Assembly (NCBI GenBank): GCA_029571985.1
Contig: JAKQVC010000114.1
Location: 1 to 63,957 of the forward strand
From: Bacteroidota bacterium
GTDB taxonomy: Bacteria; Bacteroidota; Bacteroidia; Chitinophagales; BACL12
Reading direction: 5' to 3'
DNA length: 63,957 bases
Part shown: positions 1 to 63,957 of the stretch, one piece after another
How the letters are laid out: every line of letters begins with the position of its first letter
Numbering within the stretch: position 1 is the stretch's first letter
Notes under the pieces: generated by a model
Told to the model about the DNA's origin: nothing
Databases searched by the model: none
Seen by the model: only the letters and a program-made list of their open reading frames with translations
Position numbers and translations under genes: made by a program

Positions 1-34
1 CCTGGGGCTGGGAATGCATTTTGTATTTTGCGCA

Positions 35-193
35 CACCTGAACACTTGAACACATGAACACCTGAACACATTTTTGCATTCCACGTCCGCACGTCCGTAC
101 CTCCGCACGTCCGCACACCATTCGCCGCCAGGCGAACCACACTTTCACATTTGCCTTTCACGTCGACACGTCGGAACGTCGACACGTCGACAC
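35..193 (+). repeat. Three 35-bp octamer-repeat units (CAC-N5 x4 + CAC)
   Basis: Three separate 35-bp units lie at 35-69, 82-116 and 159-193. Each is four 8-bp repeats plus a final CAC, giving five CAC-like triplets exactly 8 bp apart. Unit 1 uses CACNTGAA octamers, unit 2 CACGTCCG octamers (one reads TACCTCCG), and unit 3 CACGTCGA/G octamers (one begins AAC). Unit 2 is preceded by GCATTC, and unit 3 is followed by TTTC; the same flanks surround the units of the tandem array at 9952-10166. The block lies between the window edge and the 3' end of the TonB-type gene. No reading frame or terminator is evident here. Confidence 0.85.
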
Positions 194-228
194 TTTCTTT
201 TTGGGACTTTTAAGTTTTTTTTGTGAGG

Positions 229-2670
229 TTATTGAACGCGGAATTTTTCGTCAGGAGCGGTGGTGGTGCGAGCCTGAAGGCCTTGGCCTTTGTTGAAACG
301 GTAACTGAATGAAAGATTCAAAGTTTGAGTGTCGAGATAACTGAACCAACTGGCTGTTGAATTACCTAAGCCCTGAATATCACCACCCATTTGATTCGTG
401 TAAAACATATCATTATAACTCAGCTTAAGCGTGCCCTGATTTTTCATAATTTTTTTGGATATACCCAATCTGCTGGTCCATGATGGAATAAAAATAAATT
501 GCCCGCTGTAAATGCTCGTTTGATAACTTCCTGATAATTCAAACGCCCAGGAGTCGCCTACCTTAAATTGATTTACCGGTGCAACATACCAATATGTTCC
601 TGTATTATTCAATTCCTGCCCATATAACTGCGCTGTAAACGCATTGTACATAACCTCAGTGTACAATTGAACCGTCCACCAATTATTAATCGGATACATA
701 CCATTCAGCGACACGCCGTAACTCATCTGATCGCTGATATTACCCGGCCTGCTGTAAAATACACCCTCACGCTGTTCAATGGTTTCGTTGATCATATCTT
801 CAACCAAACTAAATAACAAAGTAGTCGTGATAAAATTATTGTAGGTATGCGACAGCTCTACATTATGCGAAAAAGTAGGTTGTAAAAACGGATTACCTTC
901 ATACAACGTAAACAAATCCAAAGGATACGTAAACGGATTCATATCCTTATAGTTCGGACGGTCAATTCGCCTCCCATAATTTAACCCCAAAACATGCTTT
1001 CCTGCAGAATCAACCGCATATTGAAAATACGCTGTTGGAAACAGATTATTCAAATTGCGCGTAAACGCCGAATCTGCAGCTACCGCATTACCTAATTGAT
1101 TGCCCTCTATATTGGTATTCTCAAAACGCAGCCCAAACTGATAGGTCAATTTGCCTTTACCCTGACTGTAATTTACATACGCAGCGTTGATATTTTCACT
1201 GTAGATAAAATGATTACTGAAGGTATAATTTGGTGTAAGCACACCATCTTCTTCATCTTGAAAATCAGCAACATTATCTGCATCAACTATACTGGACTTA
1301 ACACCTGCATCAAATCGTGCCCCAGTTTTTAATGGCATGACAAAATCAGCTTTAGCACTCATAATGGTCAGCACGGTTGGCAATGTACTCACTAAATTAC
1401 TCTCTCCAACAAATATATTACCCGGTAAATAGCTCTGTGTAATGAGCTGCTGATCCATGTCTGAATTATATCCTAAATAATCAGCCTGAATAGTTAGTTG
1501 CTTTCCGGTTGAGTCCAGCTTTACATCGTAAAATAAATTCACGTTGCCATTCATAAACTTGCGATCTGATGGCGACTCCGTAATAACAACACTTTGCAAT
1601 GCATCTAACGAATCGCTCACTTCTGCTGTGTTGCGCGAGTCGCTTACAAAATCTGTGTTAAATCCACTCAACCCAATGCCAAGCGTTGTGCGGTCGTTTA
1701 CATAAAAATCAACCCCCGCTTTTCCGGTCAGGCTTTCATTTTCCATTTTAATGAACGTATTCTGAAAAAAGGTTGAACTCAGAGAACCATCTGTATTATA
1801 ATAACCACGGTTGATATCCAAATCCTGAAATGTATGAAATACATTATACCCTACATTGCCATAAAAATTAAACCGGTTAATCCGATAATTGAGGTTGCCG
1901 CTCAAATTACCCTTGGGATAACGGCCCTGGGTATAGCTCACATTTACGCCACCATTCACACCTACCTTTTTCGTTTTTTTCAAGCGGATTAAAATAATAC
2001 CTCCAGTGCCCGCAGCATCATATTTGGCCGGTGGATTCGTCATGATTTCAATTTGCTCAATCGATTCCGATGGCATCGATCGCAAAAATCCGGCTAAATC
2101 TGAAGCCGCCAGATAAGTAGGTTTATCATCGATATATACGGTTACACCGGATTTTCCTTTTAAGCTAATATTGCCATTTATATCCACCTGAATACCGGGT
2201 GATTTCTCCAACACATCTAATGCGGTGGTACCTGCATTTGTAATGAGTGCGTCCGGGTGCACAATCACTCTGTCTAAAGCCTGTTCTACAAATGCTTTAT
2301 TGGAAGTGATACGTACAGCATTCAATACTGTAGCATCGCTCACATATAATCGCACAGGTGCTAATGTATATTCTGCAGCAGCACTCCCCTGCTCTATTCG
2401 TGCGGATACGGCCTGCACAAAACCCAGAGCATTATAACTTAAAAAATAGGCATATTGACCATCTACATCAAAGGCATAATTGCCTTGTGCATCTGACAAG
2501 CCTGATTCAACTGCTAAAGTATCCGGCAATTGATAGACTGTTACAATCACGTCCTGTAACGGCACACCTGCAGAATCCTGAACAACACCTGAAATGTGCT
2601 GATTCAAAACCTGCGCTGACAGCAATTGCACAAACACTAAAGCTAATCCTGTTAAAACTGATTTCAACAT
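229..2670 (-). CDS. TonB-dependent receptor-like outer membrane beta-barrel protein
   Basis: The product is 813 residues from the chosen start. A signal peptide covers residues 1-20 (ends LLSAQ). A carboxypeptidase-regulatory-like domain follows at about 25-110 (GVVQDSAGVPLQDV). A plug-like region at about 130-235 contains LEKSPGIQVD and IEIMTNPPAKYDAAG, and the rest is rich in alternating beta-strands typical of a barrel. This architecture matches the Bacteroidota OMP beta-barrel family related to TonB receptors; the substrate cannot be told. The frame stays open upstream to 2805, but that would overlap the AraC gene and remove the signal peptide from the N-terminus, so the ATG at 2670 is preferred. 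There is no SusD-like partner next door. The AraC-type regulator just upstream on the same strand is a candidate regulator. Confidence 0.87.
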   Translation of the reverse strand: MLKSVLTGLALVFVQLLSAQVLNQHISGVVQDSAGVPLQDVIVTVYQLPDTLAVESGLSDAQGNYAFDVDGQYAYFLSYNALGFVQAVSARIEQGSAAAEYTLAPVRLYVSDATVLNAVRITSNKAFVEQALDRVIVHPDALITNAGTTALDVLEKSPGIQVDINGNISLKGKSGVTVYIDDKPTYLAASDLAGFLRSMPSESIEQIEIMTNPPAKYDAAGTGGIILIRLKKTKKVGVNGGVNVSYTQGRYPKGNLSGNLNYRINRFNFYGNVGYNVFHTFQDLDINRGYYNTDGSLSSTFFQNTFIKMENESLTGKAGVDFYVNDRTTLGIGLSGFNTDFVSDSRNTAEVSDSLDALQSVVITESPSDRKFMNGNVNLFYDVKLDSTGKQLTIQADYLGYNSDMDQQLITQSYLPGNIFVGESNLVSTLPTVLTIMSAKADFVMPLKTGARFDAGVKSSIVDADNVADFQDEEDGVLTPNYTFSNHFIYSENINAAYVNYSQGKGKLTYQFGLRFENTNIEGNQLGNAVAADSAFTRNLNNLFPTAYFQYAVDSAGKHVLGLNYGRRIDRPNYKDMNPFTYPLDLFTLYEGNPFLQPTFSHNVELSHTYNNFITTTLLFSLVEDMINETIEQREGVFYSRPGNISDQMSYGVSLNGMYPINNWWTVQLYTEVMYNAFTAQLYGQELNNTGTYWYVAPVNQFKVGDSWAFELSGSYQTSIYSGQFIFIPSWTSRLGISKKIMKNQGTLKLSYNDMFYTNQMGGDIQGLGNSTASWFSYLDTQTLNLSFSYRFNKGQGLQARTTTAPDEKFRVQ

Positions 2671-2731
2671 ACCTTGACAATTATGAGCACAAAAATCTGA
2701 TAAATAAAGGAAACCGATTTGTATAATCCTG

Positions 2732-3643
2732 CTAATTCTGTACCTTCCAGATACCGGGCGCAACGCCAAAGTATTTTTTAAACGCCTTACTGAAAGCAAA
2801 TACATCAGAAAACCCGGATAGAGAAGCTGTTTCAGTAATGCTAATTCCCGACGCTTTCAACAACTGTGATGCATGCTGAAGTTTCAATTGCATCATATAA
2901 TGATGTGGTGTTACACCAAACACTTGTTTAAATAAGCGAAAGAAATGAAATTCACTTAAATTGGCATATCTGGCAATTTCCTGAATAGCGGGTGATTGAG
3001 TAAAGGTGCCTTGCATGTATTCCTTTGCCTTGCACAATCTTCTGTATAATTCTTTCTTGGTGTTTTGTCTGATGGCCGGCACTTGTTGCAATTGTTTGTA
3101 GATGGGAATATGGTCGGCAACAATATGTTCCGCAAGTGTGAAATATAAATCATCCGGCACCTCCCTGTGGAGATCCGGCTGTTCTGACAACGTATGCGCT
3201 AACATCCGCAAATCAGCACCAATGCGCGTATGTGTTGCGGAATATTGATTTTCTAAATAATCTGCACTGTCGAAAAACGTATCCAAAGCCATATCCGGCA
3301 TACCGGTATCAGGCCGCATAAAACTTGCTACAGCCTGCGACATTAATTGAGGGGCAATATCTACACAGATGCCTTTAACAGGTGTTTTACTCTCCATGTA
3401 CACCTGCCCGTGCGCATACTGATTCGCTAACAAATAACTACCTGCCTGTACATCAAATGGATGCCCATTAATTGTGTAGGTTTCTTTTCCTTCTACTACA
3501 TACTTTATGGCAAATCGACGAATGGGAAAGGATACGGATAGATGTGTGTAAATCGAATAATTCAAAATATTCGATTGCACCGGCATGGTTTTGATTGAGG
3601 AGCCTTTGTCGGAGCTGAAACAATACATCTGTATGGTATACAT
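2732..3643 (-). CDS. AraC family transcriptional regulator
   Basis: The 303-residue protein has a variable N-terminal sensing half and a C-terminal AraC-type double helix-turn-helix at about residues 200-300. Recognisable pieces are IQEIARYANLSEFHFFRLF followed by FGVTPHHYMMQLKLQHASQL, and the second helix-turn-helix with TETASLSGFSDVFAFSKAFK and GVAPGIW. It should be a cytoplasmic DNA-binding activator responding to an unknown ligand. It lies 61 bp upstream of the TonB-type gene on the same strand, which suggests linked function. An internal ATG at residue 20 (MPVQSN) is an alternative start. No operator could be assigned. Confidence 0.9.
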   Translation of the reverse strand: MYTIQMYCFSSDKGSSIKTMPVQSNILNYSIYTHLSVSFPIRRFAIKYVVEGKETYTINGHPFDVQAGSYLLANQYAHGQVYMESKTPVKGICVDIAPQLMSQAVASFMRPDTGMPDMALDTFFDSADYLENQYSATHTRIGADLRMLAHTLSEQPDLHREVPDDLYFTLAEHIVADHIPIYKQLQQVPAIRQNTKKELYRRLCKAKEYMQGTFTQSPAIQEIARYANLSEFHFFRLFKQVFGVTPHHYMMQLKLQHASQLLKASGISITETASLSGFSDVFAFSKAFKKYFGVAPGIWKVQN

Positions 3644-3834
3644 GCAGATTTAGAGTCAACTTGTTTACACAATATTCAGCAGTTGACGGTATTGCTGCAT
3701 CTTGGGTAAAGATAGGATTTCAGATTTCTTCAAATCTTATATTAACACAGAAGCCAATTTTTTAACGGAATTTTAGAATTTTTGGGAAAGCTATTCGCGC
3801 AACAACTATACATTTAACAGATTAAATTCAGAGG

Positions 3835-3914
3835 CCGGGAAGACTGGGAGGCGGTGAGGTGTCTGGAGGGGTTCCGAAAACTCACCGTTCACCACTCACT
3901 ACTCACCATCTCAC
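3835..3914 (+). repeat. Composite phased array: 8-bp purine repeats then five-fold CAC at 7 bp
   Basis: The left part is a run of 8-bp units, CCGGGAAG, ACTGGGAG, GCGGTGAG and then a decayed copy. The right part, 3883-3914, carries CAC triplets at spacings of 7, 7, 7 and 8 bp (five in total), with intervening TCACCGT/TCACCAC/TCACTAC heptamers. It ends over the stop codon of the leftward 484-residue gene. The octamer block resembles those at 25543-25566 and 32251-32274. It is too short and too diverged to be a simple microsatellite. Confidence 0.65.
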
Positions 3915-5365
3915 TTTCTCCAACTGCCTGACATCTTTTCTGCTTTGGATTTCAGGTCTTCGAGTTTTTTGCGGATCCAGATGACGTCTACGACCGGTTT
4001 GGTGTTGTTGAATTCCGCAACGATGTCATCGATTTTTTGTCGCGGATTGAGTTTCCATTTATACATTTTGCCGGTTAGTTTAATCATATTGGTATAACCG
4101 GTCTTCTGATATGCGGGTATCAGGTTATTGCGCTTGATATATACTTTAAAAGCTTCTATTAAACTAAAGAGCGCTTCTGTTTCCTCTAATTCAAAGTAGG
4201 TTTTTAACAGGAGGGATTTGCTGTCGAGATGATAATAAAAATCGGTAAACTCCACCGAACGCAACAAGGTTAACACCTCATCATATTTATCCTGGAAGAA
4301 ATGGAAATACGCCATGTTATAGGTATAGGCATTGCTGCGGATGGCGGGATCCAATAATTCATTATATTTTACGATAAACTGATGCACCCAGTCGAACTCA
4401 CCTATGCGTAAACCCAGGTAAACAATGTTTTTATAATCGAACTGCGATAGATAATTTTCCTTGAAGATAATTTTATCCTTAAGCATCACCTTATACAAAT
4501 CAAATAATTCACGGATATACTCGATGTCGCCATGATTGATTTTCCGGATGCAATAGTTCTTTGCATACACATACATTTCAAAAATCTCTTCCTTGCTGAA
4601 CAATTGGTGATGCTCTTTCAGCAAATCGAGCAAATTGGTATAATGTATTTTATTTTCAGGCTCAGTGAGGGTGAGGATGATATTGTAATAAATTTTTGCA
4701 GAAGGCACATAATCAAGGGGATTATGCCTGATATGATTCATGATTTCATCATACAGGAATAATTTGTAATTAATCGCCACCACATTTTTGTTATTGATAA
4801 TCTCTGCACTGTAGCGCATTTTATTGAGGATATAATATTTATCCAGATTATCCACTACCTGTTGCAAATTGGTTTCATGCAAATGCTCGCGGCGATCACT
4901 CATGAAACGATATCGGTCTTCTTCAATCAGGTATTCGTAAAATGCATGTGATACATCGCGTCGCGGTTGATCATGTAATGCCTTCTCGGCTAATTTAAGT
5001 GTATTCAGAAACGCTTTATCTAACCGGCGCAGACGATAGGTATATAACAGCAGGTGGTATTTAAAGAGTTGTTCATCAGATATCGCCTTGTGACATAAAA
5101 ACTCCTCCAGATGTTTCGTGAGGTCGGTCATTAAATATCTGAGCTTCTGCTCATCAAACTTTTCGTTGGGATATATCAACCCGAATAAAGCCGTTCGCTC
5201 CAGATTGGGATGTTCAAAATCAGGATGCCACTGACGAATCACTTCAAACGCATGTATCACCGTCTGGTTCTTATTGAACAAGGGCGAGCGCAGATATTCA
5301 TCAAACTGGCGCATCTCCTGGTTCGTGAAAGTCCGTAAAATGACAATAGATTTATTTTGAAACAT
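3911..5365 (-). CDS. Conserved-looking helical protein of unknown function, 484 residues
   Basis: I do not recognise a named family. The protein has no signal peptide or membrane segment, so it is probably cytoplasmic. It reads as almost entirely alpha-helical, with repeated amphipathic helices such as LRYLMTDLTKHLEEFL and ELFDLYKVMLKDK, in the style of a tetratricopeptide-like solenoid. Similar-sized helical proteins of unknown role occur in Bacteroidota, from memory. It is monocistronic: the neighbours are an AraC gene on the same strand 267 bp downstream and a divergent T9SS cargo gene. Two palindromes at 5377-5412 lie directly upstream of the start and may regulate it. Its 3' end touches a phased repeat array. 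Confidence 0.8.
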   Translation of the reverse strand: MFQNKSIVILRTFTNQEMRQFDEYLRSPLFNKNQTVIHAFEVIRQWHPDFEHPNLERTALFGLIYPNEKFDEQKLRYLMTDLTKHLEEFLCHKAISDEQLFKYHLLLYTYRLRRLDKAFLNTLKLAEKALHDQPRRDVSHAFYEYLIEEDRYRFMSDRREHLHETNLQQVVDNLDKYYILNKMRYSAEIINNKNVVAINYKLFLYDEIMNHIRHNPLDYVPSAKIYYNIILTLTEPENKIHYTNLLDLLKEHHQLFSKEEIFEMYVYAKNYCIRKINHGDIEYIRELFDLYKVMLKDKIIFKENYLSQFDYKNIVYLGLRIGEFDWVHQFIVKYNELLDPAIRSNAYTYNMAYFHFFQDKYDEVLTLLRSVEFTDFYYHLDSKSLLLKTYFELEETEALFSLIEAFKVYIKRNNLIPAYQKTGYTNMIKLTGKMYKWKLNPRQKIDDIVAEFNNTKPVVDVIWIRKKLEDLKSKAEKMSGSWRK

Positions 5366-5376
5366 CGCTTATTTGG

Positions 5377-5412
5377 GTTAAATTTAACAACTGTAAGGTT
5401 TATTCACCTTAC
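5377..5412. promoter_or_regulatory. Pair of perfect palindromes upstream of the 484-residue gene
   Basis: GTTAAATTTAAC at 5377-5388 is a perfect 12-bp palindrome. GTAAGGT and ACCTTAC at 5393-5399 and 5406-5412 form a perfect 7-bp inverted repeat around six bases. They start 12 bp upstream of the leftward gene's start codon, where a Bacteroidota promoter would sit. An operator or a leader hairpin is possible; no regulator is identified. Confidence 0.4.
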
Positions 5413-5626
5413 GTTCACATAAATTTTATCCGATACACACACCAAAAATAGAAGGTAAATGTATCATAAAATATTGATTATCAAGTATATACGCATCGTA
5501 AAATAATTAAATTGGGAAAATCGCAACCGATAAATCGGCCTTTTTGTCCTAAATCTGTGTTATGGATAGGGCTACTTTTAGAACATTATTAAGCGACATT
5601 CGTATATATACTCAAACCCTAAGTAT

Positions 5627-6130
5627 ATGAAAAAGGTATTCTTCACCCTGTTTTTCGTGGCCACCGGAGTGGTTATGTTTGCGCAGTCAGCCAATAAGGA
5701 GCGCGCTGATGAAACCAGCTTTCCTGAAATTGACAACCTGAGCGGACTCACGCCTGATGAGGATCAATTGAACACAGGAACGGGTGTTACAGACCTTTCT
5801 CAACAGGGTGCAGGTAGTGCTGGAACGGGTTTTGCCGACGAATCTATCAATGGTTCAGGTAATATCCAGGCCGGTGAAATCAAACAAACCGAATCTAAAC
5901 TGCAAAACGCCGAAGTTTATCCAAATCCGGCTCAGGACTTCGTATATGTATCTACTGATGTAACAGAAGGAACGATCATGATTCTGAATTTGTTAGGTCA
6001 GCAAATGCGCACTGAAACAATTACAACAACTGTCATGTCGCTCGATATCTCAGGACTGAAAGAAGGTATTTACTTCATCAGCATTACCAGCGGCGACGTG
6101 AACATCGTTAAAAAGATAAAAGTACTATAA
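5627..6130 (+). CDS. Small T9SS type A sorting-domain protein
   Basis: The 167-residue protein starts with a signal peptide (residues 1-20, ending VVMFAQ). A low-complexity Gly/Ser/Thr-rich middle (about 40-85) follows, then a classical T9SS C-terminal sorting domain from about residue 90: VYPNPAQDFVYV, ILNLLGQQM, LDISGLKEGIYFISI and a basic end, VKKIKVL. Such proteins cross the inner membrane by Sec and are exported by the type IX machinery to the surface or medium. There is no catalytic domain, so the short mature part is probably structural or adhesive. It is single-gene, with a strong terminator 30 bp downstream. Confidence 0.9.
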   Translation: MKKVFFTLFFVATGVVMFAQSANKERADETSFPEIDNLSGLTPDEDQLNTGTGVTDLSQQGAGSAGTGFADESINGSGNIQAGEIKQTESKLQNAEVYPNPAQDFVYVSTDVTEGTIMILNLLGQQMRTETITTTVMSLDISGLKEGIYFISITSGDVNIVKKIKVL

Positions 6131-6160
6131 CGTTAAATTAGGGGTTAAATCAAGCAAAGT

Positions 6161-6189
6161 CCCTCCGACAGCCGGAGGGGCTTTTTTTT
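6161..6189 (+). terminator. Rho-independent terminator of the T9SS gene
   Basis: Stem CCCTCCG (6161-6167), loop ACAGC, stem CGGAGGG (6173-6179), then GC and a run of eight T. It closes the transcript of the preceding T9SS gene. Confidence 0.92.
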
Positions 6190-6438
6190 GTGTATTCCTC
6201 TCCTATCACGTCAACTTGCAGGCTCATTCCGATATACACCCAATCCTGTCGTCCGATAAGGGCCCTATTTTGTCAGGATTTTGTCCTTTAACATAATTTA
6301 AGACCCTTATTTGACAAGGGTTTGACTAATGTATCAGGCAAAAACCCCTCAAAAAAAAGCGGTGATAACACCTTCGATTTTGTACTTGTTGAGGCCCTAA
6401 CACCTGAGGTAACTTAGTGGTATCAAAACACTCCAGCT
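6190..6438. other. Intergenic region with a weak inverted repeat
   Basis: Together with the preceding terminator this gap exceeds 300 bp. It holds one inverted repeat, ACCCTT (6303-6308) with AAGGGT (6316-6321), and several TTTTGT/TTTGAC words. No RNA gene, reading frame or full promoter with both boxes was found. Confidence 0.5.
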
Positions 6439-6657
6439 ATGAAAAAACTGACCGGACCTGCGATTTTGGCTGCTGTGCTACTGACCCACATTGGATTTCT
6501 GGTAGCTACAGAAGAGTCATACACTTTCAGACAAGATGAACTTCCTTTTATCCAGGAGGAGAAACATCAGCCAGCCGTTACCACTGTTTCGTTTACGCAT
6601 CAGGCGCCAAACACAACAGCTTTAAACACCAATACCTTACAAAGAGCAGGATTCTGA
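6439..6657 (+). CDS. Small exported protein of unknown function, 72 residues
   Basis: The frame starts MKKLTGPAILAAVLLTHIGF, a basic N-terminus and hydrophobic stretch that looks like a signal peptide or single membrane anchor. The remaining 50 residues are polar and Thr/Gln-rich and contain no cysteine. No family is recognised. The ATG follows an AT-rich segment with no clear Shine-Dalgarno sequence, which is normal here. The gap to the next gene is about 55 bp. It could be a real small secreted protein or a chance frame; the export-like N-terminus tips the balance towards real. Confidence 0.5.
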   Translation: MKKLTGPAILAAVLLTHIGFLVATEESYTFRQDELPFIQEEKHQPAVTTVSFTHQAPNTTALNTNTLQRAGF

Positions 6658-6712
6658 GGCTGCATGCCGATTTCAGGGACAATAGCCTATCTTTGAAGTG
6701 CGTTATCTGTAT

Positions 6713-7342
6713 ATGCACAGGCTGCTTGTCATATTATCTCTGTTTGTAACCTCTACCAGCTTCGCACAAAGGGTCGACAGCCTCATTCAATTTTCCGGAC
6801 TTGTAATGACCAGCGATTCGCTCGCTGCCGTTCCGTATGCCAATGTGTATAGCATTACCCGAAATGCAACGGTTGCCTGTGACTATAATGGATTCTTTTC
6901 TTTTGTTGCCGGTAAAGGCGACAGCATCCGGTTTACAGCCAGTGGATATAAGGATGCGATTTACATTATTCCGGGTACCTTGACCGACGAGCGCTATTCC
7001 GTTATTCAGTTACTTACCCGCGATACCATGTATTTATCGGAAACCTTTGTGTATCCGTGGCCTTCGCGCGAAGAATTCAGAGATGCTTTTCTGGCATTAG
7101 ATATACCGGATGATGATTTGCGTATAGCCCAAAAAAATATGGAGCGCGAAAAATTGAAAGAACTCGGCGAGGCGATGGCGATGGATGCAGATATGAATGC
7201 CGATTTACAAATGCGCCGCATGCAACAGAAAATATATTACGCCGGACAATACCCACCAATGCGGATTTTCGACGTAATGGCCTGGAAAGATTTTATTGAA
7301 GCCTGGAAAAATGGCGACTTTAAATCAGACAAAAAACAATAA
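6713..7342 (+). CDS. Exported carboxypeptidase-regulatory-like domain protein
   Basis: From the ATG at 6713 the product is 209 residues. A signal peptide is followed by a beta-sandwich of the carboxypeptidase-regulatory-like kind (about 24-100: IQFSGLVMTSDSLAAVPYAN, FFSFVAGKGDSIRFTASGYK). A charged, helical C-terminus rich in Met, Glu and Lys completes it. A GTG five codons upstream also fits the frame. However, a TATCTTTG -7 box at 6688-6695 would place transcription start at about 6702, which favours the ATG. Related proteins in Bacteroidota are periplasmic or outer-membrane linked; the function is unknown. It converges with def, with 2 bp between the stop codons. Confidence 0.8.
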   Translation: MHRLLVILSLFVTSTSFAQRVDSLIQFSGLVMTSDSLAAVPYANVYSITRNATVACDYNGFFSFVAGKGDSIRFTASGYKDAIYIIPGTLTDERYSVIQLLTRDTMYLSETFVYPWPSREEFRDAFLALDIPDDDLRIAQKNMEREKLKELGEAMAMDADMNADLQMRRMQQKIYYAGQYPPMRIFDVMAWKDFIEAWKNGDFKSDKKQ

Positions 7343-7344
7343 TC

Positions 7345-7932
7345 TCAACGCTGCGCAAATTTCATTTTGTAGCGCACACCTACTTTCCCACTGGCAATAT
7401 TATCGAGTTTCTTTTTTACCAGACTGCGTTTGAGTGGCGTCATATGGTCAGTAAGTAATATGCCCTGCAGATGATCATATTCGTGCTGAATTATGCGGGC
7501 ATTCATTTCACTAAATGTTTCTGTATGCTCCTGAAATTGTTCGTCTACGTATTTAATTCGCAGGGTTTCGTGGCGGGATATTTTCACCCGAACATCCGGA
7601 ATGCTTAAACATCCTTCCTCATACGTCCAGGGCTCACCGGTTTCTTCCAGAATTTCCGGATTGATAAATACCCTGCGGATGCCTTTGGTAAGGCGAAATT
7701 TACTGTCACCCTCTGATTCTTCTTCCTCATCATCCATCAACTGTTCGCTATCGACCATAAACATGCGAATATCCAGTCCAATTTGCGGAGCTGCCAAACC
7801 TACGCCGTTGCCGTTATACATGGTTTCCCACATATTGTCGATGAGCTGCTTCAAACCCGGATAATCAGCCGTTATGGGTTGCGCAACTTTTTTCAGCACC
7901 GGATGGCCATATGCCACTATAGGTAAAATCAT
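7345..7932 (-). CDS. def: Peptide deformylase
   Basis: The enzyme removes the N-formyl group from new proteins in the cytoplasm. All three metal-site motifs are present: GVGLAAPQIG (43-52), EGCLSIP (106-112, Cys metal ligand) and QHEYDHLQG (149-157, HEXXH). The length of 195 residues is normal for Bacteroidota. An acidic insert at about 64-78 (DDEEEESEGD) lies between motifs 1 and 2. It is the last gene of a leftward operon: ruvX ends 1 bp upstream. Confidence 0.97.
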   Translation of the reverse strand: MILPIVAYGHPVLKKVAQPITADYPGLKQLIDNMWETMYNGNGVGLAAPQIGLDIRMFMVDSEQLMDDEEEESEGDSKFRLTKGIRRVFINPEILEETGEPWTYEEGCLSIPDVRVKISRHETLRIKYVDEQFQEHTETFSEMNARIIQHEYDHLQGILLTDHMTPLKRSLVKKKLDNIASGKVGVRYKMKFAQR

Positions 7933-7933
7933 A

Positions 7934-8344
7934 TCAGAGGTTTTGTAAATATTCCTGCAAAATTATAGCAGCGCTCACTTGGTCGAGTAATTTTTTGTCT
8001 CTTCTTTGTTTCTTTTTCACCCCCGAGGCCACTAAACTCTGCATCGCCAATTTACTCGTATAACTTTCATCCCAGGTTTTAATGGGCATATCGGGTAATT
8101 TTTTGCGGATGGCTTTTATGAAACCTTCCACGTGATGGGTAGCATCTGTTGGCTTTCCATGTAAATCGGTCGGGTACCCTATTAACAACAATTCTACCTC
8201 TTCGGTTCCGGAATAGCTGATAATGAAATCCAGTGCCTGGGGCGTATCAATGGTGGTTAGTGGAGTGGCAATGATTTTCAATGGGTCGGTTACAGCGAAT
8301 CCCACGCGTTTTGTTCCATAATCGATAGCCAGGATACGCGCCAT
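7934..8344 (-). CDS. ruvX: Holliday junction resolvase-like RuvX (YqgF family)
   Basis: The 136-residue protein has the RNase H-like fold signature of the YqgF family: ILAIDYGTKRVGFAVTD at the N-terminus with the first acidic residue, TWDESYTSKLA near residue 90, and DQVSAAIILQEYL at the end. Family members act as putative Holliday-junction resolvases and/or in 16S rRNA 5' maturation. It lies between the prenyltransferase gene (4 bp upstream) and def (1 bp downstream), so the three are co-transcribed. Confidence 0.93.
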   Translation of the reverse strand: MARILAIDYGTKRVGFAVTDPLKIIATPLTTIDTPQALDFIISYSGTEEVELLLIGYPTDLHGKPTDATHHVEGFIKAIRKKLPDMPIKTWDESYTSKLAMQSLVASGVKKKQRRDKKLLDQVSAAIILQEYLQNL

Positions 8345-8348
8345 GAGC

Positions 8349-9197
8349 TTAATTTAATAAATCAGTGATTACAAAGCTGCCAAACACGAGAGAGGCGATG
8401 CCGTTTGCCGTAAAAAAAGCTCTGTTAACGCGACTTAAATCATCTGGTTTTACAATGAGGTGTTGATACACTAATGCGGCTGTAAACAAACCAAACCCTA
8501 TCCAGTACAACATACCAAATTCGATATAAGAACCGGCGTAATACAGTAGAATAAAAGTATTTACATGCACAATGATACTCACGAGGAGGGCATTCGATTT
8601 ACCCAATTTTGCCGGAAGCGAATAGAGATGATGGGCCTTGTCAAAATCTTCATCCTGCAATGCATAAATAATATCAAATCCCGCTACCCAGGTAAAAACA
8701 GCGAGCGAAAAAATGATAGGCAACACTTGAAATTGTTCCGTCACAGCAATATATGCCCCGATAGGCGCCAAGGACAAACCGATGCCCAATACAAAATGGC
8801 ATAACCAGGTAAAGCGTTTTGTGAGACTGTATCCTAAAATCACCAGCAAAGCAACCGGCGCCAGATAGAGACATAACATGTTGAGCATGCCTGCCGAAAT
8901 AATGAAGGCAATGGCATTAAATACCACATACCCCAGAGCTGTTTTCTTACTGATTTTTCCGGACGGTATTTCGCGGGAGGCTGTGCGCACATTATCCTTA
9001 TCAATATCGGCATCAATATACCGGTTGAAGGCCATGGCTGCACTGCGGGCAAATACCATGCATAACAGCACAAACACCAGATCAACCCACTCAAACGAAG
9101 CCCCCGGCTGCGTCACCCCCAAAAAAAACCCAATCAACGCAAAAGGCAGCGCAAAAATGGTGTGACTGAAGGTGATGAGGGAAAAGTAGCTTTTCAT
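8349..9197 (-). CDS. UbiA-family prenyltransferase (quinone biosynthesis)
   Basis: The 282-residue polytopic membrane enzyme has the two Asp-rich motifs of the UbiA superfamily: NRYIDADIDKDN at about 58-69 and DEDFDKAHH at about 180-188, where the prenyl diphosphate-magnesium complex binds. About eight or nine hydrophobic segments are visible. The NRYID/REIPSG context resembles 4-hydroxybenzoate-type prenyltransferases. In Bacteroidota that use the futalosine route to menaquinone, this type is called MqnP. Which aromatic acceptor applies cannot be decided here, as no other quinone gene is in view. It is the first gene of the operon with ruvX and def. Confidence 0.87.
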   Translation of the reverse strand: MKSYFSLITFSHTIFALPFALIGFFLGVTQPGASFEWVDLVFVLLCMVFARSAAMAFNRYIDADIDKDNVRTASREIPSGKISKKTALGYVVFNAIAFIISAGMLNMLCLYLAPVALLVILGYSLTKRFTWLCHFVLGIGLSLAPIGAYIAVTEQFQVLPIIFSLAVFTWVAGFDIIYALQDEDFDKAHHLYSLPAKLGKSNALLVSIIVHVNTFILLYYAGSYIEFGMLYWIGFGLFTAALVYQHLIVKPDDLSRVNRAFFTANGIASLVFGSFVITDLLN

Positions 9198-9235
9198 GAA
9201 CAGTGTAAAATTAGCATAAATACAGTAAAAGGCAG

Positions 9236-9270
9236 GTGTCGACGTGTCGACGTGCCGACGTGTCGACGTG
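9236..9270 (-). repeat. Single 35-bp octamer-repeat unit, inverted relative to the array at 9952
   Basis: Read on the minus strand this is CACGTCGA, CACGTCGG, CACGTCGA, CACGTCGA, CAC: exactly four octamers plus CAC, 35 bp, with no mismatch in any CAC. It stands 234 bp upstream of the four-helix-bundle gene, in the opposite orientation to the five-unit array downstream of that gene. The octamer order (A, G, A, A) matches the unit at 159-193. The rest of 9198-9503 is AT-rich with no gene or complete promoter that I can see. Confidence 0.9.
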
Positions 9271-9503
9271 AAGCGTAATTGGTGGCGGATGCACTGAAGT
9301 GCGTGTGTTTGGGTTCTTGCCTAATAACGTTGAATTTGTTCGGCAGTTTTTATCAACATAATAACCTAACTCTATGGTTTTATTGTGAGATTTTATCAAA
9401 CGCATTGATAATCGGTTAATTAATAGTGGGGAACACAGTGAAATCAACAATCAAACAAGTGAATACGGATTCCAGTTTCTGTTTCAATGTCTAAATTCGA
9501 AAC

Positions 9504-9869
9504 ATGGCATTAATTACGAATTTTGAAGAGCTTGAATGTTGGAAGTCAGCACGTTCCATCTGCAACGTAATGTTAGAGGTTACATCACGATCTGAATTTC
9601 ATTATGCGTTCCGACTCAAGGACCAAATTGCTGGTGCTGCAATTTCAGTAATGAATAATATTGCTGAAGGCTTCACCAGAAAAAGTGATAAAGAATTTAT
9701 GCGGTTTCTGGACATTGCGCTGGCATCAGCATCAGAATTAAAAAGCATGACCTATTTACTTCTGGACAGGGGACTCATTAAAAAACACGAATTTGATTCA
9801 ATCATAAAATCAATTGACCAGAATGTCGCCCTCATCAGAGGCCTGCTTAAATATCTTCAATCAAAATAA
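9504..9869 (+). CDS. Four-helix-bundle protein (23S rRNA intervening-sequence protein family)
   Basis: The 121-residue soluble protein fits the four-helix-bundle family first known from intervening sequences of 23S rRNA genes. Family signatures are FEELECWKSARSICNVM at the N-terminus, FRLKDQIAGAAISVMNNIAE in the second helix, GFTRKSDKEFMRFLDIALAS in the third and ELKSMTYLLLDRGLI after it. Structurally known relatives, including the accessory protein of diversity-generating retroelements, assemble as homopentamers and carry a basic surface. The gene stands alone here, not inside an rRNA gene and with no reverse transcriptase nearby. Inverted copies of the octamer repeat flank it. A role in binding those repeats is inference. 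The frame begins after a non-coding 300-bp gap without a clear promoter. Confidence 0.9.
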   Translation: MALITNFEELECWKSARSICNVMLEVTSRSEFHYAFRLKDQIAGAAISVMNNIAEGFTRKSDKEFMRFLDIALASASELKSMTYLLLDRGLIKKHEFDSIIKSIDQNVALIRGLLKYLQSK

Positions 9870-9951
9870 ATCAAACTTCAAAATCCCAAAATCCCATCAC
9901 CTCAAATCATCGAACCCTAACAATATTCAACATCACCACCTATCGCCATTC

Positions 9952-10166
9952 CACGTCGTCACATCGAAATGTCGGCACGTCGACACTTTCCCGCATTCAA
10001 CGTTGACACATCGGCACGTCAACACTTTCCCGCATTCCACGTCGACACGTCGACACGTCGGCACGTCGACACTTTCCCGCATTCAACGTCGACACATCGA
10101 CACGTCGGCACGTCGACACTTTCCCGCATTCCACGTCGACACGTCGACACGTCGGCACGTCGACAC
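9952..10166 (+). repeat. Five-unit 47-bp tandem array of nested octamer repeats
   Basis: Five units start at 9952, 9999, 10038, 10085 and 10132. The unit is 47 bp: four octamers of CACGTCGA/G type plus CAC (35 bp), then a 12-bp spacer TTTCCCGCATTC. Unit 2 is 39 bp because exactly one octamer is missing. Units 2 and 4 begin with AAC instead of CAC, and unit 1 has one AAT. GTCGAC and ACGT make each octamer partly self-complementary. The array fills the gap between the four-helix-bundle gene and the end of polX, which converge. Frames that cross it encode only THR-rich repeats and are not genes. Confidence 0.92.
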
Positions 10167-10178
10167 CAACTCCTATCA

Positions 10179-11861
10179 TTATCGCCGAAGCCAAACTCTA
10201 AACTCCTCCAACGACTTCGCATTCAAAGTCATTGCCCTTCTCAGGCCGCCTTTCCTAGCAGAAACAACTCCCCAATGAATATCATTAATGCCATCAACAC
10301 TATGCGCATCAGGATTTATGCTGATTAAGACCCCTTTTTCCATGGCGTAGGGAATCCAGGTGTAGTCGATGTCGAGGCGGTAGGGATTGGCGTTGATTTC
10401 TATGACGACTTTATATTCGGCACAGGCATCGATAATTTTTTTGTGGTGCACTGGATAGCCGGGGCGACTTAATATTAATCTGCCTGTCATATGTCCGAGG
10501 ATGCGGGTGGATGGATGGGCGATGGCTTTTAAGAGGCGTTCCGTTGCTTTTTCGATATCCATTTTTAAATTCTGATGCACACTGGTGATGACTAAATCGA
10601 AAGAAGACAAAACATCATCCGCATAATCCAGACTACCATCATTTAATATATCACATTCAATACTTTTGAAAATATGAAAATCTGTAAATGTGGCATTGAG
10701 TGCCTCAATTTCTTTATGCTGCGCGATGATTTGTGCTTCTGTTAATCCGCCGGCATAAAAGGCAGATTTACTGTGGTCGCTCATCACCAGATACTGATAT
10801 CCTTTTTCCATACAGGCCGCAGCCATTTCGGCGATGGTATTTTTGCCGTCACTCCAGGTGCTGTGATTATGTACAACGCCGCGAATATCTGCATCCGTAA
10901 TCAGGGCTGTTGCGGGTGATTGCACAGCCTCCTGCGATTGCATGAAAATGGATTTTGTATCCACTTCACTAAATGTTTCGCGCATTTCAGGCGAAACGTA
11001 GGGCAAACCTGCAGAGGTATAGATGTCTGCTTCTGTAGTTGCATGCACATCTGCACCCGCTGCTATCAGCATGTCTACGTGTGCTTCGCTGCCTGTTTTA
11101 ACGAATAACTGATGTGTATAATCGGCATCCTCCACTAAATAAATAGCAAACTGTAAATCATGCGCAGTTTTACCAACGATTAATTCATCAGTTGCCGACT
11201 CAATTATAAATTCAGGTATCGCCTGCACATGTGGCAATATATTTGCTGTAATCGGCGCAATCATTTCCATGCGTTCGATGACATTATTGGTACGACGCAA
11301 ATCGCCTACAAATTGAATGCGCTGATTACCACTCAATTGAATGAGTTGCGCTAATAAATCATCACAATAGGCAGCCACGGTTGCGTAATGAAACTTACCG
11401 ATAGCATTTTGATAATATTCAATACTTTGAATAACAGCAGCCTGCGTTTTTTCGCCGAAGCCTTTTAATTTCGACAGGCGATTTTCGTAGCAGGCATATA
11501 ATAATTCACCTACGGTTTCAATACCCAGTTGCGTCCAGATATCGCGCACTTTTTTGCCACCGAGACCTTTTATATGCAGCATGTCGACAATACCCGGAGG
11601 GGTCTGCTGCAATAATGCATCCAACTGGGCAATATTGCCTGTTTCACGCAGTTCGATTATTTTGGCTGCAATACCTTTCCCGACTCCCGGTAATTTTTCG
11701 AGTACAGCCTCGTCTACAGTCATCACCTGTTCGCTCAGCCGGCCCAGCTGAAATGCCGCATTGGCATAACTTTTCGTTCTGAAATCCGACTCCCCATTCA
11801 CCTCCAACAAACCGGTGAGTAGCTTGAAATATTTTGAAACTTCTTTGTTTGATAATGCCAT
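10179..11861 (-). CDS. polX: PolX-type protein: PHP domain with degenerate family-X polymerase domain
   Basis: The order is a family-X N-terminal helix-hairpin-helix region (about 1-140; LEKLPGVGKGIAAKI at 55-69, HIKGLGGKKV at 96-105), a nucleotidyltransferase-like region (about 150-300) and a C-terminal PHP phosphoesterase domain (about 325-560). The PHP metal motifs are intact: HNHSTWSDG at 331-339, SDHSKSA at 361-367, TSVH at 427-430 and NPDAH at 516-520. The polymerase motif, normally GS-x-RR followed by GDIDxL, reads GDLRRTNNVIERMEMI (186-201), so the catalytic Asp pair is missing. The expected activity is therefore PHP-type 3'-5' exonuclease or AP-site processing in base excision repair, with DNA synthesis doubtful. 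The 560-residue length is normal. Confidence 0.9.
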   Translation of the reverse strand: MALSNKEVSKYFKLLTGLLEVNGESDFRTKSYANAAFQLGRLSEQVMTVDEAVLEKLPGVGKGIAAKIIELRETGNIAQLDALLQQTPPGIVDMLHIKGLGGKKVRDIWTQLGIETVGELLYACYENRLSKLKGFGEKTQAAVIQSIEYYQNAIGKFHYATVAAYCDDLLAQLIQLSGNQRIQFVGDLRRTNNVIERMEMIAPITANILPHVQAIPEFIIESATDELIVGKTAHDLQFAIYLVEDADYTHQLFVKTGSEAHVDMLIAAGADVHATTEADIYTSAGLPYVSPEMRETFSEVDTKSIFMQSQEAVQSPATALITDADIRGVVHNHSTWSDGKNTIAEMAAACMEKGYQYLVMSDHSKSAFYAGGLTEAQIIAQHKEIEALNATFTDFHIFKSIECDILNDGSLDYADDVLSSFDLVITSVHQNLKMDIEKATERLLKAIAHPSTRILGHMTGRLILSRPGYPVHHKKIIDACAEYKVVIEINANPYRLDIDYTWIPYAMEKGVLISINPDAHSVDGINDIHWGVVSARKGGLRRAMTLNAKSLEEFRVWLRR

Positions 11862-11998
11862 GTGGTAAAAATACTATATATCACGAAATAGATATATCCA
11901 AATGCTGTTCCGGTCTGCGGAATTATCCGACCAATACTCTCCCATCGTCGCTAAAAGAAATCAAATTGATTACAGCTGTAAATCAGTAACTTTATACA

Positions 11999-12775
11999 AT
12001 GTTTTTACAAAAGCTCATGAGTACTCTGTTGCTTACAACTGCATTACATGGCCTGTTTGGGCAAAACATCGAGGGCTTATTCAAGGGATATTATTACGAA
12101 ACCGAATGGGATTTCACCCTGAGTTTGAATGGCCATTATACATGGCAAACTCGCGGTCATGCTGGCTCTATAACTGAACATGGGCACTACGAACGATATG
12201 GTGACACCCTCTTATTATATAAATGGCTGGATCCGGAGGTATTCGATAGCGACCATAGAATCGATCATCAATTATATGTCTACAGCGATTCCTGTCTGGT
12301 GGATCTCTTTGATAAGTTTGACTATTGTATTATACCTGAAGGACAAAACTGGCTGATGAGCAACAAGCGATATTTAGACTATCCGCAAATTCCGACAACC
12401 GATAGCTCCATAATCGCACATACAGCAAGTTTGATACAAATGGCCTTAGAGTGGAGCCCGCTATGTGCATTTTTCGATTGCGATACCGAATCTACAGCAC
12501 CATTGTATCTATTAAATTATTTTGAATTACAATCCGGGCATCAACCGGAAATTACCTGCTATCAGCGACAAGTATATTTTGTTGATGATACCTTGTTTGC
12601 ATTAAAACCGGCCAATCAAAAACTGTATATAAGAGATATAAAATTCACACCTTATACAGTTCAAATTGGTTTATATAATCATAATAGGAAGAGCTATGCA
12701 TTCATAGTTTTCATAACGGATCCAACAACCGGTAACTATATCATCGATGAGCAGCATTCATCTATTTCACTCTGA
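11999..12775 (+). CDS. Exported protein of unknown function, 258 residues
   Basis: The protein starts with a signal peptide (about 1-22, ending LHGLFGQ). Mature residues 23-90 resemble small beta-rich domains with GHYTWQTRGHAGS and YERYGDTLLLY, where a test of colour, size or text formatting gives no family I can name. The rest mixes beta-strands and polar loops, with four cysteines clustered near 153-185. No catalytic motif is visible. It is divergent from polX (137 bp apart) and convergent with the leftward T9SS gene. No terminator separates the convergent pair. Confidence 0.7.
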   Translation: MFLQKLMSTLLLTTALHGLFGQNIEGLFKGYYYETEWDFTLSLNGHYTWQTRGHAGSITEHGHYERYGDTLLLYKWLDPEVFDSDHRIDHQLYVYSDSCLVDLFDKFDYCIIPEGQNWLMSNKRYLDYPQIPTTDSSIIAHTASLIQMALEWSPLCAFFDCDTESTAPLYLLNYFELQSGHQPEITCYQRQVYFVDDTLFALKPANQKLYIRDIKFTPYTVQIGLYNHNRKSYAFIVFITDPTTGNYIIDEQHSSISL

Positions 12776-12829
12776 TTGATTTGGTCAATGGATATTTTCT
12801 TCATGTTAACTACACAAAAACACATAAAT

Positions 12830-13741
12830 TCAATAACTTGCAATAAACAATTGCTTTGCAAAAACAGACGTATTCGCTTCAACTTTAATCATGTAAATCC
12901 CACTTGGAACTTGCAATTCAATACAATTTTGCTTGCCATTTAATATGTCTGTGTAGGCTTGTTTTCCCTGCAAATCAAATATAGTGATACGACAATTATT
13001 GCCTGCTTCAAGTGATACATACACCTTGTTCCGAAAAGAATAAACATTACAAGCTAAAGTATTATCGTAAGAATTAATACCGACAAAGTGTGCTGTGTCA
13101 CCTGCTACAATCGGATAACTAGGCTCAACCTCATATGCATAATCCTTAATAACCAAAACTGTACCCAATTCCAAAACATCGCACCGAATCCATCCATAAT
13201 GAGAATCACCATCCGAATCTTTGAACCGAACCCCAAGATATTTATCAACTGTTTCTGGAATTGCAAAATTGAACCAATAACAATATCCCCCTGAGCCTAC
13301 CACTGCCCCTTCATCACTATATACTCGGAGTGCCATAATTTGTGTTTCTGTGCCTTGCCATGTATTCAATTCATCAATTAAAGACCCATTGTTCAGTGCG
13401 AAAGGATAATACCTGGTAAATTCCGCATATCCTGTAGAAAAAGAATTGGAAATACCGGCAAAGGCATTTCCAATTTCATCCGGTCCTAAAATAATATTCT
13501 TCATAGTTCTAAATGATAACCAGCTTGTATCATAATAAATGAAAGAATTATTATGAAAGAAAAAGTCTTGCACCCCATTATTATCCATATCTATTTCTGC
13601 GGCAAACAACGCATGATCTACTACAAGATCAGGCTCGATATCCGTATATATAACTTGACCCGCAGCTTCTTTTGTAAATGATAAGAAACATCCTGCTGCC
13701 ATTGCATACGCGTTCAATTTTTGCTGCAACACTGTATTCAT
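12830..13741 (-). CDS. T9SS type A sorting-domain protein with DxDNNG-type motif
   Basis: The 303-residue protein has a long Sec-type N-terminus ending near AAGQVIYTDIEPD. A segment EIDMDNNGVQDFFF resembles the calcium-binding DxDxDG loop of FG-GAP proteins, and GDSHYGWIRCDVLELG occurs in the middle. The last 80 residues are a T9SS sorting domain: VYSFRNKVYVSLEAGN, ITIFDLQGKQAY, LQVPSGIYMIKVEA and AKQLFIASY. From memory, secreted Bacteroidota proteins with a QVIYTDI-P-D opening and a HYGWIR block form a recurring family of unknown role. It ends a leftward cluster whose upstream members look broken. Confidence 0.8.
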   Translation of the reverse strand: MNTVLQQKLNAYAMAAGCFLSFTKEAAGQVIYTDIEPDLVVDHALFAAEIDMDNNGVQDFFFHNNSFIYYDTSWLSFRTMKNIILGPDEIGNAFAGISNSFSTGYAEFTRYYPFALNNGSLIDELNTWQGTETQIMALRVYSDEGAVVGSGGYCYWFNFAIPETVDKYLGVRFKDSDGDSHYGWIRCDVLELGTVLVIKDYAYEVEPSYPIVAGDTAHFVGINSYDNTLACNVYSFRNKVYVSLEAGNNCRITIFDLQGKQAYTDILNGKQNCIELQVPSGIYMIKVEANTSVFAKQLFIASY

Positions 13742-13758
13742 ATACTATTCAGTTTTGA

Positions 13759-14076
13759 CTATTTGCAAGAATTACCGCCATCATAGGTAATCATGACATC
13801 TTGCCCAAGATCAGGAAAACAACATACCAAAGCAGTATCGTTATTAATAAAATCAATAATTCGAAATGAACCACTCATAGATACATCCCAATTCCAATTG
13901 GAGCCTCCATCATCAGTTATACCAATAACATCATTGCCCACAATATAACCTTTTGCATTTGTTGTAAACTCGATTCCCTTCAAGCACCCTTTGGGGCTAA
14001 TATCTTGAATCTCCCATTGCGCATTAGCTTTGTTACTAATAAAACAAATTAAAAGTATATAAATTAATTTATGCAT
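13759..14076 (-). pseudogene. Truncated exported Ycf48/BNR-like protein, 105 residues
   Basis: A clear signal peptide (about 1-19, ending NKANAQ) is followed by the start of a beta-propeller of the Ycf48/sialidase-like type: GIEFTTNAKGYIVGND, ITDDGGSNWNWDV and MITYDGGNS. Relatives run to several hundred residues with repeated DGG-x-W motifs and usually end in a T9SS domain. Here the frame stops after GGNSCK, in the middle of a repeat, only 17 bp before the next gene. A 3' deletion is the simplest reading. It could still be expressed as a short protein, since the start and signal are intact. Confidence 0.6.
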
Positions 14077-14121
14077 CTTAATTAGTTATAAATTTATAAT
14101 AAACCTTGCAATCTTTTGGAT

Positions 14122-14283
14122 TTATTTCCCCGTATAAAATCCAACAGGCAAGCTGCTTACATCTATTTGTAAATAGTTTTGATTGACTTCAAGAATTTTT
14201 AATAGGGAATGCCCCAACACCTTCAATTTAATAAATGGTTTTGACATAAGTAATTGGTCGACTCTAATATACAGATTGTATTG
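14122..14283 (-). pseudogene. Remnant of a T9SS sorting domain (53 codons)
   Basis: On the minus strand an open stretch without its own export signal encodes LYIRVDQLL, then KLKVLGHSLLKIL, then LQIDVSSLPVGFYTGK and a stop. The piece IDVSSLPVGFYT is the typical end of a T9SS type A sorting domain. A stop codon lies just upstream in frame at 14284-14286, so the body of the gene is gone. It lies 5' of the truncated Ycf48-like gene, which suggests that a row of secreted-protein genes has been eroded by deletion. The neighbouring 14284-14452 holds nothing else apart from a promoter box for the next rightward gene. Confidence 0.65.
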
Positions 14284-14452
14284 TTAAATGCCCAAAAAAT
14301 AATTTTGCCTCATCACCAATTAGCCCGCTTACCAGATAAATTGCAGCAAAAATCCACTCAAAACAACAAAAACGCAATCATCTAAACCCAACTGTTCACA
14401 CAATAACATCAACATTCCTGTGAAATTTTACCTTTGCATGCATCCTACATGT

Positions 14453-16894
14453 ATGTTCCAGGTCGCTAAGCCACTTTTTATTTTGTTTTTTCTGCTCTCG
14501 GGCACTGAGCTATTCAGTCAGGGCGGGTGTATCCCCTATAACTCAAGTCTCTTCGCACTCAAGGTAGACTACCCTGACGATTGGAAGTTAAAGCCTAACG
14601 ATATCCGGATTGATTTGGTCAATGAAGATTCCCTCCCATATGAGTACGGATTCAAAGTTGTATATGACCGGGTATATGCCGGAGGAACATTGGAGTTTTT
14701 ACTGAATACACCAAAAACCCTCAAACAGAAAAGTCCCGCACAGGTATGGTCATATTGGCCGGGATTGCCTGATGATGTATATACTGTAGAAATTCCGACA
14801 AAATCGAACAATTATTATCAGGCGCGTATCATGGTGCAGCGCAAAAACCAAATAGATACTATTTATCACTACCTCCCCAAATCGCAAGCCTTCAGCATTT
14901 GTGAAACGGGATTGGATAGGATGGAGAATAGCACAGCATATGCAAGCCATGCAACTCAAATGCCGATTATTACCATTGATTTGTCGCAACCAATTACGGG
15001 GCGTGTGGTGAGCGACAAGCCGACTGCTGTTATCATTAAATGCACTTTAGATACCGGCTCAATTGGATTCAACGGCAGAATGGATGTGCGCATCCGCCAA
15101 CTCAATATCTATGATGCAGCTACACTTGCGCTGATGCAATCGATACAGACCCCGGAAGCAGTCTGGACCTATATGCCCTCCACAGACGCTAAATATCCGC
15201 CTGAAGGCATCGAGTTTATCTATCCACAACCGCAAAAAATTGAAAAAGGGGTTCCACTGATTAAACTGTTGAAGGAAGATTGTTATAATGCCAACACTCA
15301 ATACCATTACAAAAAATTTCTCTTCTACTATTACGATACGATATCAAAAACCTATGCCCTAAAACCGGATTTGAGTGAGAAATTCAATGTGACTATTGAT
15401 GACAAAAATCGCATTTATGGGTATGATTTATTGTTTATCGACTTTAGAAATTATATCGACCGGTATCAGTATTTAGATAAACAGGGGTGGGTATATATCG
15501 ACCGGAAGGTGACCCTCAATATCCCTGAATCCGAAGCCGAGTGGCCTTCTGCGGAATGCCTGAATGTTGAAATTCCACATTATCTGCTGCCTCCGGTATT
15601 TCCGCGCAAGGGAATATACGATACACATGCCATCTACGATTCCATTCCGGTGTATAACCGCTGCGACGGCAAAATTGGATTTGCCATCGATTACGTAAAA
15701 GACCAGTTTCAACTATCGGCCCCTCAATTTTTGAAAGGTGGGGATACGACCTATATCATTATCAAACAAAATGGTCCGGCCGGTCAGGCAATCCATCCGC
15801 TCGAAAAGGAAATCAACCTGGTTTTCCGCGATGGCACCAATAAACGTATCACATACACGGCCTTTTCAGTTTGGACTGAATGCGCACAACGCGATACGAA
15901 TACCGGTAAAATACTTCGCTATGTGAGTCCGGTAAATACCAATGAACCAACTGTAAAGGTGCTTGAAGTCGATTCCAACGGTCGACCAACCGCCTACGGA
16001 GATGCGCTACCTGCTACTTTGAAAAAGGTTGGCATGTGGCGACAATGGGACAGCACCGGAAAGGAAATTCCTGCCGCGCGGTACGAAAAACACTATTATC
16101 TCTCCATTATGAATCCTTCGCGCTTAGGCGCAACAACCACGGCGGCTGTTTGGGTGGCGGGGGTAAAACAGGAGGTGGATCTTATTCCGTATTTAAATAA
16201 TTTCAATTGTTGGTTACCGGAAAATATGGATAGCCTACAGGTGGTCAGCGGCAAAAATATGTTCAGAGGAGCAATTGGCCCGCGTTACATCCAAAACACA
16301 AACGCCCTTTACATTTACCTGAAAGAACCACAAGAGGATTACCTCCGCCTCGATTATAACAAGGTGCCTGTCAACTGGCAAAAAGATACTTATGTGATAC
16401 AGTGGGCAGATATGGCCTATGACCATCAGACTGATGAAATGCTTATGGCTAAATTGAAAAAGACCTATCCGGAGTTGTTTAAAAGCATTCCACAGGTGTG
16501 GACCTGGCCCAATCCGACCTTTTGTCTGGGAGATCTTGACCCCGCCCGTAAAAAGCAACTCCTGAAATCCCTCATAAACGACCCGGATATTGCCAATGTA
16601 AGTCAGGCATTCATACCCGGCGATGGTGAACCGACCTTTGCCTACAATTATATGTATGTCTCTTTTGATGCATGGGCACGCCTGGAGCAGATTCAGGCGG
16701 TTGCGGATAAGTATCAGGCTAGAAAAGAGTATGTAAGCTTAGCGCCGAACCAGTTTTACTTTAAATTCGATAACACCGTGCTCGATTCGGAATGGCTGAA
16801 GCTCATGGACAGTATCTATCAGGAACCCGGGGTAATAGGCGTAAGTATCGGGATGTACAGTGAAGTGACCTATGATTTGATACCGGAGGATTAA
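14453..16894 (+). CDS. Large exported protein of unknown function, 813 residues
   Basis: The chosen ATG gives a signal peptide (MFQVAKPLFILFFLLSG, ending LFSQ) right behind a TACCTTTG -7 box at 14429-14436. Earlier in-frame starts (GTG 14420, ATG 14438) fall in or before that box. The mature protein is beta-rich, with repeated segments of the form Y-x-(I/V)-Y-D and many aromatic residues. No T9SS sorting domain or lipobox is present. The last 120 residues (LARKKQLL-like helix, then YMYVSFDAWARLEQIQAVAD and NQFYFKF) look like two small alpha/beta units. I recognise no family. It is rightward and alone; the next gene is 85 bp away. Confidence 0.72.
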   Translation: MFQVAKPLFILFFLLSGTELFSQGGCIPYNSSLFALKVDYPDDWKLKPNDIRIDLVNEDSLPYEYGFKVVYDRVYAGGTLEFLLNTPKTLKQKSPAQVWSYWPGLPDDVYTVEIPTKSNNYYQARIMVQRKNQIDTIYHYLPKSQAFSICETGLDRMENSTAYASHATQMPIITIDLSQPITGRVVSDKPTAVIIKCTLDTGSIGFNGRMDVRIRQLNIYDAATLALMQSIQTPEAVWTYMPSTDAKYPPEGIEFIYPQPQKIEKGVPLIKLLKEDCYNANTQYHYKKFLFYYYDTISKTYALKPDLSEKFNVTIDDKNRIYGYDLLFIDFRNYIDRYQYLDKQGWVYIDRKVTLNIPESEAEWPSAECLNVEIPHYLLPPVFPRKGIYDTHAIYDSIPVYNRCDGKIGFAIDYVKDQFQLSAPQFLKGGDTTYIIIKQNGPAGQAIHPLEKEINLVFRDGTNKRITYTAFSVWTECAQRDTNTGKILRYVSPVNTNEPTVKVLEVDSNGRPTAYGDALPATLKKVGMWRQWDSTGKEIPAARYEKHYYLSIMNPSRLGATTTAAVWVAGVKQEVDLIPYLNNFNCWLPENMDSLQVVSGKNMFRGAIGPRYIQNTNALYIYLKEPQEDYLRLDYNKVPVNWQKDTYVIQWADMAYDHQTDEMLMAKLKKTYPELFKSIPQVWTWPNPTFCLGDLDPARKKQLLKSLINDPDIANVSQAFIPGDGEPTFAYNYMYVSFDAWARLEQIQAVADKYQARKEYVSLAPNQFYFKFDNTVLDSEWLKLMDSIYQEPGVIGVSIGMYSEVTYDLIPED

Positions 16895-16979
16895 CTTTCG
16901 ACCATCTGCAATATTAACATCTGCCAGACAGGTATTGTATCGTTTACATGGTATCTTTAAGATACTAACCGAATTGGCT

Positions 16980-17609
16980 ATGAACTGGACCTTTTTCATC
17001 AACAAAAAGCTGACGGCCTCTGCATTGCTGTTTGCTGTAATTGGCGTTATCGTGCTGACCAATATTCACGAGAACAGGCAAACCGGTCGTATGAATGCCG
17101 CCATATCCTCCATCTACCAGGATCGGATGCTGGCTGAGAGCTACATTTTTTTGTATGCTGATCACCTGCAGAATATCGGGAGTCTGGCTGCCAATTCCGC
17201 ACTTGCTGATCCTGCAAGGACAGAATCCATCCAAAAGGAGATGTTAGCCATTGGTGACCTTAACAAAGCCTATTCGGCAACTTACCTCACAAAAGAGGAA
17301 GCTACACATTTTAAACAGTTAGGTCGGCATTTCACCTCCATAGCGGCAAATACCCAAACCGGAAATTTCAACCAGGTGAGGGTGGAAGCTGAAGACGCTC
17401 AAGATGATTTACACCACTTATCGGCCATTCAGGTTTCGGAGGCTGAGGAGTTGATGCAGGAAATTCGAAGCGCATCAGCATCCATGTCTGTCGGCACCCG
17501 TTTCGAAATTGTCGTCCTCATCATCATTGGTCTGATTATCCAGGCCCTTGTTTTTGCCTCAAAATCCATCTCCTCAAAAACCTTTCCGCAACAACCACAT
17601 CTGAATTAA
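16980..17609 (+). CDS. Membrane protein with chemoreceptor-like four-helix-bundle sensor domain, no signalling module
   Basis: The 209-residue protein has a membrane segment at about 10-27 (LTASALLFAVIGVIVLTN), a helical periplasmic region (about 30-180; MNAAISSIYQDRMLAESYIF, AEDAQDDLHHLSAIQ) and a second membrane segment at about 184-202. It ends 8-15 residues after that. The sensor resembles the four-helix-bundle input domain of methyl-accepting chemotaxis proteins and histidine kinases, but no HAMP, kinase or MCP signalling region follows. The ATG at 16980 is preferred over an upstream frame start because it places the first membrane segment properly. It may sense in partnership with another protein or be a structural remnant. 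Confidence 0.72.
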   Translation: MNWTFFINKKLTASALLFAVIGVIVLTNIHENRQTGRMNAAISSIYQDRMLAESYIFLYADHLQNIGSLAANSALADPARTESIQKEMLAIGDLNKAYSATYLTKEEATHFKQLGRHFTSIAANTQTGNFNQVRVEAEDAQDDLHHLSAIQVSEAEELMQEIRSASASMSVGTRFEIVVLIIIGLIIQALVFASKSISSKTFPQQPHLN

Positions 17610-17653
17610 GCTGGTTTGGGGGAAGTTTTTTTTGGTAGGATTTCGCTCCCTGA

Positions 17654-17725
17654 TTTGACATGGTCAAAATCCGTCAAAATCAGACTTTGACAGTTTGACA
17701 GGTAAATTTTATATGAATTTTTGAC
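17654..17725. promoter_or_regulatory. Cluster of six TTTGAC/GTCAAA motifs
   Basis: TTTGAC occurs at 17654, 17686, 17694 and 17720, and its complement GTCAAA at 17663 and 17673. The first two form an inverted repeat around ATG, and the third and fourth another around seven bases. The cluster is followed by about 80 bp of very AT-rich DNA before the exporter promoter at 17834-17866. A multi-site regulator-binding region, or an upstream-gene 3' structure, would explain it. Confidence 0.45.
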
Positions 17726-17833
17726 CGATTTTTAGGCAAATTTTATCAATATATTATACTGATTATTAAGCTATTATAATATATTATATAAACTAATAAA
17801 TCAGTTTCCTCATTTTCCTGCTTCAAAAATAAA

Positions 17834-17866
17834 TTTGGTGAATTCAAAGTCCGGAATATACCTTTG
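17834..17866 (+). promoter_or_regulatory. Promoter of the TetR-exporter operon
   Basis: A -33 box TTTG (17834-17837) and a -7 box TACCTTTG (17859-17866) are separated by 21 bp, the form used by the Bacteroidota primary sigma factor. Transcription would start at about 17872-17874. Confidence 0.8.
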
Positions 17867-17873
17867 CACTTGT

Positions 17874-17893
17874 GTTTAACAATTTAGTTAAAC
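17874..17893 (+). promoter_or_regulatory. Probable TetR operator (perfect 7-bp inverted repeat)
   Basis: GTTTAAC, six bases AATTTA, GTTAAAC: a perfect inverted repeat beginning at the predicted transcription start and ending 2 bp before the TetR start codon. Its size and position fit autorepression by the TetR-family protein encoded immediately downstream, which would also control the whole exporter operon. Confidence 0.72.
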
Positions 17894-17895
17894 TT

Positions 17896-18525
17896 ATGAG
17901 TCAAGAGGAAAATCTACAACCGGAAGTCAACACCGAGCACCAGATACTGGTAGCTGCCAGGAAGGTATTTACCCGAAAAGGGTATGCAGCAGCCCGTATG
18001 GAAGACATCGCCAAGGAGGCCGGCATTAACCGGGCGCTATTGCATTATTACTTCAGAAGCAAGGATCGCCTCTTTGAAATGGTGTTCGACGAGAACATCC
18101 GAAAGTTCTACGGCAGCTTCATAGGCATTCTGACCGCCGACGCACCAATCGACATCCGGATACGCAACCTGGTATCTGCCGAGATTGATATGCTCTTGCA
18201 CAACCAGGACCTCCCCTTGTTTGTCCTCAATGAAATCACCCGCAACCCGGAATTGCTCTCCACACGCATCAACCTCCTGCCCCTGAGAGAGTTTAAGCAG
18301 GTTTTTGTGCGGGTCATTACGGAAGAAGCCGCCAAAGGCAATATCCGCCAGATAAACCCCCTGCATGTGCTCCTGCACCTGATGTCGCTCTGTGTATTCC
18401 CTTTTGTAGGCCGACCGATGTTTGTGGCTATAAGTGGTGCCACACCGGAGCAGTTTGAGGCCATCATGGAGGAGCGCAAACAACTCATTGCTGAAACTTT
18501 AATCCAATTGATAAAACCCAGGTAG
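17896..18525 (+). CDS. TetR family transcriptional regulator of the exporter operon
   Basis: The 209-residue protein has the N-terminal TetR helix-turn-helix: ILVAARKVFTRKGYAAARME, then DIAKEAGINRALLHYYFRSK and DRLFEMV. A ligand-binding helical domain makes up the rest. It is expected to repress its own operon and release on binding a toxic or signalling small molecule. The GTG at 17872 lies in frame but inside the operator and at the transcription start, so the ATG at 17896 is the start. It is the first gene of a six-gene efflux operon, 2 bp before the TolC gene. Confidence 0.92.
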   Translation: MSQEENLQPEVNTEHQILVAARKVFTRKGYAAARMEDIAKEAGINRALLHYYFRSKDRLFEMVFDENIRKFYGSFIGILTADAPIDIRIRNLVSAEIDMLLHNQDLPLFVLNEITRNPELLSTRINLLPLREFKQVFVRVITEEAAKGNIRQINPLHVLLHLMSLCVFPFVGRPMFVAISGATPEQFEAIMEERKQLIAETLIQLIKPR

Positions 18526-18527
18526 TC

Positions 18528-19784
18528 ATGAAACTTCGCCTGCTTACGGTAATAACCTGTATTCCCCTGCTGACTTTCGCCCAGCAAACGATCACATTAG
18601 AGCAATGTTATCAGGCTGCTGAGGCCAATTTCCCCTTGAATGGCCAATCACAGCATCTGATTGATATAACAGATGCTAACTTATTGAAAATCAATGCAAT
18701 ATGGCAGCCAAAAGTATATATCAATGCCCAGGCCAGTTACCAAAGTGATGTAACCGGACTCCCGATTTCCTTCCCGGGTATAGAGGTGCCTGAGCTGAGT
18801 AAGGATCAGTATAAAGCAACGCTCGATGTATCGCAGATCCTATACGACGGCGGAGCGAGTGCCCAGCAAAAAGCGGTTGCAGAACAGCAGCTAGCCGTTG
18901 AAGAACAAAAACTGGTGGTCGACCGCTATAAGGTGCTCGACAAGGTGAATCAATTCTACCTGGCTGTTATGCTCTCTGAAGCGCGTATGGAGTTGCTCTC
19001 GAAAAACGAGGAACGCATCCGGGTCTACCTGGAGTACACCAGCGCCGCCCAACAATTCGGCGTGGCCAGCGAAATGCAAGTGCTTGAGTTCAAGGCCGAA
19101 CTCCTGCGCATCCACCAGCAGGTGACAGAAGTGCGGGCCATGAAGCAAATTGCATTAGAAGCACTTAAAGTGCTGACAGGTCTGGCCATAGACGATAATG
19201 CAACGTTTACAGCCCCAACAACGGAGGTCAACAACCCTAACCTGATGCGCCCGGAATTGGAGTTGTTCAACCGCCAAAAAGGATTGTTCGACCTACAGCG
19301 CAGTTTCGCGGAAGCGCCCAGTCAACCCACCATCAGTTTGTTTGCCCAGGGTGGTTATGGCCGACCGGGATTGAATATGCTGGTGGATAGTTTCGCCTTC
19401 TATTACATCGGGGGGATTAAGCTGAGCTACCCCTTATGGACGGGCAACACCCGCAAGCGCGATGCTTCCATTTACGCAAGTAACAGTGCAATTACCGACC
19501 TTCAAATACTCAACTTTCAACAGAGTATAAGCATGCAATCAACTCAATATCAACAAGATATAATAAAATATGAACAGTTTTTGCGCGAGGATGACAGCAT
19601 CATTACCTTGCGCAATATGCTCATTGATGGAGCAACTTTACAGTTCAATGAAGGCGCCGCTTCATCGCGTGATGTCATCGATTATCTGCATGATCAGTCA
19701 GATGCCGTTATGGCAAAACGCATTCACGAGCTCCAGCTCACGGCCACAAAAGTAAATTACCTCACCTTAATCGGACAACGTTAA
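18528..19784 (+). CDS. TolC family outer membrane efflux protein
   Basis: The 418-residue protein has a signal peptide (ends PLLTFAQ), then the TolC/OEP pattern: ITLEQCYQAAEANFP at the start of the mature chain and long coiled helices such as DKVNQFYLAVMLSEARMELL. It forms the outer-membrane channel of a tripartite exporter. The size is normal for Bacteroidota OEP proteins. The middle (about 250-320) shows beta-strands, including SQPTISLFAQGGYGRPGLNM. The gene is tightly packed between the TetR (2 bp) and HlyD (4 bp) genes. Confidence 0.92.
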   Translation: MKLRLLTVITCIPLLTFAQQTITLEQCYQAAEANFPLNGQSQHLIDITDANLLKINAIWQPKVYINAQASYQSDVTGLPISFPGIEVPELSKDQYKATLDVSQILYDGGASAQQKAVAEQQLAVEEQKLVVDRYKVLDKVNQFYLAVMLSEARMELLSKNEERIRVYLEYTSAAQQFGVASEMQVLEFKAELLRIHQQVTEVRAMKQIALEALKVLTGLAIDDNATFTAPTTEVNNPNLMRPELELFNRQKGLFDLQRSFAEAPSQPTISLFAQGGYGRPGLNMLVDSFAFYYIGGIKLSYPLWTGNTRKRDASIYASNSAITDLQILNFQQSISMQSTQYQQDIIKYEQFLREDDSIITLRNMLIDGATLQFNEGAASSRDVIDYLHDQSDAVMAKRIHELQLTATKVNYLTLIGQR

Positions 19785-19788
19785 GCAT

Positions 19789-20682
19789 ATGAAATTCTAT
19801 TATTTCGCAGCCCCTCTCTTGCTCCTGGCAGCTGCCTGTTCGGATGGCGGCAATACCTATGACGCCACCGGCACCTTCGAAGCCAAGGAAGTGATTGTAA
19901 GCGCTTCTACGGCAGGAAGACTCCTCAATTTCACCGCAGCCGAAGGACAACAATTGAAGGCAAACGACATCGTAGCCGTAGTTGATACAACCCAGTTATA
20001 CCTGAAAAAGAAGCAATTGGAGGCTCAAATCAGGGCTGTATTGAGTCGCGAACCCGATATTCCGGCACAATTGGCGGCTTTACAGGAGCAGATTCACGTA
20101 GCTCAGACCGAGAAAGTGCGTATCACCAACCTGACCAAGGCCGGTGTAGCACCTCAGAAGCAGCTCGACGATATCAATAACCAGATAGCGGTCTTGCAAA
20201 AGCAACTGGAAGCCCAGCAAAGCATCCTGCAGAAAAGCGCAGGCAGCGTGTATGCTGAGGTAGAGCCCCTGATGCAGCAAATTGACCAGGTTAACGACCA
20301 GCTGATGCAATCGAAGGTGCTCAACCCCATCGACGGCACCGTGCTGGTTACCTACATGGAAGCCGGCGAATATGCCGCTCCCGGCAAGGCCTTGTATAAG
20401 GTAGGCGACCTCAAACATATGCAGCTCAGGGCCTATATCACCGGCGAGCAATTGCCTTTGGTGAAACTCGGGCAACAGGTTCAGGTTACGGTAGATGGCG
20501 CTGAGGCCAAGGGCAGAAACTACACCGGTAAGGTAAGCTGGATCTCTGACAAGGCGGAATTTACCCCGAAAACCATTATGACCAGCGATGAACGCAGCAA
20601 TCTGGTTTATGCCATCCGGATTGATGTAGACAACGACGACATGATAAAGATTGGCATGTATGGTGAAGTCCTGTTCAAATGA
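19789..20682 (+). CDS. HlyD family periplasmic adaptor (lipoprotein)
   Basis: The 297-residue membrane-fusion protein begins with a lipoprotein signal (LLLLAAACSDGG, lipidated Cys at about 17). A biotinyl-lipoyl-like half-motif follows (ASTAGRLLNFTAAEGQQLKA), then a helical hairpin (about 65-165) and the second half (VLNPIDGTVLVTYMEAGEYA). The beta-barrel part is about 200-290. It links the ABC pump in the inner membrane to TolC. The 3' end overlaps the first ATPase gene by 4 bp (ATGA). Confidence 0.92.
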   Translation: MKFYYFAAPLLLLAAACSDGGNTYDATGTFEAKEVIVSASTAGRLLNFTAAEGQQLKANDIVAVVDTTQLYLKKKQLEAQIRAVLSREPDIPAQLAALQEQIHVAQTEKVRITNLTKAGVAPQKQLDDINNQIAVLQKQLEAQQSILQKSAGSVYAEVEPLMQQIDQVNDQLMQSKVLNPIDGTVLVTYMEAGEYAAPGKALYKVGDLKHMQLRAYITGEQLPLVKLGQQVQVTVDGAEAKGRNYTGKVSWISDKAEFTPKTIMTSDERSNLVYAIRIDVDNDDMIKIGMYGEVLFK

Positions 20683-21596
20683 GCGCAGTTATTGTAGAAC
20701 ATATTACCAAAACCTTCAATAAGGGCAAAATCAAGGCCCTCGACAATGTATCGTTCAGCGTGCAGGAGGGCGAGTTGTTTGGATTGATTGGACCGGATGG
20801 AGCCGGCAAAACCAGTCTGTTCCGCATACTCACCACCCTCTGGCTCGCCGACAGCGGTAAGGCCGAGGTGAAAGGATTAGATGTTGTGCAGGATTACAAA
20901 GCCATCCGCAAGCGCATTGGCTATATGCCCGGCAAATTCAGTTTGTATCAGGATTTGACCGTGGAAGAGAACCTGAGCTTCTTCGCTACCCTCTTTAACA
21001 CCACCATCCGGGAGAATTACGACCTCGTGAAGGACATCTACGTGCAACTGGAGCCCTTTAAAGACCGCAAAGCCGGAAAATTATCAGGCGGTATGAAGCA
21101 GAAACTGGCACTCTGTTGTGCGCTCATCCACAAGCCCGACGTATTGTTTTTGGATGAACCCACCACTGGCGTTGACCCTGTTTCACGGAAGGAATTCTGG
21201 GAAATGCTGCGTCGTTTGCAGTCGCGCATTACCATCATCGTGAGCACCCCTTACATGGACGAAGCTACCCTCTGCGACCGGATTGCCCTCATGCAGGATG
21301 GTCGCATCATGCAGTTAGATACCCCGGAAGGCATAGTTCGTTCGTTTAACGACACGCTGTTGAGTATTAGAGGCAATGACATGTTCGGACTTATCGGCGC
21401 CATAAGGGCCTTGCCCGAAATAAGCGGTTGTTATGCCTTTGGGGAGAGTTTACATGTGCGGTTTCCGGCGGATGCCTGGACTGAAACAGGGTTACGAAGC
21501 GCCCTGGAGCAGTTTTCTGGACTGGTCATAGAGCCCATCACCCCTGGCATTGAGGATTGTTTTATGGCATTAATCGAACCACATGCAGCACACTGA
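20679..21596 (+). CDS. ABC transporter ATP-binding protein, exporter subunit 1
   Basis: The 305-residue ATPase has Walker A GPDGAGKTSL (Asp in the third position, a common variant), signature LSGGMKQKLALC and Walker B VLFLDEPTTGVD, then the switch region STPYMDEAT. The C-terminal 70 residues form an extra domain, typical of ABC-2 drug and polysaccharide exporters. It pairs with the second ATPase next door, giving a heterodimeric motor for the two permeases. The gene overlaps the next ATPase gene by 14 bp. Confidence 0.93.
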   Translation: MSAVIVEHITKTFNKGKIKALDNVSFSVQEGELFGLIGPDGAGKTSLFRILTTLWLADSGKAEVKGLDVVQDYKAIRKRIGYMPGKFSLYQDLTVEENLSFFATLFNTTIRENYDLVKDIYVQLEPFKDRKAGKLSGGMKQKLALCCALIHKPDVLFLDEPTTGVDPVSRKEFWEMLRRLQSRITIIVSTPYMDEATLCDRIALMQDGRIMQLDTPEGIVRSFNDTLLSIRGNDMFGLIGAIRALPEISGCYAFGESLHVRFPADAWTETGLRSALEQFSGLVIEPITPGIEDCFMALIEPHAAH

Positions 21597-22332
21597 GCAA
21601 GTTATACAAGCGGTCAATCTCACCAAGCGTTTCGGCGAATTTACCGCTGTTGACCATATTAATTTCACTGTCCATCAGGGGGAGGTATTCGGCTTTCTGG
21701 GGGCTAACGGAGCGGGAAAAACTACGGCCATGAAAATGCTGATTGGCATCTCCACCCCTACCGAAGGGAGCGCTACTGTTGCCGGATTTGATATTGCCAC
21801 CCAATCGGAATCGGTGAAGCAACGCATTGGCTACATGAGTCAGAAATTTAGTTTGTATGAGGATATCCCGGTAATGGAAAACATCCGCTTTTTTGGCGGT
21901 ATTTACGGTTTAAGGTCGAAGGAGTTAAAGACCAAAGCCGCAGCCCTGCTCGAAACGCTGGAAATGGGGAGTCACGCAAAAACGCTCGTCCGCGACCTCC
22001 CGCTTGGCTGGAAGCAAAAGCTGGCTTTCTCGCTGGCCATCATCCACGAACCGAAAATCGTCTTCCTGGATGAGCCTACAGGCGGTGTTGACCCGATAAC
22101 GCGCAGAAAATTCTGGGAACTCATTTACGCCGCAGCCGCACGCGGAATTACCGTGTTTGTGACCACACACTACATGGATGAAGCCGAATATTGCAATCGG
22201 ATATCGATTATGGTTGATGGCCGCATTGCTGCCATGGACACGCCGGCAAACCTGAAAACACAATTTCAATCCACCAGTATCGACGCCATTTTCACTCAAT
22301 TGGCGCGCGGTGCACAACGATCAGGAGATTGA
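21583..22332 (+). CDS. ABC transporter ATP-binding protein, exporter subunit 2
   Basis: The 249-residue ATPase has Walker A GANGAGKTTA, Walker B IVFLDEPTGGVD and switch region TTHYMDEAE. The signature motif is LPLGWKQKLAFS instead of LSGGQ. This LPLGW form is known in paired ABC-2 exporters of the YbhF/RbbA type, so it is a family trait and not damage. It forms a motor with the preceding ATPase. The stop codon is followed after 1 bp by the permease start. Confidence 0.93.
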   Translation: MQHTEQVIQAVNLTKRFGEFTAVDHINFTVHQGEVFGFLGANGAGKTTAMKMLIGISTPTEGSATVAGFDIATQSESVKQRIGYMSQKFSLYEDIPVMENIRFFGGIYGLRSKELKTKAAALLETLEMGSHAKTLVRDLPLGWKQKLAFSLAIIHEPKIVFLDEPTGGVDPITRRKFWELIYAAAARGITVFVTTHYMDEAEYCNRISIMVDGRIAAMDTPANLKTQFQSTSIDAIFTQLARGAQRSGD

Positions 22333-22333
22333 T

Positions 22334-23440
22334 ATGCGACAATACGGAGTTTTCATCAGGAAGGAGTTCAAGCATATTTTCCGCGACAAGCGCTCGCTTA
22401 TCATATTGTTTGCATTACCCATTGCGCAGATTCTCATCTTCGGGTTTGCCCTGACGAATGAGATTAAGAATACCCATATCGCAGTGATTGATATGGCGCA
22501 TGATGCTGCCTCTCAGTCGCTTACCGACAGGCTGGAGGCCAGCAGGTACTTCGAATTAACCGGCGACATCCATTCAGTAGCGGATGCTGACGCCGCCCTG
22601 CTTGCTGACAAGATAAAGATGGCTATCGTAATTCCTGCCGATTTCAATAATAGCCTCATGCATGGCCACGCATCGCAGGTGCAGCTTATCACAGATGCTA
22701 CCGACCCGAATACGGCCACTACCCTTCAATTATATGCCTCAGCCATCATCCGCGATTTTCAGAGCGATATCAATGATCAATTCAAATTGCCCTATAGCCT
22801 GCATACGGAAGTCAGGATGATGTACAACCCGCAATTGAAAGGCGCCTATCTGTTCGTTCCGGGCGTGATGGGCATGATTTTATTGCTGATTTCAGCCATG
22901 ATGACTTCTATAGCTATTGTGCGCGAGAAGGAAATCAACACCATGGAAATCATACTCGCCTCTCCCCTGCGCCCGATCGTGCTTATCCTGAGTAAGGCCG
23001 TGCCTTATATCGTGATTTCCATGGTGAATGTGACTACGATTTTACTGATTGGCGTGTTTATACTCGGCTTGCCGGTTGCGGGAAATATATTTCTGCTGAT
23101 TGGCGTATGTCTCCTGTTTATTCTCACCGCTATTGCGTTGGGATTAATGATCAGTAATATCATCGATTCACAACAAACGGCAATGTTTATTTCGCTGATG
23201 GGGTTGATGTTGCCAACACTGATTTTAAGCGGATTTATGTTCCCAATAGAAAACATGCCTGTTCCCATGCAGGTTTTAAGCAATATCGTTCCAACCAAAT
23301 GGTTTTTTATCATTGTAAAAGACGTGATGATTAAAGGTCTCGGCTTTGCCAGTATTTGGCGGGAAGTGTTGATTTTAGCGGGGATGACAGCCTTTTTCCT
23401 CTTTGTAAGTTATCGCAAATTTAAAATCCGACTGGCATGA
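22334..23440 (+). CDS. ABC-2 type permease, exporter subunit 1
   Basis: The 368-residue inner-membrane protein has the ABC-2 permease layout: one N-terminal membrane segment (RSLIILFALPIAQILIFGFA), a large extracytoplasmic domain (about 45-165), then five membrane segments from about 170 to the end. The motif IVREKEINTMEIILASPLRP marks the coupling region. The ATG at 22334 has an AGGAG Shine-Dalgarno sequence 6 bp upstream, unusual in this region; an upstream GTG in frame is less likely. It is translationally coupled to the flanking genes. Confidence 0.92.
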   Translation: MRQYGVFIRKEFKHIFRDKRSLIILFALPIAQILIFGFALTNEIKNTHIAVIDMAHDAASQSLTDRLEASRYFELTGDIHSVADADAALLADKIKMAIVIPADFNNSLMHGHASQVQLITDATDPNTATTLQLYASAIIRDFQSDINDQFKLPYSLHTEVRMMYNPQLKGAYLFVPGVMGMILLLISAMMTSIAIVREKEINTMEIILASPLRPIVLILSKAVPYIVISMVNVTTILLIGVFILGLPVAGNIFLLIGVCLLFILTAIALGLMISNIIDSQQTAMFISLMGLMLPTLILSGFMFPIENMPVPMQVLSNIVPTKWFFIIVKDVMIKGLGFASIWREVLILAGMTAFFLFVSYRKFKIRLA

Positions 23441-24555
23441 GGACCCTGATGATATTATTGCGTAAGGAGTTCCAGCAAATCCGCCGGAATCCCGCCATTT
23501 TGCGCATTATTTTCATGATGCCGGCAGTGCAGTTATTGATTCTCCCATTGGCCGCCGATTATGAAGTGAAAAACGTAAACCTCACCGTAGTGGATAACAA
23601 CCACAGTGATTATAGTCGTCGCCTGATTAACAAATTAGCCGCCAACGACCATTTTACACTGGTAGGAGTTACAGACAATTATAAGGAAGCGTTGGTAACG
23701 ATTGAGCAGGATAAAAGTGATATTGTTTTAACCATTCCACCCCACTTCGACCGTGAAATCATTCGGGAGGATGAAGCGGCTTTACATTTGTCGGCAAACG
23801 CTGTAAATGGCGCCAAAGGCAATATTGGCGCGGCTTATGCCCAGTCTATAATTGCAGATTTCAACAATGAAATACGCCGTGAATTATTGGCAATGCCGCG
23901 TATGAACCCTGCGCCTGTTATTGAAGTAACTACCATCAACCGCTTTAACGATACGATGGCTTATGCCATATTTATGGTGCCCGGTATTCTGGTTATTCTG
24001 GTTACCATGGTGGGTAGTTTTCTGGCCTCTTTAAATATTGTGCATGAAAAAGAGGTTGGTACCATTGAGCAGTTAAACGTATCGCCTATCAAAAAACACC
24101 AGTTCATTTTAGGCAAACTGATTCCGTTTTGGTTGTTAGGATTTGTGGTATTAACCATCGGCTTATTAATTGCCCGGGTGGTATACGGCATCATCCCCGA
24201 AGGGAATCTTGGGTTAATCTATCTGTTTGCAGGTGTGTATTTGTTGGCCTTACTGGGCATTGGTTTACTGATCAGCACCGTGTCTGAAACCCAGCAGCAG
24301 GCTATGTTGATGAGCTTTTTCTTTATGATGATTTTCATCCTGATGGGTGGGCTGTATACGAGTATCGATAGCATGCCGGAATGGGCTCAGGTGGTAACAC
24401 GCTTTAACCCTGTTCGCTATTTTATTGAGGTGATGCGCATGGTGATTATGAAAGGCAGCACTTTCAGGGATATTTTACCCAATTTGTATGTAATTGGCGG
24501 GATGGCTGTGTTTTTTAACGGACTGGCAATTCTATTGTATAGAAAGCGGAGTTAA
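23437..24555 (+). CDS. ABC-2 type permease, exporter subunit 2
   Basis: The 372-residue paralogue of the preceding permease has the same topology: membrane segment at about 20-38, extracytoplasmic domain to about 165, five more segments, coupling motif IVHEKEVGTIEQLNVSPIKK. The two permeases form the heteromeric membrane channel. It overlaps the preceding gene by 4 bp. The set TetR-TolC-HlyD-ATPase-ATPase-permease-permease resembles E. coli YbhGFSR-type drug exporters. No strong terminator follows; the 200 bp after it (to 24757) hold no gene that I can see. Confidence 0.92.
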   Translation: MRTLMILLRKEFQQIRRNPAILRIIFMMPAVQLLILPLAADYEVKNVNLTVVDNNHSDYSRRLINKLAANDHFTLVGVTDNYKEALVTIEQDKSDIVLTIPPHFDREIIREDEAALHLSANAVNGAKGNIGAAYAQSIIADFNNEIRRELLAMPRMNPAPVIEVTTINRFNDTMAYAIFMVPGILVILVTMVGSFLASLNIVHEKEVGTIEQLNVSPIKKHQFILGKLIPFWLLGFVVLTIGLLIARVVYGIIPEGNLGLIYLFAGVYLLALLGIGLLISTVSETQQQAMLMSFFFMMIFILMGGLYTSIDSMPEWAQVVTRFNPVRYFIEVMRMVIMKGSTFRDILPNLYVIGGMAVFFNGLAILLYRKRS

Positions 24556-24757
24556 GAATTGCAGACACTACAGTATAATGTAGATTATCATCCACTGTTT
24601 CCTAATTCAACTTAAAGTCGTGTTCAATCCTGCCCGTTTGAGCCACAATCAAACCATAAAGCTCAACCTTGGCCCAAATACAGCTCATTTTCATGGTAAG
24701 ATGATCCTGAAATAGCAACATGATGAGCTACAAACAAAACGCAAAACCTTGAGGCAC

Positions 24758-24785
24758 AAAAAAGCCCCTGTCGTAAGACAAGGGC
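24758..24785 (-). terminator. Rho-independent terminator of rpmA
   Basis: On the minus strand: GCCCTTGTC, loop TTAC, GACAGGGGC, then six T. One mismatch in a 9-bp stem. It lies 26 bp after the rpmA stop. Confidence 0.85.
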
Positions 24786-24811
24786 TCAATAAATATGGTT
24801 GTGCTTTAAGA

Positions 24812-25075
24812 TTAAGCTTCGGCGTTAGGCATAACGCTAACGATAGAACGGTCTTCACGACCTTTTTTGAAGGTAACCACGCCATCAACAAGAGCGAAAA
24901 TGGTATGGTCTCTTCCGATACCTACATTTTTACCCGGATGGAAACGTGTTCCGCGCTGGCGGATGATGATATTACCGGCAATAACCGGCTGACCACCCCA
25001 CACTTTAACGCCAAGACGTTTGCTATGGCTTTCGCGACCGTTTTTGGAACTACCTACACCTTTTTTATGTGCCAT
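24812..25075 (-). CDS. rpmA: 50S ribosomal protein L27
   Basis: The 87-residue protein is unmistakable: [20 protein letters not shown] at the N-terminus and [15 protein letters not shown] in the centre. L27 sits near the peptidyl-transferase centre of the large subunit. There is no cleavable N-terminal extension of the Firmicutes type. It is downstream of rplU by 19 bp in the conserved rplU-rpmA operon. Confidence 0.98.
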
Positions 25076-25094
25076 GACTATACTTTTTTACGAA

Positions 25095-25403
25095 TTAGCT
25101 GATTTTATCAATTTTGATCTTGGTGAACGACTGGCGGTGACCATTTTTCACGCGGTAGTTTTTACGGCGTTTCTTTTTGAATACGATCACTTTTTCGCCT
25201 TTCACATGAGAAAGGATGGTTGCAGATACACTTGCAGAAGCAACTGTCGGTGCGCCAATTTCCACCTTTCCATCGCGGGATTTCAGCAACACTTCATCAA
25301 ACTTAATCTGATCTCCTTCATTGCCATTCTGGCGATGAACAAATATCTCCTGGTTTTCTTCTACCTTGAACTGCTGTCCGGCTATATTAACGATTACGTA
25401 CAT
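25095..25403 (-). CDS. rplU: 50S ribosomal protein L21
   Basis: The 102-residue protein begins MYVIVNIAGQQFKVEENQEI and ends with the L21 pattern FKKKRRKNYRVKNGHRQSFT. The frame is open seven codons further upstream, but the ATG at 25403 gives the family start and the usual length. A complete promoter lies at 25422-25453, leading to a leader of about 10-15 nt. It is the first gene of the rplU-rpmA operon. Confidence 0.98.
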   Translation of the reverse strand: MYVIVNIAGQQFKVEENQEIFVHRQNGNEGDQIKFDEVLLKSRDGKVEIGAPTVASASVSATILSHVKGEKVIVFKKKRRKNYRVKNGHRQSFTKIKIDKIS

Positions 25404-25421
25404 GACTTTCCAATGAAGGTG

Positions 25422-25453
25422 CAAAGATAATGCATATAAATAATTTAGGCAAA
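25422..25453 (-). promoter_or_regulatory. Promoter of rplU-rpmA
   Basis: Read on the minus strand: TTTG (25453-25450), 20 bp, TATCTTTG (25429-25422). This is an exact match to the Bacteroidota -33/-7 consensus and spacing. Confidence 0.85.
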
Positions 25454-25542
25454 GGGAATATGAAATTATTCTTACTTATATCGTAATGCATTGATAATCA
25501 ATCTTTTATGATGTTTTTTTCTCAATAAAAAGCTTTTCGAGG

Positions 25543-25631
25543 CCGGGAAGATGGGGAGACGGGAAGTTTTAATGCAGGAATGCAGGGGACATATCTATTT
25601 ATTCTTCATTCCTTATTCCTTATTCCTCATT
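25543..25631 (+). repeat. Composite phased array: 8-bp purine repeats then ATT-N4 x4 + ATT
   Basis: The left part has three octamers, CCGGGAAG, ATGGGGAG and ACGGGAAG (25543-25566), followed by AATGCAGGA and a degenerate copy. The right part, 25601-25631, has ATT at 25601, 25608, 25615, 25622 and 25629: five triplets exactly 7 bp apart, with CTTC/CCTT/CCTC between them. The array resembles that at 32251-32335 in order, spacing and the shared word AATGCAGGA. It lies just upstream of the tRNA-Leu promoter. Confidence 0.7.
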
Positions 25632-25653
25632 GCTTTTGCCTTTTAAACCCCAT

Positions 25654-25685
25654 TTTGCCATTTTCACTCAAAATAATTACCTTTG
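25654..25685 (+). promoter_or_regulatory. Promoter of tRNA-Leu
   Basis: TTTG (25654-25657), 20 bp, TACCTTTG (25678-25685). Transcription would start at about 25692, 9 bp before the mature tRNA 5' end. Confidence 0.85.
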
Positions 25686-25700
25686 CGCCTCTTCACAACT

Positions 25701-25788
<88 letters not shown>

Positions 25789-25815
25789 TCAATTGTCTTA
25801 CTTAATAGCTTTGCG

Positions 25816-26325
25816 TCACGACACCTGTGACCTGATGCGCTGCAGATATTTGCGCTTGTAGTAATAGGTGCGGATATCGTCTAATAATGATTCCGTTGCG
25901 CTGGTGTTATCCCATGCTTTTAACTTCGGCTGAATGCCTTGCAGGAGTTGCTTATCGTAGTTGTCTATTTTTTCCTGAAACTGTCGAAGGCGATCAGGGG
26001 CTGGTTCCATCTTGAGTGCCATGGCTTCCTCACTTAATTCCATCATCTCCATTAAGAAATCTGGAGGCAAATTGAATTTCCCCTCAATTTCTATTTTACC
26101 CTTTTCCAATAAAATATATTGCATCCGCTTATCGAAATGACTCAGCACCTGATACGCTTTATTGACCGCGGTGGCGTGCTCCAGCGTTTGCATTTGTTCG
26201 GCGACAGGCAGTGTGGCCGCAAAATCAGGATGATACTTTTTACTCAGCGCAAAATAACGTTGCCGAATCACCTGCTCGTCAGGCAAAAAACTGACCGGTA
26301 TGTCGAATAACTGAAAGTAATTCAT
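25816..26325 (-). CDS. hscB: Fe-S protein assembly co-chaperone HscB
   Basis: The 169-residue protein has an N-terminal J-domain (MNYFQLFDIPVSFLPDEQVI; YFALSKKYHPDF with the HPD triad at about 36-38) and a C-terminal helical domain that binds the scaffold IscU (FLMEMMELSEEA). HscB delivers IscU to an Hsp70 partner for iron-sulphur transfer. No isc genes are adjacent. The start codon overlaps the stop of the preceding unknown gene by 4 bp, so it is the third gene of an rseP-unknown-hscB operon. Confidence 0.93.
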   Translation of the reverse strand: MNYFQLFDIPVSFLPDEQVIRQRYFALSKKYHPDFAATLPVAEQMQTLEHATAVNKAYQVLSHFDKRMQYILLEKGKIEIEGKFNLPPDFLMEMMELSEEAMALKMEPAPDRLRQFQEKIDNYDKQLLQGIQPKLKAWDNTSATESLLDDIRTYYYKRKYLQRIRSQVS

Positions 26326-27170
26326 TTCTTGGTAGAAGTATCAGGAGCATCTGTTTGAGCAACATGTGTAACCGTGCCCGCCAGATACTCGGCAATAACC
26401 GGAAACTGCGTGGCAATAATCTCATCAACATTAGTTTGCTGACTGCTGAAAGTAACCGTCATGGCATCGCCTTTTAATTGCTTGCCGTTCGCATCGTAAA
26501 TACTGTAGTGCACAACTACTTTTCGTTCAAAATAATTTTTGCTGCGATCGAGACAGTGGTTATAATTTGTAACCAGTTCGAATGAGTTGATAAACAGAAA
26601 AATATCGGTATGGTATTTTTGTTGCAACACAGGAAATATTTCCGGATGTGTTACGTGTGCATTTAAATATTTTTCATTTTTCGGCTCCTCATCATCTTTC
26701 TTCACATCAATGAGCTTCTTTTTCTCTTCTTTAACAGGCTCCTGTTCACCCATGCCAAATAAATCAGGCTGTTTAATGGTGCGGTCCGTCAGGGTATCAG
26801 GCACCGTTACATCAACCGGTTTTTCAAATTGGTAAGTAACACTTGCATAAATTAATTCCAGATCCTTTGCAGAACTCACTGTTGTATCTGTCAAAATATT
26901 ATAGGCCCCGTCAGTAGCAATTACACGAGTGCTGATATTATAATTTAACCCATAGCGGAACATGGTAGAAATATCTGTGGCCGACATTTCATTTTTTTCA
27001 GCAAGTTCATTATCCGCATCAGAAAAATAATTGTATTGATTAAATGGGATAATCATCACCTTCTGTACCGAATCCGCACCAATCAATTCGCCGGACACCG
27101 GCTGGGCAACAGCCATCGTGCTGATGACTAAAAACAAACAGGTTTGCAGGATGTACCTGACTTGTATCAT
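26322..27170 (-). CDS. Exported protein of unknown function between rseP and hscB
   Basis: The 282-residue protein has a signal peptide (about 1-22, ending TMAVAQ). The N-terminal half has a segment VQKVMIIPFNQYNYFSDADN, and the middle is a charged linker (about 140-165, EPVKEEKKKL, KKDDEEPKNEK). The C-terminal half contains TDIFLFINSFELVTNYNHCL and KVVVHYSIYDANGKQL, like a small alpha/beta envelope domain. The family is not recognised. It overlaps both neighbours by 4 bp, so its expression is tightly linked to rseP and hscB. A role in the envelope is the most I can infer. Confidence 0.8.
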   Translation of the reverse strand: MIQVRYILQTCLFLVISTMAVAQPVSGELIGADSVQKVMIIPFNQYNYFSDADNELAEKNEMSATDISTMFRYGLNYNISTRVIATDGAYNILTDTTVSSAKDLELIYASVTYQFEKPVDVTVPDTLTDRTIKQPDLFGMGEQEPVKEEKKKLIDVKKDDEEPKNEKYLNAHVTHPEIFPVLQQKYHTDIFLFINSFELVTNYNHCLDRSKNYFERKVVVHYSIYDANGKQLKGDAMTVTFSSQQTNVDEIIATQFPVIAEYLAGTVTHVAQTDAPDTSTKK

Positions 27171-28489
27171 AAGCCAATCATTTTCAACACATCGTTACCG
27201 ACGGCGAATACCATAAGTGCAAGCAACATGATCATACCAACCACCTGTGCTCTCTCCATAAAGGTATCAGACAACTTGCGACCAATAATACTTTCTATGC
27301 CGATAAATAAAATATGTCCGCCATCTAATGCCGGTATCGGTAATAAATTCATAAAAGCCAGCACCATGCTCAATAGTGCCGTTAACATCCAGAAGCTGGC
27401 CCAATCCCATTTTGGTGCAAATAATTGTGCAATGGCAATAGGGCTGGAAACGGCATCACGTGCAGGAATATCGCCACGCATAATACGCCAGATACTGATT
27501 GCCTGAAAATAAAATACCTCAAACGCATCGCGGGTACCATAACTCATGGATTTTCCCAAGGTATAGCGTGTGGAGTCGTAGCTATAATATTTTGCCGTTG
27601 GTTCAAAACCAATACGTCCTTTTTTATCTACCTGAACAGGCATGGTAACACTTTCATTTTTGCGTTCCACCGTTACCCAAACCTGACCTTCCTTGTGTGC
27701 AGATAATAATTCTGTTAATTGCGAAAAACAGGTAATAGGAATACTGTCTATCGAGACAATTTTATCACCTGTCTGCATGCCTGCTTTGCGCGCATAATCC
27801 AATGAATCACTTAATCCTTTTACTGAAACAACGGAACGAATATCAATAATAGATTTACCACGCATTTTATCTCTGAATGCACTATCAGGCACCTCAATGG
27901 TTATTTGCTTACCACCTCTGTCAACAACTACTTCTGACCCGAAATACAAGCGCGCTGATAAAAAATCATCTATGCGTTCATACGATTTTCCATTAATGGA
28001 AACCAATTTATCGCCGGATTCAAATCCATATTGGCGACCTGCTTCTGCCGCATAAACACCACCTGCATTATTGATGGCATCAATCGAAGTGTAATGTGTA
28101 GAATAATTATGTAAAATAAAGATATAAAGCAAAATACCCAGAATTACATTCATCACGATACCCGCAATCATCACAATAAATTTTTGCCAGTTCTTTTTTG
28201 AGCGTAATTCCCATGGTTGTGGTTCAGATTTCATGGCGTCTTTATCGAGACTCTCATCAATCATCCCGGCAATTTTTACATAACCGCCCAATGGCAGCCA
28301 ACCGATACCATATTCGGTTTCTCCTCTCCTGAATGACCAGATTTTTTTACCCCAGGCATCAAAGAAAATAAAGAACTTTTCCACCTTCACGCCAAATGCT
28401 CTGGCAGCAAGAAAGTGACCGAGTTCATGAATAAAAACGAGTATGGTAAGCGCGAGTATAAGTTGGGCTACCTGTATAAGTACTTGCAT
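27167..28489 (-). CDS. rseP: RIP metalloprotease RseP (site-2 protease family)
   Basis: The 440-residue inner-membrane zinc protease has HELGH at residues 21-25 in the first membrane segment, two PDZ-like domains (about 130-295; KLVSINGKSYERID and DKIVSIDSIPI) and the second motif LDGGHILF near residue 390. RseP cleaves membrane-bound anti-sigma factors and signal-peptide remnants. The DGGH motif and topology are intact. It is the first gene of the operon with the unknown protein and hscB. Confidence 0.94.
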   Translation of the reverse strand: MQVLIQVAQLILALTILVFIHELGHFLAARAFGVKVEKFFIFFDAWGKKIWSFRRGETEYGIGWLPLGGYVKIAGMIDESLDKDAMKSEPQPWELRSKKNWQKFIVMIAGIVMNVILGILLYIFILHNYSTHYTSIDAINNAGGVYAAEAGRQYGFESGDKLVSINGKSYERIDDFLSARLYFGSEVVVDRGGKQITIEVPDSAFRDKMRGKSIIDIRSVVSVKGLSDSLDYARKAGMQTGDKIVSIDSIPITCFSQLTELLSAHKEGQVWVTVERKNESVTMPVQVDKKGRIGFEPTAKYYSYDSTRYTLGKSMSYGTRDAFEVFYFQAISIWRIMRGDIPARDAVSSPIAIAQLFAPKWDWASFWMLTALLSMVLAFMNLLPIPALDGGHILFIGIESIIGRKLSDTFMERAQVVGMIMLLALMVFAVGNDVLKMIGL

Positions 28490-28546
28490 AATGTGCGAAA
28501 TTCGATAATTAAGGTCGTATTGTGTCTACCGTGTGCTTAAACTTTG

Positions 28547-30046
28547 TTAACACACTGTCCATTGAATTAGTTCGTCGGCAATCTGTCTGTCGTTACTTAG
28601 TCGGGGCACTTTGTTTTGTCCGCCCAGCTTGCCTTTGCTTTTCATATAAAGACGGAAAGCATCGCGCTGCATAGGCGTAATCACAAGTGGTTTTAAAATC
28701 TTGCCGGTAATCAAATCGCGGTAGTAAATGTTCTTTTCCTGCAAATATTGGTCCACTTTTATGGCAAAGTCCGACATATTACCTGGTTCTGTTCCAAACT
28801 CAACAAACCATTCATGGTAAGGCAGGCCGCTTTGGGGGTTCACCTGAGGTGCTACCGTAAACTCGACAATATCTACCTGAGCCTCTGCGGCGGCCTTGAG
28901 CAGTGCATATTCTACCTCTTCACCAATCACGTGCTCCCCAAACGCAGAAATGTAATGTTTTATGCGCCCTGAAACGACGATACGATAGGGGTTCTTCGAC
29001 ACAAACTTTACGGTATCTCCAATATTGTAAGCCCATAAACCGGCATTGCTGGAAATAAGAATGGCATAGTTCTCCCCTATTTCCACATCTTTCAAGGTTA
29101 AACGTGGCGGATTGTCAGAAAACACTTCCTGCGCCGGCACAAATTCATAAAACATGCCTGCATTTACATTTAACAACAATCCGGGCTCCTTTTGACTATC
29201 CTGATAGGCAATAAATCCTTCTGATGCCGGATAGGTTTCAATGGCATCAACAGGTTTGCCGATAATTTCTTCAATCCGCGACCGATAAGGTGCATAATTC
29301 ACGCCTCCATATACAAACAGGGAAAAATCGGGAAACACATCTTTTATATGTGTCTTACCGGTTTGTGCCAGCAATCGCTCAAAATACATCAACACCCAGG
29401 GTGGAATACCGCTGATGAGTGTCATCGGTTCGTTGCGCGTTTCAGTGGCAATCGCCTCAACCTTTTCTTCCCAATCTTCAATGCAATTAATCTCATATCC
29501 CGGCATACGATTGCGCTGCAGATATTGTGGTACAAAATGGTAAACAATACCACTTAATCTGCCCACATCTATACCATTCTTTTTTTCAAGCACCGGCGAC
29601 CCTTGAAGGAAAATCATTTTTCCATCAACAAATTGGGTTTTTCCTGTTTCGTGAATATAAAGCAGGAGTGCGTTTCTGGCCGCCTGGATATGGTTAGGAA
29701 TGCTTTCTTTGGTTAGCGGAATATATTTTACACCAGAAGTAGTACCTGAAGTTTTAGCGAGATAAAGTGGTTTCCCGGGCCAGAGAACATGTTCCTCTCC
29801 CTTCACCATTCTATCGATATAGGGTCGAAGTGCTTCATAGTCGCGAATAGGCACCTGACTAATAAAATCTGCATGCGACCGGATAGTAGCAAAACCATGA
29901 TCCTTGCCGAATGCGGTGTTTTGCGCCGACTGCACCAATTGCTGCATGATGGCCTCTTGTAATTGAATTGCCTGGCGGGCATCCCGTTCAACCCGAGCAG
30001 CAATTATGGCAGCAAATGGCCTCGCTAATAAACCCTTCAATCCCAT
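28547..30046 (-). CDS. GH3 auxin-responsive promoter family protein (acyl-adenylating)
   Basis: The 499-residue cytoplasmic protein matches the bacterial GH3 family, in the ANL adenylating-enzyme superfamily. Motifs are YLAKTSGTTSGVKYIPLT (phosphate-binding loop, about 103-120), ETYPASEGFIAYQD (about 267-280) and YAILISSNAGLWAYNIGDTV near 330. Plant members join amino acids to hormone acids; bacterial substrates are mostly unknown. A TACCTTTG box lies 5 bp before the start codon, without a matching -33 box. The leftward neighbour rseP is 57 bp downstream. Confidence 0.9.
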   Translation of the reverse strand: MGLKGLLARPFAAIIAARVERDARQAIQLQEAIMQQLVQSAQNTAFGKDHGFATIRSHADFISQVPIRDYEALRPYIDRMVKGEEHVLWPGKPLYLAKTSGTTSGVKYIPLTKESIPNHIQAARNALLLYIHETGKTQFVDGKMIFLQGSPVLEKKNGIDVGRLSGIVYHFVPQYLQRNRMPGYEINCIEDWEEKVEAIATETRNEPMTLISGIPPWVLMYFERLLAQTGKTHIKDVFPDFSLFVYGGVNYAPYRSRIEEIIGKPVDAIETYPASEGFIAYQDSQKEPGLLLNVNAGMFYEFVPAQEVFSDNPPRLTLKDVEIGENYAILISSNAGLWAYNIGDTVKFVSKNPYRIVVSGRIKHYISAFGEHVIGEEVEYALLKAAAEAQVDIVEFTVAPQVNPQSGLPYHEWFVEFGTEPGNMSDFAIKVDQYLQEKNIYYRDLITGKILKPLVITPMQRDAFRLYMKSKGKLGGQNKVPRLSNDRQIADELIQWTVC

Positions 30047-30134
30047 CGTACAAAGGTAGCATTAATCAAAAGAGCAGTAGGCGCAATGCCGGTGGATTTC
30101 TGCATGCGAATTTGACTTAATTTTATACCCATAT

Positions 30135-30632
30135 ATGCACCATCTCTATATCACTTCCATGCAATCGCCCATAGGTTTGATTGTTATTCAGGCGAATGAT
30201 GAGGCGATTATTTCTGTTCAATTTGCCGATACACCTTTGCCTGTAGATGAGCATGTGCCTAACCATGTGCACGAATGTGTAAGGCAACTCACCGAATATT
30301 TTGCAGGAAAGCGCACGGCTTTTACAGTGCCTATACAACCGGAGGGAACCGATTTTCAGGAAAATGTGTGGAAAGTGCTGCAGGAAATTGGCTACGCCGG
30401 CACTTCAACCTATCTGGAGCTTTCTAAGTTGTTGGGAGATGAAAACAAATCTCGCGCTGTTGGAGCGGCTACCGGTGCTAATCCAATCGCCGTAATTGTG
30501 CCATGTCACCGGGTTATAGGCTCTGATGGTTCGTTAACCGGTTATATGGGCGGATTACATCGCAAACAATGGCTCCTGGAGCATGAAGCCTTGCATGGAA
30601 GAGGCGTGCAACGGCTGTTTGATCGCGATTAA
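30135..30632 (+). CDS. ogt: Methylated-DNA-protein-cysteine S-methyltransferase
   Basis: The 165-residue DNA repair protein has the suicide-site motif IAVIVPCHRVIGSDG (active Cys at 124). FQENVWKVLQEIGYAGTSTY supplies the helix-turn-helix, and GGLHRKQWLLEHE ends the domain. It transfers alkyl groups from O6-alkylguanine to itself. There is no Ada-type metal-binding or AraC domain, so it is the Ogt form. It stands alone; the divergent GH3 gene starts 88 bp away. Confidence 0.95.
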   Translation: MHHLYITSMQSPIGLIVIQANDEAIISVQFADTPLPVDEHVPNHVHECVRQLTEYFAGKRTAFTVPIQPEGTDFQENVWKVLQEIGYAGTSTYLELSKLLGDENKSRAVGAATGANPIAVIVPCHRVIGSDGSLTGYMGGLHRKQWLLEHEALHGRGVQRLFDRD

Positions 30633-30673
30633 AATCACTGTCTGCAAAATATGACATCCACATGAGGGTTACA

Positions 30674-30704
30674 CTTGCAGAATTGACGTAAATCCCTATC
30701 TTTG
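30674..30704 (+). promoter_or_regulatory. Promoter of the T9SS gene at 30732
   Basis: A -33 box CTTG (30674-30677), 19 bp, and a -7 box TATCTTTG (30697-30704). The predicted transcript starts near 30711 and gives a leader of about 20 nt. Confidence 0.78.
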
Positions 30705-30731
30705 AAGAAGCGTAACTCAACAGCCACCGAC

Positions 30732-31112
30732 ATGCGAAAATCTTTACTTATTCTTTTTGGAAGCCTTTGCTTAGGCACAGGCGCATTTGCGCAATCTGCC
30801 AACCTGCAGATTGATCAGGAAAAAGCTACAGGAACACATGTGGAAGCCCGCTTAGGTGCCGGTCAAAAGTTGATCGTATCTCCAAACCCGGTGAAACAAG
30901 ATGCTGCTGTATTGAATATCGATGCCGTTGGTATTGATATTTATTCCTACCGCGTTTTCGATATGACAGGTTCAATTGTTGAACTGGAAAATCTGAGCGG
31001 TCGCCCGGATATCAGCATCCTCGATTTAACCGGAGCGGTTGAATTGGGCAGTTATTTTATCTCTTTTGAGACGAATGTGGGTAAAATTACCCGCAAGATC
31101 ATGGTGATTTAA
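30732..31112 (+). CDS. Small T9SS type A sorting-domain protein, 126 residues
   Basis: A signal peptide (about 1-20, ending TGAFAQ) is followed by a short polar stretch. A T9SS sorting domain begins at about residue 45: LIVSPNPVKQDAAVLNI, YRVFDMTGSIVE, SILDLTGAVELGSYFISFET and a basic KITRKIMVI end. There is hardly any cargo domain, as in the small T9SS protein at 5627. An upstream in-frame ATG at 30702 lies inside the -7 box, so the start at 30732 is chosen. Export should be by Sec then the type IX system. Confidence 0.88.
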   Translation: MRKSLLILFGSLCLGTGAFAQSANLQIDQEKATGTHVEARLGAGQKLIVSPNPVKQDAAVLNIDAVGIDIYSYRVFDMTGSIVELENLSGRPDISILDLTGAVELGSYFISFETNVGKITRKIMVI

Positions 31113-31200
31113 GCCTTACTTTCCTGTTGTTTATAACTTCATAGCCTGATGTTTGCTCATCCAGGACATACTGAGTAATTTCATTACCGGTATATTAGTT

Positions 31201-31731
31201 ATGCGACTGCTACTGTTACTTGGATTTAGCTTGATTACATCCGTTTCCGCCTTTGCTCAGGTGGGAAAGGTTGAAACCGGCATTGCCAGCTTTTACCACG
31301 ATAAGTTTGTAGGCAGAAAAACCGCAACCGGAGAAATTTTCACCCAGGAAAAACTAACAGCAGCGCATAAAACCCTACCCTTGGGCAGTTGGGTAAAAGT
31401 TACCAATTTGAGTAACGATAGTGTGGTGGTGGTGCGGATTAACGACCGCATGCCGAAATCGAATGGTCGCAGCATAGATTTGACCGAAAAAGCAGCCGGT
31501 CAGCTCAATTTTATACCGAAAGGACTTACCAAAGTGCGTATTGAAGTAATTCCGGCACCCGATGCTCCGGTTGTGCCAAAAGACTTGCCCGAAACGGCCA
31601 TTCAAACCATATTACCGGAAAAAATTACCGGCAATACACTTGCAGACACCGAACTTGCTCAATTGGAATATACGGTTGACTGGACTGCTTATAATGCGCG
31701 TCCAAAAGCTAAAAAGCGCAAATTATTCTAA
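31201..31731 (+). CDS. rlpA: RlpA-like protein (double-psi beta-barrel septal-ring protein)
   Basis: The 176-residue protein has a signal peptide (MRLLLLLGFSLITSVSAFAQ) and a double-psi beta-barrel: ETGIASFYHDKFVGRKTATG, LTAAHKTLPLGSWVKVTNLS and VVVRINDRMPKSNGRSIDLT. Family members act as lytic transglycosylases on naked glycan strands or bind the septum. The catalytic Asp of the DRMP motif and the conserved His of TAAHKTLPLG are present. There is no SPOR domain, so septal targeting differs from Gram-negative models. The C-terminus is Lys-rich. The 3' end overlaps the convergent GNAT gene by 9 bp. Confidence 0.88.
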   Translation: MRLLLLLGFSLITSVSAFAQVGKVETGIASFYHDKFVGRKTATGEIFTQEKLTAAHKTLPLGSWVKVTNLSNDSVVVVRINDRMPKSNGRSIDLTEKAAGQLNFIPKGLTKVRIEVIPAPDAPVVPKDLPETAIQTILPEKITGNTLADTELAQLEYTVDWTAYNARPKAKKRKLF

Positions 31732-32157
31732 GCGTTTTTCCATTTCCCAATGGGGGATGGTCACCTCTTCAAACATTTCGCCCACGCGCCGATAGCCGAG
31801 GCGTTCGTAAAATGGAACGGCTAAATCTCTTGCATGGCAATACATGATGATGAAGCCTTTATCGCGGGCAAATTCTTCAGCAGCCTGCACCATGATGGCG
31901 CCTATCCCCTGACCTTGTCGCGCTGAATCAACAGCTACCTGTTTCATCTTCATGCGACCATGTGCTTCGGGCACAAGCTGCAAGGTGCCTACCAGCTCAT
32001 CCTCATCAAAAGCGCCGAAATGAATAAAATCTTTTTCGGCAGCCAATTGCTCGTCGGTAAAAAATAAACCTAAAGGCTTACGCAGCACTTCATGACGAAG
32101 CGCCACCAACTCCTCGTATAATTTGCTGCCATATTCAACCGGACCAACCTGAACCAT
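31723..32157 (-). CDS. GNAT family N-acetyltransferase
   Basis: The 144-residue protein has the GNAT acetyl-CoA site: MKMKQVAVDSARQGQGIGAI and MVQAAEEFARDKGFIIMYCH, then PFYERLGYRRVGEMFEE. A small-molecule N-acetyltransferase is expected; the acceptor is unknown. It converges with rlpA, overlapping by 9 bp, so read-through of either transcript gives antisense RNA to the other. No terminator separates them. Confidence 0.9.
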   Translation of the reverse strand: MVQVGPVEYGSKLYEELVALRHEVLRKPLGLFFTDEQLAAEKDFIHFGAFDEDELVGTLQLVPEAHGRMKMKQVAVDSARQGQGIGAIMVQAAEEFARDKGFIIMYCHARDLAVPFYERLGYRRVGEMFEEVTIPHWEMEKRLE

Positions 32158-32250
32158 ATCGTTATTGGATGAGCAGTTAAAGTTAAGCGATATTGCGTTA
32201 TTTATAAATAGGATTTGGTATTAAATAGGAGAAAACAATAAATGCAGGAG

Positions 32251-32335
32251 CCGGTAAGACTGGAAGCCTGTAAGTTATTGTTGAGACAATGCAGAACGGT
32301 TTCCTTGTTCCTTTTTCCTCATTCCTTATTCCTCT
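32251..32335 (+). repeat. Composite phased array: 8-bp purine repeats then TTCCT heptamers x5
   Basis: Three octamers, CCGGTAAG, ACTGGAAG and CCTGTAAG (32251-32274), follow the word AATGCAGGA. From 32301 there are five heptamers, TTCCTTG, TTCCTTT, TTCCTCA, TTCCTTA and TTCCTCT, each starting TTCCT. The order and spacing match the array at 25543-25631. It lies between the divergent-side start of the GNAT gene and the dnaK terminator. Confidence 0.7.
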
Positions 32336-32343
32336 TTAAAAAA

Positions 32344-32373
32344 AAAGGCCCTCCCAAAAACGAGAAGGCCTTT
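32344..32373 (-). terminator. Rho-independent terminator of dnaK
   Basis: On the minus strand: AAAGGCC, an imperfect inner stem with a GTTTTTG loop, GGCCTTT, then a T run that continues into 32338-32343. It is 18 bp after the dnaK stop. Confidence 0.82.
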
Positions 32374-32391
32374 ATAATAGCATTAAAAAAT

Positions 32392-34287
32392 CTACTTCAC
32401 TTCTTCAAACTCCACATCATCTGTTTTATTTGCATTTTCTGCAGTGGCGTCAGCACCGGGTTCAGGATTTGCGCTTGCATTTTGCTGTGCGGCATAAATT
32501 TCCTGACTGGCGTTATTCCAGGCATTATTTAATTCGGTTGTAGCTGCTTCGCAGGCATCTACATCCTGTGCCTTGTGCGCTTCACGCAGTTTATTGAGGG
32601 CTGCTTCGATCGGTGCTTTAGTAGCATCCGTCAATTTACTGCCGTATTCGTTTAACTGTTTTTCTGATTCGAAAATCATACCGTCGGCACGATTTAATTT
32701 TTCGATACGTTCGCGTGCCTGTTTATCTGATTCTTCATTTGCTTTTGCTTCATCGCGCATGCGTTTGATTTCATCATCGCTTAAACCGGTTGACGCTTCG
32801 ATACGAATACTTTGTTCTTTACCTGTTCCCTTATCTTTTGCGGTTACATGTAAAATACCATTCGCATCGATATCGAAAATCACTTCAATTTGCGGAACAC
32901 CTCTGCGTGCAGGTGGAATACCATCTAAAATGAATCGGCCAATCGTGCGGTTATCTTTCGCCATGGCGCGCTCACCCTGCAGGATATGAATTTCTACCTG
33001 ACTTTGGTTATCAGCCGCAGTAGAGAATGTTTCACTTTTCTTACTTGGGATGGTAGTGTTGGCATCAATTAAACGTGTAAATACACCGCCGTAAGTTTCG
33101 ATACCTAATCCGAGTGGTGTAACGTCTAACAAGAGCACATCTTTCACCTCACCGGTTAATACCCCGCCTTGAATGGCTGCACCAACGGCAACAACTTCAT
33201 CCGGATTAACACCTTTGTTTGGTTTTTTTCCGAAGAACTGTTCAACCACTTCCTGAATTTTTGGAATACGTGTTGAACCACCCACTAAAATGATTTCATC
33301 AATGTCGCCTTTGCTGTACTTTGCATCATTTAATGCTGCTTCACAAGGACGCAAAGTGCGTTGAATTAAATCATCACTTAATTGTTCAAATTTCGCGCGA
33401 CTGATTTTTTTCACAAGGTGTTTTGGCACACCATCAATCGCTGTGATATAAGGCAGGTTAATCTCTGTTTCCTGAGAAGAAGACAATTCAATCTTTGCTT
33501 TTTCTGCCGCTTCTTTTAAGCGTTGCAGCGCCATCGGATCTTTACGCAAATCTACCGTTGGCTCTTCTTTTCTGAATTCATCCGCCAGCCAGTCCATGAT
33601 TTTTTTATCAAAATCATCACCGCCTAAATGCGTATCACCATTAGTTGATTTAACTTCAAAAACACCTTCACCTAATTCGAGAATGGAAATATCAAACGTA
33701 CCTCCACCTAAATCGAACACGGCAATTTTCATGTCCTTATGACGCTTGTCCATACCATATGCCAACGCCGCAGCTGTTGGTTCATTGATAATACGTTGTA
33801 CCTTCAAACCGGCAATTTCGCCAGCTTCCTTAGTTGCCTGACGTTGAGAGTCATTAAAATAAGCCGGCACCGTAATAACCGCTTCAGTTACTTCATGACC
33901 TAAGTAATCTTCTGCCGTTTTTTTCATTTTTTGTAACACCATGGCAGAGATTTCCTGTGGTGTATATAAGCGGTCGCCAATTTTAACACGCGCTGTATCA
34001 TTATCCCCTTTCGTTACTTCATAGGCAACCATGCTCAGCTCATTTGAAACTTCGCTATAGCGGTGACCCATAAATCTTTTAATGGATTGAATGGTTTTGC
34101 GGGGATTAGTAATCGCCTGACGCTTAGCCGGATCGCCGACTTTACGCTCACCATTGTCTAAAAAGGCTACAATCGAAGGCGTCGTTCTGCGGCCTTCGTC
34201 GTTAGGAATTACCACCGGTTCATTACCCTCCATTACGGAAACGCAACTATTCGTGGTGCCTAAGTCAATACCTATAATCTTTCCCAT
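32392..34287 (-). CDS. dnaK: Chaperone protein DnaK (Hsp70)
   Basis: The 631-residue Hsp70 opens with [20 protein letters not shown] and contains [18 protein letters not shown] and [19 protein letters not shown]. The substrate-binding domain has [20 protein letters not shown], followed by the helical lid and a final acidic DDVEFEEVK. The tail before it is Ala/Asn/Glu-rich. It folds proteins with DnaJ and GrpE, neither of which is in view. No CIRCE-like operator was seen upstream, but a CTGACAG inverted repeat lies 72 bp before the start. Confidence 0.99.
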
Positions 34288-34358
34288 TGTATCTTGATTG
34301 TTTTGTTTACAGTTATATGCTAAACTGCTTGGTCAATTTTTATACCATGCTGCCAAAA

Positions 34359-34373
34359 CTGACAGGCTGTCAG
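34359..34373. promoter_or_regulatory. Perfect inverted repeat upstream of dnaK
   Basis: CTGACAG, one base G, CTGTCAG: a 7-bp perfect inverted repeat between dnaK (leftward) and the 75-residue gene (rightward). The half-site word TGTCAG recurs nearby at 34369 and in the small gene. It could be a regulator site for either side; the regulator is unknown. Confidence 0.35.
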
Positions 34374-34519
34374 ATATTATATCCGTAAGATACGATGTCA
34401 CATGCCAGCCTATCAGGTGGATACATTCGAGCTAGTCGTGTTTCCGCCTATACTATTGATTATCAATACTTTAGATGTCAAATAAGGTGTTTGAGATTGT
34501 ATAACACCTCAATATTTGT

Positions 34520-34551
34520 CTTGTCAGGCTTTTGTTAGCGGGATAGATTTG
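34520..34551 (+). promoter_or_regulatory. Promoter of the 75-residue gene
   Basis: CTTG (34520-34523), 20 bp, TAGATTTG (34544-34551). A transcript from about 34558 reaches the ATG at 34583 after 25 nt and ends at the terminator 34865-34897, so it would be about 340 nt long. Confidence 0.65.
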
Positions 34552-34582
34552 CTGTCACAATTCAATACAAATCAGAGCAAAC

Positions 34583-34810
34583 ATGTCACAACAAGTCTTT
34601 CCAACCGATGCACACAGGCGCTTATCGCCCATGCAGGAACAGGCAGGCATGAGCTGCTGTCAGATAAGAAGTGGAAAACCTGGTAATGAGGACCCATATG
34701 AAGTCTTGGCTGTCGACAATATGGGCCTCATGCCGGTTTTAGCGGTTGCTTATCAAAACCCGATGTTTGGCAGTAAGCATGCACGCTACACCGCCACTGG
34801 CGAAAAGTAA
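34583..34810 (+). CDS. Small soluble protein of unknown function, 75 residues, in its own transcription unit
   Basis: The frame has ATG, 75 codons and TAA, with a full promoter 32 bp upstream and a 9-bp-stem terminator 55 bp downstream, so the unit is certainly transcribed. The product has no signal peptide, is mildly charged, and carries an adjacent Cys pair (SCCQIRSGKPG) and Met-rich patches (NMGLMPVL). I recognise no family. It may be a real small protein, or the unit may be a regulatory RNA that contains a chance frame. It is flanked by dnaK on the left. Confidence 0.5.
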   Translation: MSQQVFPTDAHRRLSPMQEQAGMSCCQIRSGKPGNEDPYEVLAVDNMGLMPVLAVAYQNPMFGSKHARYTATGEK

Positions 34811-34864
34811 ACGTCATTTTCCATCGGTCATTACCCAATACCCCTTGCTATCCCCCTGTTATAC

Positions 34865-34897
34865 TGCCCCGCGAGTACACACGCGGGGCATTTTTTT
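34865..34897 (+). terminator. Strong rho-independent terminator
   Basis: Stem TGCCCCGCG (34865-34873), loop AGTACACA, stem CGCGGGGCA (34882-34890), then seven T. It closes the short unit that starts at 34520. Confidence 0.93.
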
Positions 34898-34957
34898 GGA
34901 TGTATTCCTGACATACAGCTTACAATCGCATGAGCAAAAAACCTATCTTTGCGTCAT

Positions 34958-36034
34958 ATGAATAAGTGGTTGCTTGTGGCCGGATTTGCCGGTGCTTTGT
35001 TAGCAAATAGCTGTACGACAGACTTTGACCTGAATGCCGATTTTAAAGAAACCCCGGTTATCTATGGTTTACTTGATGCCTCTACCGATACACAGTGGAT
35101 ACGCATAAACAGAGCCTATTTGAGTGATGATGTGGATGCCCTTACCCTCGCATCAGACCCATCCAGCATTTATTACGGCGACGAATTAACGGCTTATGTG
35201 GAAGAATATGCAGGTGCTACTTTGGTAAATACCTTTCCGCTGCAACGTGTAGATGGTGATACATTAGGCATTCCAAAAGCCGAAGGCATATTTGCCAATA
35301 CCCCGAATATCCTGTATCGATTTGTAGCAGATTTAGATTACACCCACTACTATAAGGTTATTGCAACCAATACTGAAACAGGAAAAACAGTTTCAGCCAG
35401 CACGCAAGTCGTTGACAGTTTTGCGATTATTCGTCCCGATGATGAGAATGTATTTCCGCAAAGCTTTACACTGGCACCAAATACCTTGTATCAGGTACGT
35501 TGGCGTTCAGCACAGGATGCCAAGATTTACGATATGACCATTCGCTTTCATTATCGCGAAGGCATTTATTTCAGCGAAGGCGATAGTATTCACTACACAT
35601 ACTCCGGATATAAAGACTGGCTGTTTGAAACCAACTATGAACAGGAATCTACTGATGGAGGTTTGATTATTACTTATGATATTCCGGGTGAATCTTTTTA
35701 CGCCTTTATTAAAGATAGTTTCGAACCAGTGGCCGATAATAATTTTGTGCGGATAGCAGATAGTATTCAATTTTTTATTGATGCCGGAGGCGAAGAATTA
35801 TTCAATTACTTTGAATATAACAATGCCACATTAGGATTGACGGAAGGACAGATTTCCCCTACTTACACCAATGTTGAGAATGGTTTAGGCATCCTATCGA
35901 GCCGCTTTCATAAAGAAGGTTTAATTTATCCGATGGCCATTCAAACGCGCGATTCCATTGCCTGCAGCACAGTTACAAGTGGATTGAATTTCGCACCGGA
36001 TGGCAGCAAGGAATCTTTTCCCTATTGCGATTAG
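34958..36034 (+). CDS. DUF4249-like outer-membrane-associated lipoprotein, copy 1
   Basis: The 358-residue protein starts 7 bp after a TATCTTTG -7 box (34944-34951). A lipoprotein signal (GALLANSCTTDF, lipidated Cys near 19) is followed by a beta-rich domain: TPVIYGLLDASTDTQWIRIN, then repeated strands. This matches the pattern I know as DUF4249, found only in Bacteroidota and often linked to TonB receptors; none is adjacent here. A paralogue (36031-37083) lies tail-to-tail and overlaps its stop by 4 bp. Shared blocks are FDLNADF/FDINGDF, YGLLD, RVDGDTLGI/YVDGDTLGI and SPNILYR/TPNILYR. Confidence 0.83.
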   Translation: MNKWLLVAGFAGALLANSCTTDFDLNADFKETPVIYGLLDASTDTQWIRINRAYLSDDVDALTLASDPSSIYYGDELTAYVEEYAGATLVNTFPLQRVDGDTLGIPKAEGIFANTPNILYRFVADLDYTHYYKVIATNTETGKTVSASTQVVDSFAIIRPDDENVFPQSFTLAPNTLYQVRWRSAQDAKIYDMTIRFHYREGIYFSEGDSIHYTYSGYKDWLFETNYEQESTDGGLIITYDIPGESFYAFIKDSFEPVADNNFVRIADSIQFFIDAGGEELFNYFEYNNATLGLTEGQISPTYTNVENGLGILSSRFHKEGLIYPMAIQTRDSIACSTVTSGLNFAPDGSKESFPYCD

Positions 36035-37083
36035 AACCCACATCCCGGGTAAGCGGGGTTAGCAGGAGAAGTAACAAACCGCAGATTTTTTGTCAGGGTT
36101 CCACACGCTATTGAATCAATAGTGGCTTCACTCATATTCACATGATAGGCCGACTCGCGGCGAATTGACGAAAATATGCCGATGCCTCCGTTGATATTGG
36201 TATATTCCGGTGAAATGTAATCCTGATTGATGCCCAGATTGGCCAAATTGTTTAAGTACAAATCATAGATTTCCGTGCCTCCACTATACCAGTCAAATTG
36301 CAGATAAAGCGCATACCGGGTTACATTCGGATCTGCAGAAAGTGAGGATGCCAAAAAACTATAGAACGCCTTACGGTCAATTCTGTAAGAGATATTACTC
36401 TCACCTTCCGCATTCGTACCAATTTCATTTTTAAATATTTCCCAGTCCAGGGTATGTAATACAGAATCCCCTGTTACAGCATTTTTTTCAGCGTAAGTAA
36501 AACGCATCACTAAATCATACATAATGCCATTAACAGCCTGTTTGCAGTTGTAGGTTATTTTTCCGGTATCTGCATAACTGATAAAGGCATCTGTTCGTGT
36601 GGGATAAAATAAATAAAAGGGATGAACCATTTTCGTAGTAGCTGAAATGGTATCACCAAGCGTATGGCGTATTACCTGCAACTGATATACACCTGTTGAA
36701 TCTAATGGACTGGTAATGCGATATAAAATATTAGGCGAACTGCTGAAAATACCATCAGGCTTTTCAATACCTAAGGTATCTCCATCCACATACTCACAAA
36801 ACAAGGTGTCGGTTGAACCTCCTGTATGCGTTGCCAGCAGATAAACTGTCAATTCATTTTCCAGATAAAAATTAGACCCGGGATCAGCAGCTGAAGCCAG
36901 TGCGCTGCCTTCGGTGAGAAATGTTTTTTGAATCCGGATAAAATTGGTGTCGCTGCCACAATCCAGCAAGCCGTAAACAACAATTTCTTCCCGAAAATCA
37001 CCATTGATATCAAAGTCGTTACTACAGGCAATCAGTGTGAGTAATACGCTTAGAAGCAGATATGGTTGAGATTTCCGGGACAT
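36031..37083 (-). CDS. DUF4249-like lipoprotein, copy 2 (inverted paralogue)
   Basis: The 350-residue protein has a lipoprotein signal (LLTLIACSNDF) and the same beta-rich domain as its convergent neighbour. Shared motifs include VVYGLLDCGSDTNFIRIQ, EYVDGDTLGIEKPDGIFSSS and YTNINGGIGIFSS. The two proteins diverge widely elsewhere, so the duplication is old. The tail-to-tail overlap of 4 bp means each transcript, if read through, is antisense to the other. A TATATTTG box is present at 37091-37098 without a matching -33 box. The function is unknown. Confidence 0.83.
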   Translation of the reverse strand: MSRKSQPYLLLSVLLTLIACSNDFDINGDFREEIVVYGLLDCGSDTNFIRIQKTFLTEGSALASAADPGSNFYLENELTVYLLATHTGGSTDTLFCEYVDGDTLGIEKPDGIFSSSPNILYRITSPLDSTGVYQLQVIRHTLGDTISATTKMVHPFYLFYPTRTDAFISYADTGKITYNCKQAVNGIMYDLVMRFTYAEKNAVTGDSVLHTLDWEIFKNEIGTNAEGESNISYRIDRKAFYSFLASSLSADPNVTRYALYLQFDWYSGGTEIYDLYLNNLANLGINQDYISPEYTNINGGIGIFSSIRRESAYHVNMSEATIDSIACGTLTKNLRFVTSPANPAYPGCGF

Positions 37084-37149
37084 TGGTATCCAAATATACT
37101 ATGAAACACCCAATCAGGGCCCGGAGTTTAAACAAATGACGTATACATG

Positions 37150-37181
37150 AAAAAGCCGGAGTCGCAAGTGACTCCGGCTTT
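37150..37181 (-). terminator. Terminator downstream of the CRTAC1-type gene
   Basis: The 12-bp stem AAAGCCGGAGTC with GACTCCGGCTTT around the loop GCAAGT is nearly symmetrical, with five T on the minus strand. It mainly serves the leftward gene ending at 37204. Confidence 0.88.
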
Positions 37182-37203
37182 CAGAATACTATATGACAAC
37201 CAT

Positions 37204-39591
37204 TTAATGCCCCATGTGCTCATGTTGCATATTCATGTAGCGGTCGTTACCCATTTCCATAGACATCATCATTTTATGTGTCCATGATTTTTCAGGTGTA
37301 CTTTGGAATTTAAATGGCATCAGATTGATGTCTGTGTAGCCTTCAGTTCCTTCTGTTACTGCAATAAATTTATTCATAGGCACATCTTTCAACACGGTTT
37401 TAATACCGCTAGTTGGCCAGGTGATTTCAATTTGCTTGATTGCTGTTGATTTACCTAAGCCAATTTCCTGACGCAGACTGTTTGCACCAAAACTGGAGCC
37501 ACTGGTTACCCATTCATAGATATTTCTTTCTTTACCATTTTCGATGGTAGTAATTTTGATGCGCGCACCCCGTGCAATTTTATTAGACTTTGTTCCAGTC
37601 AGGTCGATTGCAATCCAATTATTACCAAACGATGCCGGATTTTCGAATACACAATCGTAGAATCCGGATGCTTCATAAGCTCCACCCATTTGCGCAAAGA
37701 TTTCAGGATAACCATCGTTGTTCAAATCGGCAAATGAAATTTCGTGACCTTTTTGCAGCACGCCGATACCGGCAGCTGTAGAAACTTCCTGGAAGTATTT
37801 ACCACCATCATTGCGCAACATACGGTTAGGTGTAAGTGAGCGCATATCCGGTTTACCGGTGCCTACATAAAAGTCAATCCAGCCATCCATATCAAAATCG
37901 CCATAGCTTGAACCCATTACCAGGAAGGTGCGTTTTGCTAAACCTGTTTCTTTGGCTACATCTGTAAAGGTACCATCATGGTTATTGCGATATAAAGCTG
38001 TTTTATCTGATTGTGTTGGTTGGCCAAAATATTCAGCCGGAATATCGTTATCAGAAATATTTGCACTGTAACTAAAGTTCATGATATCCAACCAGCCGTC
38101 ATTATCATAATCGAAGAACCAGCAAGGGAAACTCGACTCAGGACCTGCAACACCAGCTTCATCAGTTACATTCGTAAATTTAGGCTTCATACTGCCCTTT
38201 TTGGTATCATTACGGAAGAGAAAATTCAGGAATCCGTTTGCGGAGATGTAAATATCTGCATCACCATCATTATCGTAATCTCCTGAGCTAACACCTTTTA
38301 CAAACGAGTTCACATTTACACCTGCTGATTTAGCAACTTCTTTAAATTTACCTTTATTATTCATCCACAACTGGCAGTCGTTTATTTTATCTCCTTTGCG
38401 GGATGCCTCATTGCCGATATATAAATCTAACCAGCCATCGTTATTAAAATCAGCCCAGGTAGAGGCCTGAGATGGGCGTGTGGTCCAGATACCTACTTCA
38501 CGCGTTACATCTGTAAACGTGCTGTCGCCATTATTGCGTAATAAGGATGAAGGTAAAATGCCGAAACTGCTATACCAGGCTCCACGTGATACCCATACAT
38601 CCAGGAAACCATCATTATTATAATCAGTTTGCTGAATCATTAAACCGCCGGGATATCTGTCGAGTCCGGCTTTGACAGAAACATCGTCAAATGTTCCATC
38701 ACCTTTATTCAACAATAAGAAACTGCGCTCTTTAAGACCCCATCCACAAGTGAAAATGTCTATTAAATCGTCATTATTGAAGTCATCACATATTACACCA
38801 CCACACATGTTTGGATTATCTACACCTAAATCAATAGCAACATTTTTAAAACGCGGCACGTCGTATTCTGACTTAAAAGATTCCGGTTTAATGCGCCATT
38901 TTTCAGGCACTGCTTCCGGGTAAGTACCCAACTGCATATAGGCCACATTCATTAGCCACATAGCCGACAAATTCTGTGGATCGTATTTCAAACATTCCGT
39001 CAAGGCTTCAACAGCACCGTTTGGTCCGTCTTTTTTTGAACTTTGCGCTGCTTTTGATAACGGCCATATGCATGATTCGGAATTATGCATACCGATGCAA
39101 TTTTCAACTTCACCGTAGCGTAGATACACCAACCCTTTGGTATAATACCAGCCGCCTAATTCTTTTTCTGATAATTTAGCAAACTGAGGTTTTGCTTCAA
39201 ATTCTTTAACACGGTCAACAGCTTCATTTACTTTACCCGCATTCAACATTTGGTTGCAAACATCAAAATACCAGGTGTACATATCACTTGGTTTTTGAGG
39301 GATTGGCTGCGCCAACAAACTATTTAGGATAGCCGTGTTCATAAAGCGCAAGCCCGGCTTATTTACTTCGTCGTAAACCTTTGCCAGATATTCAATCATT
39401 GCTTCGTTTCCACTTTTGGAATTATCCCAGGCGATTTCTTTTACTTCAGCCGATTGTTGCAAAGCAACACGCTTATTGTCTTTACCGCGGATCATGCCCA
39501 CTATTTTGCCTTTCATGGCATAAGCACCAGCCGCTAATACAACTACGAGGATACCTGAAATAAGCAGAATTCGTGTTCTCTTTTTATTCAT
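37204..39591 (-). CDS. CRTAC1-type FG-GAP repeat protein with ASPIC/UnbV domain, copy 1
   Basis: The 795-residue protein starts at MNKKRTRILL. A membrane anchor (about 7-24) leads to a helical TPR-like region (about 80-235). Seven FG-GAP/VCBS repeats follow between about 270 and 635, each with a calcium-loop motif such as DFNNDGWLDLYI, DYDNDGDADIYI or DYNNDGFLDVWV. The ASPIC/UnbV domain (about 675-745, with SSFGANSLRQEIGLG) and a Met/His-rich tail (MMMSMEMGNDRYMNMQHEHM) end it. It is an exported beta-propeller protein of unknown target. A frame upstream (13 codons) lacks a proper start. A paralogue lies directly upstream on the same strand. Confidence 0.88.
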   Translation of the reverse strand: MNKKRTRILLISGILVVVLAAGAYAMKGKIVGMIRGKDNKRVALQQSAEVKEIAWDNSKSGNEAMIEYLAKVYDEVNKPGLRFMNTAILNSLLAQPIPQKPSDMYTWYFDVCNQMLNAGKVNEAVDRVKEFEAKPQFAKLSEKELGGWYYTKGLVYLRYGEVENCIGMHNSESCIWPLSKAAQSSKKDGPNGAVEALTECLKYDPQNLSAMWLMNVAYMQLGTYPEAVPEKWRIKPESFKSEYDVPRFKNVAIDLGVDNPNMCGGVICDDFNNDDLIDIFTCGWGLKERSFLLLNKGDGTFDDVSVKAGLDRYPGGLMIQQTDYNNDGFLDVWVSRGAWYSSFGILPSSLLRNNGDSTFTDVTREVGIWTTRPSQASTWADFNNDGWLDLYIGNEASRKGDKINDCQLWMNNKGKFKEVAKSAGVNVNSFVKGVSSGDYDNDGDADIYISANGFLNFLFRNDTKKGSMKPKFTNVTDEAGVAGPESSFPCWFFDYDNDGWLDIMNFSYSANISDNDIPAEYFGQPTQSDKTALYRNNHDGTFTDVAKETGLAKRTFLVMGSSYGDFDMDGWIDFYVGTGKPDMRSLTPNRMLRNDGGKYFQEVSTAAGIGVLQKGHEISFADLNNDGYPEIFAQMGGAYEASGFYDCVFENPASFGNNWIAIDLTGTKSNKIARGARIKITTIENGKERNIYEWVTSGSSFGANSLRQEIGLGKSTAIKQIEITWPTSGIKTVLKDVPMNKFIAVTEGTEGYTDINLMPFKFQSTPEKSWTHKMMMSMEMGNDRYMNMQHEHMGH

Positions 39592-39713
39592 ATTTTTTTC
39601 TTTAAGTCTGAAGGTGCAAAGTTCTGTCAATTTAGGCGGCTACCACCTATAACAGCCTTTTTGTATTGCAAAAGATTATTAAGTAAAATGCAAAAATTGT
39701 GTTAATGGTTCAA

Positions 39714-42002
39714 TTACATGCCCGGCATTTGATGCATGCTGTGGTCCATAGGAAGCGGCTCCTGCGCCAACTTAAAGGGTTTTAAGTCGAGCACTTCAAC
39801 AGTGCCCTGCCCTTCTGTTAACTTCACGAAACTATTAATGGGAATAGCACTGAATACCTCTTTCGTATTAGGTCCCTGCCAGATTACCTCTACTTGTTTG
39901 ATGGCGGTAGCTTTGCCGATACCGGTTTCCAGCCTGATGCTGTTAACACCAAAACTTCCTCCATTAGAAACAACCAAATAGATATCACGTGTTGATTTAT
40001 CTGCTTCTTCAAGGGTAATTTTCACCCGAGAGCCGATTGCACCAGCATTTGCTTTTTTTCCAACTAACTGGATGGTAACCCAGTTATTGCCCGGTGTGCC
40101 GGGATTTTCGTAAAACGCCCCCTGAAACCCGTCACCTTCATATCCACCACCCATATCTTCATATACATCCTGGTCGCCATCATTATCTACATCCCCAAAA
40201 CCAATGCCGTGTCCTTTCTGCACGTGACCGAAACCACCTGCCGTTGTTACATCCTGAAATTGCTTGCCCCCATTGTTGCGGAACATGATTTTAGGCACTA
40301 GTGAAGTATAATTAGGCGTCCCGGTACCATTATAAATATCCAGCCAGCCATCGTTATCAATATCCCCATAATTTAACCCCATAACGGTCATAGCACGTTG
40401 CATAGAAACTTGTTTGGTTACATCGGTAAAAGTGCCATCACCATTATTATGATAGAGAATAGAGTATTCACCTTTTACAGGTTTGTTGAAATATTCGGCA
40501 GCATTATCATAATCGCAGTTATCAGCATCGTAAGTGGCAATATATAAATCCTGCCAGCCATCATTATCATAATCTAAAAATGCAACAGGGAAACTCTTGA
40601 TTGGATTTTCAACTCCGGCTTCTTTGGTTACATCTGTAAATTTCACCTTACCGCCATTTTTGCCGGTATCGTTGCGGAATAAATAGTTGCGTGTACCCTG
40701 ACTGCTCACTACAATATCCATCCAACCGTCATTATTATAATCGGCAGATGCTACTCCTTTCGAAAAGCAAATAACATCAACCCCAGCTTCTTTTCCTACC
40801 TCATTAAATTTCCCTTTCCCGTCACTCAGGAATAATTCATTGTAATACGGCTCTGATTCTTTTCTCGACTCATTACCAAAGTAAATATCCAGCCAGCCGT
40901 CATTATTAAAATCGGCAAACACGGCAGATTGTGTCGGGCGTAAATGCTTAAATAAACCGGTTTCGTAAGTTACATCGGTAAATGTGCCATCGCCGTTATT
41001 GCGCAATAAAGACGCAGGCAATTTGCCAAAATCATTCCACCAGGCACCGCGGGGAATGAGTATATCCATAAAGCCATCGTTATTGTAATCGGCAGCTTTT
41101 AAATCGAGACCCCCTGTAATACCCTTTATGGTTGCCGCTTCTGTCTGATCGCGGAAAGTGCCGTCGCCATTATTGAACATAATTTTCACCTGTTCATCTA
41201 AAAACCAACCAGAGGCAACGATATCCAACAAACCATCATTATTAAAATCCTCAACACAAACACCACCGGATTTTGTAATGAAGTCGACACCTAAGTTGGC
41301 AGCAATATTCGGAAAACGGTCTATCGTATAATCAGATTTAAATTCTTCCGGGTTAATGCGGTATTGTGGAGGCATTTGATCCGGATATTTGCCTAAATTC
41401 ATATAGGCGATATTTAACAAATACATAGCCGACAAATCGTCCGGATTTTCCTGCAATATTTGTTCGAATAATTCAACTGCTTTTACCGTTGGATCTTTCT
41501 TTACATAATATGCCGGTTCAGCAATCGGCAAAATACAGGATTCAGAAACGTGGTTGGCAATACAATTCAATTGCTCTCCTAATCGCATGTAAGCAATTGC
41601 CTTCATGTACGTAATTTCATCGCTGATTCCACCTTTCACTTTTTCTGCCTTGGCTTTCTGAAGCGCCTCATCATAAGAGTCAATCGCTTTTTGCGTTTCT
41701 CCGGCAAAAAGCCATTCATCGCCAATTGCTTTTTTCCACTCAACAAATTTCTTTGCATCCTTCGGCGCCGGTTTGCTTTCTAAATCCTTTGCCCTTGTTG
41801 TGCTCGCAAATCGATTTTTAGGATGTTGGAAGTACTTTGTATTGCACTCGGCTAAATATTTTGCCATCGCCTCATTCGCCGGTAATGTCGTGTCATATAC
41901 AACGGTATTTTGTGCAAATACCCGTGGTTTTTTGTCTTTTCCGCAGGCAGTAATAAACAGCAGTAATACAGATAAGAGAAGAAATGAGGTTCTTGTTGAC
42001 AT
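39714..42002 (-). CDS. CRTAC1-type FG-GAP repeat lipoprotein with ASPIC/UnbV domain, copy 2
   Basis: The 762-residue paralogue of the next gene has a lipobox (LLLLFITACGKDKK) instead of a membrane anchor. A TPR-like region, seven FG-GAP repeats (for example DFNNDGLLDIVASG, DYNNDGWMDIVVSS, DYDNDGWQDLYIAT) and an ASPIC/UnbV domain (NGGSFGVNSIRLETGIG) follow. The tail is PMDHSMHQMPGM, again Met/His-rich. The TPR part shares HVSESCILPI with copy 1 (HNSESCIWPL). Both are likely to sit at the cell surface or in the periplasm and may bind metal and protein. The two genes are 120 bp apart with no terminator between them. Confidence 0.88.
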   Translation of the reverse strand: MSTRTSFLLLSVLLLFITACGKDKKPRVFAQNTVVYDTTLPANEAMAKYLAECNTKYFQHPKNRFASTTRAKDLESKPAPKDAKKFVEWKKAIGDEWLFAGETQKAIDSYDEALQKAKAEKVKGGISDEITYMKAIAYMRLGEQLNCIANHVSESCILPIAEPAYYVKKDPTVKAVELFEQILQENPDDLSAMYLLNIAYMNLGKYPDQMPPQYRINPEEFKSDYTIDRFPNIAANLGVDFITKSGGVCVEDFNNDGLLDIVASGWFLDEQVKIMFNNGDGTFRDQTEAATIKGITGGLDLKAADYNNDGFMDILIPRGAWWNDFGKLPASLLRNNGDGTFTDVTYETGLFKHLRPTQSAVFADFNNDGWLDIYFGNESRKESEPYYNELFLSDGKGKFNEVGKEAGVDVICFSKGVASADYNNDGWMDIVVSSQGTRNYLFRNDTGKNGGKVKFTDVTKEAGVENPIKSFPVAFLDYDNDGWQDLYIATYDADNCDYDNAAEYFNKPVKGEYSILYHNNGDGTFTDVTKQVSMQRAMTVMGLNYGDIDNDGWLDIYNGTGTPNYTSLVPKIMFRNNGGKQFQDVTTAGGFGHVQKGHGIGFGDVDNDGDQDVYEDMGGGYEGDGFQGAFYENPGTPGNNWVTIQLVGKKANAGAIGSRVKITLEEADKSTRDIYLVVSNGGSFGVNSIRLETGIGKATAIKQVEVIWQGPNTKEVFSAIPINSFVKLTEGQGTVEVLDLKPFKLAQEPLPMDHSMHQMPGM

Positions 42003-42115
42003 ACAGGGCAATTTCAGCGTGCAAAGGTAGCGAGTTTAGGGCTCGGAATATCATTTTTAGACAAGTTTTACAGTCCGGTTTACCCGGAAATCAACACCGG
42101 ATACACGGGTTATTC

Positions 42116-42164
42116 ACCTGCAGATTCCTATCTAGCCTTTATCAGGTGCAGATTCTACCTGCAC
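42116..42164. other. Overlapping inverted repeats upstream of panB
   Basis: CACCTG (42116-42121) can pair with CAGGTG (42143-42148). GTGCAG (42146-42151) can pair with CTGCAC (42159-42164) instead. The two hairpins share bases, so only one can form at a time. A nine-base word, TGCAGATTC, also occurs twice. The 290-bp gap around it (42003-42293) holds no other feature except a TATCTTTC box at 42268-42275. Confidence 0.35.
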
Positions 42165-42293
42165 TCCTGCCTTGTTCGGATCGTAAAAACACGCAAGAAG
42201 TCGCCCTATACAGGTATTTAGGCGCTCTGAACCTCCCTGTAAGTGCCCGGATATTCGGATTACACCTTATCTTTCGGCCATAAACTGGAAGTT

Positions 42294-43121
42294 ATGTCGA
42301 TTGCTCAGCCGGATTTTGGAAAAGTGAAACGCGTTACCGTGCATACATTGCAGGAAATGAAAGACCATCATGTCAAGATTTCGATGCTCACTGCCTACGA
42401 TTTTTCTATGGCTAAAATACTGGATGATGCCGGCATTGATGTTTTATTAGTGGGCGATAGTGCCAGTAACGTTATGGCGGGACATGAAACCACCCTCCCG
42501 ATAACCCTCGATCAGATGATTTACCACGCCGCGAGTGTGGTGCGCGCTATTGACCGTTGCTTAGTGGTGGTGGATCTGCCCTTCGGTTCCTACCAGGGGA
42601 ATAGCAAGGTTGCCCTCGACTCTACAATCCGCATCATGAAAGAATCCGGCGCGCATGCAGTAAAGCTGGAAGGCGGACGCGAAGTAAAAGAATCGATCGA
42701 ACGGATTCTTTCTGCCGGTATTCCGGTGATGGGCCATTTGGGGTTAACACCGCAATCCATCTACAAATTCGGCACTTACACTGTTAGAGCAACTGAGGAA
42801 CAGGAAGCCCAAAAATTAATTGAAGATGCCGCACTACTCGAACAACTGGGCTGTTTTAGTATCGTATTAGAAAAAATTCCTGCGGATTTAGGTGAGAAAG
42901 TTGCCTCCAAATTACATATTCCGGTTATCGGCATCGGTGCCGGTGGCGGTGTTGATGGTCAGGTTTTAGTGATGCATGATATGTTAGGAATTACCAAAGA
43001 ATTTAAACCGAGATTTCTCCGCAGATACCTTAACCTGTACGACGACATCAAAAAAGGTGTAAGTCAATACATCGCTGATGTTAAGTCAAACGACTTCCCC
43101 AATGAAATGGAGGAATATTGA
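42294..43121 (+). CDS. panB: 3-methyl-2-oxobutanoate hydroxymethyltransferase
   Basis: The 275-residue enzyme transfers a hydroxymethyl group from 5,10-methylene-tetrahydrofolate to 2-oxoisovalerate in the first step of pantothenate synthesis. Signature motifs: [61 protein letters not shown] and GIGAGGG. The frame is open 17 codons upstream, but the ATG at 42294 gives the family length. No panC or panD is near. Two interlocking hairpins upstream may matter for control. Confidence 0.96.
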
Positions 43122-43122
43122 T

Positions 43123-43160
43123 TAACTAATTTTTTAGTCAATCGACTAATATTTTAGTTA
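43123..43160. terminator. Nested AT-rich hairpin between panB and its convergent neighbour
   Basis: Outer arms TAACTAA (43123-43129) and TTAGTTA (43154-43160), inner arms TTAGTC (43134-43139) and GACTAA (43144-43149), loop AATC. T-rich and A-rich segments inside allow it to work in both directions, just after the panB stop. GACAGC/GCTGTC at 43171/43190 forms a second stem. Confidence 0.45.
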
Positions 43161-43193
43161 TATATTATTTGACAGCATTTCCAACACCCGCTG

Positions 43194-44123
43194 TCAGTAT
43201 TTTACCAGTATCTGAATACTACCTATTTCAGGTTTTCGCATGGGGATATCCCAATAACCATGATAGTCGATTTTAACCGGCACACGCAGGCCGTTTACCA
43301 CACCTAAACGCACATCCATCGATACATCAAAATCAAACACCGGCGTGAAGTAGCTCAGTTGATATTGCCTAGCAACAATTTCCATGGTCTTTTTGTCGAA
43401 CCAGGTGGTGAGATTGTTTATTACCACATCCTTTCCTTTTTCTGCTTCCGGTGTTTTTTGCACGGTAAACACATAGCAATCTACACCCGTAGTATAACGT
43501 TCCTGGTGAATGTCATAGGTGTAATATGGTTGCATATGTGGTGCGAAAATTTCCATCTTATCTCCTATCAAAGGAATACCGTTCACGGATTTTCCTGGAT
43601 TAAAAATGAGTACTTTCAACTGATCTTTTCGTTGTTCCAGACTGGCATCATCACCGGCATTATTATCGGTTTGGACGATATTGCCGCAGATGGTATCGCG
43701 GTATAAAAAAATATAGGAAAATACACCGGCTGTCAGGTAATTCATTTTGCCGTTTTTATCAAAAAAATCACCTGTATGCACCTCAAAAGGAAACGACATG
43801 GAGCGGCAATTGGACTGCACATCCTGTTGCATACGATTTGAATACATTGCCTGCACCAGGTGTTCGGTATCGAACATGCGTACGGTTGTAGTACCTGAAT
43901 AATCGATACGTCGCAGGTTCTCAAATGCTTCGTAAAAGGATGTATCCTCTTGAATCAGCGTTATAAACCGACTAATGTCCAATCCCTCGGCAACATCCTC
44001 CACCACAAAACTGTCGAGGGTTATCATGTGCATTATAACCGTATCTTCCTGCTGGGCAAATGACAGTCTGCTGACAAGCAAGCATAGCGCAAGGAGCAGG
44101 CATTTTGTAACTTTACTCAACAT
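43194..44123 (-). CDS. Exported protein of unknown function, 309 residues
   Basis: A signal peptide (about 1-23, ending RLSFAQQ) precedes a mature chain with a regular beta-strand pattern. Three conserved-looking stretches are ITLDSFVVEDVAEGLDISRF, YTYDIHQERYTTGVDCYVFT and TTWFDKKTMEIVARQYQLSY. The last has the look of the LolA/outer-membrane lipoprotein-sorting fold, in which strands read F-D-x-x-x-x-x-(I/V)-x-x-R. I do not assign a function. The start is only 18 bp from that of the divergent M1 aminopeptidase, so the two share a control region. Confidence 0.76.
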   Translation of the reverse strand: MLSKVTKCLLLALCLLVSRLSFAQQEDTVIMHMITLDSFVVEDVAEGLDISRFITLIQEDTSFYEAFENLRRIDYSGTTTVRMFDTEHLVQAMYSNRMQQDVQSNCRSMSFPFEVHTGDFFDKNGKMNYLTAGVFSYIFLYRDTICGNIVQTDNNAGDDASLEQRKDQLKVLIFNPGKSVNGIPLIGDKMEIFAPHMQPYYTYDIHQERYTTGVDCYVFTVQKTPEAEKGKDVVINNLTTWFDKKTMEIVARQYQLSYFTPVFDFDVSMDVRLGVVNGLRVPVKIDYHGYWDIPMRKPEIGSIQILVKY

Positions 44124-44141
44124 TCACACAAAATTACGATT

Positions 44142-46532
44142 ATGATGCGAACTACGGGTTTGTGCTTATTGGCTTTGCTCTTCTGCGGGACTGCACATGC
44201 GGCCACTGCCACGATTAGTGATTCCATTGATATTAAGCATATAGCACTCCATCTTGATATAACAGATTATGCCGGACAAAGCATTTCAGGCACTGCCACT
44301 GTAACGATTGCGGCAAAGGTGGATGGTATTACCCATCTTCCATTAGACCTCATGATTGATGGTGTAACCGGAATTTCGGATGATGCCGCCCATGATTTAT
44401 TGTTTACGCATATAGGTGAACAATTGGATATCACTTTGTTTGCACCTCTGAATACTGCAGATGAAGTAACCATCACCATTGAATATGCAGGTGAGCCCGC
44501 ACAGGATGGCAGTTGGGGTGGATGGTATTGGAATGGCGATTACAGTTATCAATTAGGTGTTGGATTTGATGCTATTCCGCATAATTATGGTCGCGCCTGG
44601 TTTCCTTGCTTCGATAATTTTGTTGAACGCAGTACCTACGATTTTTCCATTACTACATCTGCCGATAAAAAAGCATTTTGCAACGGAATATTGCAGGATA
44701 GTCTCGTAAATGGTGATGGCACCATTACCTGGAATTGGAATTGCGCACAAACCATTCCAAGTTATCTGGCGAGTGTTGCTGTTTCAACCTATGCTACCGT
44801 TTATGATACACATGCAGGAATTGACCGCACCTTCCCTATTCAGTTTGCAGCGAAGCCGGAAGATACAACCGACATGAAAAACTCTTTCGTAAATCTGCAT
44901 GGTGCTTTAGAAACTTTCGAAACTCATTATGGACCTTACGCCTGGGATCGGGTTGGCTTTACCGTAGTTCCTTTTAATGCCGGTGCGATGGAACACAGTA
45001 TGAATATTGCCTATCCCCTATTTGCCGTAAACGGATTAACCACCTGGGAAACTTTATATGCGCATGAATTAAGTCACCAATGGTGGGGCGATTTAGTAAC
45101 CACCAGCAAAGCAGAAGAAATGTGGCTGAATGAAGGCTGGGCCGTATTTTCGGAACATTTATTTACAGAAGCCATTTACGGAAGGGAAGCCTATCTGGAA
45201 ACTGTAAATAACAACTTTTTAGATGTCATACATTATGCGGCAGCTAATGACGGTAATAATTATTTTGCCATCAGCGATGTACCACAAACGCATACCTATG
45301 GTGCTACAACTTACAATAAAGGCGCGTCTGTAGTGCACTCGCTGCGCGGATATTTGGGTGATGATTTGTTTTTTTCCTGCATCAACAGCTTTTTAGAAGA
45401 AAATAAATTCACAGATATCACCGCAGCAGAATTGCGCGATTATCTGAGTGCATGCAGTGGAAAAGATATGACCGATTTTTTTGAAGACTGGGTATATCAG
45501 CCCGGATTTTTAGGATTTGAGATTGATGCCCTCGGCGAGCAGAAAGGTTCCATTTATTCGATATGTATACAACAAAAAGGGAAGCATGTAAATCATTTAG
45601 GTCAAAACGTTCCACTTACCATTTATGGAATTAAAACAGATGGAACAGTGGCCGATTCTATTGACATTATGATGAGCGGTGAAAAAATGATGTTCGACTG
45701 GACGCCTGCTGAGTTGTCATCATTTTTTGTAATTGATTATCGTGACAAATTAAATGACGCAACAACATCCGACTTAAAAACAATAAGCGAAGCTGGAGAT
45801 TATGATATGGAACATGCGTTAATTGATTTGGAAGTTACTTCTTTTGTAGGTGAGGGCACCATTTATGCAGAGCATCACTGGGTGGCAGCAGATGGATTTA
45901 AATTACCACATCCGGGACTGCATGTAAATACACAACGTTATTGGCGGGTAGTGAATGAGTTACCGGCCGCCACAGCGATTGAAGTCTTTTTAGATTACAA
46001 TGGCCAACTTACTACAGGTGGTGGATATTTGGACAATGAATTTATTACGGGTTCGGAAGATAGTCTCGTGTTGTTATACCGGAATACTTTTGATAGCGAC
46101 TGGCAAATTCTTACGGATGCTGTTGTTAACCCGTTCGGCAGCAAGATAGACAAGCGTGGCCGGTTTGAATTGACCAGCTTACCAACAGGAGAATATGCCA
46201 TCGGCATGTATGATCATACCTTACCTGATATGCCATTAGATACCAATTCGCTTTGTGCAGATTATACCGGTATTTCAAATAATGCTCCGGAATTCGTTCG
46301 CGTATTCCCTAACCCATCCAATACCACTTTACAGGTGGAGGTTAATCCTGCATTACTCAATAATACCATCATCCTAATCGACAGTGCCGGACGAATTGTT
46401 TGGAGTGGTAGAATATCACAGGCAAATATGTCAATTTCGATAGCTACCCTCCCAGCCGGAACTTATCAACTTTATGTTGAAAACAGCCGTTCTGAGCGGA
46501 TTGCAGCCGAAAAGGTGTTGATTATACATTAA
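44142..46532 (+). CDS. Secreted M1 family aminopeptidase with T9SS sorting domain
   Basis: The 796-residue protein has a signal peptide (about 1-20), the M1 N-terminal beta-domain (about 28-215) and the catalytic domain. GAMEH (281-285) recognises the peptide N-terminus. HELSH (308-312) plus Glu331 in LNEGWAVF bind zinc. A post-catalytic region follows (about 500-690), and a T9SS sorting domain ends the chain (from about 715: VRVFPNPSNTTLQVEVNPAL, SIATLPAGTYQLYVEN). It should release N-terminal amino acids from peptides outside the cell. The GxMEN motif has His instead of Asn. It precedes a hydroxyacyl-CoA dehydrogenase gene by 23 bp. Confidence 0.93.
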   Translation: MMRTTGLCLLALLFCGTAHAATATISDSIDIKHIALHLDITDYAGQSISGTATVTIAAKVDGITHLPLDLMIDGVTGISDDAAHDLLFTHIGEQLDITLFAPLNTADEVTITIEYAGEPAQDGSWGGWYWNGDYSYQLGVGFDAIPHNYGRAWFPCFDNFVERSTYDFSITTSADKKAFCNGILQDSLVNGDGTITWNWNCAQTIPSYLASVAVSTYATVYDTHAGIDRTFPIQFAAKPEDTTDMKNSFVNLHGALETFETHYGPYAWDRVGFTVVPFNAGAMEHSMNIAYPLFAVNGLTTWETLYAHELSHQWWGDLVTTSKAEEMWLNEGWAVFSEHLFTEAIYGREAYLETVNNNFLDVIHYAAANDGNNYFAISDVPQTHTYGATTYNKGASVVHSLRGYLGDDLFFSCINSFLEENKFTDITAAELRDYLSACSGKDMTDFFEDWVYQPGFLGFEIDALGEQKGSIYSICIQQKGKHVNHLGQNVPLTIYGIKTDGTVADSIDIMMSGEKMMFDWTPAELSSFFVIDYRDKLNDATTSDLKTISEAGDYDMEHALIDLEVTSFVGEGTIYAEHHWVAADGFKLPHPGLHVNTQRYWRVVNELPAATAIEVFLDYNGQLTTGGGYLDNEFITGSEDSLVLLYRNTFDSDWQILTDAVVNPFGSKIDKRGRFELTSLPTGEYAIGMYDHTLPDMPLDTNSLCADYTGISNNAPEFVRVFPNPSNTTLQVEVNPALLNNTIILIDSAGRIVWSGRISQANMSISIATLPAGTYQLYVENSRSERIAAEKVLIIH

Positions 46533-46555
46533 TATTGCGCAAACTTTTTTGCGTT

Positions 46556-47443
46556 ATGAAAAATGTTACGGTGATTGGTGCCGGCACAATGGGAAACGGC
46601 ATTGCACATGTTTTTGCGATGAAAGGCCACAAGGTTACACTGGTGGATGTATCTGAACCGGCACTGCAAAAGGCCGTTGCCACTATTACCAATAACCTCG
46701 ACCGCATGGTGGCGAAGGAAAAAATTTCGGCAGAAGACAAAAATGCCACGCTTGCAAATATCACAACCTATACGAATTTCGAACACAGCACCCAGGCTGA
46801 TTTAGTTGTGGAAGCGGCTACAGAACGCGTCGATTTAAAACTTAAAATCTTTACTGAGCTCGACCAGATTTGTGCGCCGCATACGATACTGGCCAGTAAT
46901 ACCTCTTCTATTTCCATCACCAAAATAGCTGCAGCCACCAAACGCGCTGATCGCGTGATTGGCATGCATTTTATGAATCCCGTTCCGGTGATGAAATTGG
47001 TTGAAGTTATTCGCGGATATGCAACCAGCGATGAAACAGCAAAAACCATCATGGAATTAAGTGCTGCATTAGATAAAGTACCGGTTGAAGTAAATGATTA
47101 TCCGGGCTTTGTTGCCAACCGCATTTTAATGCCGATGATTAATGAGGCCATTTACACTTTATATGAAGGTGTTGCCGGTGTTTACGAAATTGATACCGTG
47201 ATGAAACTCGGTATGGCGCATCCAATGGGACCGCTACAATTAGCAGATTTTATTGGATTAGATGTTTGCCTGAGCATCCTGAATGTGTTGCATGATGGCT
47301 TCGGCAATCCAAAATACGCCCCTTGTCCGCTGCTCGTCAATATGGTTACAGCCGGATTCCTCGGTGCTAAATCCGGAGAAGGATTTTACACCTATGCTGC
47401 CGGAAGTAAAGACCTTGTTGTAAGTGCACGATTTACGAAGTAA
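46556..47443 (+). CDS. 3-hydroxyacyl-CoA (3-hydroxybutyryl-CoA) dehydrogenase
   Basis: The 295-residue NAD-dependent enzyme oxidises or reduces the 3-hydroxy group of acyl-CoA in fatty acid or butyrate metabolism. It begins KNVTVIGAGTMGNGIAHVFA (Rossmann GxGxxG). Catalytic-domain motifs are ILASNTSSISITKIA, GMHFMNPVPVMKLVEVI (His and Asn of the dyad region) and YPGFVANRILMPMINEAI. Length and motifs fit the short single-domain form. Seven codons upstream is a TTG in frame, but the ATG gives the standard start. Regulation is not evident. Confidence 0.95.
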   Translation: MKNVTVIGAGTMGNGIAHVFAMKGHKVTLVDVSEPALQKAVATITNNLDRMVAKEKISAEDKNATLANITTYTNFEHSTQADLVVEAATERVDLKLKIFTELDQICAPHTILASNTSSISITKIAAATKRADRVIGMHFMNPVPVMKLVEVIRGYATSDETAKTIMELSAALDKVPVEVNDYPGFVANRILMPMINEAIYTLYEGVAGVYEIDTVMKLGMAHPMGPLQLADFIGLDVCLSILNVLHDGFGNPKYAPCPLLVNMVTAGFLGAKSGEGFYTYAAGSKDLVVSARFTK

Positions 47444-47519
47444 TTTTTTTATTTACCTATCCATCGACGATTGGTATTGCACATGTGCTAAAACCATACC
47501 GTCAACTTAAATATTATCT

Positions 47520-48449
47520 ATGACACCTGTATTTGCTAAAGCGTACAATCCCAGTGAAGTGCATTTTATGTCAGACGATTGCGAAAACCGCAATGAACCG
47601 CGTAAAGTTTTAATGTGCACACCGGAACATTTTTCAATTATTGATGTAAAGAACATTTACATGCAAGGACAAAAAGGCAATGTAAATGTTGACCGCGCTA
47701 ATGTGCAATGGGATGCCATAAGAAACAGCTATCTCGCTTTAAAAAATCAAAAAATAATTGATGATGTATTGGTAATAGATGGCATTGAAGGCATGGAAGA
47801 TATGGTGTTTATTGCCAACCAGAGTTTTCCTTGGGTGATGTGGAACGGCGAGAAAATTGCCATCATGAGTCGCATGCGTCATGAAAACCGACAAAATGAG
47901 ATTCCATACGTGGAGGATTTTTACAAAGACCACGGTTATAAAATTGTAGAGCTGCAAAGCAAATATCATTTTGAAGGTATGGGCGATATGATTGCACATC
48001 CAGGTAAAAGACTCTTATATGGTGGATATGGTTTCAGAACAGACCGCGCCGCATACGACGAAATTGCGCGCATTGTAGATGCCCCGATTATTACTTTGGA
48101 ACTTATCAGCGAGCATCACTATCATCTGGATACCTGTTTTTTACCGTTGAATCATTCAGAAGTATTAATTGCACCGGATGCCTTTACACCGGAGTCGCTG
48201 AATATTATACGCCGCATGTTTGAAGGCGTATATGAAATTCCGGAGGAAGAAGCTATTGAAGGATTCGCCTGCAATGCCCATATGATTTACGGCCAAAATA
48301 AAAATAGTTCAGCCGCTCTTGTACAAAGAGGTAATCCGGTTTCACTTAACATTTTGCAACAAAGCGCTGCACAGGTATTGGAAATCGACACCACTGAATT
48401 TATTAAAAGTGGCGGAAGTGTATTTTGTTTGAAGATGATGGTGTATTAA
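47520..48449 (+). CDS. Amidinotransferase / dimethylargininase-like hydrolase
   Basis: The 309-residue cytoplasmic protein fits the guanidine-modifying superfamily (arginine deiminase, dimethylargininase, amidinotransferase). Probable active-site parts are FEGMGDMI (acidic pair, about 151-158), EHHYHLDTCFLPL (His, about 200-205) and Cys303 in GGSVFCLKM near the C-terminus. Similar Bacteroidota proteins are annotated as arginine deiminase-related or citrulline-utilisation hydrolases (CtlX); substrate assignment is uncertain. It stands alone, 76 bp after the dehydrogenase gene. Confidence 0.87.
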   Translation: MTPVFAKAYNPSEVHFMSDDCENRNEPRKVLMCTPEHFSIIDVKNIYMQGQKGNVNVDRANVQWDAIRNSYLALKNQKIIDDVLVIDGIEGMEDMVFIANQSFPWVMWNGEKIAIMSRMRHENRQNEIPYVEDFYKDHGYKIVELQSKYHFEGMGDMIAHPGKRLLYGGYGFRTDRAAYDEIARIVDAPIITLELISEHHYHLDTCFLPLNHSEVLIAPDAFTPESLNIIRRMFEGVYEIPEEEAIEGFACNAHMIYGQNKNSSAALVQRGNPVSLNILQQSAAQVLEIDTTEFIKSGGSVFCLKMMVY

Positions 48450-48586
48450 TCAGCAGGACATTTACAGCCACCCGATTCACAGGCAAACAGCGCAAGCAAG
48501 CCTGCCATCAACAGCGTGTAAAAATGACCGTTGATACAGAGAAAATCCAATATTAAAAGGCATTCTGCAAGGGTTTTTGCGTACAT
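48446..48586 (-). CDS. Possible 46-residue hydrophobic small protein opposite the bioD leader
   Basis: The minus strand carries an ATG and 46 codons that fill almost exactly the gap between two rightward genes, overlapping the stop of the amidinotransferase-like gene by 4 bp. The product has two hydrophobic runs (LLILDFLCI and LLMAGLLALFAC) and ends in a Cys-rich tail, ACESGGCKCPAD. No promoter is visible on that strand, and the frame crosses the bioD -7 box at 48582-48589. It may be a chance frame or a decayed membrane-protein gene. Confidence 0.25.
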   Translation of the reverse strand: MYAKTLAECLLILDFLCINGHFYTLLMAGLLALFACESGGCKCPAD

Positions 48587-48601
48587 TTGCTTAGCGACTT
48601 T

Positions 48602-49234
48602 ATGAAAAAAATATTTATTACCGGCATCGGCACCGATATTGGGAAAACGATTGCTTCTGCAGTAGTGGTAGAAGCATTGCAGGCCGATTATTGGAAACCC
48701 ATTCAGAGTGGTGGTTTAGCCTACACTGATTCGCGCAGGGTTCGCGACCTGGTTTCAAATCCTAAAAGTGTATTCCATCCGGAAGCCTACACACTGCAGC
48801 AACCCTTATCACCACACGCCGCAGCCGCCATCGACGGCATTACAATCGATTTACAATCTCTGCAACTTCCACAAACAAATAATACACTTGTAATTGAAGG
48901 GGCAGGTGGCTTAATGGTTCCGTTAAACGACAAACATTTAATTCTGGATTTGATTAAACAATCGGGAGCTTCCTGTATTTTGGTTTCGAAAAATTATTTA
49001 GGCAGTATCAATCATACCTTATTAACGCATGCCGTTATGCAGGCTCACCACATTCCGGTATTGGGCATTTTATTTAACGGTCTTGAAAATCCTGCCAGCG
49101 AATCTTTTATTGCGCAATATTCCAATGCACCGATACTGGGTCGGATCGAACAGACAGATGTGCTTGATAAATCGTTTGTAAAGCGACACGCAGAATTACT
49201 GCGCAAACGTATGCAACAACTTAAATTAATCTGA
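48602..49234 (+). CDS. bioD: Dethiobiotin synthase
   Basis: The 210-residue enzyme closes the ureido ring of biotin, using ATP and CO2. It begins KKIFITGIGTDIGKT (P-loop), with WKPIQSGG next (catalytic Lys) and VIEGAGGLMVPLN in the centre. A TACATTTG box at 48582-48589 lies 12 bp before the ATG. The frame is open five codons upstream, but the ATG gives the family start. The stop overlaps the bioA start by 1 bp (TGATG), so bioD and bioA are coupled. bioB, bioF and bioC are not in view. Confidence 0.95.
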   Translation: MKKIFITGIGTDIGKTIASAVVVEALQADYWKPIQSGGLAYTDSRRVRDLVSNPKSVFHPEAYTLQQPLSPHAAAAIDGITIDLQSLQLPQTNNTLVIEGAGGLMVPLNDKHLILDLIKQSGASCILVSKNYLGSINHTLLTHAVMQAHHIPVLGILFNGLENPASESFIAQYSNAPILGRIEQTDVLDKSFVKRHAELLRKRMQQLKLI

Positions 49235-50529
49235 TGCGCGCCGACGGTCCTGTTTGGTATCCATTTACATCCATGCTGCATGCACCTGAGCCACTGCATG
49301 TTGTTTCAGGCAAGGGCGCCTTATTACATACTGCTGACGGTCGCTCGATTATTGATGCTATCAGCAGTTGGTGGACAAATATACATGGCCATGCACATCC
49401 TTATCTGCAGCAAAAACTGCATGAACAATATGGTCAGCTGGAACATGTAATCTTTGCCGGATTTACACATACGCCTGCTTTGCGCATTGCGAGCCGACTG
49501 ACAGAATGGTGCGGACCCGGATTTACAAAATTGTTTTTCAGCGATAACGGTTCAACGGCAGTAGAGGTAGCGCTGAAAATGACGTTACAATATCATTCAA
49601 ATACCGGAAGTAAAAGACATCGAATCGTTGCTTTTGAGCACAGTTATCACGGTGATACATTCGGCAGTATGAGTGTGAGTGCAAGAGATGCATTTACTGC
49701 AGCCTTTCACGATAAACTATTTGATGTAACCTTTGTTTCTCCTCCCCTACCCGGTCAGGAATTAAAATGCCTGCAACAATTAACACAGGCATTTGAACAG
49801 CAGGATGTTGCTGCAATCATATTCGAACCTTTGATTATGGGTGCAGGCGGCATGCTGATGTATACACCAGAAGCTTTGGATGCCGTAATCTCACTTGCAC
49901 ACCAGCATCAGGTGTTATGTATTGCCGATGAAGTGATGACCGGTTTTTACAGAACAGGAAAAGCATTAGCCATTCATCATCTTGAACATCAACCGGATAT
50001 TATTTGTCTAAGTAAAGGTATAACAGGTGGCAGCATGGCGCTTGGTGCAACTGTTTGCACGGAAGCTATTTTTAATGCGTTTTATACTGAGGACAAATTA
50101 AAAGCACTTTATCATGGTCATAGTTATACAGCAAATCCATTAGCCTGTGCCTTAGCAAATGCCAGTCTCGATTTATGTTTGCAACCCGGATTTCAAGCTT
50201 CTATAGATCGCATTGCAGATAAACACCATCAATTTGCGGCCAAATTAACCTCTTACGGAACAGGATCAGAAGCTGTTCTTACTAACCTGCGACAGTGCGG
50301 AACTGTTTTAGCGTTTGATATAAAAGCTGCTGAAAAAACAGGCTATTTTAACAGCATGCGCGACAGGTTGTATCAATACTTTATTGACCGCGACATTTTA
50401 CTGCGGCCACTTGGGAACACACTGTATATTATGCCTCCATACTGTATATCAGATACCATGTTGGAAATGATATATTCAGGCATCCTCAGCTTATGTCAGG
50501 AATTGAAAACTGAAGCAAGTAAAACATAA
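49234..50529 (+). CDS. bioA: Adenosylmethionine-8-amino-7-oxononanoate aminotransferase
   Basis: The 431-residue PLP enzyme transfers the amino group from S-adenosylmethionine to make diaminopelargonic acid. Motifs: VWYPFTSMLHAPEPLHV near the start, SSWWTNIHGHAHPYL, FFSDNGSTAVEVALKM, HSYHGDTFG, ADEVMTGFYRTG and the lysine-containing CLSKGITGGSMALG. Tyr and Trp residues of the KAPA pocket appear present. Length is normal. It follows bioD with a 1-bp overlap and converges with the enoyl-CoA hydratase gene (10 bp). Confidence 0.95.
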   Translation: MRADGPVWYPFTSMLHAPEPLHVVSGKGALLHTADGRSIIDAISSWWTNIHGHAHPYLQQKLHEQYGQLEHVIFAGFTHTPALRIASRLTEWCGPGFTKLFFSDNGSTAVEVALKMTLQYHSNTGSKRHRIVAFEHSYHGDTFGSMSVSARDAFTAAFHDKLFDVTFVSPPLPGQELKCLQQLTQAFEQQDVAAIIFEPLIMGAGGMLMYTPEALDAVISLAHQHQVLCIADEVMTGFYRTGKALAIHHLEHQPDIICLSKGITGGSMALGATVCTEAIFNAFYTEDKLKALYHGHSYTANPLACALANASLDLCLQPGFQASIDRIADKHHQFAAKLTSYGTGSEAVLTNLRQCGTVLAFDIKAAEKTGYFNSMRDRLYQYFIDRDILLRPLGNTLYIMPPYCISDTMLEMIYSGILSLCQELKTEASKT

Positions 50530-50539
50530 TCTGAACAGA

Positions 50540-51322
50540 TTACTTCCACTCCGGTTTTTTCTTTTCCAGAAAGGAAGCGATACCGTGTTGACAATCTTCT
50601 GTTGCGCGCGCTTCTGCATTTTTTTTGGCGGCATGTTCTAAAGCATCATCCAGGGACATTTCCTGAATTTCGGCAATCATGCGCTTGGTGCTTGTGAGTG
50701 ATACTCTGCTGGTTTGTTCTATTAAATCCTGACAGAGTGCATTTACCTTATCGTTGATATAGGCTTTATCGATAACATCATTAATTAAGCCTAACTCTTT
50801 AGCTGTTTCGGCTGATACCAGAGAACCGGTGAGCAATAATTGTCGCGCATTTCTTTCACTTATTTTCCGCAACAAAAACACCATAACAATGGCCGGAATA
50901 AATCCTATTTTCACTTCAGTATAGCCAAATTGCGCTTCCGGTACGGCAAAAGAAAAATCGCATACGGTAGCCAAACCACATCCACCGGCAATGGCGTGTC
51001 CTTCAATTTGAGCTATGATGGGTTTGGATAAGGTGTACATCTGTTTATACAAGCCCATGAGGAATCGTGAATCCGCTAAATTCTCATCAAAAGAATTCTG
51101 CTGCAGCGATTGCAGATATCCTAAATCGGCACCGGCGCTAAATACTTGACCTTCGGCACGTAAAACGATAACACGCACCCGGTCATCGCTTTCTGCCAGC
51201 GCAAAAGCCTCACGTAATTCTGCAACCAGGGTGGCATTGAAGGCATTTCTTTTCTCGGGCCGGTTTAACACAATATCAACGCGTTTGCCCTGCACGGTAT
51301 ATAAAAGCGTATGAAATGACAT
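50540..51322 (-). CDS. Enoyl-CoA hydratase/isomerase family protein
   Basis: The 260-residue crotonase-family enzyme has the oxyanion-hole segments FSAGADLGYLQSL (about 60-72) and IEGHAIAGGCGLATVCDF (about 105-122). YTEVKIGFIPAIV follows, where the second catalytic Glu is expected (GYTEVKIG, Glu present). Many members hydrate enoyl-CoA; methylglutaconyl-CoA hydratase is another possibility for this branch. It starts 1 bp downstream of the TonB receptor stop and is probably in the same transcript. It converges with bioA. Confidence 0.9.
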   Translation of the reverse strand: MSFHTLLYTVQGKRVDIVLNRPEKRNAFNATLVAELREAFALAESDDRVRVIVLRAEGQVFSAGADLGYLQSLQQNSFDENLADSRFLMGLYKQMYTLSKPIIAQIEGHAIAGGCGLATVCDFSFAVPEAQFGYTEVKIGFIPAIVMVFLLRKISERNARQLLLTGSLVSAETAKELGLINDVIDKAYINDKVNALCQDLIEQTSRVSLTSTKRMIAEIQEMSLDDALEHAAKKNAEARATEDCQHGIASFLEKKKPEWK

Positions 51323-51323
51323 A

Positions 51324-53720
51324 TCAGAAATCTATTTTGTAATAGAACAAAGGTAAAAAGCCTAACTGATACTCTTCCTTAACCGGACTGGCGGTTGGAT
51401 CAGCCGGATTCGGGGCATATGTAAGGCCTAATACGTTCTGGATATTGAATACGTTCACCAGATCAAGAGCAAGTTCATGTGAGATATCTCTTTTCTTTGA
51501 ATTGATGCGATAAGCTAATTTCAAATCAAAGCGCATATAATCCTTTAAGCGAATGGTGTTGGTGAGCGAATCGATATAGATTAATTCTTTAGCTGCTATG
51601 GTTGCCAGTGTATCCACCGGACTGGTTAGTCGGCCGTTGGCATACGTGAATTTAATACCTGTTGTTAGTACGTTACGGTCGCTGATTTCAAATTCATAAC
51701 CACCCAATAAATTGGCGGCAAAGTTGCCATTAAAGTCAGTGCTGCGTTCGATACCATCTGAGCCCACATATTTAGAATCATACAAACTGCCTGTAGCCAA
51801 AAAGAAAAAGTGGTTGCTAAAGAACTTCTCGAGTGTAAGTTCAATGCCATAATTCGTACCGGTTCCGGTATTTTGTAAGCTATCCGGAAAGAATCTGGAA
51901 AATCCGCTGCCTTCATTTGCGAGTGAAAATGCGCTGGAGCGTTTTTCGACAGGCACATCATATAAGTACTGATAGTAGGTTTCCACTTTCAGGCGCATGT
52001 TATTTGAAAGTTGTCGGTCATATCCCAAAACCGTATGTGCACTCCTGATAAATCCTACGCCTTCATTAATCAGCAAAGGATTTCCAATTGCATCGTATCG
52101 CTGATAGGTGTATTGATAGCTAGGCAGCATCTGACTATGTAATCCTAACCCCAAACTGAATGCCGATTTTGCATTCGGTTTAAACTGCATGCCTGCGCGC
52201 GGTTCAATAGATTTCGAAGCGGAATTTAAGGTAAATACTTGTCCGTGCAATCCACCTGTAAACAAAAACCTTTCAGACATTTTATACTTCCATTGAAAAT
52301 ACCCCTGAAACAACAAGGCCGAACCCGAATAATCATATCGTTTATCCCATTGCCAGCTCAGGATATTTAAGTTTGAGTCGATATGATCGTAGAAATAATT
52401 TTCAGCACTAAAACCTGTTTTGAAACTATGTTTGGCGTTTACCTTTTTATTGAGCGCATACACGGCTGACACTTTTTGGTCCTGAAAACTATAATTCATA
52501 TTGGGTACGATAGAATCCAGTTCAAATTCGATATCTCTGTAAACGAGCGCATGGTTTGCATGATTTTCCTGCCAGCTGTAAGCGAGCGTAATTTTTCCAT
52601 AAGCGGTGCTGCTATATTGTCGGCTATAAGAAACGCCGGCCACCGCCATACTTGTACCAAAATATTGATCGCGATCGCTATCACCATACAATTCAATTTC
52701 GGATGAATCATATTCACTTACAATAATATCAATATTACTTTTCCCGCCGATACCAAACACTTTCCATGAGCCTTTGCCTTGAGGGAAAGAAAGCAAAAGT
52801 GCACCGTCATAATAATTCGGAACAGCCTGTGTTCCAATAGGAATCTGCATGAATTGAAACAGCTGTAAAGTTGAATATCTGAAACTGGCAAGATAGCTTG
52901 ATCTGGATTCTTTATTAATAGGGCCCTCGGCAAATAATTCGGTACCCAGAAATCCAAGTTGACCGCTAAATTCATGTTGTTCGTTATTTCCGCGGCGCAT
53001 ATTTAAATCGAACACGCCTGCAATACTATTACCATATTCAGCAGGAAATGCACCTGTAAAGAAATCTGAGTTATTTAAATATTTATTGTTGATGATTGAC
53101 ACCGGACCACCTGTTGTTCCGGCAATTGCAAAATGGCTGGGGTTTGGTATATCAACACCTTCCAATCGCCATAAAACACCTAAAGGACTATTTCCACGCA
53201 CAATAATATCATTGCGGGAATCATCGGCGCCCTGTACACCTGCGAAGTTAGAAGCCATTCGGGCCGGATCGCCGCGACTTCCTGCATAGCGGTCTGTTTC
53301 TTCCACGCTAAAAGTGCGTACGCTATTAATGGCCATTTCGTTGTTAACCTCTCCTTTATCATTTTGAGAAGAAATCACAACTTCAATCAAAGTTTCCGCC
53401 CATTCTTCCATTTCAACCTGCAGAATCACCTCCTTGCCGGCGGTAACAATAATATTATTCAGCCAAACATCATCGTATCCAATATAGGTATACCTTACAT
53501 TCACCCGACCAACAGGTACATCATCAATCCGATAATTACCCAATTCATCGGTTGAACCGGCTGTGAGCATAACTGAATCAATATATACAATCACATTGGC
53601 TCCGATGAGCGGGCTTTTTGATTCTTTGTCATTTACCTGACCTCTTATAGATTGCACCGGCTGTTGGGCAAACGAAAAAAGGGGTAAAAGCAGTGCTAAA
53701 AGTGTGATTATCAGGCGCAT
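51324..53720 (-). CDS. TonB-dependent receptor with carboxypeptidase-regulatory-like domain
   Basis: The 798-residue outer-membrane protein has a signal peptide (ends LFSFAQ), a carboxypeptidase-regulatory-like domain (about 24-108: IRGQVNDKESKSPLIGANVI, GSTDELGNYRIDDVPVGRVN) and a plug (about 120-245: GDPARMASNFAGVQGADDSR, IIVRGNSPLGVLWRLEGVDI). A barrel follows to the end. The substrate is unknown; there is no SusD-like or metal-transport partner nearby. A TATATTTG box lies at 53738-53745 on the minus strand. The downstream enoyl-CoA hydratase gene is only 1 bp away. Confidence 0.92.
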   Translation of the reverse strand: MRLIITLLALLLPLFSFAQQPVQSIRGQVNDKESKSPLIGANVIVYIDSVMLTAGSTDELGNYRIDDVPVGRVNVRYTYIGYDDVWLNNIIVTAGKEVILQVEMEEWAETLIEVVISSQNDKGEVNNEMAINSVRTFSVEETDRYAGSRGDPARMASNFAGVQGADDSRNDIIVRGNSPLGVLWRLEGVDIPNPSHFAIAGTTGGPVSIINNKYLNNSDFFTGAFPAEYGNSIAGVFDLNMRRGNNEQHEFSGQLGFLGTELFAEGPINKESRSSYLASFRYSTLQLFQFMQIPIGTQAVPNYYDGALLLSFPQGKGSWKVFGIGGKSNIDIIVSEYDSSEIELYGDSDRDQYFGTSMAVAGVSYSRQYSSTAYGKITLAYSWQENHANHALVYRDIEFELDSIVPNMNYSFQDQKVSAVYALNKKVNAKHSFKTGFSAENYFYDHIDSNLNILSWQWDKRYDYSGSALLFQGYFQWKYKMSERFLFTGGLHGQVFTLNSASKSIEPRAGMQFKPNAKSAFSLGLGLHSQMLPSYQYTYQRYDAIGNPLLINEGVGFIRSAHTVLGYDRQLSNNMRLKVETYYQYLYDVPVEKRSSAFSLANEGSGFSRFFPDSLQNTGTGTNYGIELTLEKFFSNHFFFLATGSLYDSKYVGSDGIERSTDFNGNFAANLLGGYEFEISDRNVLTTGIKFTYANGRLTSPVDTLATIAAKELIYIDSLTNTIRLKDYMRFDLKLAYRINSKKRDISHELALDLVNVFNIQNVLGLTYAPNPADPTASPVKEEYQLGFLPLFYYKIDF

Positions 53721-53844
53721 AGGAAAAGTTTAGTCACCAAATATACGGTAATCAATGAGGGTTGATTGGCAAATTCTGCACATCCAGAGGCTGCTGATTA
53801 TTGATTATTGCAAATCCAAACTGTGATCGGGGAACAGGGAAAAT

Positions 53845-53871
53845 AAAAAAGGCTGCCCAAAGGCAGCCTTT
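53845..53871 (-). terminator. Rho-independent terminator of the 183-residue lipoprotein gene
   Basis: On the minus strand: AAAGGCTGCC, loop TTTG, GGCAGCCTTT and more T. A perfect 10-bp stem ending 19 bp after the gene's stop codon. Confidence 0.92.
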
Positions 53872-53890
53872 AACCACAAAGCAGTGGGTA

Positions 53891-54442
53891 TTATTTAGCC
53901 GGAACCATTGCTGCAATAGCATCGCAGGTTTGCTTGCAAGTATCTTCCATACCAGCCAGCTGGGCGTTCATATCGGCAACTTTCGTTTTCCATTCGGTCA
54001 ACTTAGCATTCCAATTAGCCATTTCAGCGGCGATAGCTGCATCGTCCATATGCTCTTCCTGGCCTTTCTTTTTCCATGCCGAATATTCATCAGTTGCTTT
54101 AGCAAAATCAGTTTTTGCAGTTGCGAAGGATGTTTTGGCAGTTACTATTTGCTCATCAATTTTATTGCACATCATCATATTCATTTCAGCCATTGTTTTA
54201 GATTCAGCAGATAGTTTGCTGAGGTCGATTGAGCGTGTTTCTACCATCATTTTGGTCATGGCATCGGTTGAAGAGTTTAAAGTTGACTCCCATGCAGTCA
54301 TTTGATCGCCGAGTGCTTTCCAATCGGTTTCAAAAGTGGTCATCAATTGTTTTGTTTCTGCACTTGGTCCCTTTTTTTTGCTACAAGAAGAGAAACTTGC
54401 GACACTGGCAATAGCGAGTATCAGAATAAAACCTTTTTTCAT
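53891..54442 (-). CDS. Helical lipoprotein of unknown function
   Basis: The 183-residue protein has a lipobox (SVASFSSCSKKKG, lipidated Cys near 20). Otherwise it is nearly all helix with repeated Trp-containing amphipathic segments (FETDWKALGDQMTAWESTL, DEYSAWKKKGQEEHM, EMANWNAKLTEWKTKVADMN), probably a coiled coil. Three Cys residues lie in the last part (about 94, 171, 175). No family is recognised. It lies downstream of valS by 25 bp and ends with a strong terminator. The product is probably anchored in the outer membrane. Confidence 0.78.
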   Translation of the reverse strand: MKKGFILILAIASVASFSSCSKKKGPSAETKQLMTTFETDWKALGDQMTAWESTLNSSTDAMTKMMVETRSIDLSKLSAESKTMAEMNMMMCNKIDEQIVTAKTSFATAKTDFAKATDEYSAWKKKGQEEHMDDAAIAAEMANWNAKLTEWKTKVADMNAQLAGMEDTCKQTCDAIAAMVPAK

Positions 54443-54467
54443 GTTATGTAGATTAAATGTTAAATGA

Positions 54468-57074
54468 TTAACGCAGGTTGGCTAAGCTTTGTTCAAGCAT
54501 ACGTATTTTATCTTCGGCATCCGCCTTCTTTTTCCGTTCAACATCAACTACCTGTGCCGGAGCGCCGGATACGAATTTTTCGTTGCTCAGTTTTTTCTCT
54601 ACTGAAAGCAAAAATCCTTTTTGATAGTCAATTTGTTCCTGTAATTTCTTGCGTTCAGCATCCACATCAATATCGATATGCATTTTGGCAAAAAACTGCT
54701 GCTTACCTATCAAGAATGCTGAAGTATTCGTAACCTCACTATCCGTATGTGCGAATGTGCCCAGGTTAGCCATTTTAATTACAATGGATGTAAAAACGCC
54801 AAATGCTTCAACGGATCCATCTGTAAATACATCAACAGAAATTTTTGGACTCACGTTATTCTTGGCACGAACGTCGCGCACTTTTGTAATTAATTCCTTT
54901 GCAGTTTCGCCGATTTGTAAGATTTCCGTATTGGCCTGTTTCGGGGTTGGTATCTGGGTAATAATAATATCCGCACCAGCCTGGCGATCGCGCAATTGAT
55001 GCCAGATTTCTTCGGTGATAAATGGCATATACGGATGCAAGAGAATTAAACACTGTTCGAAGAAAGTGATGGTTCGTTCGTATGTGTTTCGGTCAATAGC
55101 TTTGCCGAATTCCGGTTTGATAAATTCCAGATACCAGCTGCAAAAATCATCCCAGATGAAATTATACAAATGCATTAAGGCATCACTGATTCTGAAACTA
55201 TCAAAATGTTGATTGATTGTAACAATCGTATTCTGCAATTTCGCATCAAACCAATCAATGGCAGCTGCGCGTTCCGTATCATGGCCTTCTTCTATCTGCC
55301 AGCCTTTGATAAGACGCAATACATTCCACAATTTATTATTAAAGTTGCGGCCTTGTTCGATGAGTTTATCGTCATAGATAATATCATTACCGGCAGGCGA
55401 ACACAACAAAATACCCATGCGGATGGCATCAGCGCCATATTGCGCAATGAGGTCGAGCGGATCAGGCGAGTTACCTAAACTCTTGCTCATTTTTCTGCGT
55501 TGTTTATCGCGCACAATACCGGTGAGATACACATCACTAAATGGTTTTTCATTGCGATATGCATATCCGGCGATAATCATACGTGCCACCCAAAAGAATA
55601 AAATTTCAGGCGCCGTTACAAGTACTTGTGTCGGGTAGTAATAGGAGATATCTGCATTTTTCGGATTTTCCATACCATTGAACACCGATATTGGCCATAA
55701 CCAACTCGAAGCCCAGGTATCCAATACATCTTCATCCTGATATAACCCTTCAGCAGAAATGCCTTTAGCCGCAAATGCTGCAATAGCATCGGCTTCCGTT
55801 TTCGCTACAACAAATTCACCTTGTGCATTATACCAGGCCGGTATCCGCTGCCCCCACCACAATTGCCGACTGATGCACCAGTCCTTTACATTTTCCATCC
55901 AATGCCGATATGTATTGATAAACTTATCGGGATGTAATTGAATATCGCCATTTAGTACATGCTCGAGTGCAGGTTTGCTTATTTCTTTCATGGCAATAAA
56001 CCACTGCATGCTAAGTCGCGGTTCAATCATGGCGTTAGTGCGCTCAGAGAAGCCAACAGAATTTTTCAGGTCCTCTATTTTTACCAGATAACCTTCCTCC
56101 TCGAGCATTGCTACCATTTTTTTGCGGGCAGCCATACGATCTTCTCCGATGAGGATTTCTGCTTTTTCATTTAGCGTACCATCATCGTTCATGATATCGA
56201 TTACCGGCAAATTATAACGCAAACCAATTTCATAATCGTTTGGATCATGAGCAGGTGTAATTTTTAATGCGCCGGTTCCGAAAGTCATATCCACATATGT
56301 ATCAGCAATTACCGGAATTTCCCGTTTGATGAGTGGAACAAGAACTGTTTTACCAATAAAGTCTTTATAGCGTTCATCATCAGGATGTACACAAATTGCA
56401 GTATCACCCAAAATGGTTTCTGGACGCGTAGTGGCAACCGTCAGGTAAACATTATCTCCCTTAACCTGATATTTTACATAATGCAGTCGCGATGTTACAT
56501 CCTGATAAATCACCTCCTCATTGCTTAAGGCAGTGCGAGCTTCAGGGTCCCAATTCACCATGCGTAATCCGCGATAGATATATCCTTTATTATAGAGATC
56601 AATGAATGTATCAATGACATCATCATAATACAGATCGTCCATTGTAAATCGGGTACGATCCCAATCGCAACTGCAGCCTAATTCTTTTAATTGCTGCAGA
56701 ATAATTCCGCCATATTTTTCTTTCCATTCCCAGGCATGTTTTAAAAAATCTTCACGACTGAGTGATGATTTTTTAATGCCTTGTTCACGCAACATTTTAA
56801 CCACCTTAGCTTCAGTGGCAATGGAGGCATGGTCGGTTCCCGGAACCCAGCAGGCATTTTTTCCCTGCATACGGGCGCGACGGATAAGCACATCCTGAAT
56901 CGTATTATTTAAAACGTGACCCATGTGCAACACACCTGTAACGTTTGGTGGAGGTATCACTATGGTGAAAGGCTCACGTTCGTCCGGGGTTGAATGAAAA
57001 TACCGTTTATCAAGCCAATGGGCATACCATTTCTTCTCTATCTCGGCCGGGTTATAGGTTTTGGAAATTTCCAT
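54468..57074 (-). CDS. valS: Valyl-tRNA synthetase
   Basis: The 868-residue class I synthetase has PPPNVTGVLHMGHVLNNTIQ (HIGH motif as HMGH), an editing domain with VATTRPETILGDTAICVHPD and ITPAHDPND, and KMSKSLGNSPDP (KMSKS) near 540-550. The C-terminal coiled arm is present (VERKKKADAEDKIRMLEQ). It charges tRNA-Val and hydrolyses mischarged Thr-tRNA. A CAAAATTA word (TAATTTTG on the minus strand) lies 9 bp before the start codon, a likely -7 box. It precedes the helical lipoprotein gene by 25 bp. Confidence 0.98.
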   Translation of the reverse strand: MEISKTYNPAEIEKKWYAHWLDKRYFHSTPDEREPFTIVIPPPNVTGVLHMGHVLNNTIQDVLIRRARMQGKNACWVPGTDHASIATEAKVVKMLREQGIKKSSLSREDFLKHAWEWKEKYGGIILQQLKELGCSCDWDRTRFTMDDLYYDDVIDTFIDLYNKGYIYRGLRMVNWDPEARTALSNEEVIYQDVTSRLHYVKYQVKGDNVYLTVATTRPETILGDTAICVHPDDERYKDFIGKTVLVPLIKREIPVIADTYVDMTFGTGALKITPAHDPNDYEIGLRYNLPVIDIMNDDGTLNEKAEILIGEDRMAARKKMVAMLEEEGYLVKIEDLKNSVGFSERTNAMIEPRLSMQWFIAMKEISKPALEHVLNGDIQLHPDKFINTYRHWMENVKDWCISRQLWWGQRIPAWYNAQGEFVVAKTEADAIAAFAAKGISAEGLYQDEDVLDTWASSWLWPISVFNGMENPKNADISYYYPTQVLVTAPEILFFWVARMIIAGYAYRNEKPFSDVYLTGIVRDKQRRKMSKSLGNSPDPLDLIAQYGADAIRMGILLCSPAGNDIIYDDKLIEQGRNFNNKLWNVLRLIKGWQIEEGHDTERAAAIDWFDAKLQNTIVTINQHFDSFRISDALMHLYNFIWDDFCSWYLEFIKPEFGKAIDRNTYERTITFFEQCLILLHPYMPFITEEIWHQLRDRQAGADIIITQIPTPKQANTEILQIGETAKELITKVRDVRAKNNVSPKISVDVFTDGSVEAFGVFTSIVIKMANLGTFAHTDSEVTNTSAFLIGKQQFFAKMHIDIDVDAERKKLQEQIDYQKGFLLSVEKKLSNEKFVSGAPAQVVDVERKKKADAEDKIRMLEQSLANLR

Positions 57075-57137
57075 ATCGGCTGCAAAATTACGAAATTGAC
57101 AGCAGGCAAACGCTTGTGTTTTTGCATCTTTGTAACT

Positions 57138-58373
57138 GTGAACAGGCTACCCCTTGTATTTTTTGGCATTTTACTGTTTGGTGCTGTGCAGGCGCAAACG
57201 GTATCAGATACCATCAGGTATCTCAGCTATAACAGTTTGAAATTTGACTATACCGGTGGTAGCAAGGAGGTGCATTTCCGAACTGTTTTATCCGCTTATA
57301 AGCCAGACCTGTTTGTGATGCAGGAATTAATGGATGCGAGTGGTGCTGACAGATTCAGAGACAGTGTTGCCGAATTGGTAAATCCTGATTACGCTATGGC
57401 TGAGTTTGTGGAGGGATATGATACCGATAATGGCATGTTTTACGATGCAACACAATTTACCTGCGTATCAAACACGCCCATTATTACCGAATTGCGCAAT
57501 ATCAGCCAGTTCCACATGCAGCACCTGGCCAGCGGCACGCATTTTTATGTGTATGTTGTTCATTTAAAGGCAAGTAGCGGAGGTGAAAATGAAGCGCAGC
57601 GAAAGCGTGAAGTTGACAGTTTGCGCGCATACACAGCTCTTTTGCCCGAAAATGCTTTTTATTGGGTTTCAGGAGATTTTAATATGTATGATGAAAATGA
57701 AGACGGGTATCTGGCTTTAATGGATGATGCAGAGCCGGGATATTTCGTTGACATTTTAGCCGATAGCCTGACAACAACCTGGAACAATGCGGCGAATGCG
57801 CGCTTTCATACCCAGAGCACACGACTTGATGCCTTTGGTGGTGGTTCAACCGGGGGTATGGATGACCGGTTTGATATGATATTATGCAGTCCATCCATTT
57901 TAACAGGTGATTCATTATATATCATTCCTGAAACCATGAAGCCGATAGGCAATGACGGGATGCGATATAATCAGACCATTAACGACCCGGTGAATGCAGC
58001 AGTCAGTGAAGAATTGGCAGATGCCCTATACTTTGCAAGCGACCATATTCCGATAACAGCATCTTTTGTGTTCCAATATGAAACGCCTGAAGACACCACT
58101 CAGGACACCACCCTGATTATTGCAGATGCGCATCTGTCGACCCTCAACTTGTATCCAAACCCTGCAACCTCTTATATAATCGTGCAAGCCCCGTTTTCCC
58201 CTGATAGCTGGGTGATAACGGATATGGCTGGGCATACCTGTGTACAATCACTCCAAAGCCCCTCTGCATCTACATTCAGGCTAACCTTACCTGACTACCT
58301 GCCGGCAGGATGCTACAGCCTGCAATGCCTGAACAACAAGCGGATAGCCTACGCGACGTTCATAAAAAAGTAA
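57138..58373 (+). CDS. Secreted endonuclease/exonuclease/phosphatase-fold protein with T9SS sorting domain
   Basis: From the GTG start the protein is 411 residues, with signal peptide VNRLPLVFFGILLFGAVQAQ. The body is an EEP-type fold (about 25-325): IRYLSYNSLKFDYTGGSKEV, PDLFVMQELMD (metal-binding Glu), VVHLKASSGGE, WVSGDFNMYDENE (catalytic DFN) and ASDHIPITASF (catalytic Asp-His pair). A T9SS sorting domain ends the chain (NLYPNPATSYIIVQAPF, LPDYLPAGCYSLQCLN). A longer frame starts at 56994 inside valS but would bury the signal peptide, so the GTG is preferred. A CATCTTTG box precedes it. It may be an extracellular nuclease. Confidence 0.85.
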   Translation: MNRLPLVFFGILLFGAVQAQTVSDTIRYLSYNSLKFDYTGGSKEVHFRTVLSAYKPDLFVMQELMDASGADRFRDSVAELVNPDYAMAEFVEGYDTDNGMFYDATQFTCVSNTPIITELRNISQFHMQHLASGTHFYVYVVHLKASSGGENEAQRKREVDSLRAYTALLPENAFYWVSGDFNMYDENEDGYLALMDDAEPGYFVDILADSLTTTWNNAANARFHTQSTRLDAFGGGSTGGMDDRFDMILCSPSILTGDSLYIIPETMKPIGNDGMRYNQTINDPVNAAVSEELADALYFASDHIPITASFVFQYETPEDTTQDTTLIIADAHLSTLNLYPNPATSYIIVQAPFSPDSWVITDMAGHTCVQSLQSPSASTFRLTLPDYLPAGCYSLQCLNNKRIAYATFIKK

Positions 58374-58406
58374 GGTTTTGGGGAGTTTCGGTTTATCTTT
58401 GCCCTC

Positions 58407-59609
58407 ATGCAAATGCTAAAAGTGGGCATTATCCGGGAGTCCAAATTTCCTCCTGATGCCCGAGTACCACTCACTCCTCTTCAAATTCAACATCTCCAGG
58501 AAAAATTTCCTGACCTTGATATTGCCATTCAACCGAGTTTAGGCCGTTGTTTTGCTGATTATGAATATGAAGAAGCCGGTGTTGTGCTGAAAGAAGATAT
58601 GCACGACCGTGATATATTATTTGGTGTTAAAGAGGTGCCTTATGATTTATTGATTCCGGATAAAACGTATTTGTTTTTTAGTCACACAATTAAAAAACAA
58701 CCCCACAATAAAAAGCTACTGCAAACACTCATGGCTAAAAACATTCGCATGATAGATTATGAGTGTTTAAAGGATGAGCATGGTATTCGCGTAATTGCTT
58801 TTGGCAGATGGGCCGGCATTATCGGTGCACACAATGCACTTTGGACCCTCGGCATGCGATTAGGTGAAACGCACCTGCGTCGTGCACGCGATTGTCGCGA
58901 TTATCATGAATTAAAATTTCAATATAAAGGACTTACTGTGCCTACAGTGAAAATTATTGTTACCGGAACCGGACGTGTGGGCAAAGGCGCAGTGGAATTT
59001 TTACATGAAATTGGCATCCGCGAAGTTGACAAGCAGGCTTTCATGCAGGATACTTTTCAGGAGGCTGTATTTTGTGTGTTAGATAGTGAAGATTTATATG
59101 TGCGCAGCGATGATGGCACTTATGTGAGGGAAGATTTCCACCAGCATCCGGAAGGATATCGCAGTGTTTTTAAACCCTACAGTGCACATTGCGATGTACT
59201 GATTAACTGTATCTTTTGGAATCCCGCTGCGCCGCGTTTGTTCGAAAAACCGGACATGGATGACCCGAGCTGGAAAATTAATGTGATTGCAGATGTAAGC
59301 TGCGATGTAAACGGAGGCATTCCCGCAACCATTCGCAGCACCACCATTAATGAGCCGGTATTTGGATATGATGTGCGCACTGATTCAGAAATAGCACCTT
59401 ATATCCCTGAATCTATTGATATCATGGCGATTGATAATTTGCCCAATGAATTACCGCGCTCTGCCAGTGAAGAATTCGGTAACTTGTTGACGGAGCATGT
59501 TTGGGATGAATTGTTGTCAGAAACATCACGCATGATCCATGAAGCCACTATTTGTAAAAATGGTGATTTGAATGCGCCATTTGAATATCTGCGTGATTAT
59601 GCTTCCTGA
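58407..59609 (+). CDS. Saccharopine dehydrogenase / alanine dehydrogenase-like NAD(P) enzyme
   Basis: The 400-residue protein has an N-terminal domain of the alanine dehydrogenase/PNT type (VGIIRESKFPPDARVPLTPL) and a Rossmann part with TVKIIVTGTGRVGKGAVEFL at about 180-200. A conserved-looking motif RWAGIIGAHNALWTLGMR is in the middle, and VIADVSCDVNGGIP occurs later. The order fits lysine-forming saccharopine dehydrogenase (Lys1) relatives, but in Bacteroidota many have unknown substrates. A TATCTTTG box lies at 58394-58401, 6 bp before the ATG, so the leader is almost absent. A second ATG two codons later is possible. Confidence 0.82.
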   Translation: MQMLKVGIIRESKFPPDARVPLTPLQIQHLQEKFPDLDIAIQPSLGRCFADYEYEEAGVVLKEDMHDRDILFGVKEVPYDLLIPDKTYLFFSHTIKKQPHNKKLLQTLMAKNIRMIDYECLKDEHGIRVIAFGRWAGIIGAHNALWTLGMRLGETHLRRARDCRDYHELKFQYKGLTVPTVKIIVTGTGRVGKGAVEFLHEIGIREVDKQAFMQDTFQEAVFCVLDSEDLYVRSDDGTYVREDFHQHPEGYRSVFKPYSAHCDVLINCIFWNPAAPRLFEKPDMDDPSWKINVIADVSCDVNGGIPATIRSTTINEPVFGYDVRTDSEIAPYIPESIDIMAIDNLPNELPRSASEEFGNLLTEHVWDELLSETSRMIHEATICKNGDLNAPFEYLRDYAS

Positions 59610-59679
59610 AAGGTGCGATGGTGTAGCAGATAGTGTTCGCAGCCGTTCTTAGATATGTATGCTGCAAATGTGCAGTCGA

Positions 59680-60282
59680 TTACATTCTGTCCTTGCGTTC
59701 GGCAATGATATCCGATAACAGGTTACGTGCACGAAACAATTGCGCTTTTACGGTGCCGAGGGGCATATTGAGTTTTTCGGCTATTTCTTCATAACTCAGT
59801 TCATCGAAATAACGCAGCTCAACCAAGGCTTTATACTTAGGATTGAGCTCATCTAAAATTGCCCGCAAAATCGTTGCGCGCTGATCGCGGATATATTTTT
59901 CTTCCGGATTGGGGTGTGTATTTCGAATGTTCGTAAATACCAGGCGCGTTGACTCATCATTATCATCATCAATACTCAGGGTTTTCAGCCTTTTTTTGCG
60001 AATATGGTCAATAGCGTTATTTACGGCAATTTTGAACAACCAGGTGCTGAAAGCAAAATCAGGGGTATATTTTTCAAGCTGTAAAAATGCTTTACTGAAT
60101 GCTTCAATCGTTAAATCATCTGCATCATCGCGATTGTGCACCATTTTTAAAATCATATAATTAATGGTTTCCCGATACTGCTCCATGAGGGAGGCATATG
60201 CCCGCTGATCGCCGCTTCTTGCACGTTCGACCAATTCAAGGTCGTTTTTAGCACGGTCAGAGAGGTTATCGTTTAATCCCAT
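59680..60282 (-). CDS. RNA polymerase sigma factor, ECF type
   Basis: The 200-residue protein has sigma region 2 (LMEQYRETINYMILKMVHN, DDADDLTIEAFSKAFLQLE) and region 4 (ALVELRYFDELSYEEIAEKL, MPLGTVKAQLFRARNLL). It is of ECF type with no obvious anti-sigma gene next door. Its start overlaps the glycosyltransferase stop by 10 bp, so the two are co-transcribed. A role in stress or envelope response is common for such factors, but the signal is unknown. Confidence 0.92.
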   Translation of the reverse strand: MGLNDNLSDRAKNDLELVERARSGDQRAYASLMEQYRETINYMILKMVHNRDDADDLTIEAFSKAFLQLEKYTPDFAFSTWLFKIAVNNAIDHIRKKRLKTLSIDDDNDESTRLVFTNIRNTHPNPEEKYIRDQRATILRAILDELNPKYKALVELRYFDELSYEEIAEKLNMPLGTVKAQLFRARNLLSDIIAERKDRM

Positions 60283-61397
60283 CGGTATTTTGATTTCACT
60301 AAGGCGGCTTTTGCAAATCGGAAATAATAGAACAACTGAAGGAAATCATACCATTCGATATATTTCACTAAATCAGGTTCTCCTAATTTACGCATAGAGG
60401 TGCCGTATATATAACGCTGCAAAACTATCCGCAATAACCATGCCCCTGCCACCACATACCACCATGGATGCAGCATAGCTACAACAGCTATAGACGAAAA
60501 CCAAAATAAAATATGCGAAATCGGCTGCAGGCCAAGCCAGATTTTATGCCGAAACCGATAAAAACGTGCGGTAGACAGGTGCCTGGTTTTTTGCTCACGC
60601 CAATCTTCCCAGGTTTCTTTGGGCTCACTTATAGTAAAGGCATCCGGATTAATCATGATACCGCTATTTCTACGGCGAGCTACTTTATTGATGAATAAAT
60701 CATCATCTCCACTCGGAATATCACGATGATCAAAAAAGCCGTTCGACTGAAAGAAGAGGTGTTTTTTGTAGGATAAATTTCTGCCTACACCCATGTATGG
60801 AATCCCCGCCAGAGCAAAGCTTAAATAATTAATAGCGCTATGAACAGTTTCGTATCGGATTCTGCGATTCAGGCTGCCATCCTGTTTTGCATAGGCGCCA
60901 TATCCTAAAACAATTTCTTTTCCAGGAGCATAGGCACGCATCATCTGCTTAAGCCACTGGTTCGATGCCGGATAGCAATCGGCATCCGTCAGCAAAACTG
61001 TTTCATAAGCAGCCGCCTTTAAACCTAAGGTGAGGGGGAATTTTTTTCCCGCCATCATCCGGTTACTGTTTTTTGTGCTGGTGCGTTTTAAACGCGGTTC
61101 TTTTTGCGCGAGAAAAAACAAATATTCTGTGGTGCCATCTTCTGAATTATCATCAACCACAATTACTTCAAAATTCGGATAATCCTGAGCCAGGATTTTG
61201 GGTAAATTGTTTTTGAGATTGGTATCTTCATTACGGGCACAAATGATGATACTTACCGGAGGCAATTCCTGCGTGCCGGCATCTTTTTCACGATATCTGG
61301 CCAATCGCAAATGAATAAATAACAGATAACTGATTTGCAAAAAGGCTGCTCCACAAAAAATGTAAAAAACAGTTGAGAGGATAATACTGTCGCTCAT
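60273..61397 (-). CDS. Family 2 glycosyltransferase, membrane-anchored
   Basis: The 374-residue protein has an N-terminal membrane segment (about 8-28), a GT-A nucleotide-sugar domain with PPVSIIICARNEDTNLKNNL, VVDDNSEDGTTEYL, LLTDADCYPAS (DxD) and SGDDDLFINKVARRRNSG, and two or three C-terminal membrane segments. An inverting transfer to a lipid or polysaccharide acceptor on the cytoplasmic face is expected. The ATG gives the standard start; an upstream TTG is in frame. A CAAAGGTA word (TACCTTTG on the minus strand) lies 13 bp upstream. It is in an operon with the sigma factor. Confidence 0.9.
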   Translation of the reverse strand: MSDSIILSTVFYIFCGAAFLQISYLLFIHLRLARYREKDAGTQELPPVSIIICARNEDTNLKNNLPKILAQDYPNFEVIVVDDNSEDGTTEYLFFLAQKEPRLKRTSTKNSNRMMAGKKFPLTLGLKAAAYETVLLTDADCYPASNQWLKQMMRAYAPGKEIVLGYGAYAKQDGSLNRRIRYETVHSAINYLSFALAGIPYMGVGRNLSYKKHLFFQSNGFFDHRDIPSGDDDLFINKVARRRNSGIMINPDAFTISEPKETWEDWREQKTRHLSTARFYRFRHKIWLGLQPISHILFWFSSIAVVAMLHPWWYVVAGAWLLRIVLQRYIYGTSMRKLGEPDLVKYIEWYDFLQLFYYFRFAKAALVKSKYRWD

Positions 61398-61502
61398 AGT
61401 CTGACGATGCAAAGGTAGAAGTTCAGACTTGCGAAACGCATTATGTCGCGAATAGCGGGTTTACATATGCACAAGCTTTCCACAATTACTGTAATTTTGC
61501 CC

Positions 61503-62633
61503 GTGTTTTTCCAATTACAAGCCAACGACCCTCAGTCAAAAGCCCGTGCCGGTGTGTTACATACCGGTCATGGCGAGATAGAAACACCCATATTTATGCC
61601 GGTTGGCACGATTGGAACGGTAAAAGGTGTGCATTTTCAGGAACTCTCCGTCGACATTCAGGCACAGATTATTTTAGGCAATACCTATCATTTATACCTG
61701 CGACCCGGTACTGACACCATTGAGATGGCCGGTGGATTGCATGCATTTAACAGCTGGAATAAACCCATGCTTACCGACAGCGGTGGGTTTCAGGTCCACT
61801 CACTTGCACAAATGCGGAAAATTAAAGAGGAGGGTGTAACCTTTCAATCGCATATTGATGGCAGTAAACATACGTTTACCCCGGAAAATGTGATTGATAT
61901 TCAGCGTAGTATCGGGGCAGATATCATTATGGCATTGGATGAATGTACCCCCTACCCCTGCGATTTGGGCTATGCAACAAAAAGTATGCATCTGACACAT
62001 CGCTGGTTAGACAGAGGTATTGCACATTTTCAGGCTACAGCTCCTAAATACGGTTATCCGCAATTTTTATTTCCTATCGTGCAGGGCAGTGTGTATCCTG
62101 AATTGCGCAAACAATCAGCCACCTATATCGCTGAAAAAAACATGGAAGGAAATGCCATCGGCGGATTGAGTGTTGGCGAACCTCATGAGGATATGTATGC
62201 TATGACTGCTTTAGTTTGTGATATACTGCCGACAGATAAACCACGTTATTTAATGGGCGTGGGCACTCCGGCGAACATATTGGAATGTATTGATTTGGGT
62301 ATTGATATGTTCGACTGTGTAATGCCTACCAGAAATGGCAGAAATGGTATGCTGTTTACTGCGGATGGCATTATCAATATCCGTAATAAAAAATGGGCGA
62401 CAGATTTCAGTCCTATTGATTCAAGTAGCACAGCTGCTGTAAGTCAACGGCATACGAAAGCCTATTTGCGTCATTTATTTGCCTCGGGCGAGCGTTTGGG
62501 GCCACAAATTGCCAGTATTCATAATTTGGCGTTTTATTTGCAGCTGGTAAAAGAAGCCAGGGCACAGATTATTCAAGGCACCTTTAAATCGTGGAAGACA
62601 TCCATGGTGAAAAGAGTAAGTGCGAGACTATAA
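61503..62633 (+). CDS. tgt: Queuine tRNA-ribosyltransferase
   Basis: The 376-residue enzyme exchanges guanine-34 in GUN-anticodon tRNAs for preQ1. Motifs: SKARAGVLHTGHGEIETPIF, FMPVGTIGTVKGVH, GNTYHLYLRPG, LTDSGGFQVHSL (catalytic Asp) and GGLSVGEPHEDM. The frame starts at 61443, but the extra 20 residues are hydrophobic and unlike the family. The GTG at 61503 gives exactly the usual length and follows a TAATTTTG box (61492-61499). The zinc site expected near the end (Cys-x-Cys-x2-Cys) is not visible in this branch. lptF-type gene follows after 3 bp. Confidence 0.93.
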   Translation: MFFQLQANDPQSKARAGVLHTGHGEIETPIFMPVGTIGTVKGVHFQELSVDIQAQIILGNTYHLYLRPGTDTIEMAGGLHAFNSWNKPMLTDSGGFQVHSLAQMRKIKEEGVTFQSHIDGSKHTFTPENVIDIQRSIGADIIMALDECTPYPCDLGYATKSMHLTHRWLDRGIAHFQATAPKYGYPQFLFPIVQGSVYPELRKQSATYIAEKNMEGNAIGGLSVGEPHEDMYAMTALVCDILPTDKPRYLMGVGTPANILECIDLGIDMFDCVMPTRNGRNGMLFTADGIINIRNKKWATDFSPIDSSSTAAVSQRHTKAYLRHLFASGERLGPQIASIHNLAFYLQLVKEARAQIIQGTFKSWKTSMVKRVSARL

Positions 62634-62636
62634 CAA

Positions 62637-63728
62637 ATGGGTAAACCAATTACATTGATTGACCGGTATGTGATAAAGAAATTTATCGCCTCTACTATTT
62701 TTGCCCACCTCATCATCATATCTATTGCTATTGTTATCGATTTATCGGAGAAGTCCGAGAAATTTGTTGAGCGCAATGCCCCTTCAGGAGAGGTCGTTCA
62801 GTATTATCTGGATTTTATTCCTTTTATCGGGTCGATTTTAGCGCCATTGTTAACTTTTCTTGCAGTAATCTTTTTTACATCCCGGCTTGCCTATAATAGT
62901 GAGATCATTGCCATGTTTAACAGCGGCATGCATTTCCGCCGCTTCCTAAGGCCTTATTTCATTTGTGGATTTGCTGCTGTGGGCTTGCTGCTGTATGCAA
63001 ATTATTATCTGGTGCCGGTTACGAATAAACGTAAACTGGCGTTTGAGGATAAATATATTCACGCACCTAAAAATTATGGGAATAATCTCCATTTGAAAAT
63101 TGATAAAAACACCATCGTTTCGTTGGAGCGGTTCAGGTTTAAAAATAATGAAGGCTATAACTTTTCTCTGGAGGTATTTTCCGGAGAAGGCGAAAACAGA
63201 ATATTGCAGAAAAAGATAAACGCCTCCAAGATTCAGTATCAGAATGATAATAAATGGCATATTGTAGATTATAAATCCTGGGAGATTAATGGCAAACGGG
63301 AAAAATACACCGAAGGCAAAGCGATGGATACGCTTTTAGATTTACAGCCAAAAGATTTTGATGCCGATATTCGCGTAAAGGATGTGCTGACCTATGATGA
63401 AATGCAGGACTATATCAAGGAGAAGGAGGATGAAGGCACCGGCGAGTTGGAGTATTTCCGTGTAGAGCAATACCGCAGGGCATCTTCAGCCTTATCGGCA
63501 TTGATTTTGGTTATCATGGGTGCTGCATTAGGCAGCAGAAAAATCAGAGGTGGTAACTGGTTCAATATTATCGCAGGTGTTGCCCTGAGTGCCTTGTATA
63601 TATTCTTCTTGCAGTTTACAACATCCTTTTCGATTAATTCGAGTCTGCATCCGGTGATTGGGACTAATATTCCGAATTTATTATTTGCCGGTATTGCTAT
63701 TTATTTAGTCCGCAGAGCATCGCGCTGA
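62637..63728 (+). CDS. LptF/LptG-type permease (YjgP/YjgQ family)
   Basis: The 363-residue inner-membrane protein has membrane segments near 15-35, 55-80, 100-122 and four-helix C-terminal block (about 275-360), with a periplasmic beta-jellyroll-like domain between (about 125-265; NTIVSLERFRFKNNEGYNFS). It should be a subunit of the Lpt machine that moves lipopolysaccharide to the outer membrane; whether it is F or G cannot be said. The gene follows tgt by 3 bp. The ATPase and LptC are not in view. Confidence 0.9.
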   Translation: MGKPITLIDRYVIKKFIASTIFAHLIIISIAIVIDLSEKSEKFVERNAPSGEVVQYYLDFIPFIGSILAPLLTFLAVIFFTSRLAYNSEIIAMFNSGMHFRRFLRPYFICGFAAVGLLLYANYYLVPVTNKRKLAFEDKYIHAPKNYGNNLHLKIDKNTIVSLERFRFKNNEGYNFSLEVFSGEGENRILQKKINASKIQYQNDNKWHIVDYKSWEINGKREKYTEGKAMDTLLDLQPKDFDADIRVKDVLTYDEMQDYIKEKEDEGTGELEYFRVEQYRRASSALSALILVIMGAALGSRKIRGGNWFNIIAGVALSALYIFFLQFTTSFSINSSLHPVIGTNIPNLLFAGIAIYLVRRASR

Positions 63729-63787
63729 TTTGCAGCATGCATTTCTCTACTGATACTTTACCACTCATACATTAGGAAATATGTGCC

Positions 63788-63957
63788 TTAAAATGGTGGG
63801 TCCTCCGACATGTCGATATCATCCAAATCATCCATTTTCGATTTTCGGGTAATGGTTGCTTTGTTTTCTGTAATGACATTAGCTAAAGGTGTCAGATTTT
63901 GTGGGGTATACATTTCATCCAAATCCACAAATTTGATGTATTTGTCGATGAAACGAA
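63788..63957 (-). CDS. dnaB: 3' end of a gene, probably replicative DNA helicase DnaB (partial)
   Basis: The last 55 codons of a leftward gene that runs off the right edge. The visible end has RFIDKYIKFVDLDEMYTP, which resembles the C-terminus of DnaB just after the RecA-like core (VRLRF-x-x-x-(A/I)-KF-x-x-L). The tail is acidic and ends DLDDIDMSEDPPF, like the acidic tips of SSB-type proteins. With so little sequence, the call is moderate. SSB itself is less likely because the preceding residues do not fit an OB fold end. Confidence 0.55.
   Translation of the reverse strand, partial: RFIDKYIKFVDLDEMYTPQNLTPLANVITENKATITRKSKMDDLDDIDMSEDPPF

Follow-up and report, generated by a model that had tools for sequence, protein, structure and literature searches.

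What is a small gene of the 23S rRNA intervening-sequence-protein (IVP) family doing between inverted arrays of a short tandem repeat? The locus lies in the window analysed here, a stretch of 63,957 nt that forms contig C268 of a Bacteroidota genome (G000; 4.0 Mb in 282 contigs). No function has been established for the 23S intervening-sequence protein since the early 1990s, and mobility of the rRNA intervening sequences (IVSs) is still an open question (PMC4990558). A repeat element built around the gene of a putative ring protein bears on this 30-year-old question.

An IVP gene between inverted octamer arrays

A sequence-only reading of this stretch had placed a gene at 9504-9869, an array in minus orientation at 9236-9270 and five arrays in plus orientation downstream, and all of these were recovered. 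The features that the following analysis refers to are:

9235-10167, no strand: IVP-array element, the whole insertion of ~0.93 kb, delimited by gap comparison with relatives
9504-9869, plus: IVP gene (23S_rRNA_IVP / four helix bundle protein), 121 aa, from PF05635, TIGR02436 and 2gsc matches
9235-9270, minus: left arm, an 8-bp array with five GTG triplets in 8-nt phase (GTGTCGAC/GTGCCGAC)
9952-9991, plus: right arm, array 1, degenerate (complementarity with the left arm 80%)
10000-10025, plus: right arm, array 2
10038-10072, plus: right arm, array 3, 35 bp, five CAC triplets
10086-10119, plus: right arm, array 4
10132-10167, plus: right arm, array 5, the outer end of the element
9984-9999, plus: first copy of the CACTTTCCCGCATTC linker between right-arm arrays, with others near 10024, 10071 and 10118
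34-196, plus: dispersed octamer arrays of three kinds (CACNTGAA, CACGTCCG, CACGTCGA), no IVP gene nearby
25595-25637, no strand: dispersed heptamer array of the GGAATGA family, related to the IVP unit GAGGAAA of the congener G001
32300-32334, no strand: dispersed heptamer array of the GGAATGA family

The five right-hand arrays fall within 9947-10166, have the unit CACGTCGA and mostly follow a 47-bp super-period. The left arm is 94% complementary over 36 nt to the last of them (10132-10167), and four in-phase CAC triplets are matched nine times in the window as compared to not once in 100 dinucleotide shuffles. The GAATGC motif is found 3' of many dispersed octamer arrays as well, and not in the window linkers alone.

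The family assignment of the encoded protein is firm, with 96.7 bits against PF05635 (curated cut-off 33.8) and 91.1 bits against TIGR02436 (cut-off 24). Of the solved structures, it matches one, 2gsc (XCC0516; E 1.9e-10), a homopentamer of four-helix bundles according to the part of PMC4990558 that cites Lin 2006. By analogy with this ring-forming relative, the window protein is probably pentameric, and it is probably non-catalytic. It had been called basic in type, which applies mildly, the net charge being +2 and the family median +3. No HUH/Y1 transposase was detected in the window element, where PF05635 is the sole profile match at E <= 0.001; the Y1 genes of G000 are located elsewhere.

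Occupied and empty sites

The left neighbour of the element (8349-9197, minus) is, as we judge from its sequence, a UbiA-type prenyltransferase, and the right neighbour (10179-11861, minus) is presumably a PolX/PHP protein. The element hence lies between ubiA- and polX-like genes and not inside a 23S rRNA gene, and there is no rRNA in the window. In G000, 981 bp separate the ubiA-like start (9197) from the polX stop (10179), whereas the two genes are adjacent in the congener G001 and in four genomes of the same family (G002-G005), with gaps of about 72, 43, 18, 53 and 136 bp, respectively. Since the gap is short in all five relatives, it was the G000 lineage that gained the block 9235-10167. 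Conversely, two IVP elements of G001 have no counterpart at the orthologous G000 sites (670 versus 104 bp, and 921 versus 169 bp). Occupied and empty orthologous sites, as expected of transposable elements in general, are both observed. The flanks are too diverged for a target-site duplication to be read at the element edges.

Array insertion sites are not the same in G000 and G001. At one intergenic site the two congeners carry different IVP elements (G000:C269:3707-4389 with GTAGTGR; G001:C74, L296:4874-5515 with GTATCAR), the proteins being roughly half-identical and the units differing on both arms; the site may have received two separate insertions, one element may have replaced another, or concerted change may have been very fast. 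Stop codons interrupt a few of the IVP genes (L129, L131, L216 and L221), as expected of decaying selfish elements.

Private units in a common architecture

The arrangement in the window generalises, though not the repeat itself: the other IVP genes of G000 have inverted arrays of other units. Three of the four IVP genes in this genome have clear inverted arrays, each of its own unit (GTGTCGAC, GTAGTGR and GTGAGTG, the latter two with period 7), and the fourth has a decayed inverted pair of GATTAGCC, with period 8. The sequence-only reading had proposed that phased CAC-N5 arrays accompany the family. This version fails: CAC-N5 occurs genome-wide, with 157 matches in G000, and lies near one of the four IVP genes there, the other three having no such array nearby, and it was therefore rejected as a general signature. 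A test for CAC-N5 enrichment near IVP genes would be negative in G000 although the association of IVP genes with arrays is real, the unit of 7 or 8 bp being private to each IVP. A contig scan with the exact CAC-N5 pattern was uninformative, returning mostly single matches in Actinomycetota and Pseudomonadota that are probably coding repeats.

In this order the IVP family is common, occurring in 35 of 41 genomes. A bracketing inverted repeat, called at a score of at least 14, surrounds 57 of 87 IVP loci from 29 genomes, and about one third of the loci lie below the score cut-off for a clear arm pair. When the left flank of one IVP locus was combined with the right flank of another, a repeat was called in 1.1% of 7,246 cross-genome pairs and in four of 236 pairs from the same genome. 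Control YbeY loci of the same genome set were never bracketed (0/28), and 14 of 829 G000 genes (1.7%), the IVPs included, were. The pattern was replicated in IMG/VR contigs, where of 13 non-redundant IVP loci about 10 were bracketed, by units that are new. Two of the IMG/VR loci (L383 and L384) have the IVP gene between arrays of a near-palindromic heptamer, ACGTTCA/ACGTTGA, of which further copies lie about 1.3 kb downstream. One G000 candidate for another gene between arrays (C50:39620) was discarded, being a pdxJ-like host gene, as named from its sequence, between separate elements.

The best-fit period of the arms is 7 at 37 and 8 at 15 of 58 loci, a peak that shuffles do not have, and the 1.1 Mb of G000 examined hold 71 arrays of period 7 and 53 of period 8, with at most eight at any other period except 14, a multiple of 7. 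Polarity is constant, the G-rich strand pointing inward at both ends at 52 of 56 loci (52:4), with strand set by the IVP reading frame, as in the mismatch counts below, and with L256 left out as a false IVP. Selection for an RNA stem was considered for these arms and gave no signal: mismatches between the arms have no bias towards wobble pairs (G.U 52 versus A.C 68), and a transcribed RNA stem is consequently not supported. As a general rule, PF05635 genes in this order lie between inverted arrays of 7- or 8-bp period, the unit of which differs from gene to gene.

Dispersal of cognate arrays

Matching arrays are also found away from the genes. Counting as dispersed any G000 array more than 800 bp from an IVP, the four IVP units of this genome match 24, 23, 21 and 10 dispersed arrays, compared to 2.4 on average for units of other genomes, the best-matching foreign units being those of the congener G001. 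The IVP units of G001 itself match 6, 6, 4, 3 and 0 of its dispersed arrays versus 0.4, and in G039 the in-sample match is weak (2 of 22 arrays).

In prospective searches, units were read off IVP flanks and then sought in the 41 whole genomes. The only genomes with AGARYCA were G036 and G024, precisely the two in which an IVP has this unit, and TACGANN gave 53 matches in its source genome G039 versus three elsewhere. GTATTAR was only partly specific, with three matches in G034, 15 in G023 and none in G008, though the latter has a similar unit. Reversed controls for AGARYCA and TACGANN were near zero. Neighbouring TACGANN pairs in G039 form inverted doublets of a single polarity, reminiscent of REPINs, and short pairs of inverted arrays that enclose no gene are frequent. 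The arrays in G000 are mostly intergenic, and in these genomes the IVP-array system would account for a large share of the repeats between genes. In 357 kb from five IVP-free genomes, arrays of period 7 or 8 are absent, as compared to 58-116 per Mb, a comparison that is confounded because most of these genomes also lack Y1 transposases. The densities of G000 and G001 are biased upward by the choice of contigs partly for their arrays.

Several array families have no known IVP partner, namely CACNTGAA, CACSTCCG and CACTGACC (window 34-196 and other G000 contigs). Their cognate IVPs may have been lost, be missing from the assembly, or reside in relatives, the last of which is suggested by matches of G001 units to orphan arrays of G000. 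Just inside the array, each family has a conserved sequence (GACAAATGCA with GTAGTGR, GTGGAATGCAAGTGT with the octamers and CCTGCCCTGAAGTGAA with GTGGTGA) that recurs at many G000 array ends, e.g. C50:39379, C67:14317 and C60:58553, suggesting larger composite repeats. A Y1_Tnp (RAYT-like) gene of G000 (L199; C181:47495-47839) lies between its own inverted REP-like AGCCCCAGGGGGGCGACACACCCACTAAC, which is also found directly 3' of several octamer arrays, so that the two repeat systems occur as mosaics.

Repeat period follows the protein

Mapped onto the protein tree of 59 IVPs, the repeat period changes seven times, compared to 15.0 times when shuffled (0/500 as low). The relation persists when periods are shuffled within genomes, with six changes observed versus a mean of 13.2 and a minimum of 9 (0/500). 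A clade of 11 IVPs from nine genomes (99% support) includes ten of period 8, and most of these genomes also have period-7 IVPs. Since the period tracks the protein tree, the data argue against the protein being a passenger. Unit sequence is related to protein similarity only loosely; most simply, spacing would be dictated by the protein while the letters drift, both ends changing together.

Octamer arrays in G000 have a sharp length peak at 35 bp (20 of 70), and in-phase triplet runs comprise five triplets in 29 cases, four in 19 and six in four, whereas shuffled sequence yields almost solely runs of three. No similarly sharp length was seen for the heptamer arrays. It is our conjecture that one triplet is bound per subunit of a pentamer, an arrangement comparable in kind to TRAP.

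Proposed mechanism and alternative explanations

Based on these observations, we propose that the IVP-array element is probably a selfish or recently selfish gene-plus-repeat unit resembling REP/RAYT, in which the protein acts on its own array. The element would consist of a gene for a non-catalytic four-helix bundle between inverted arms of about four to five tandem 7- or 8-bp units. The protein would act on its own unit, its geometry setting the spacing of 7 or 8 nt, and the unit sequence would be free to drift provided that both arms do so in step. Arms, single or as inverted doublets, would spread in trans through the genome, as REPs do with RAYTs. The protein may bind the array, possibly with one triplet or unit per pentamer subunit, and may enlist a host enzyme, be it a nuclease, a polymerase or a reverse transcriptase, by which the hairpin is copied or moved; that the IVP protein drives the mobilisation is what we infer. 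The rRNA intervening sequences would then be elements of the same kind, lodged in 23S rRNA helices. More tentatively, with the balance of our judgement somewhat against it, the elements could form a new class of mobile element, in which a non-catalytic pentameric ring protein reads its own five-unit array with one unit per subunit, in a geometry like that of TRAP on nucleic acid, and spreads it via host enzymes that it recruits, the classical rRNA IVSs being members that landed in 23S rRNA. The core idea already put forward from the window, that of a small bundle gene in an inverted cassette comparable to REP elements and their RAYT proteins, finds strong support in the empty sites, the enrichment over controls, the unit-specific dispersal and the link between period and protein tree; its CAC-N5 version has not survived.

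Alternatively, the IVP genes may merely have inserted into hairpin loops of MITE- or REPIN-like doublets that another enzyme moves, either a Y1/RAYT transposase or a reverse transcriptase. Residence in array loops would parallel that of rRNA IVSs in rRNA hairpin loops, inverted pairs without a gene exist in number, Y1_Tnp genes occur in 27 of the 41 genomes, and in G000 one such gene sits between its own REP-like repeats, of which the AGCCCC...GGGGCG motif also lies 3' of some octamer arrays. However, that RAYT repeat differs in sequence, arms match within an IVP locus and not across loci of one genome (the four of 236 mispairs above), and the period follows the IVP protein tree even within genomes. 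Furthermore, arm-flanked IVPs persist in the complete or near-complete genomes G002, G008 and G013, which are free of Y1_Tnp, and RAYT was for this reason rejected as the mobiliser. We regard insertion of a passenger gene as unlikely.

A regulatory role, with the IVP as a resident regulator that binds DNA or RNA, or as a nucleoid protein, and the arrays as its operators (autoregulatory at its own gene), spread by slippage and conversion under selection, would agree with the mostly intergenic position of the arrays and with their fixed quantum of five triplets, which suggests a binding site; heptamer arrays near start codons have been proposed as regulator sites in Beggiatoaceae (PMC4679880). 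Resident operators are difficult to reconcile with entire elements that are gained or lost between two species of one genus, with array insertion sites that differ between congeners, and with units that are not the same even in neighbouring species and at a common site, and we hold this explanation to be quite improbable. Ordinary tandem repeats that slippage produced beside a hypervariable gene, and that have no functional relation to it, deserve very little credence: slippage can create tandem repeats, and an unlinked heptamer repeat is known from other bacteria (PMC4679880), but it accounts neither for periods of 7 and 8 only, nor for matching inverted pairs around one gene family, nor for the constant polarity and a period that tracks the protein.

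With the selfish gene-plus-repeat unit as the favoured reading, the private repeat at both ends, its dispersal and the link between period and clade turn a protein of unknown function into a testable gene-plus-repeat system, one that names the DNA to be tested together with matched wrong-unit and wrong-spacing controls. In the open-access literature searched, we came across no previous account of IVP genes together with their cognate arrays. The protein family, the inverted repeats of IVSs and the Coxiella heptamers are already known, and it is the system as a whole that was not encountered there.

Comparison with known systems

Avd accessory proteins of diversity-generating retroelements are related four-helix-bundle pentamers. 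In a reading of the window locus by sequence, no reverse transcriptase or template/variable repeat (TR/VR) pair was seen, the flanks being read as ubiA- and polX-like. Foldback transposons such as Tetris and Galileo likewise have long terminal inverted repeats composed of internal tandem repeats. Unlike the IVP-array elements, they are eukaryotic and much larger, and their full-length copies encode a transposase.

Intergenic tandem arrays of 7-bp period are also shared with the TAACTGA arrays of Beggiatoaceae and the cyanobacterial STRRs (PMC4679880). TAACTGA heptamers occur in Beggiatoaceae, Cyanobacteria and five Bacteroidetes and were described without a gene partner (PMC4679880); in contrast to the present elements, neither an associated gene nor inverted bracketing was reported, and one main unit was studied.

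In REP/REPIN-RAYT systems, too, one gene is enclosed by a short repeat in inverted orientation, further copies of which are scattered over that genome, alone and as inverted doublets, and each RAYT gene has its specific repeat sequence (PMC2817692). By contrast, the IVP is a four-helix bundle without known nuclease and not an HUH/Y1 transposase, and its arms are direct tandem 7- or 8-mers and not palindromes headed by GTAG or GTGG. The IVP-array element would work like REP-RAYT, yet it is not a member of that class, having neither an HUH transposase nor a GTAG-headed palindrome.

Closest in protein are the rRNA IVSs with an S23p/IVP reading frame in Leptospira and Coxiella, as the protein family is common to both. 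These IVSs are of ~0.4-0.5 kb and have the reading frame in a loop between terminal inverted repeats, which are present here as well. They differ in residing inside 23S rRNA, from which they are cut out by RNase III, whereas the elements described here are intergenic, with units that differ per gene and matching arrays scattered genome-wide. The origin and function of IVSs are unclear, and their mobility has been hypothesised (PMC4990558). The Coxiella IVS has terminal inverted repeats and, just before the reading frame, three to four GACAGAT heptamers (PMC4990558), which by analogy would fit one element family in two settings.
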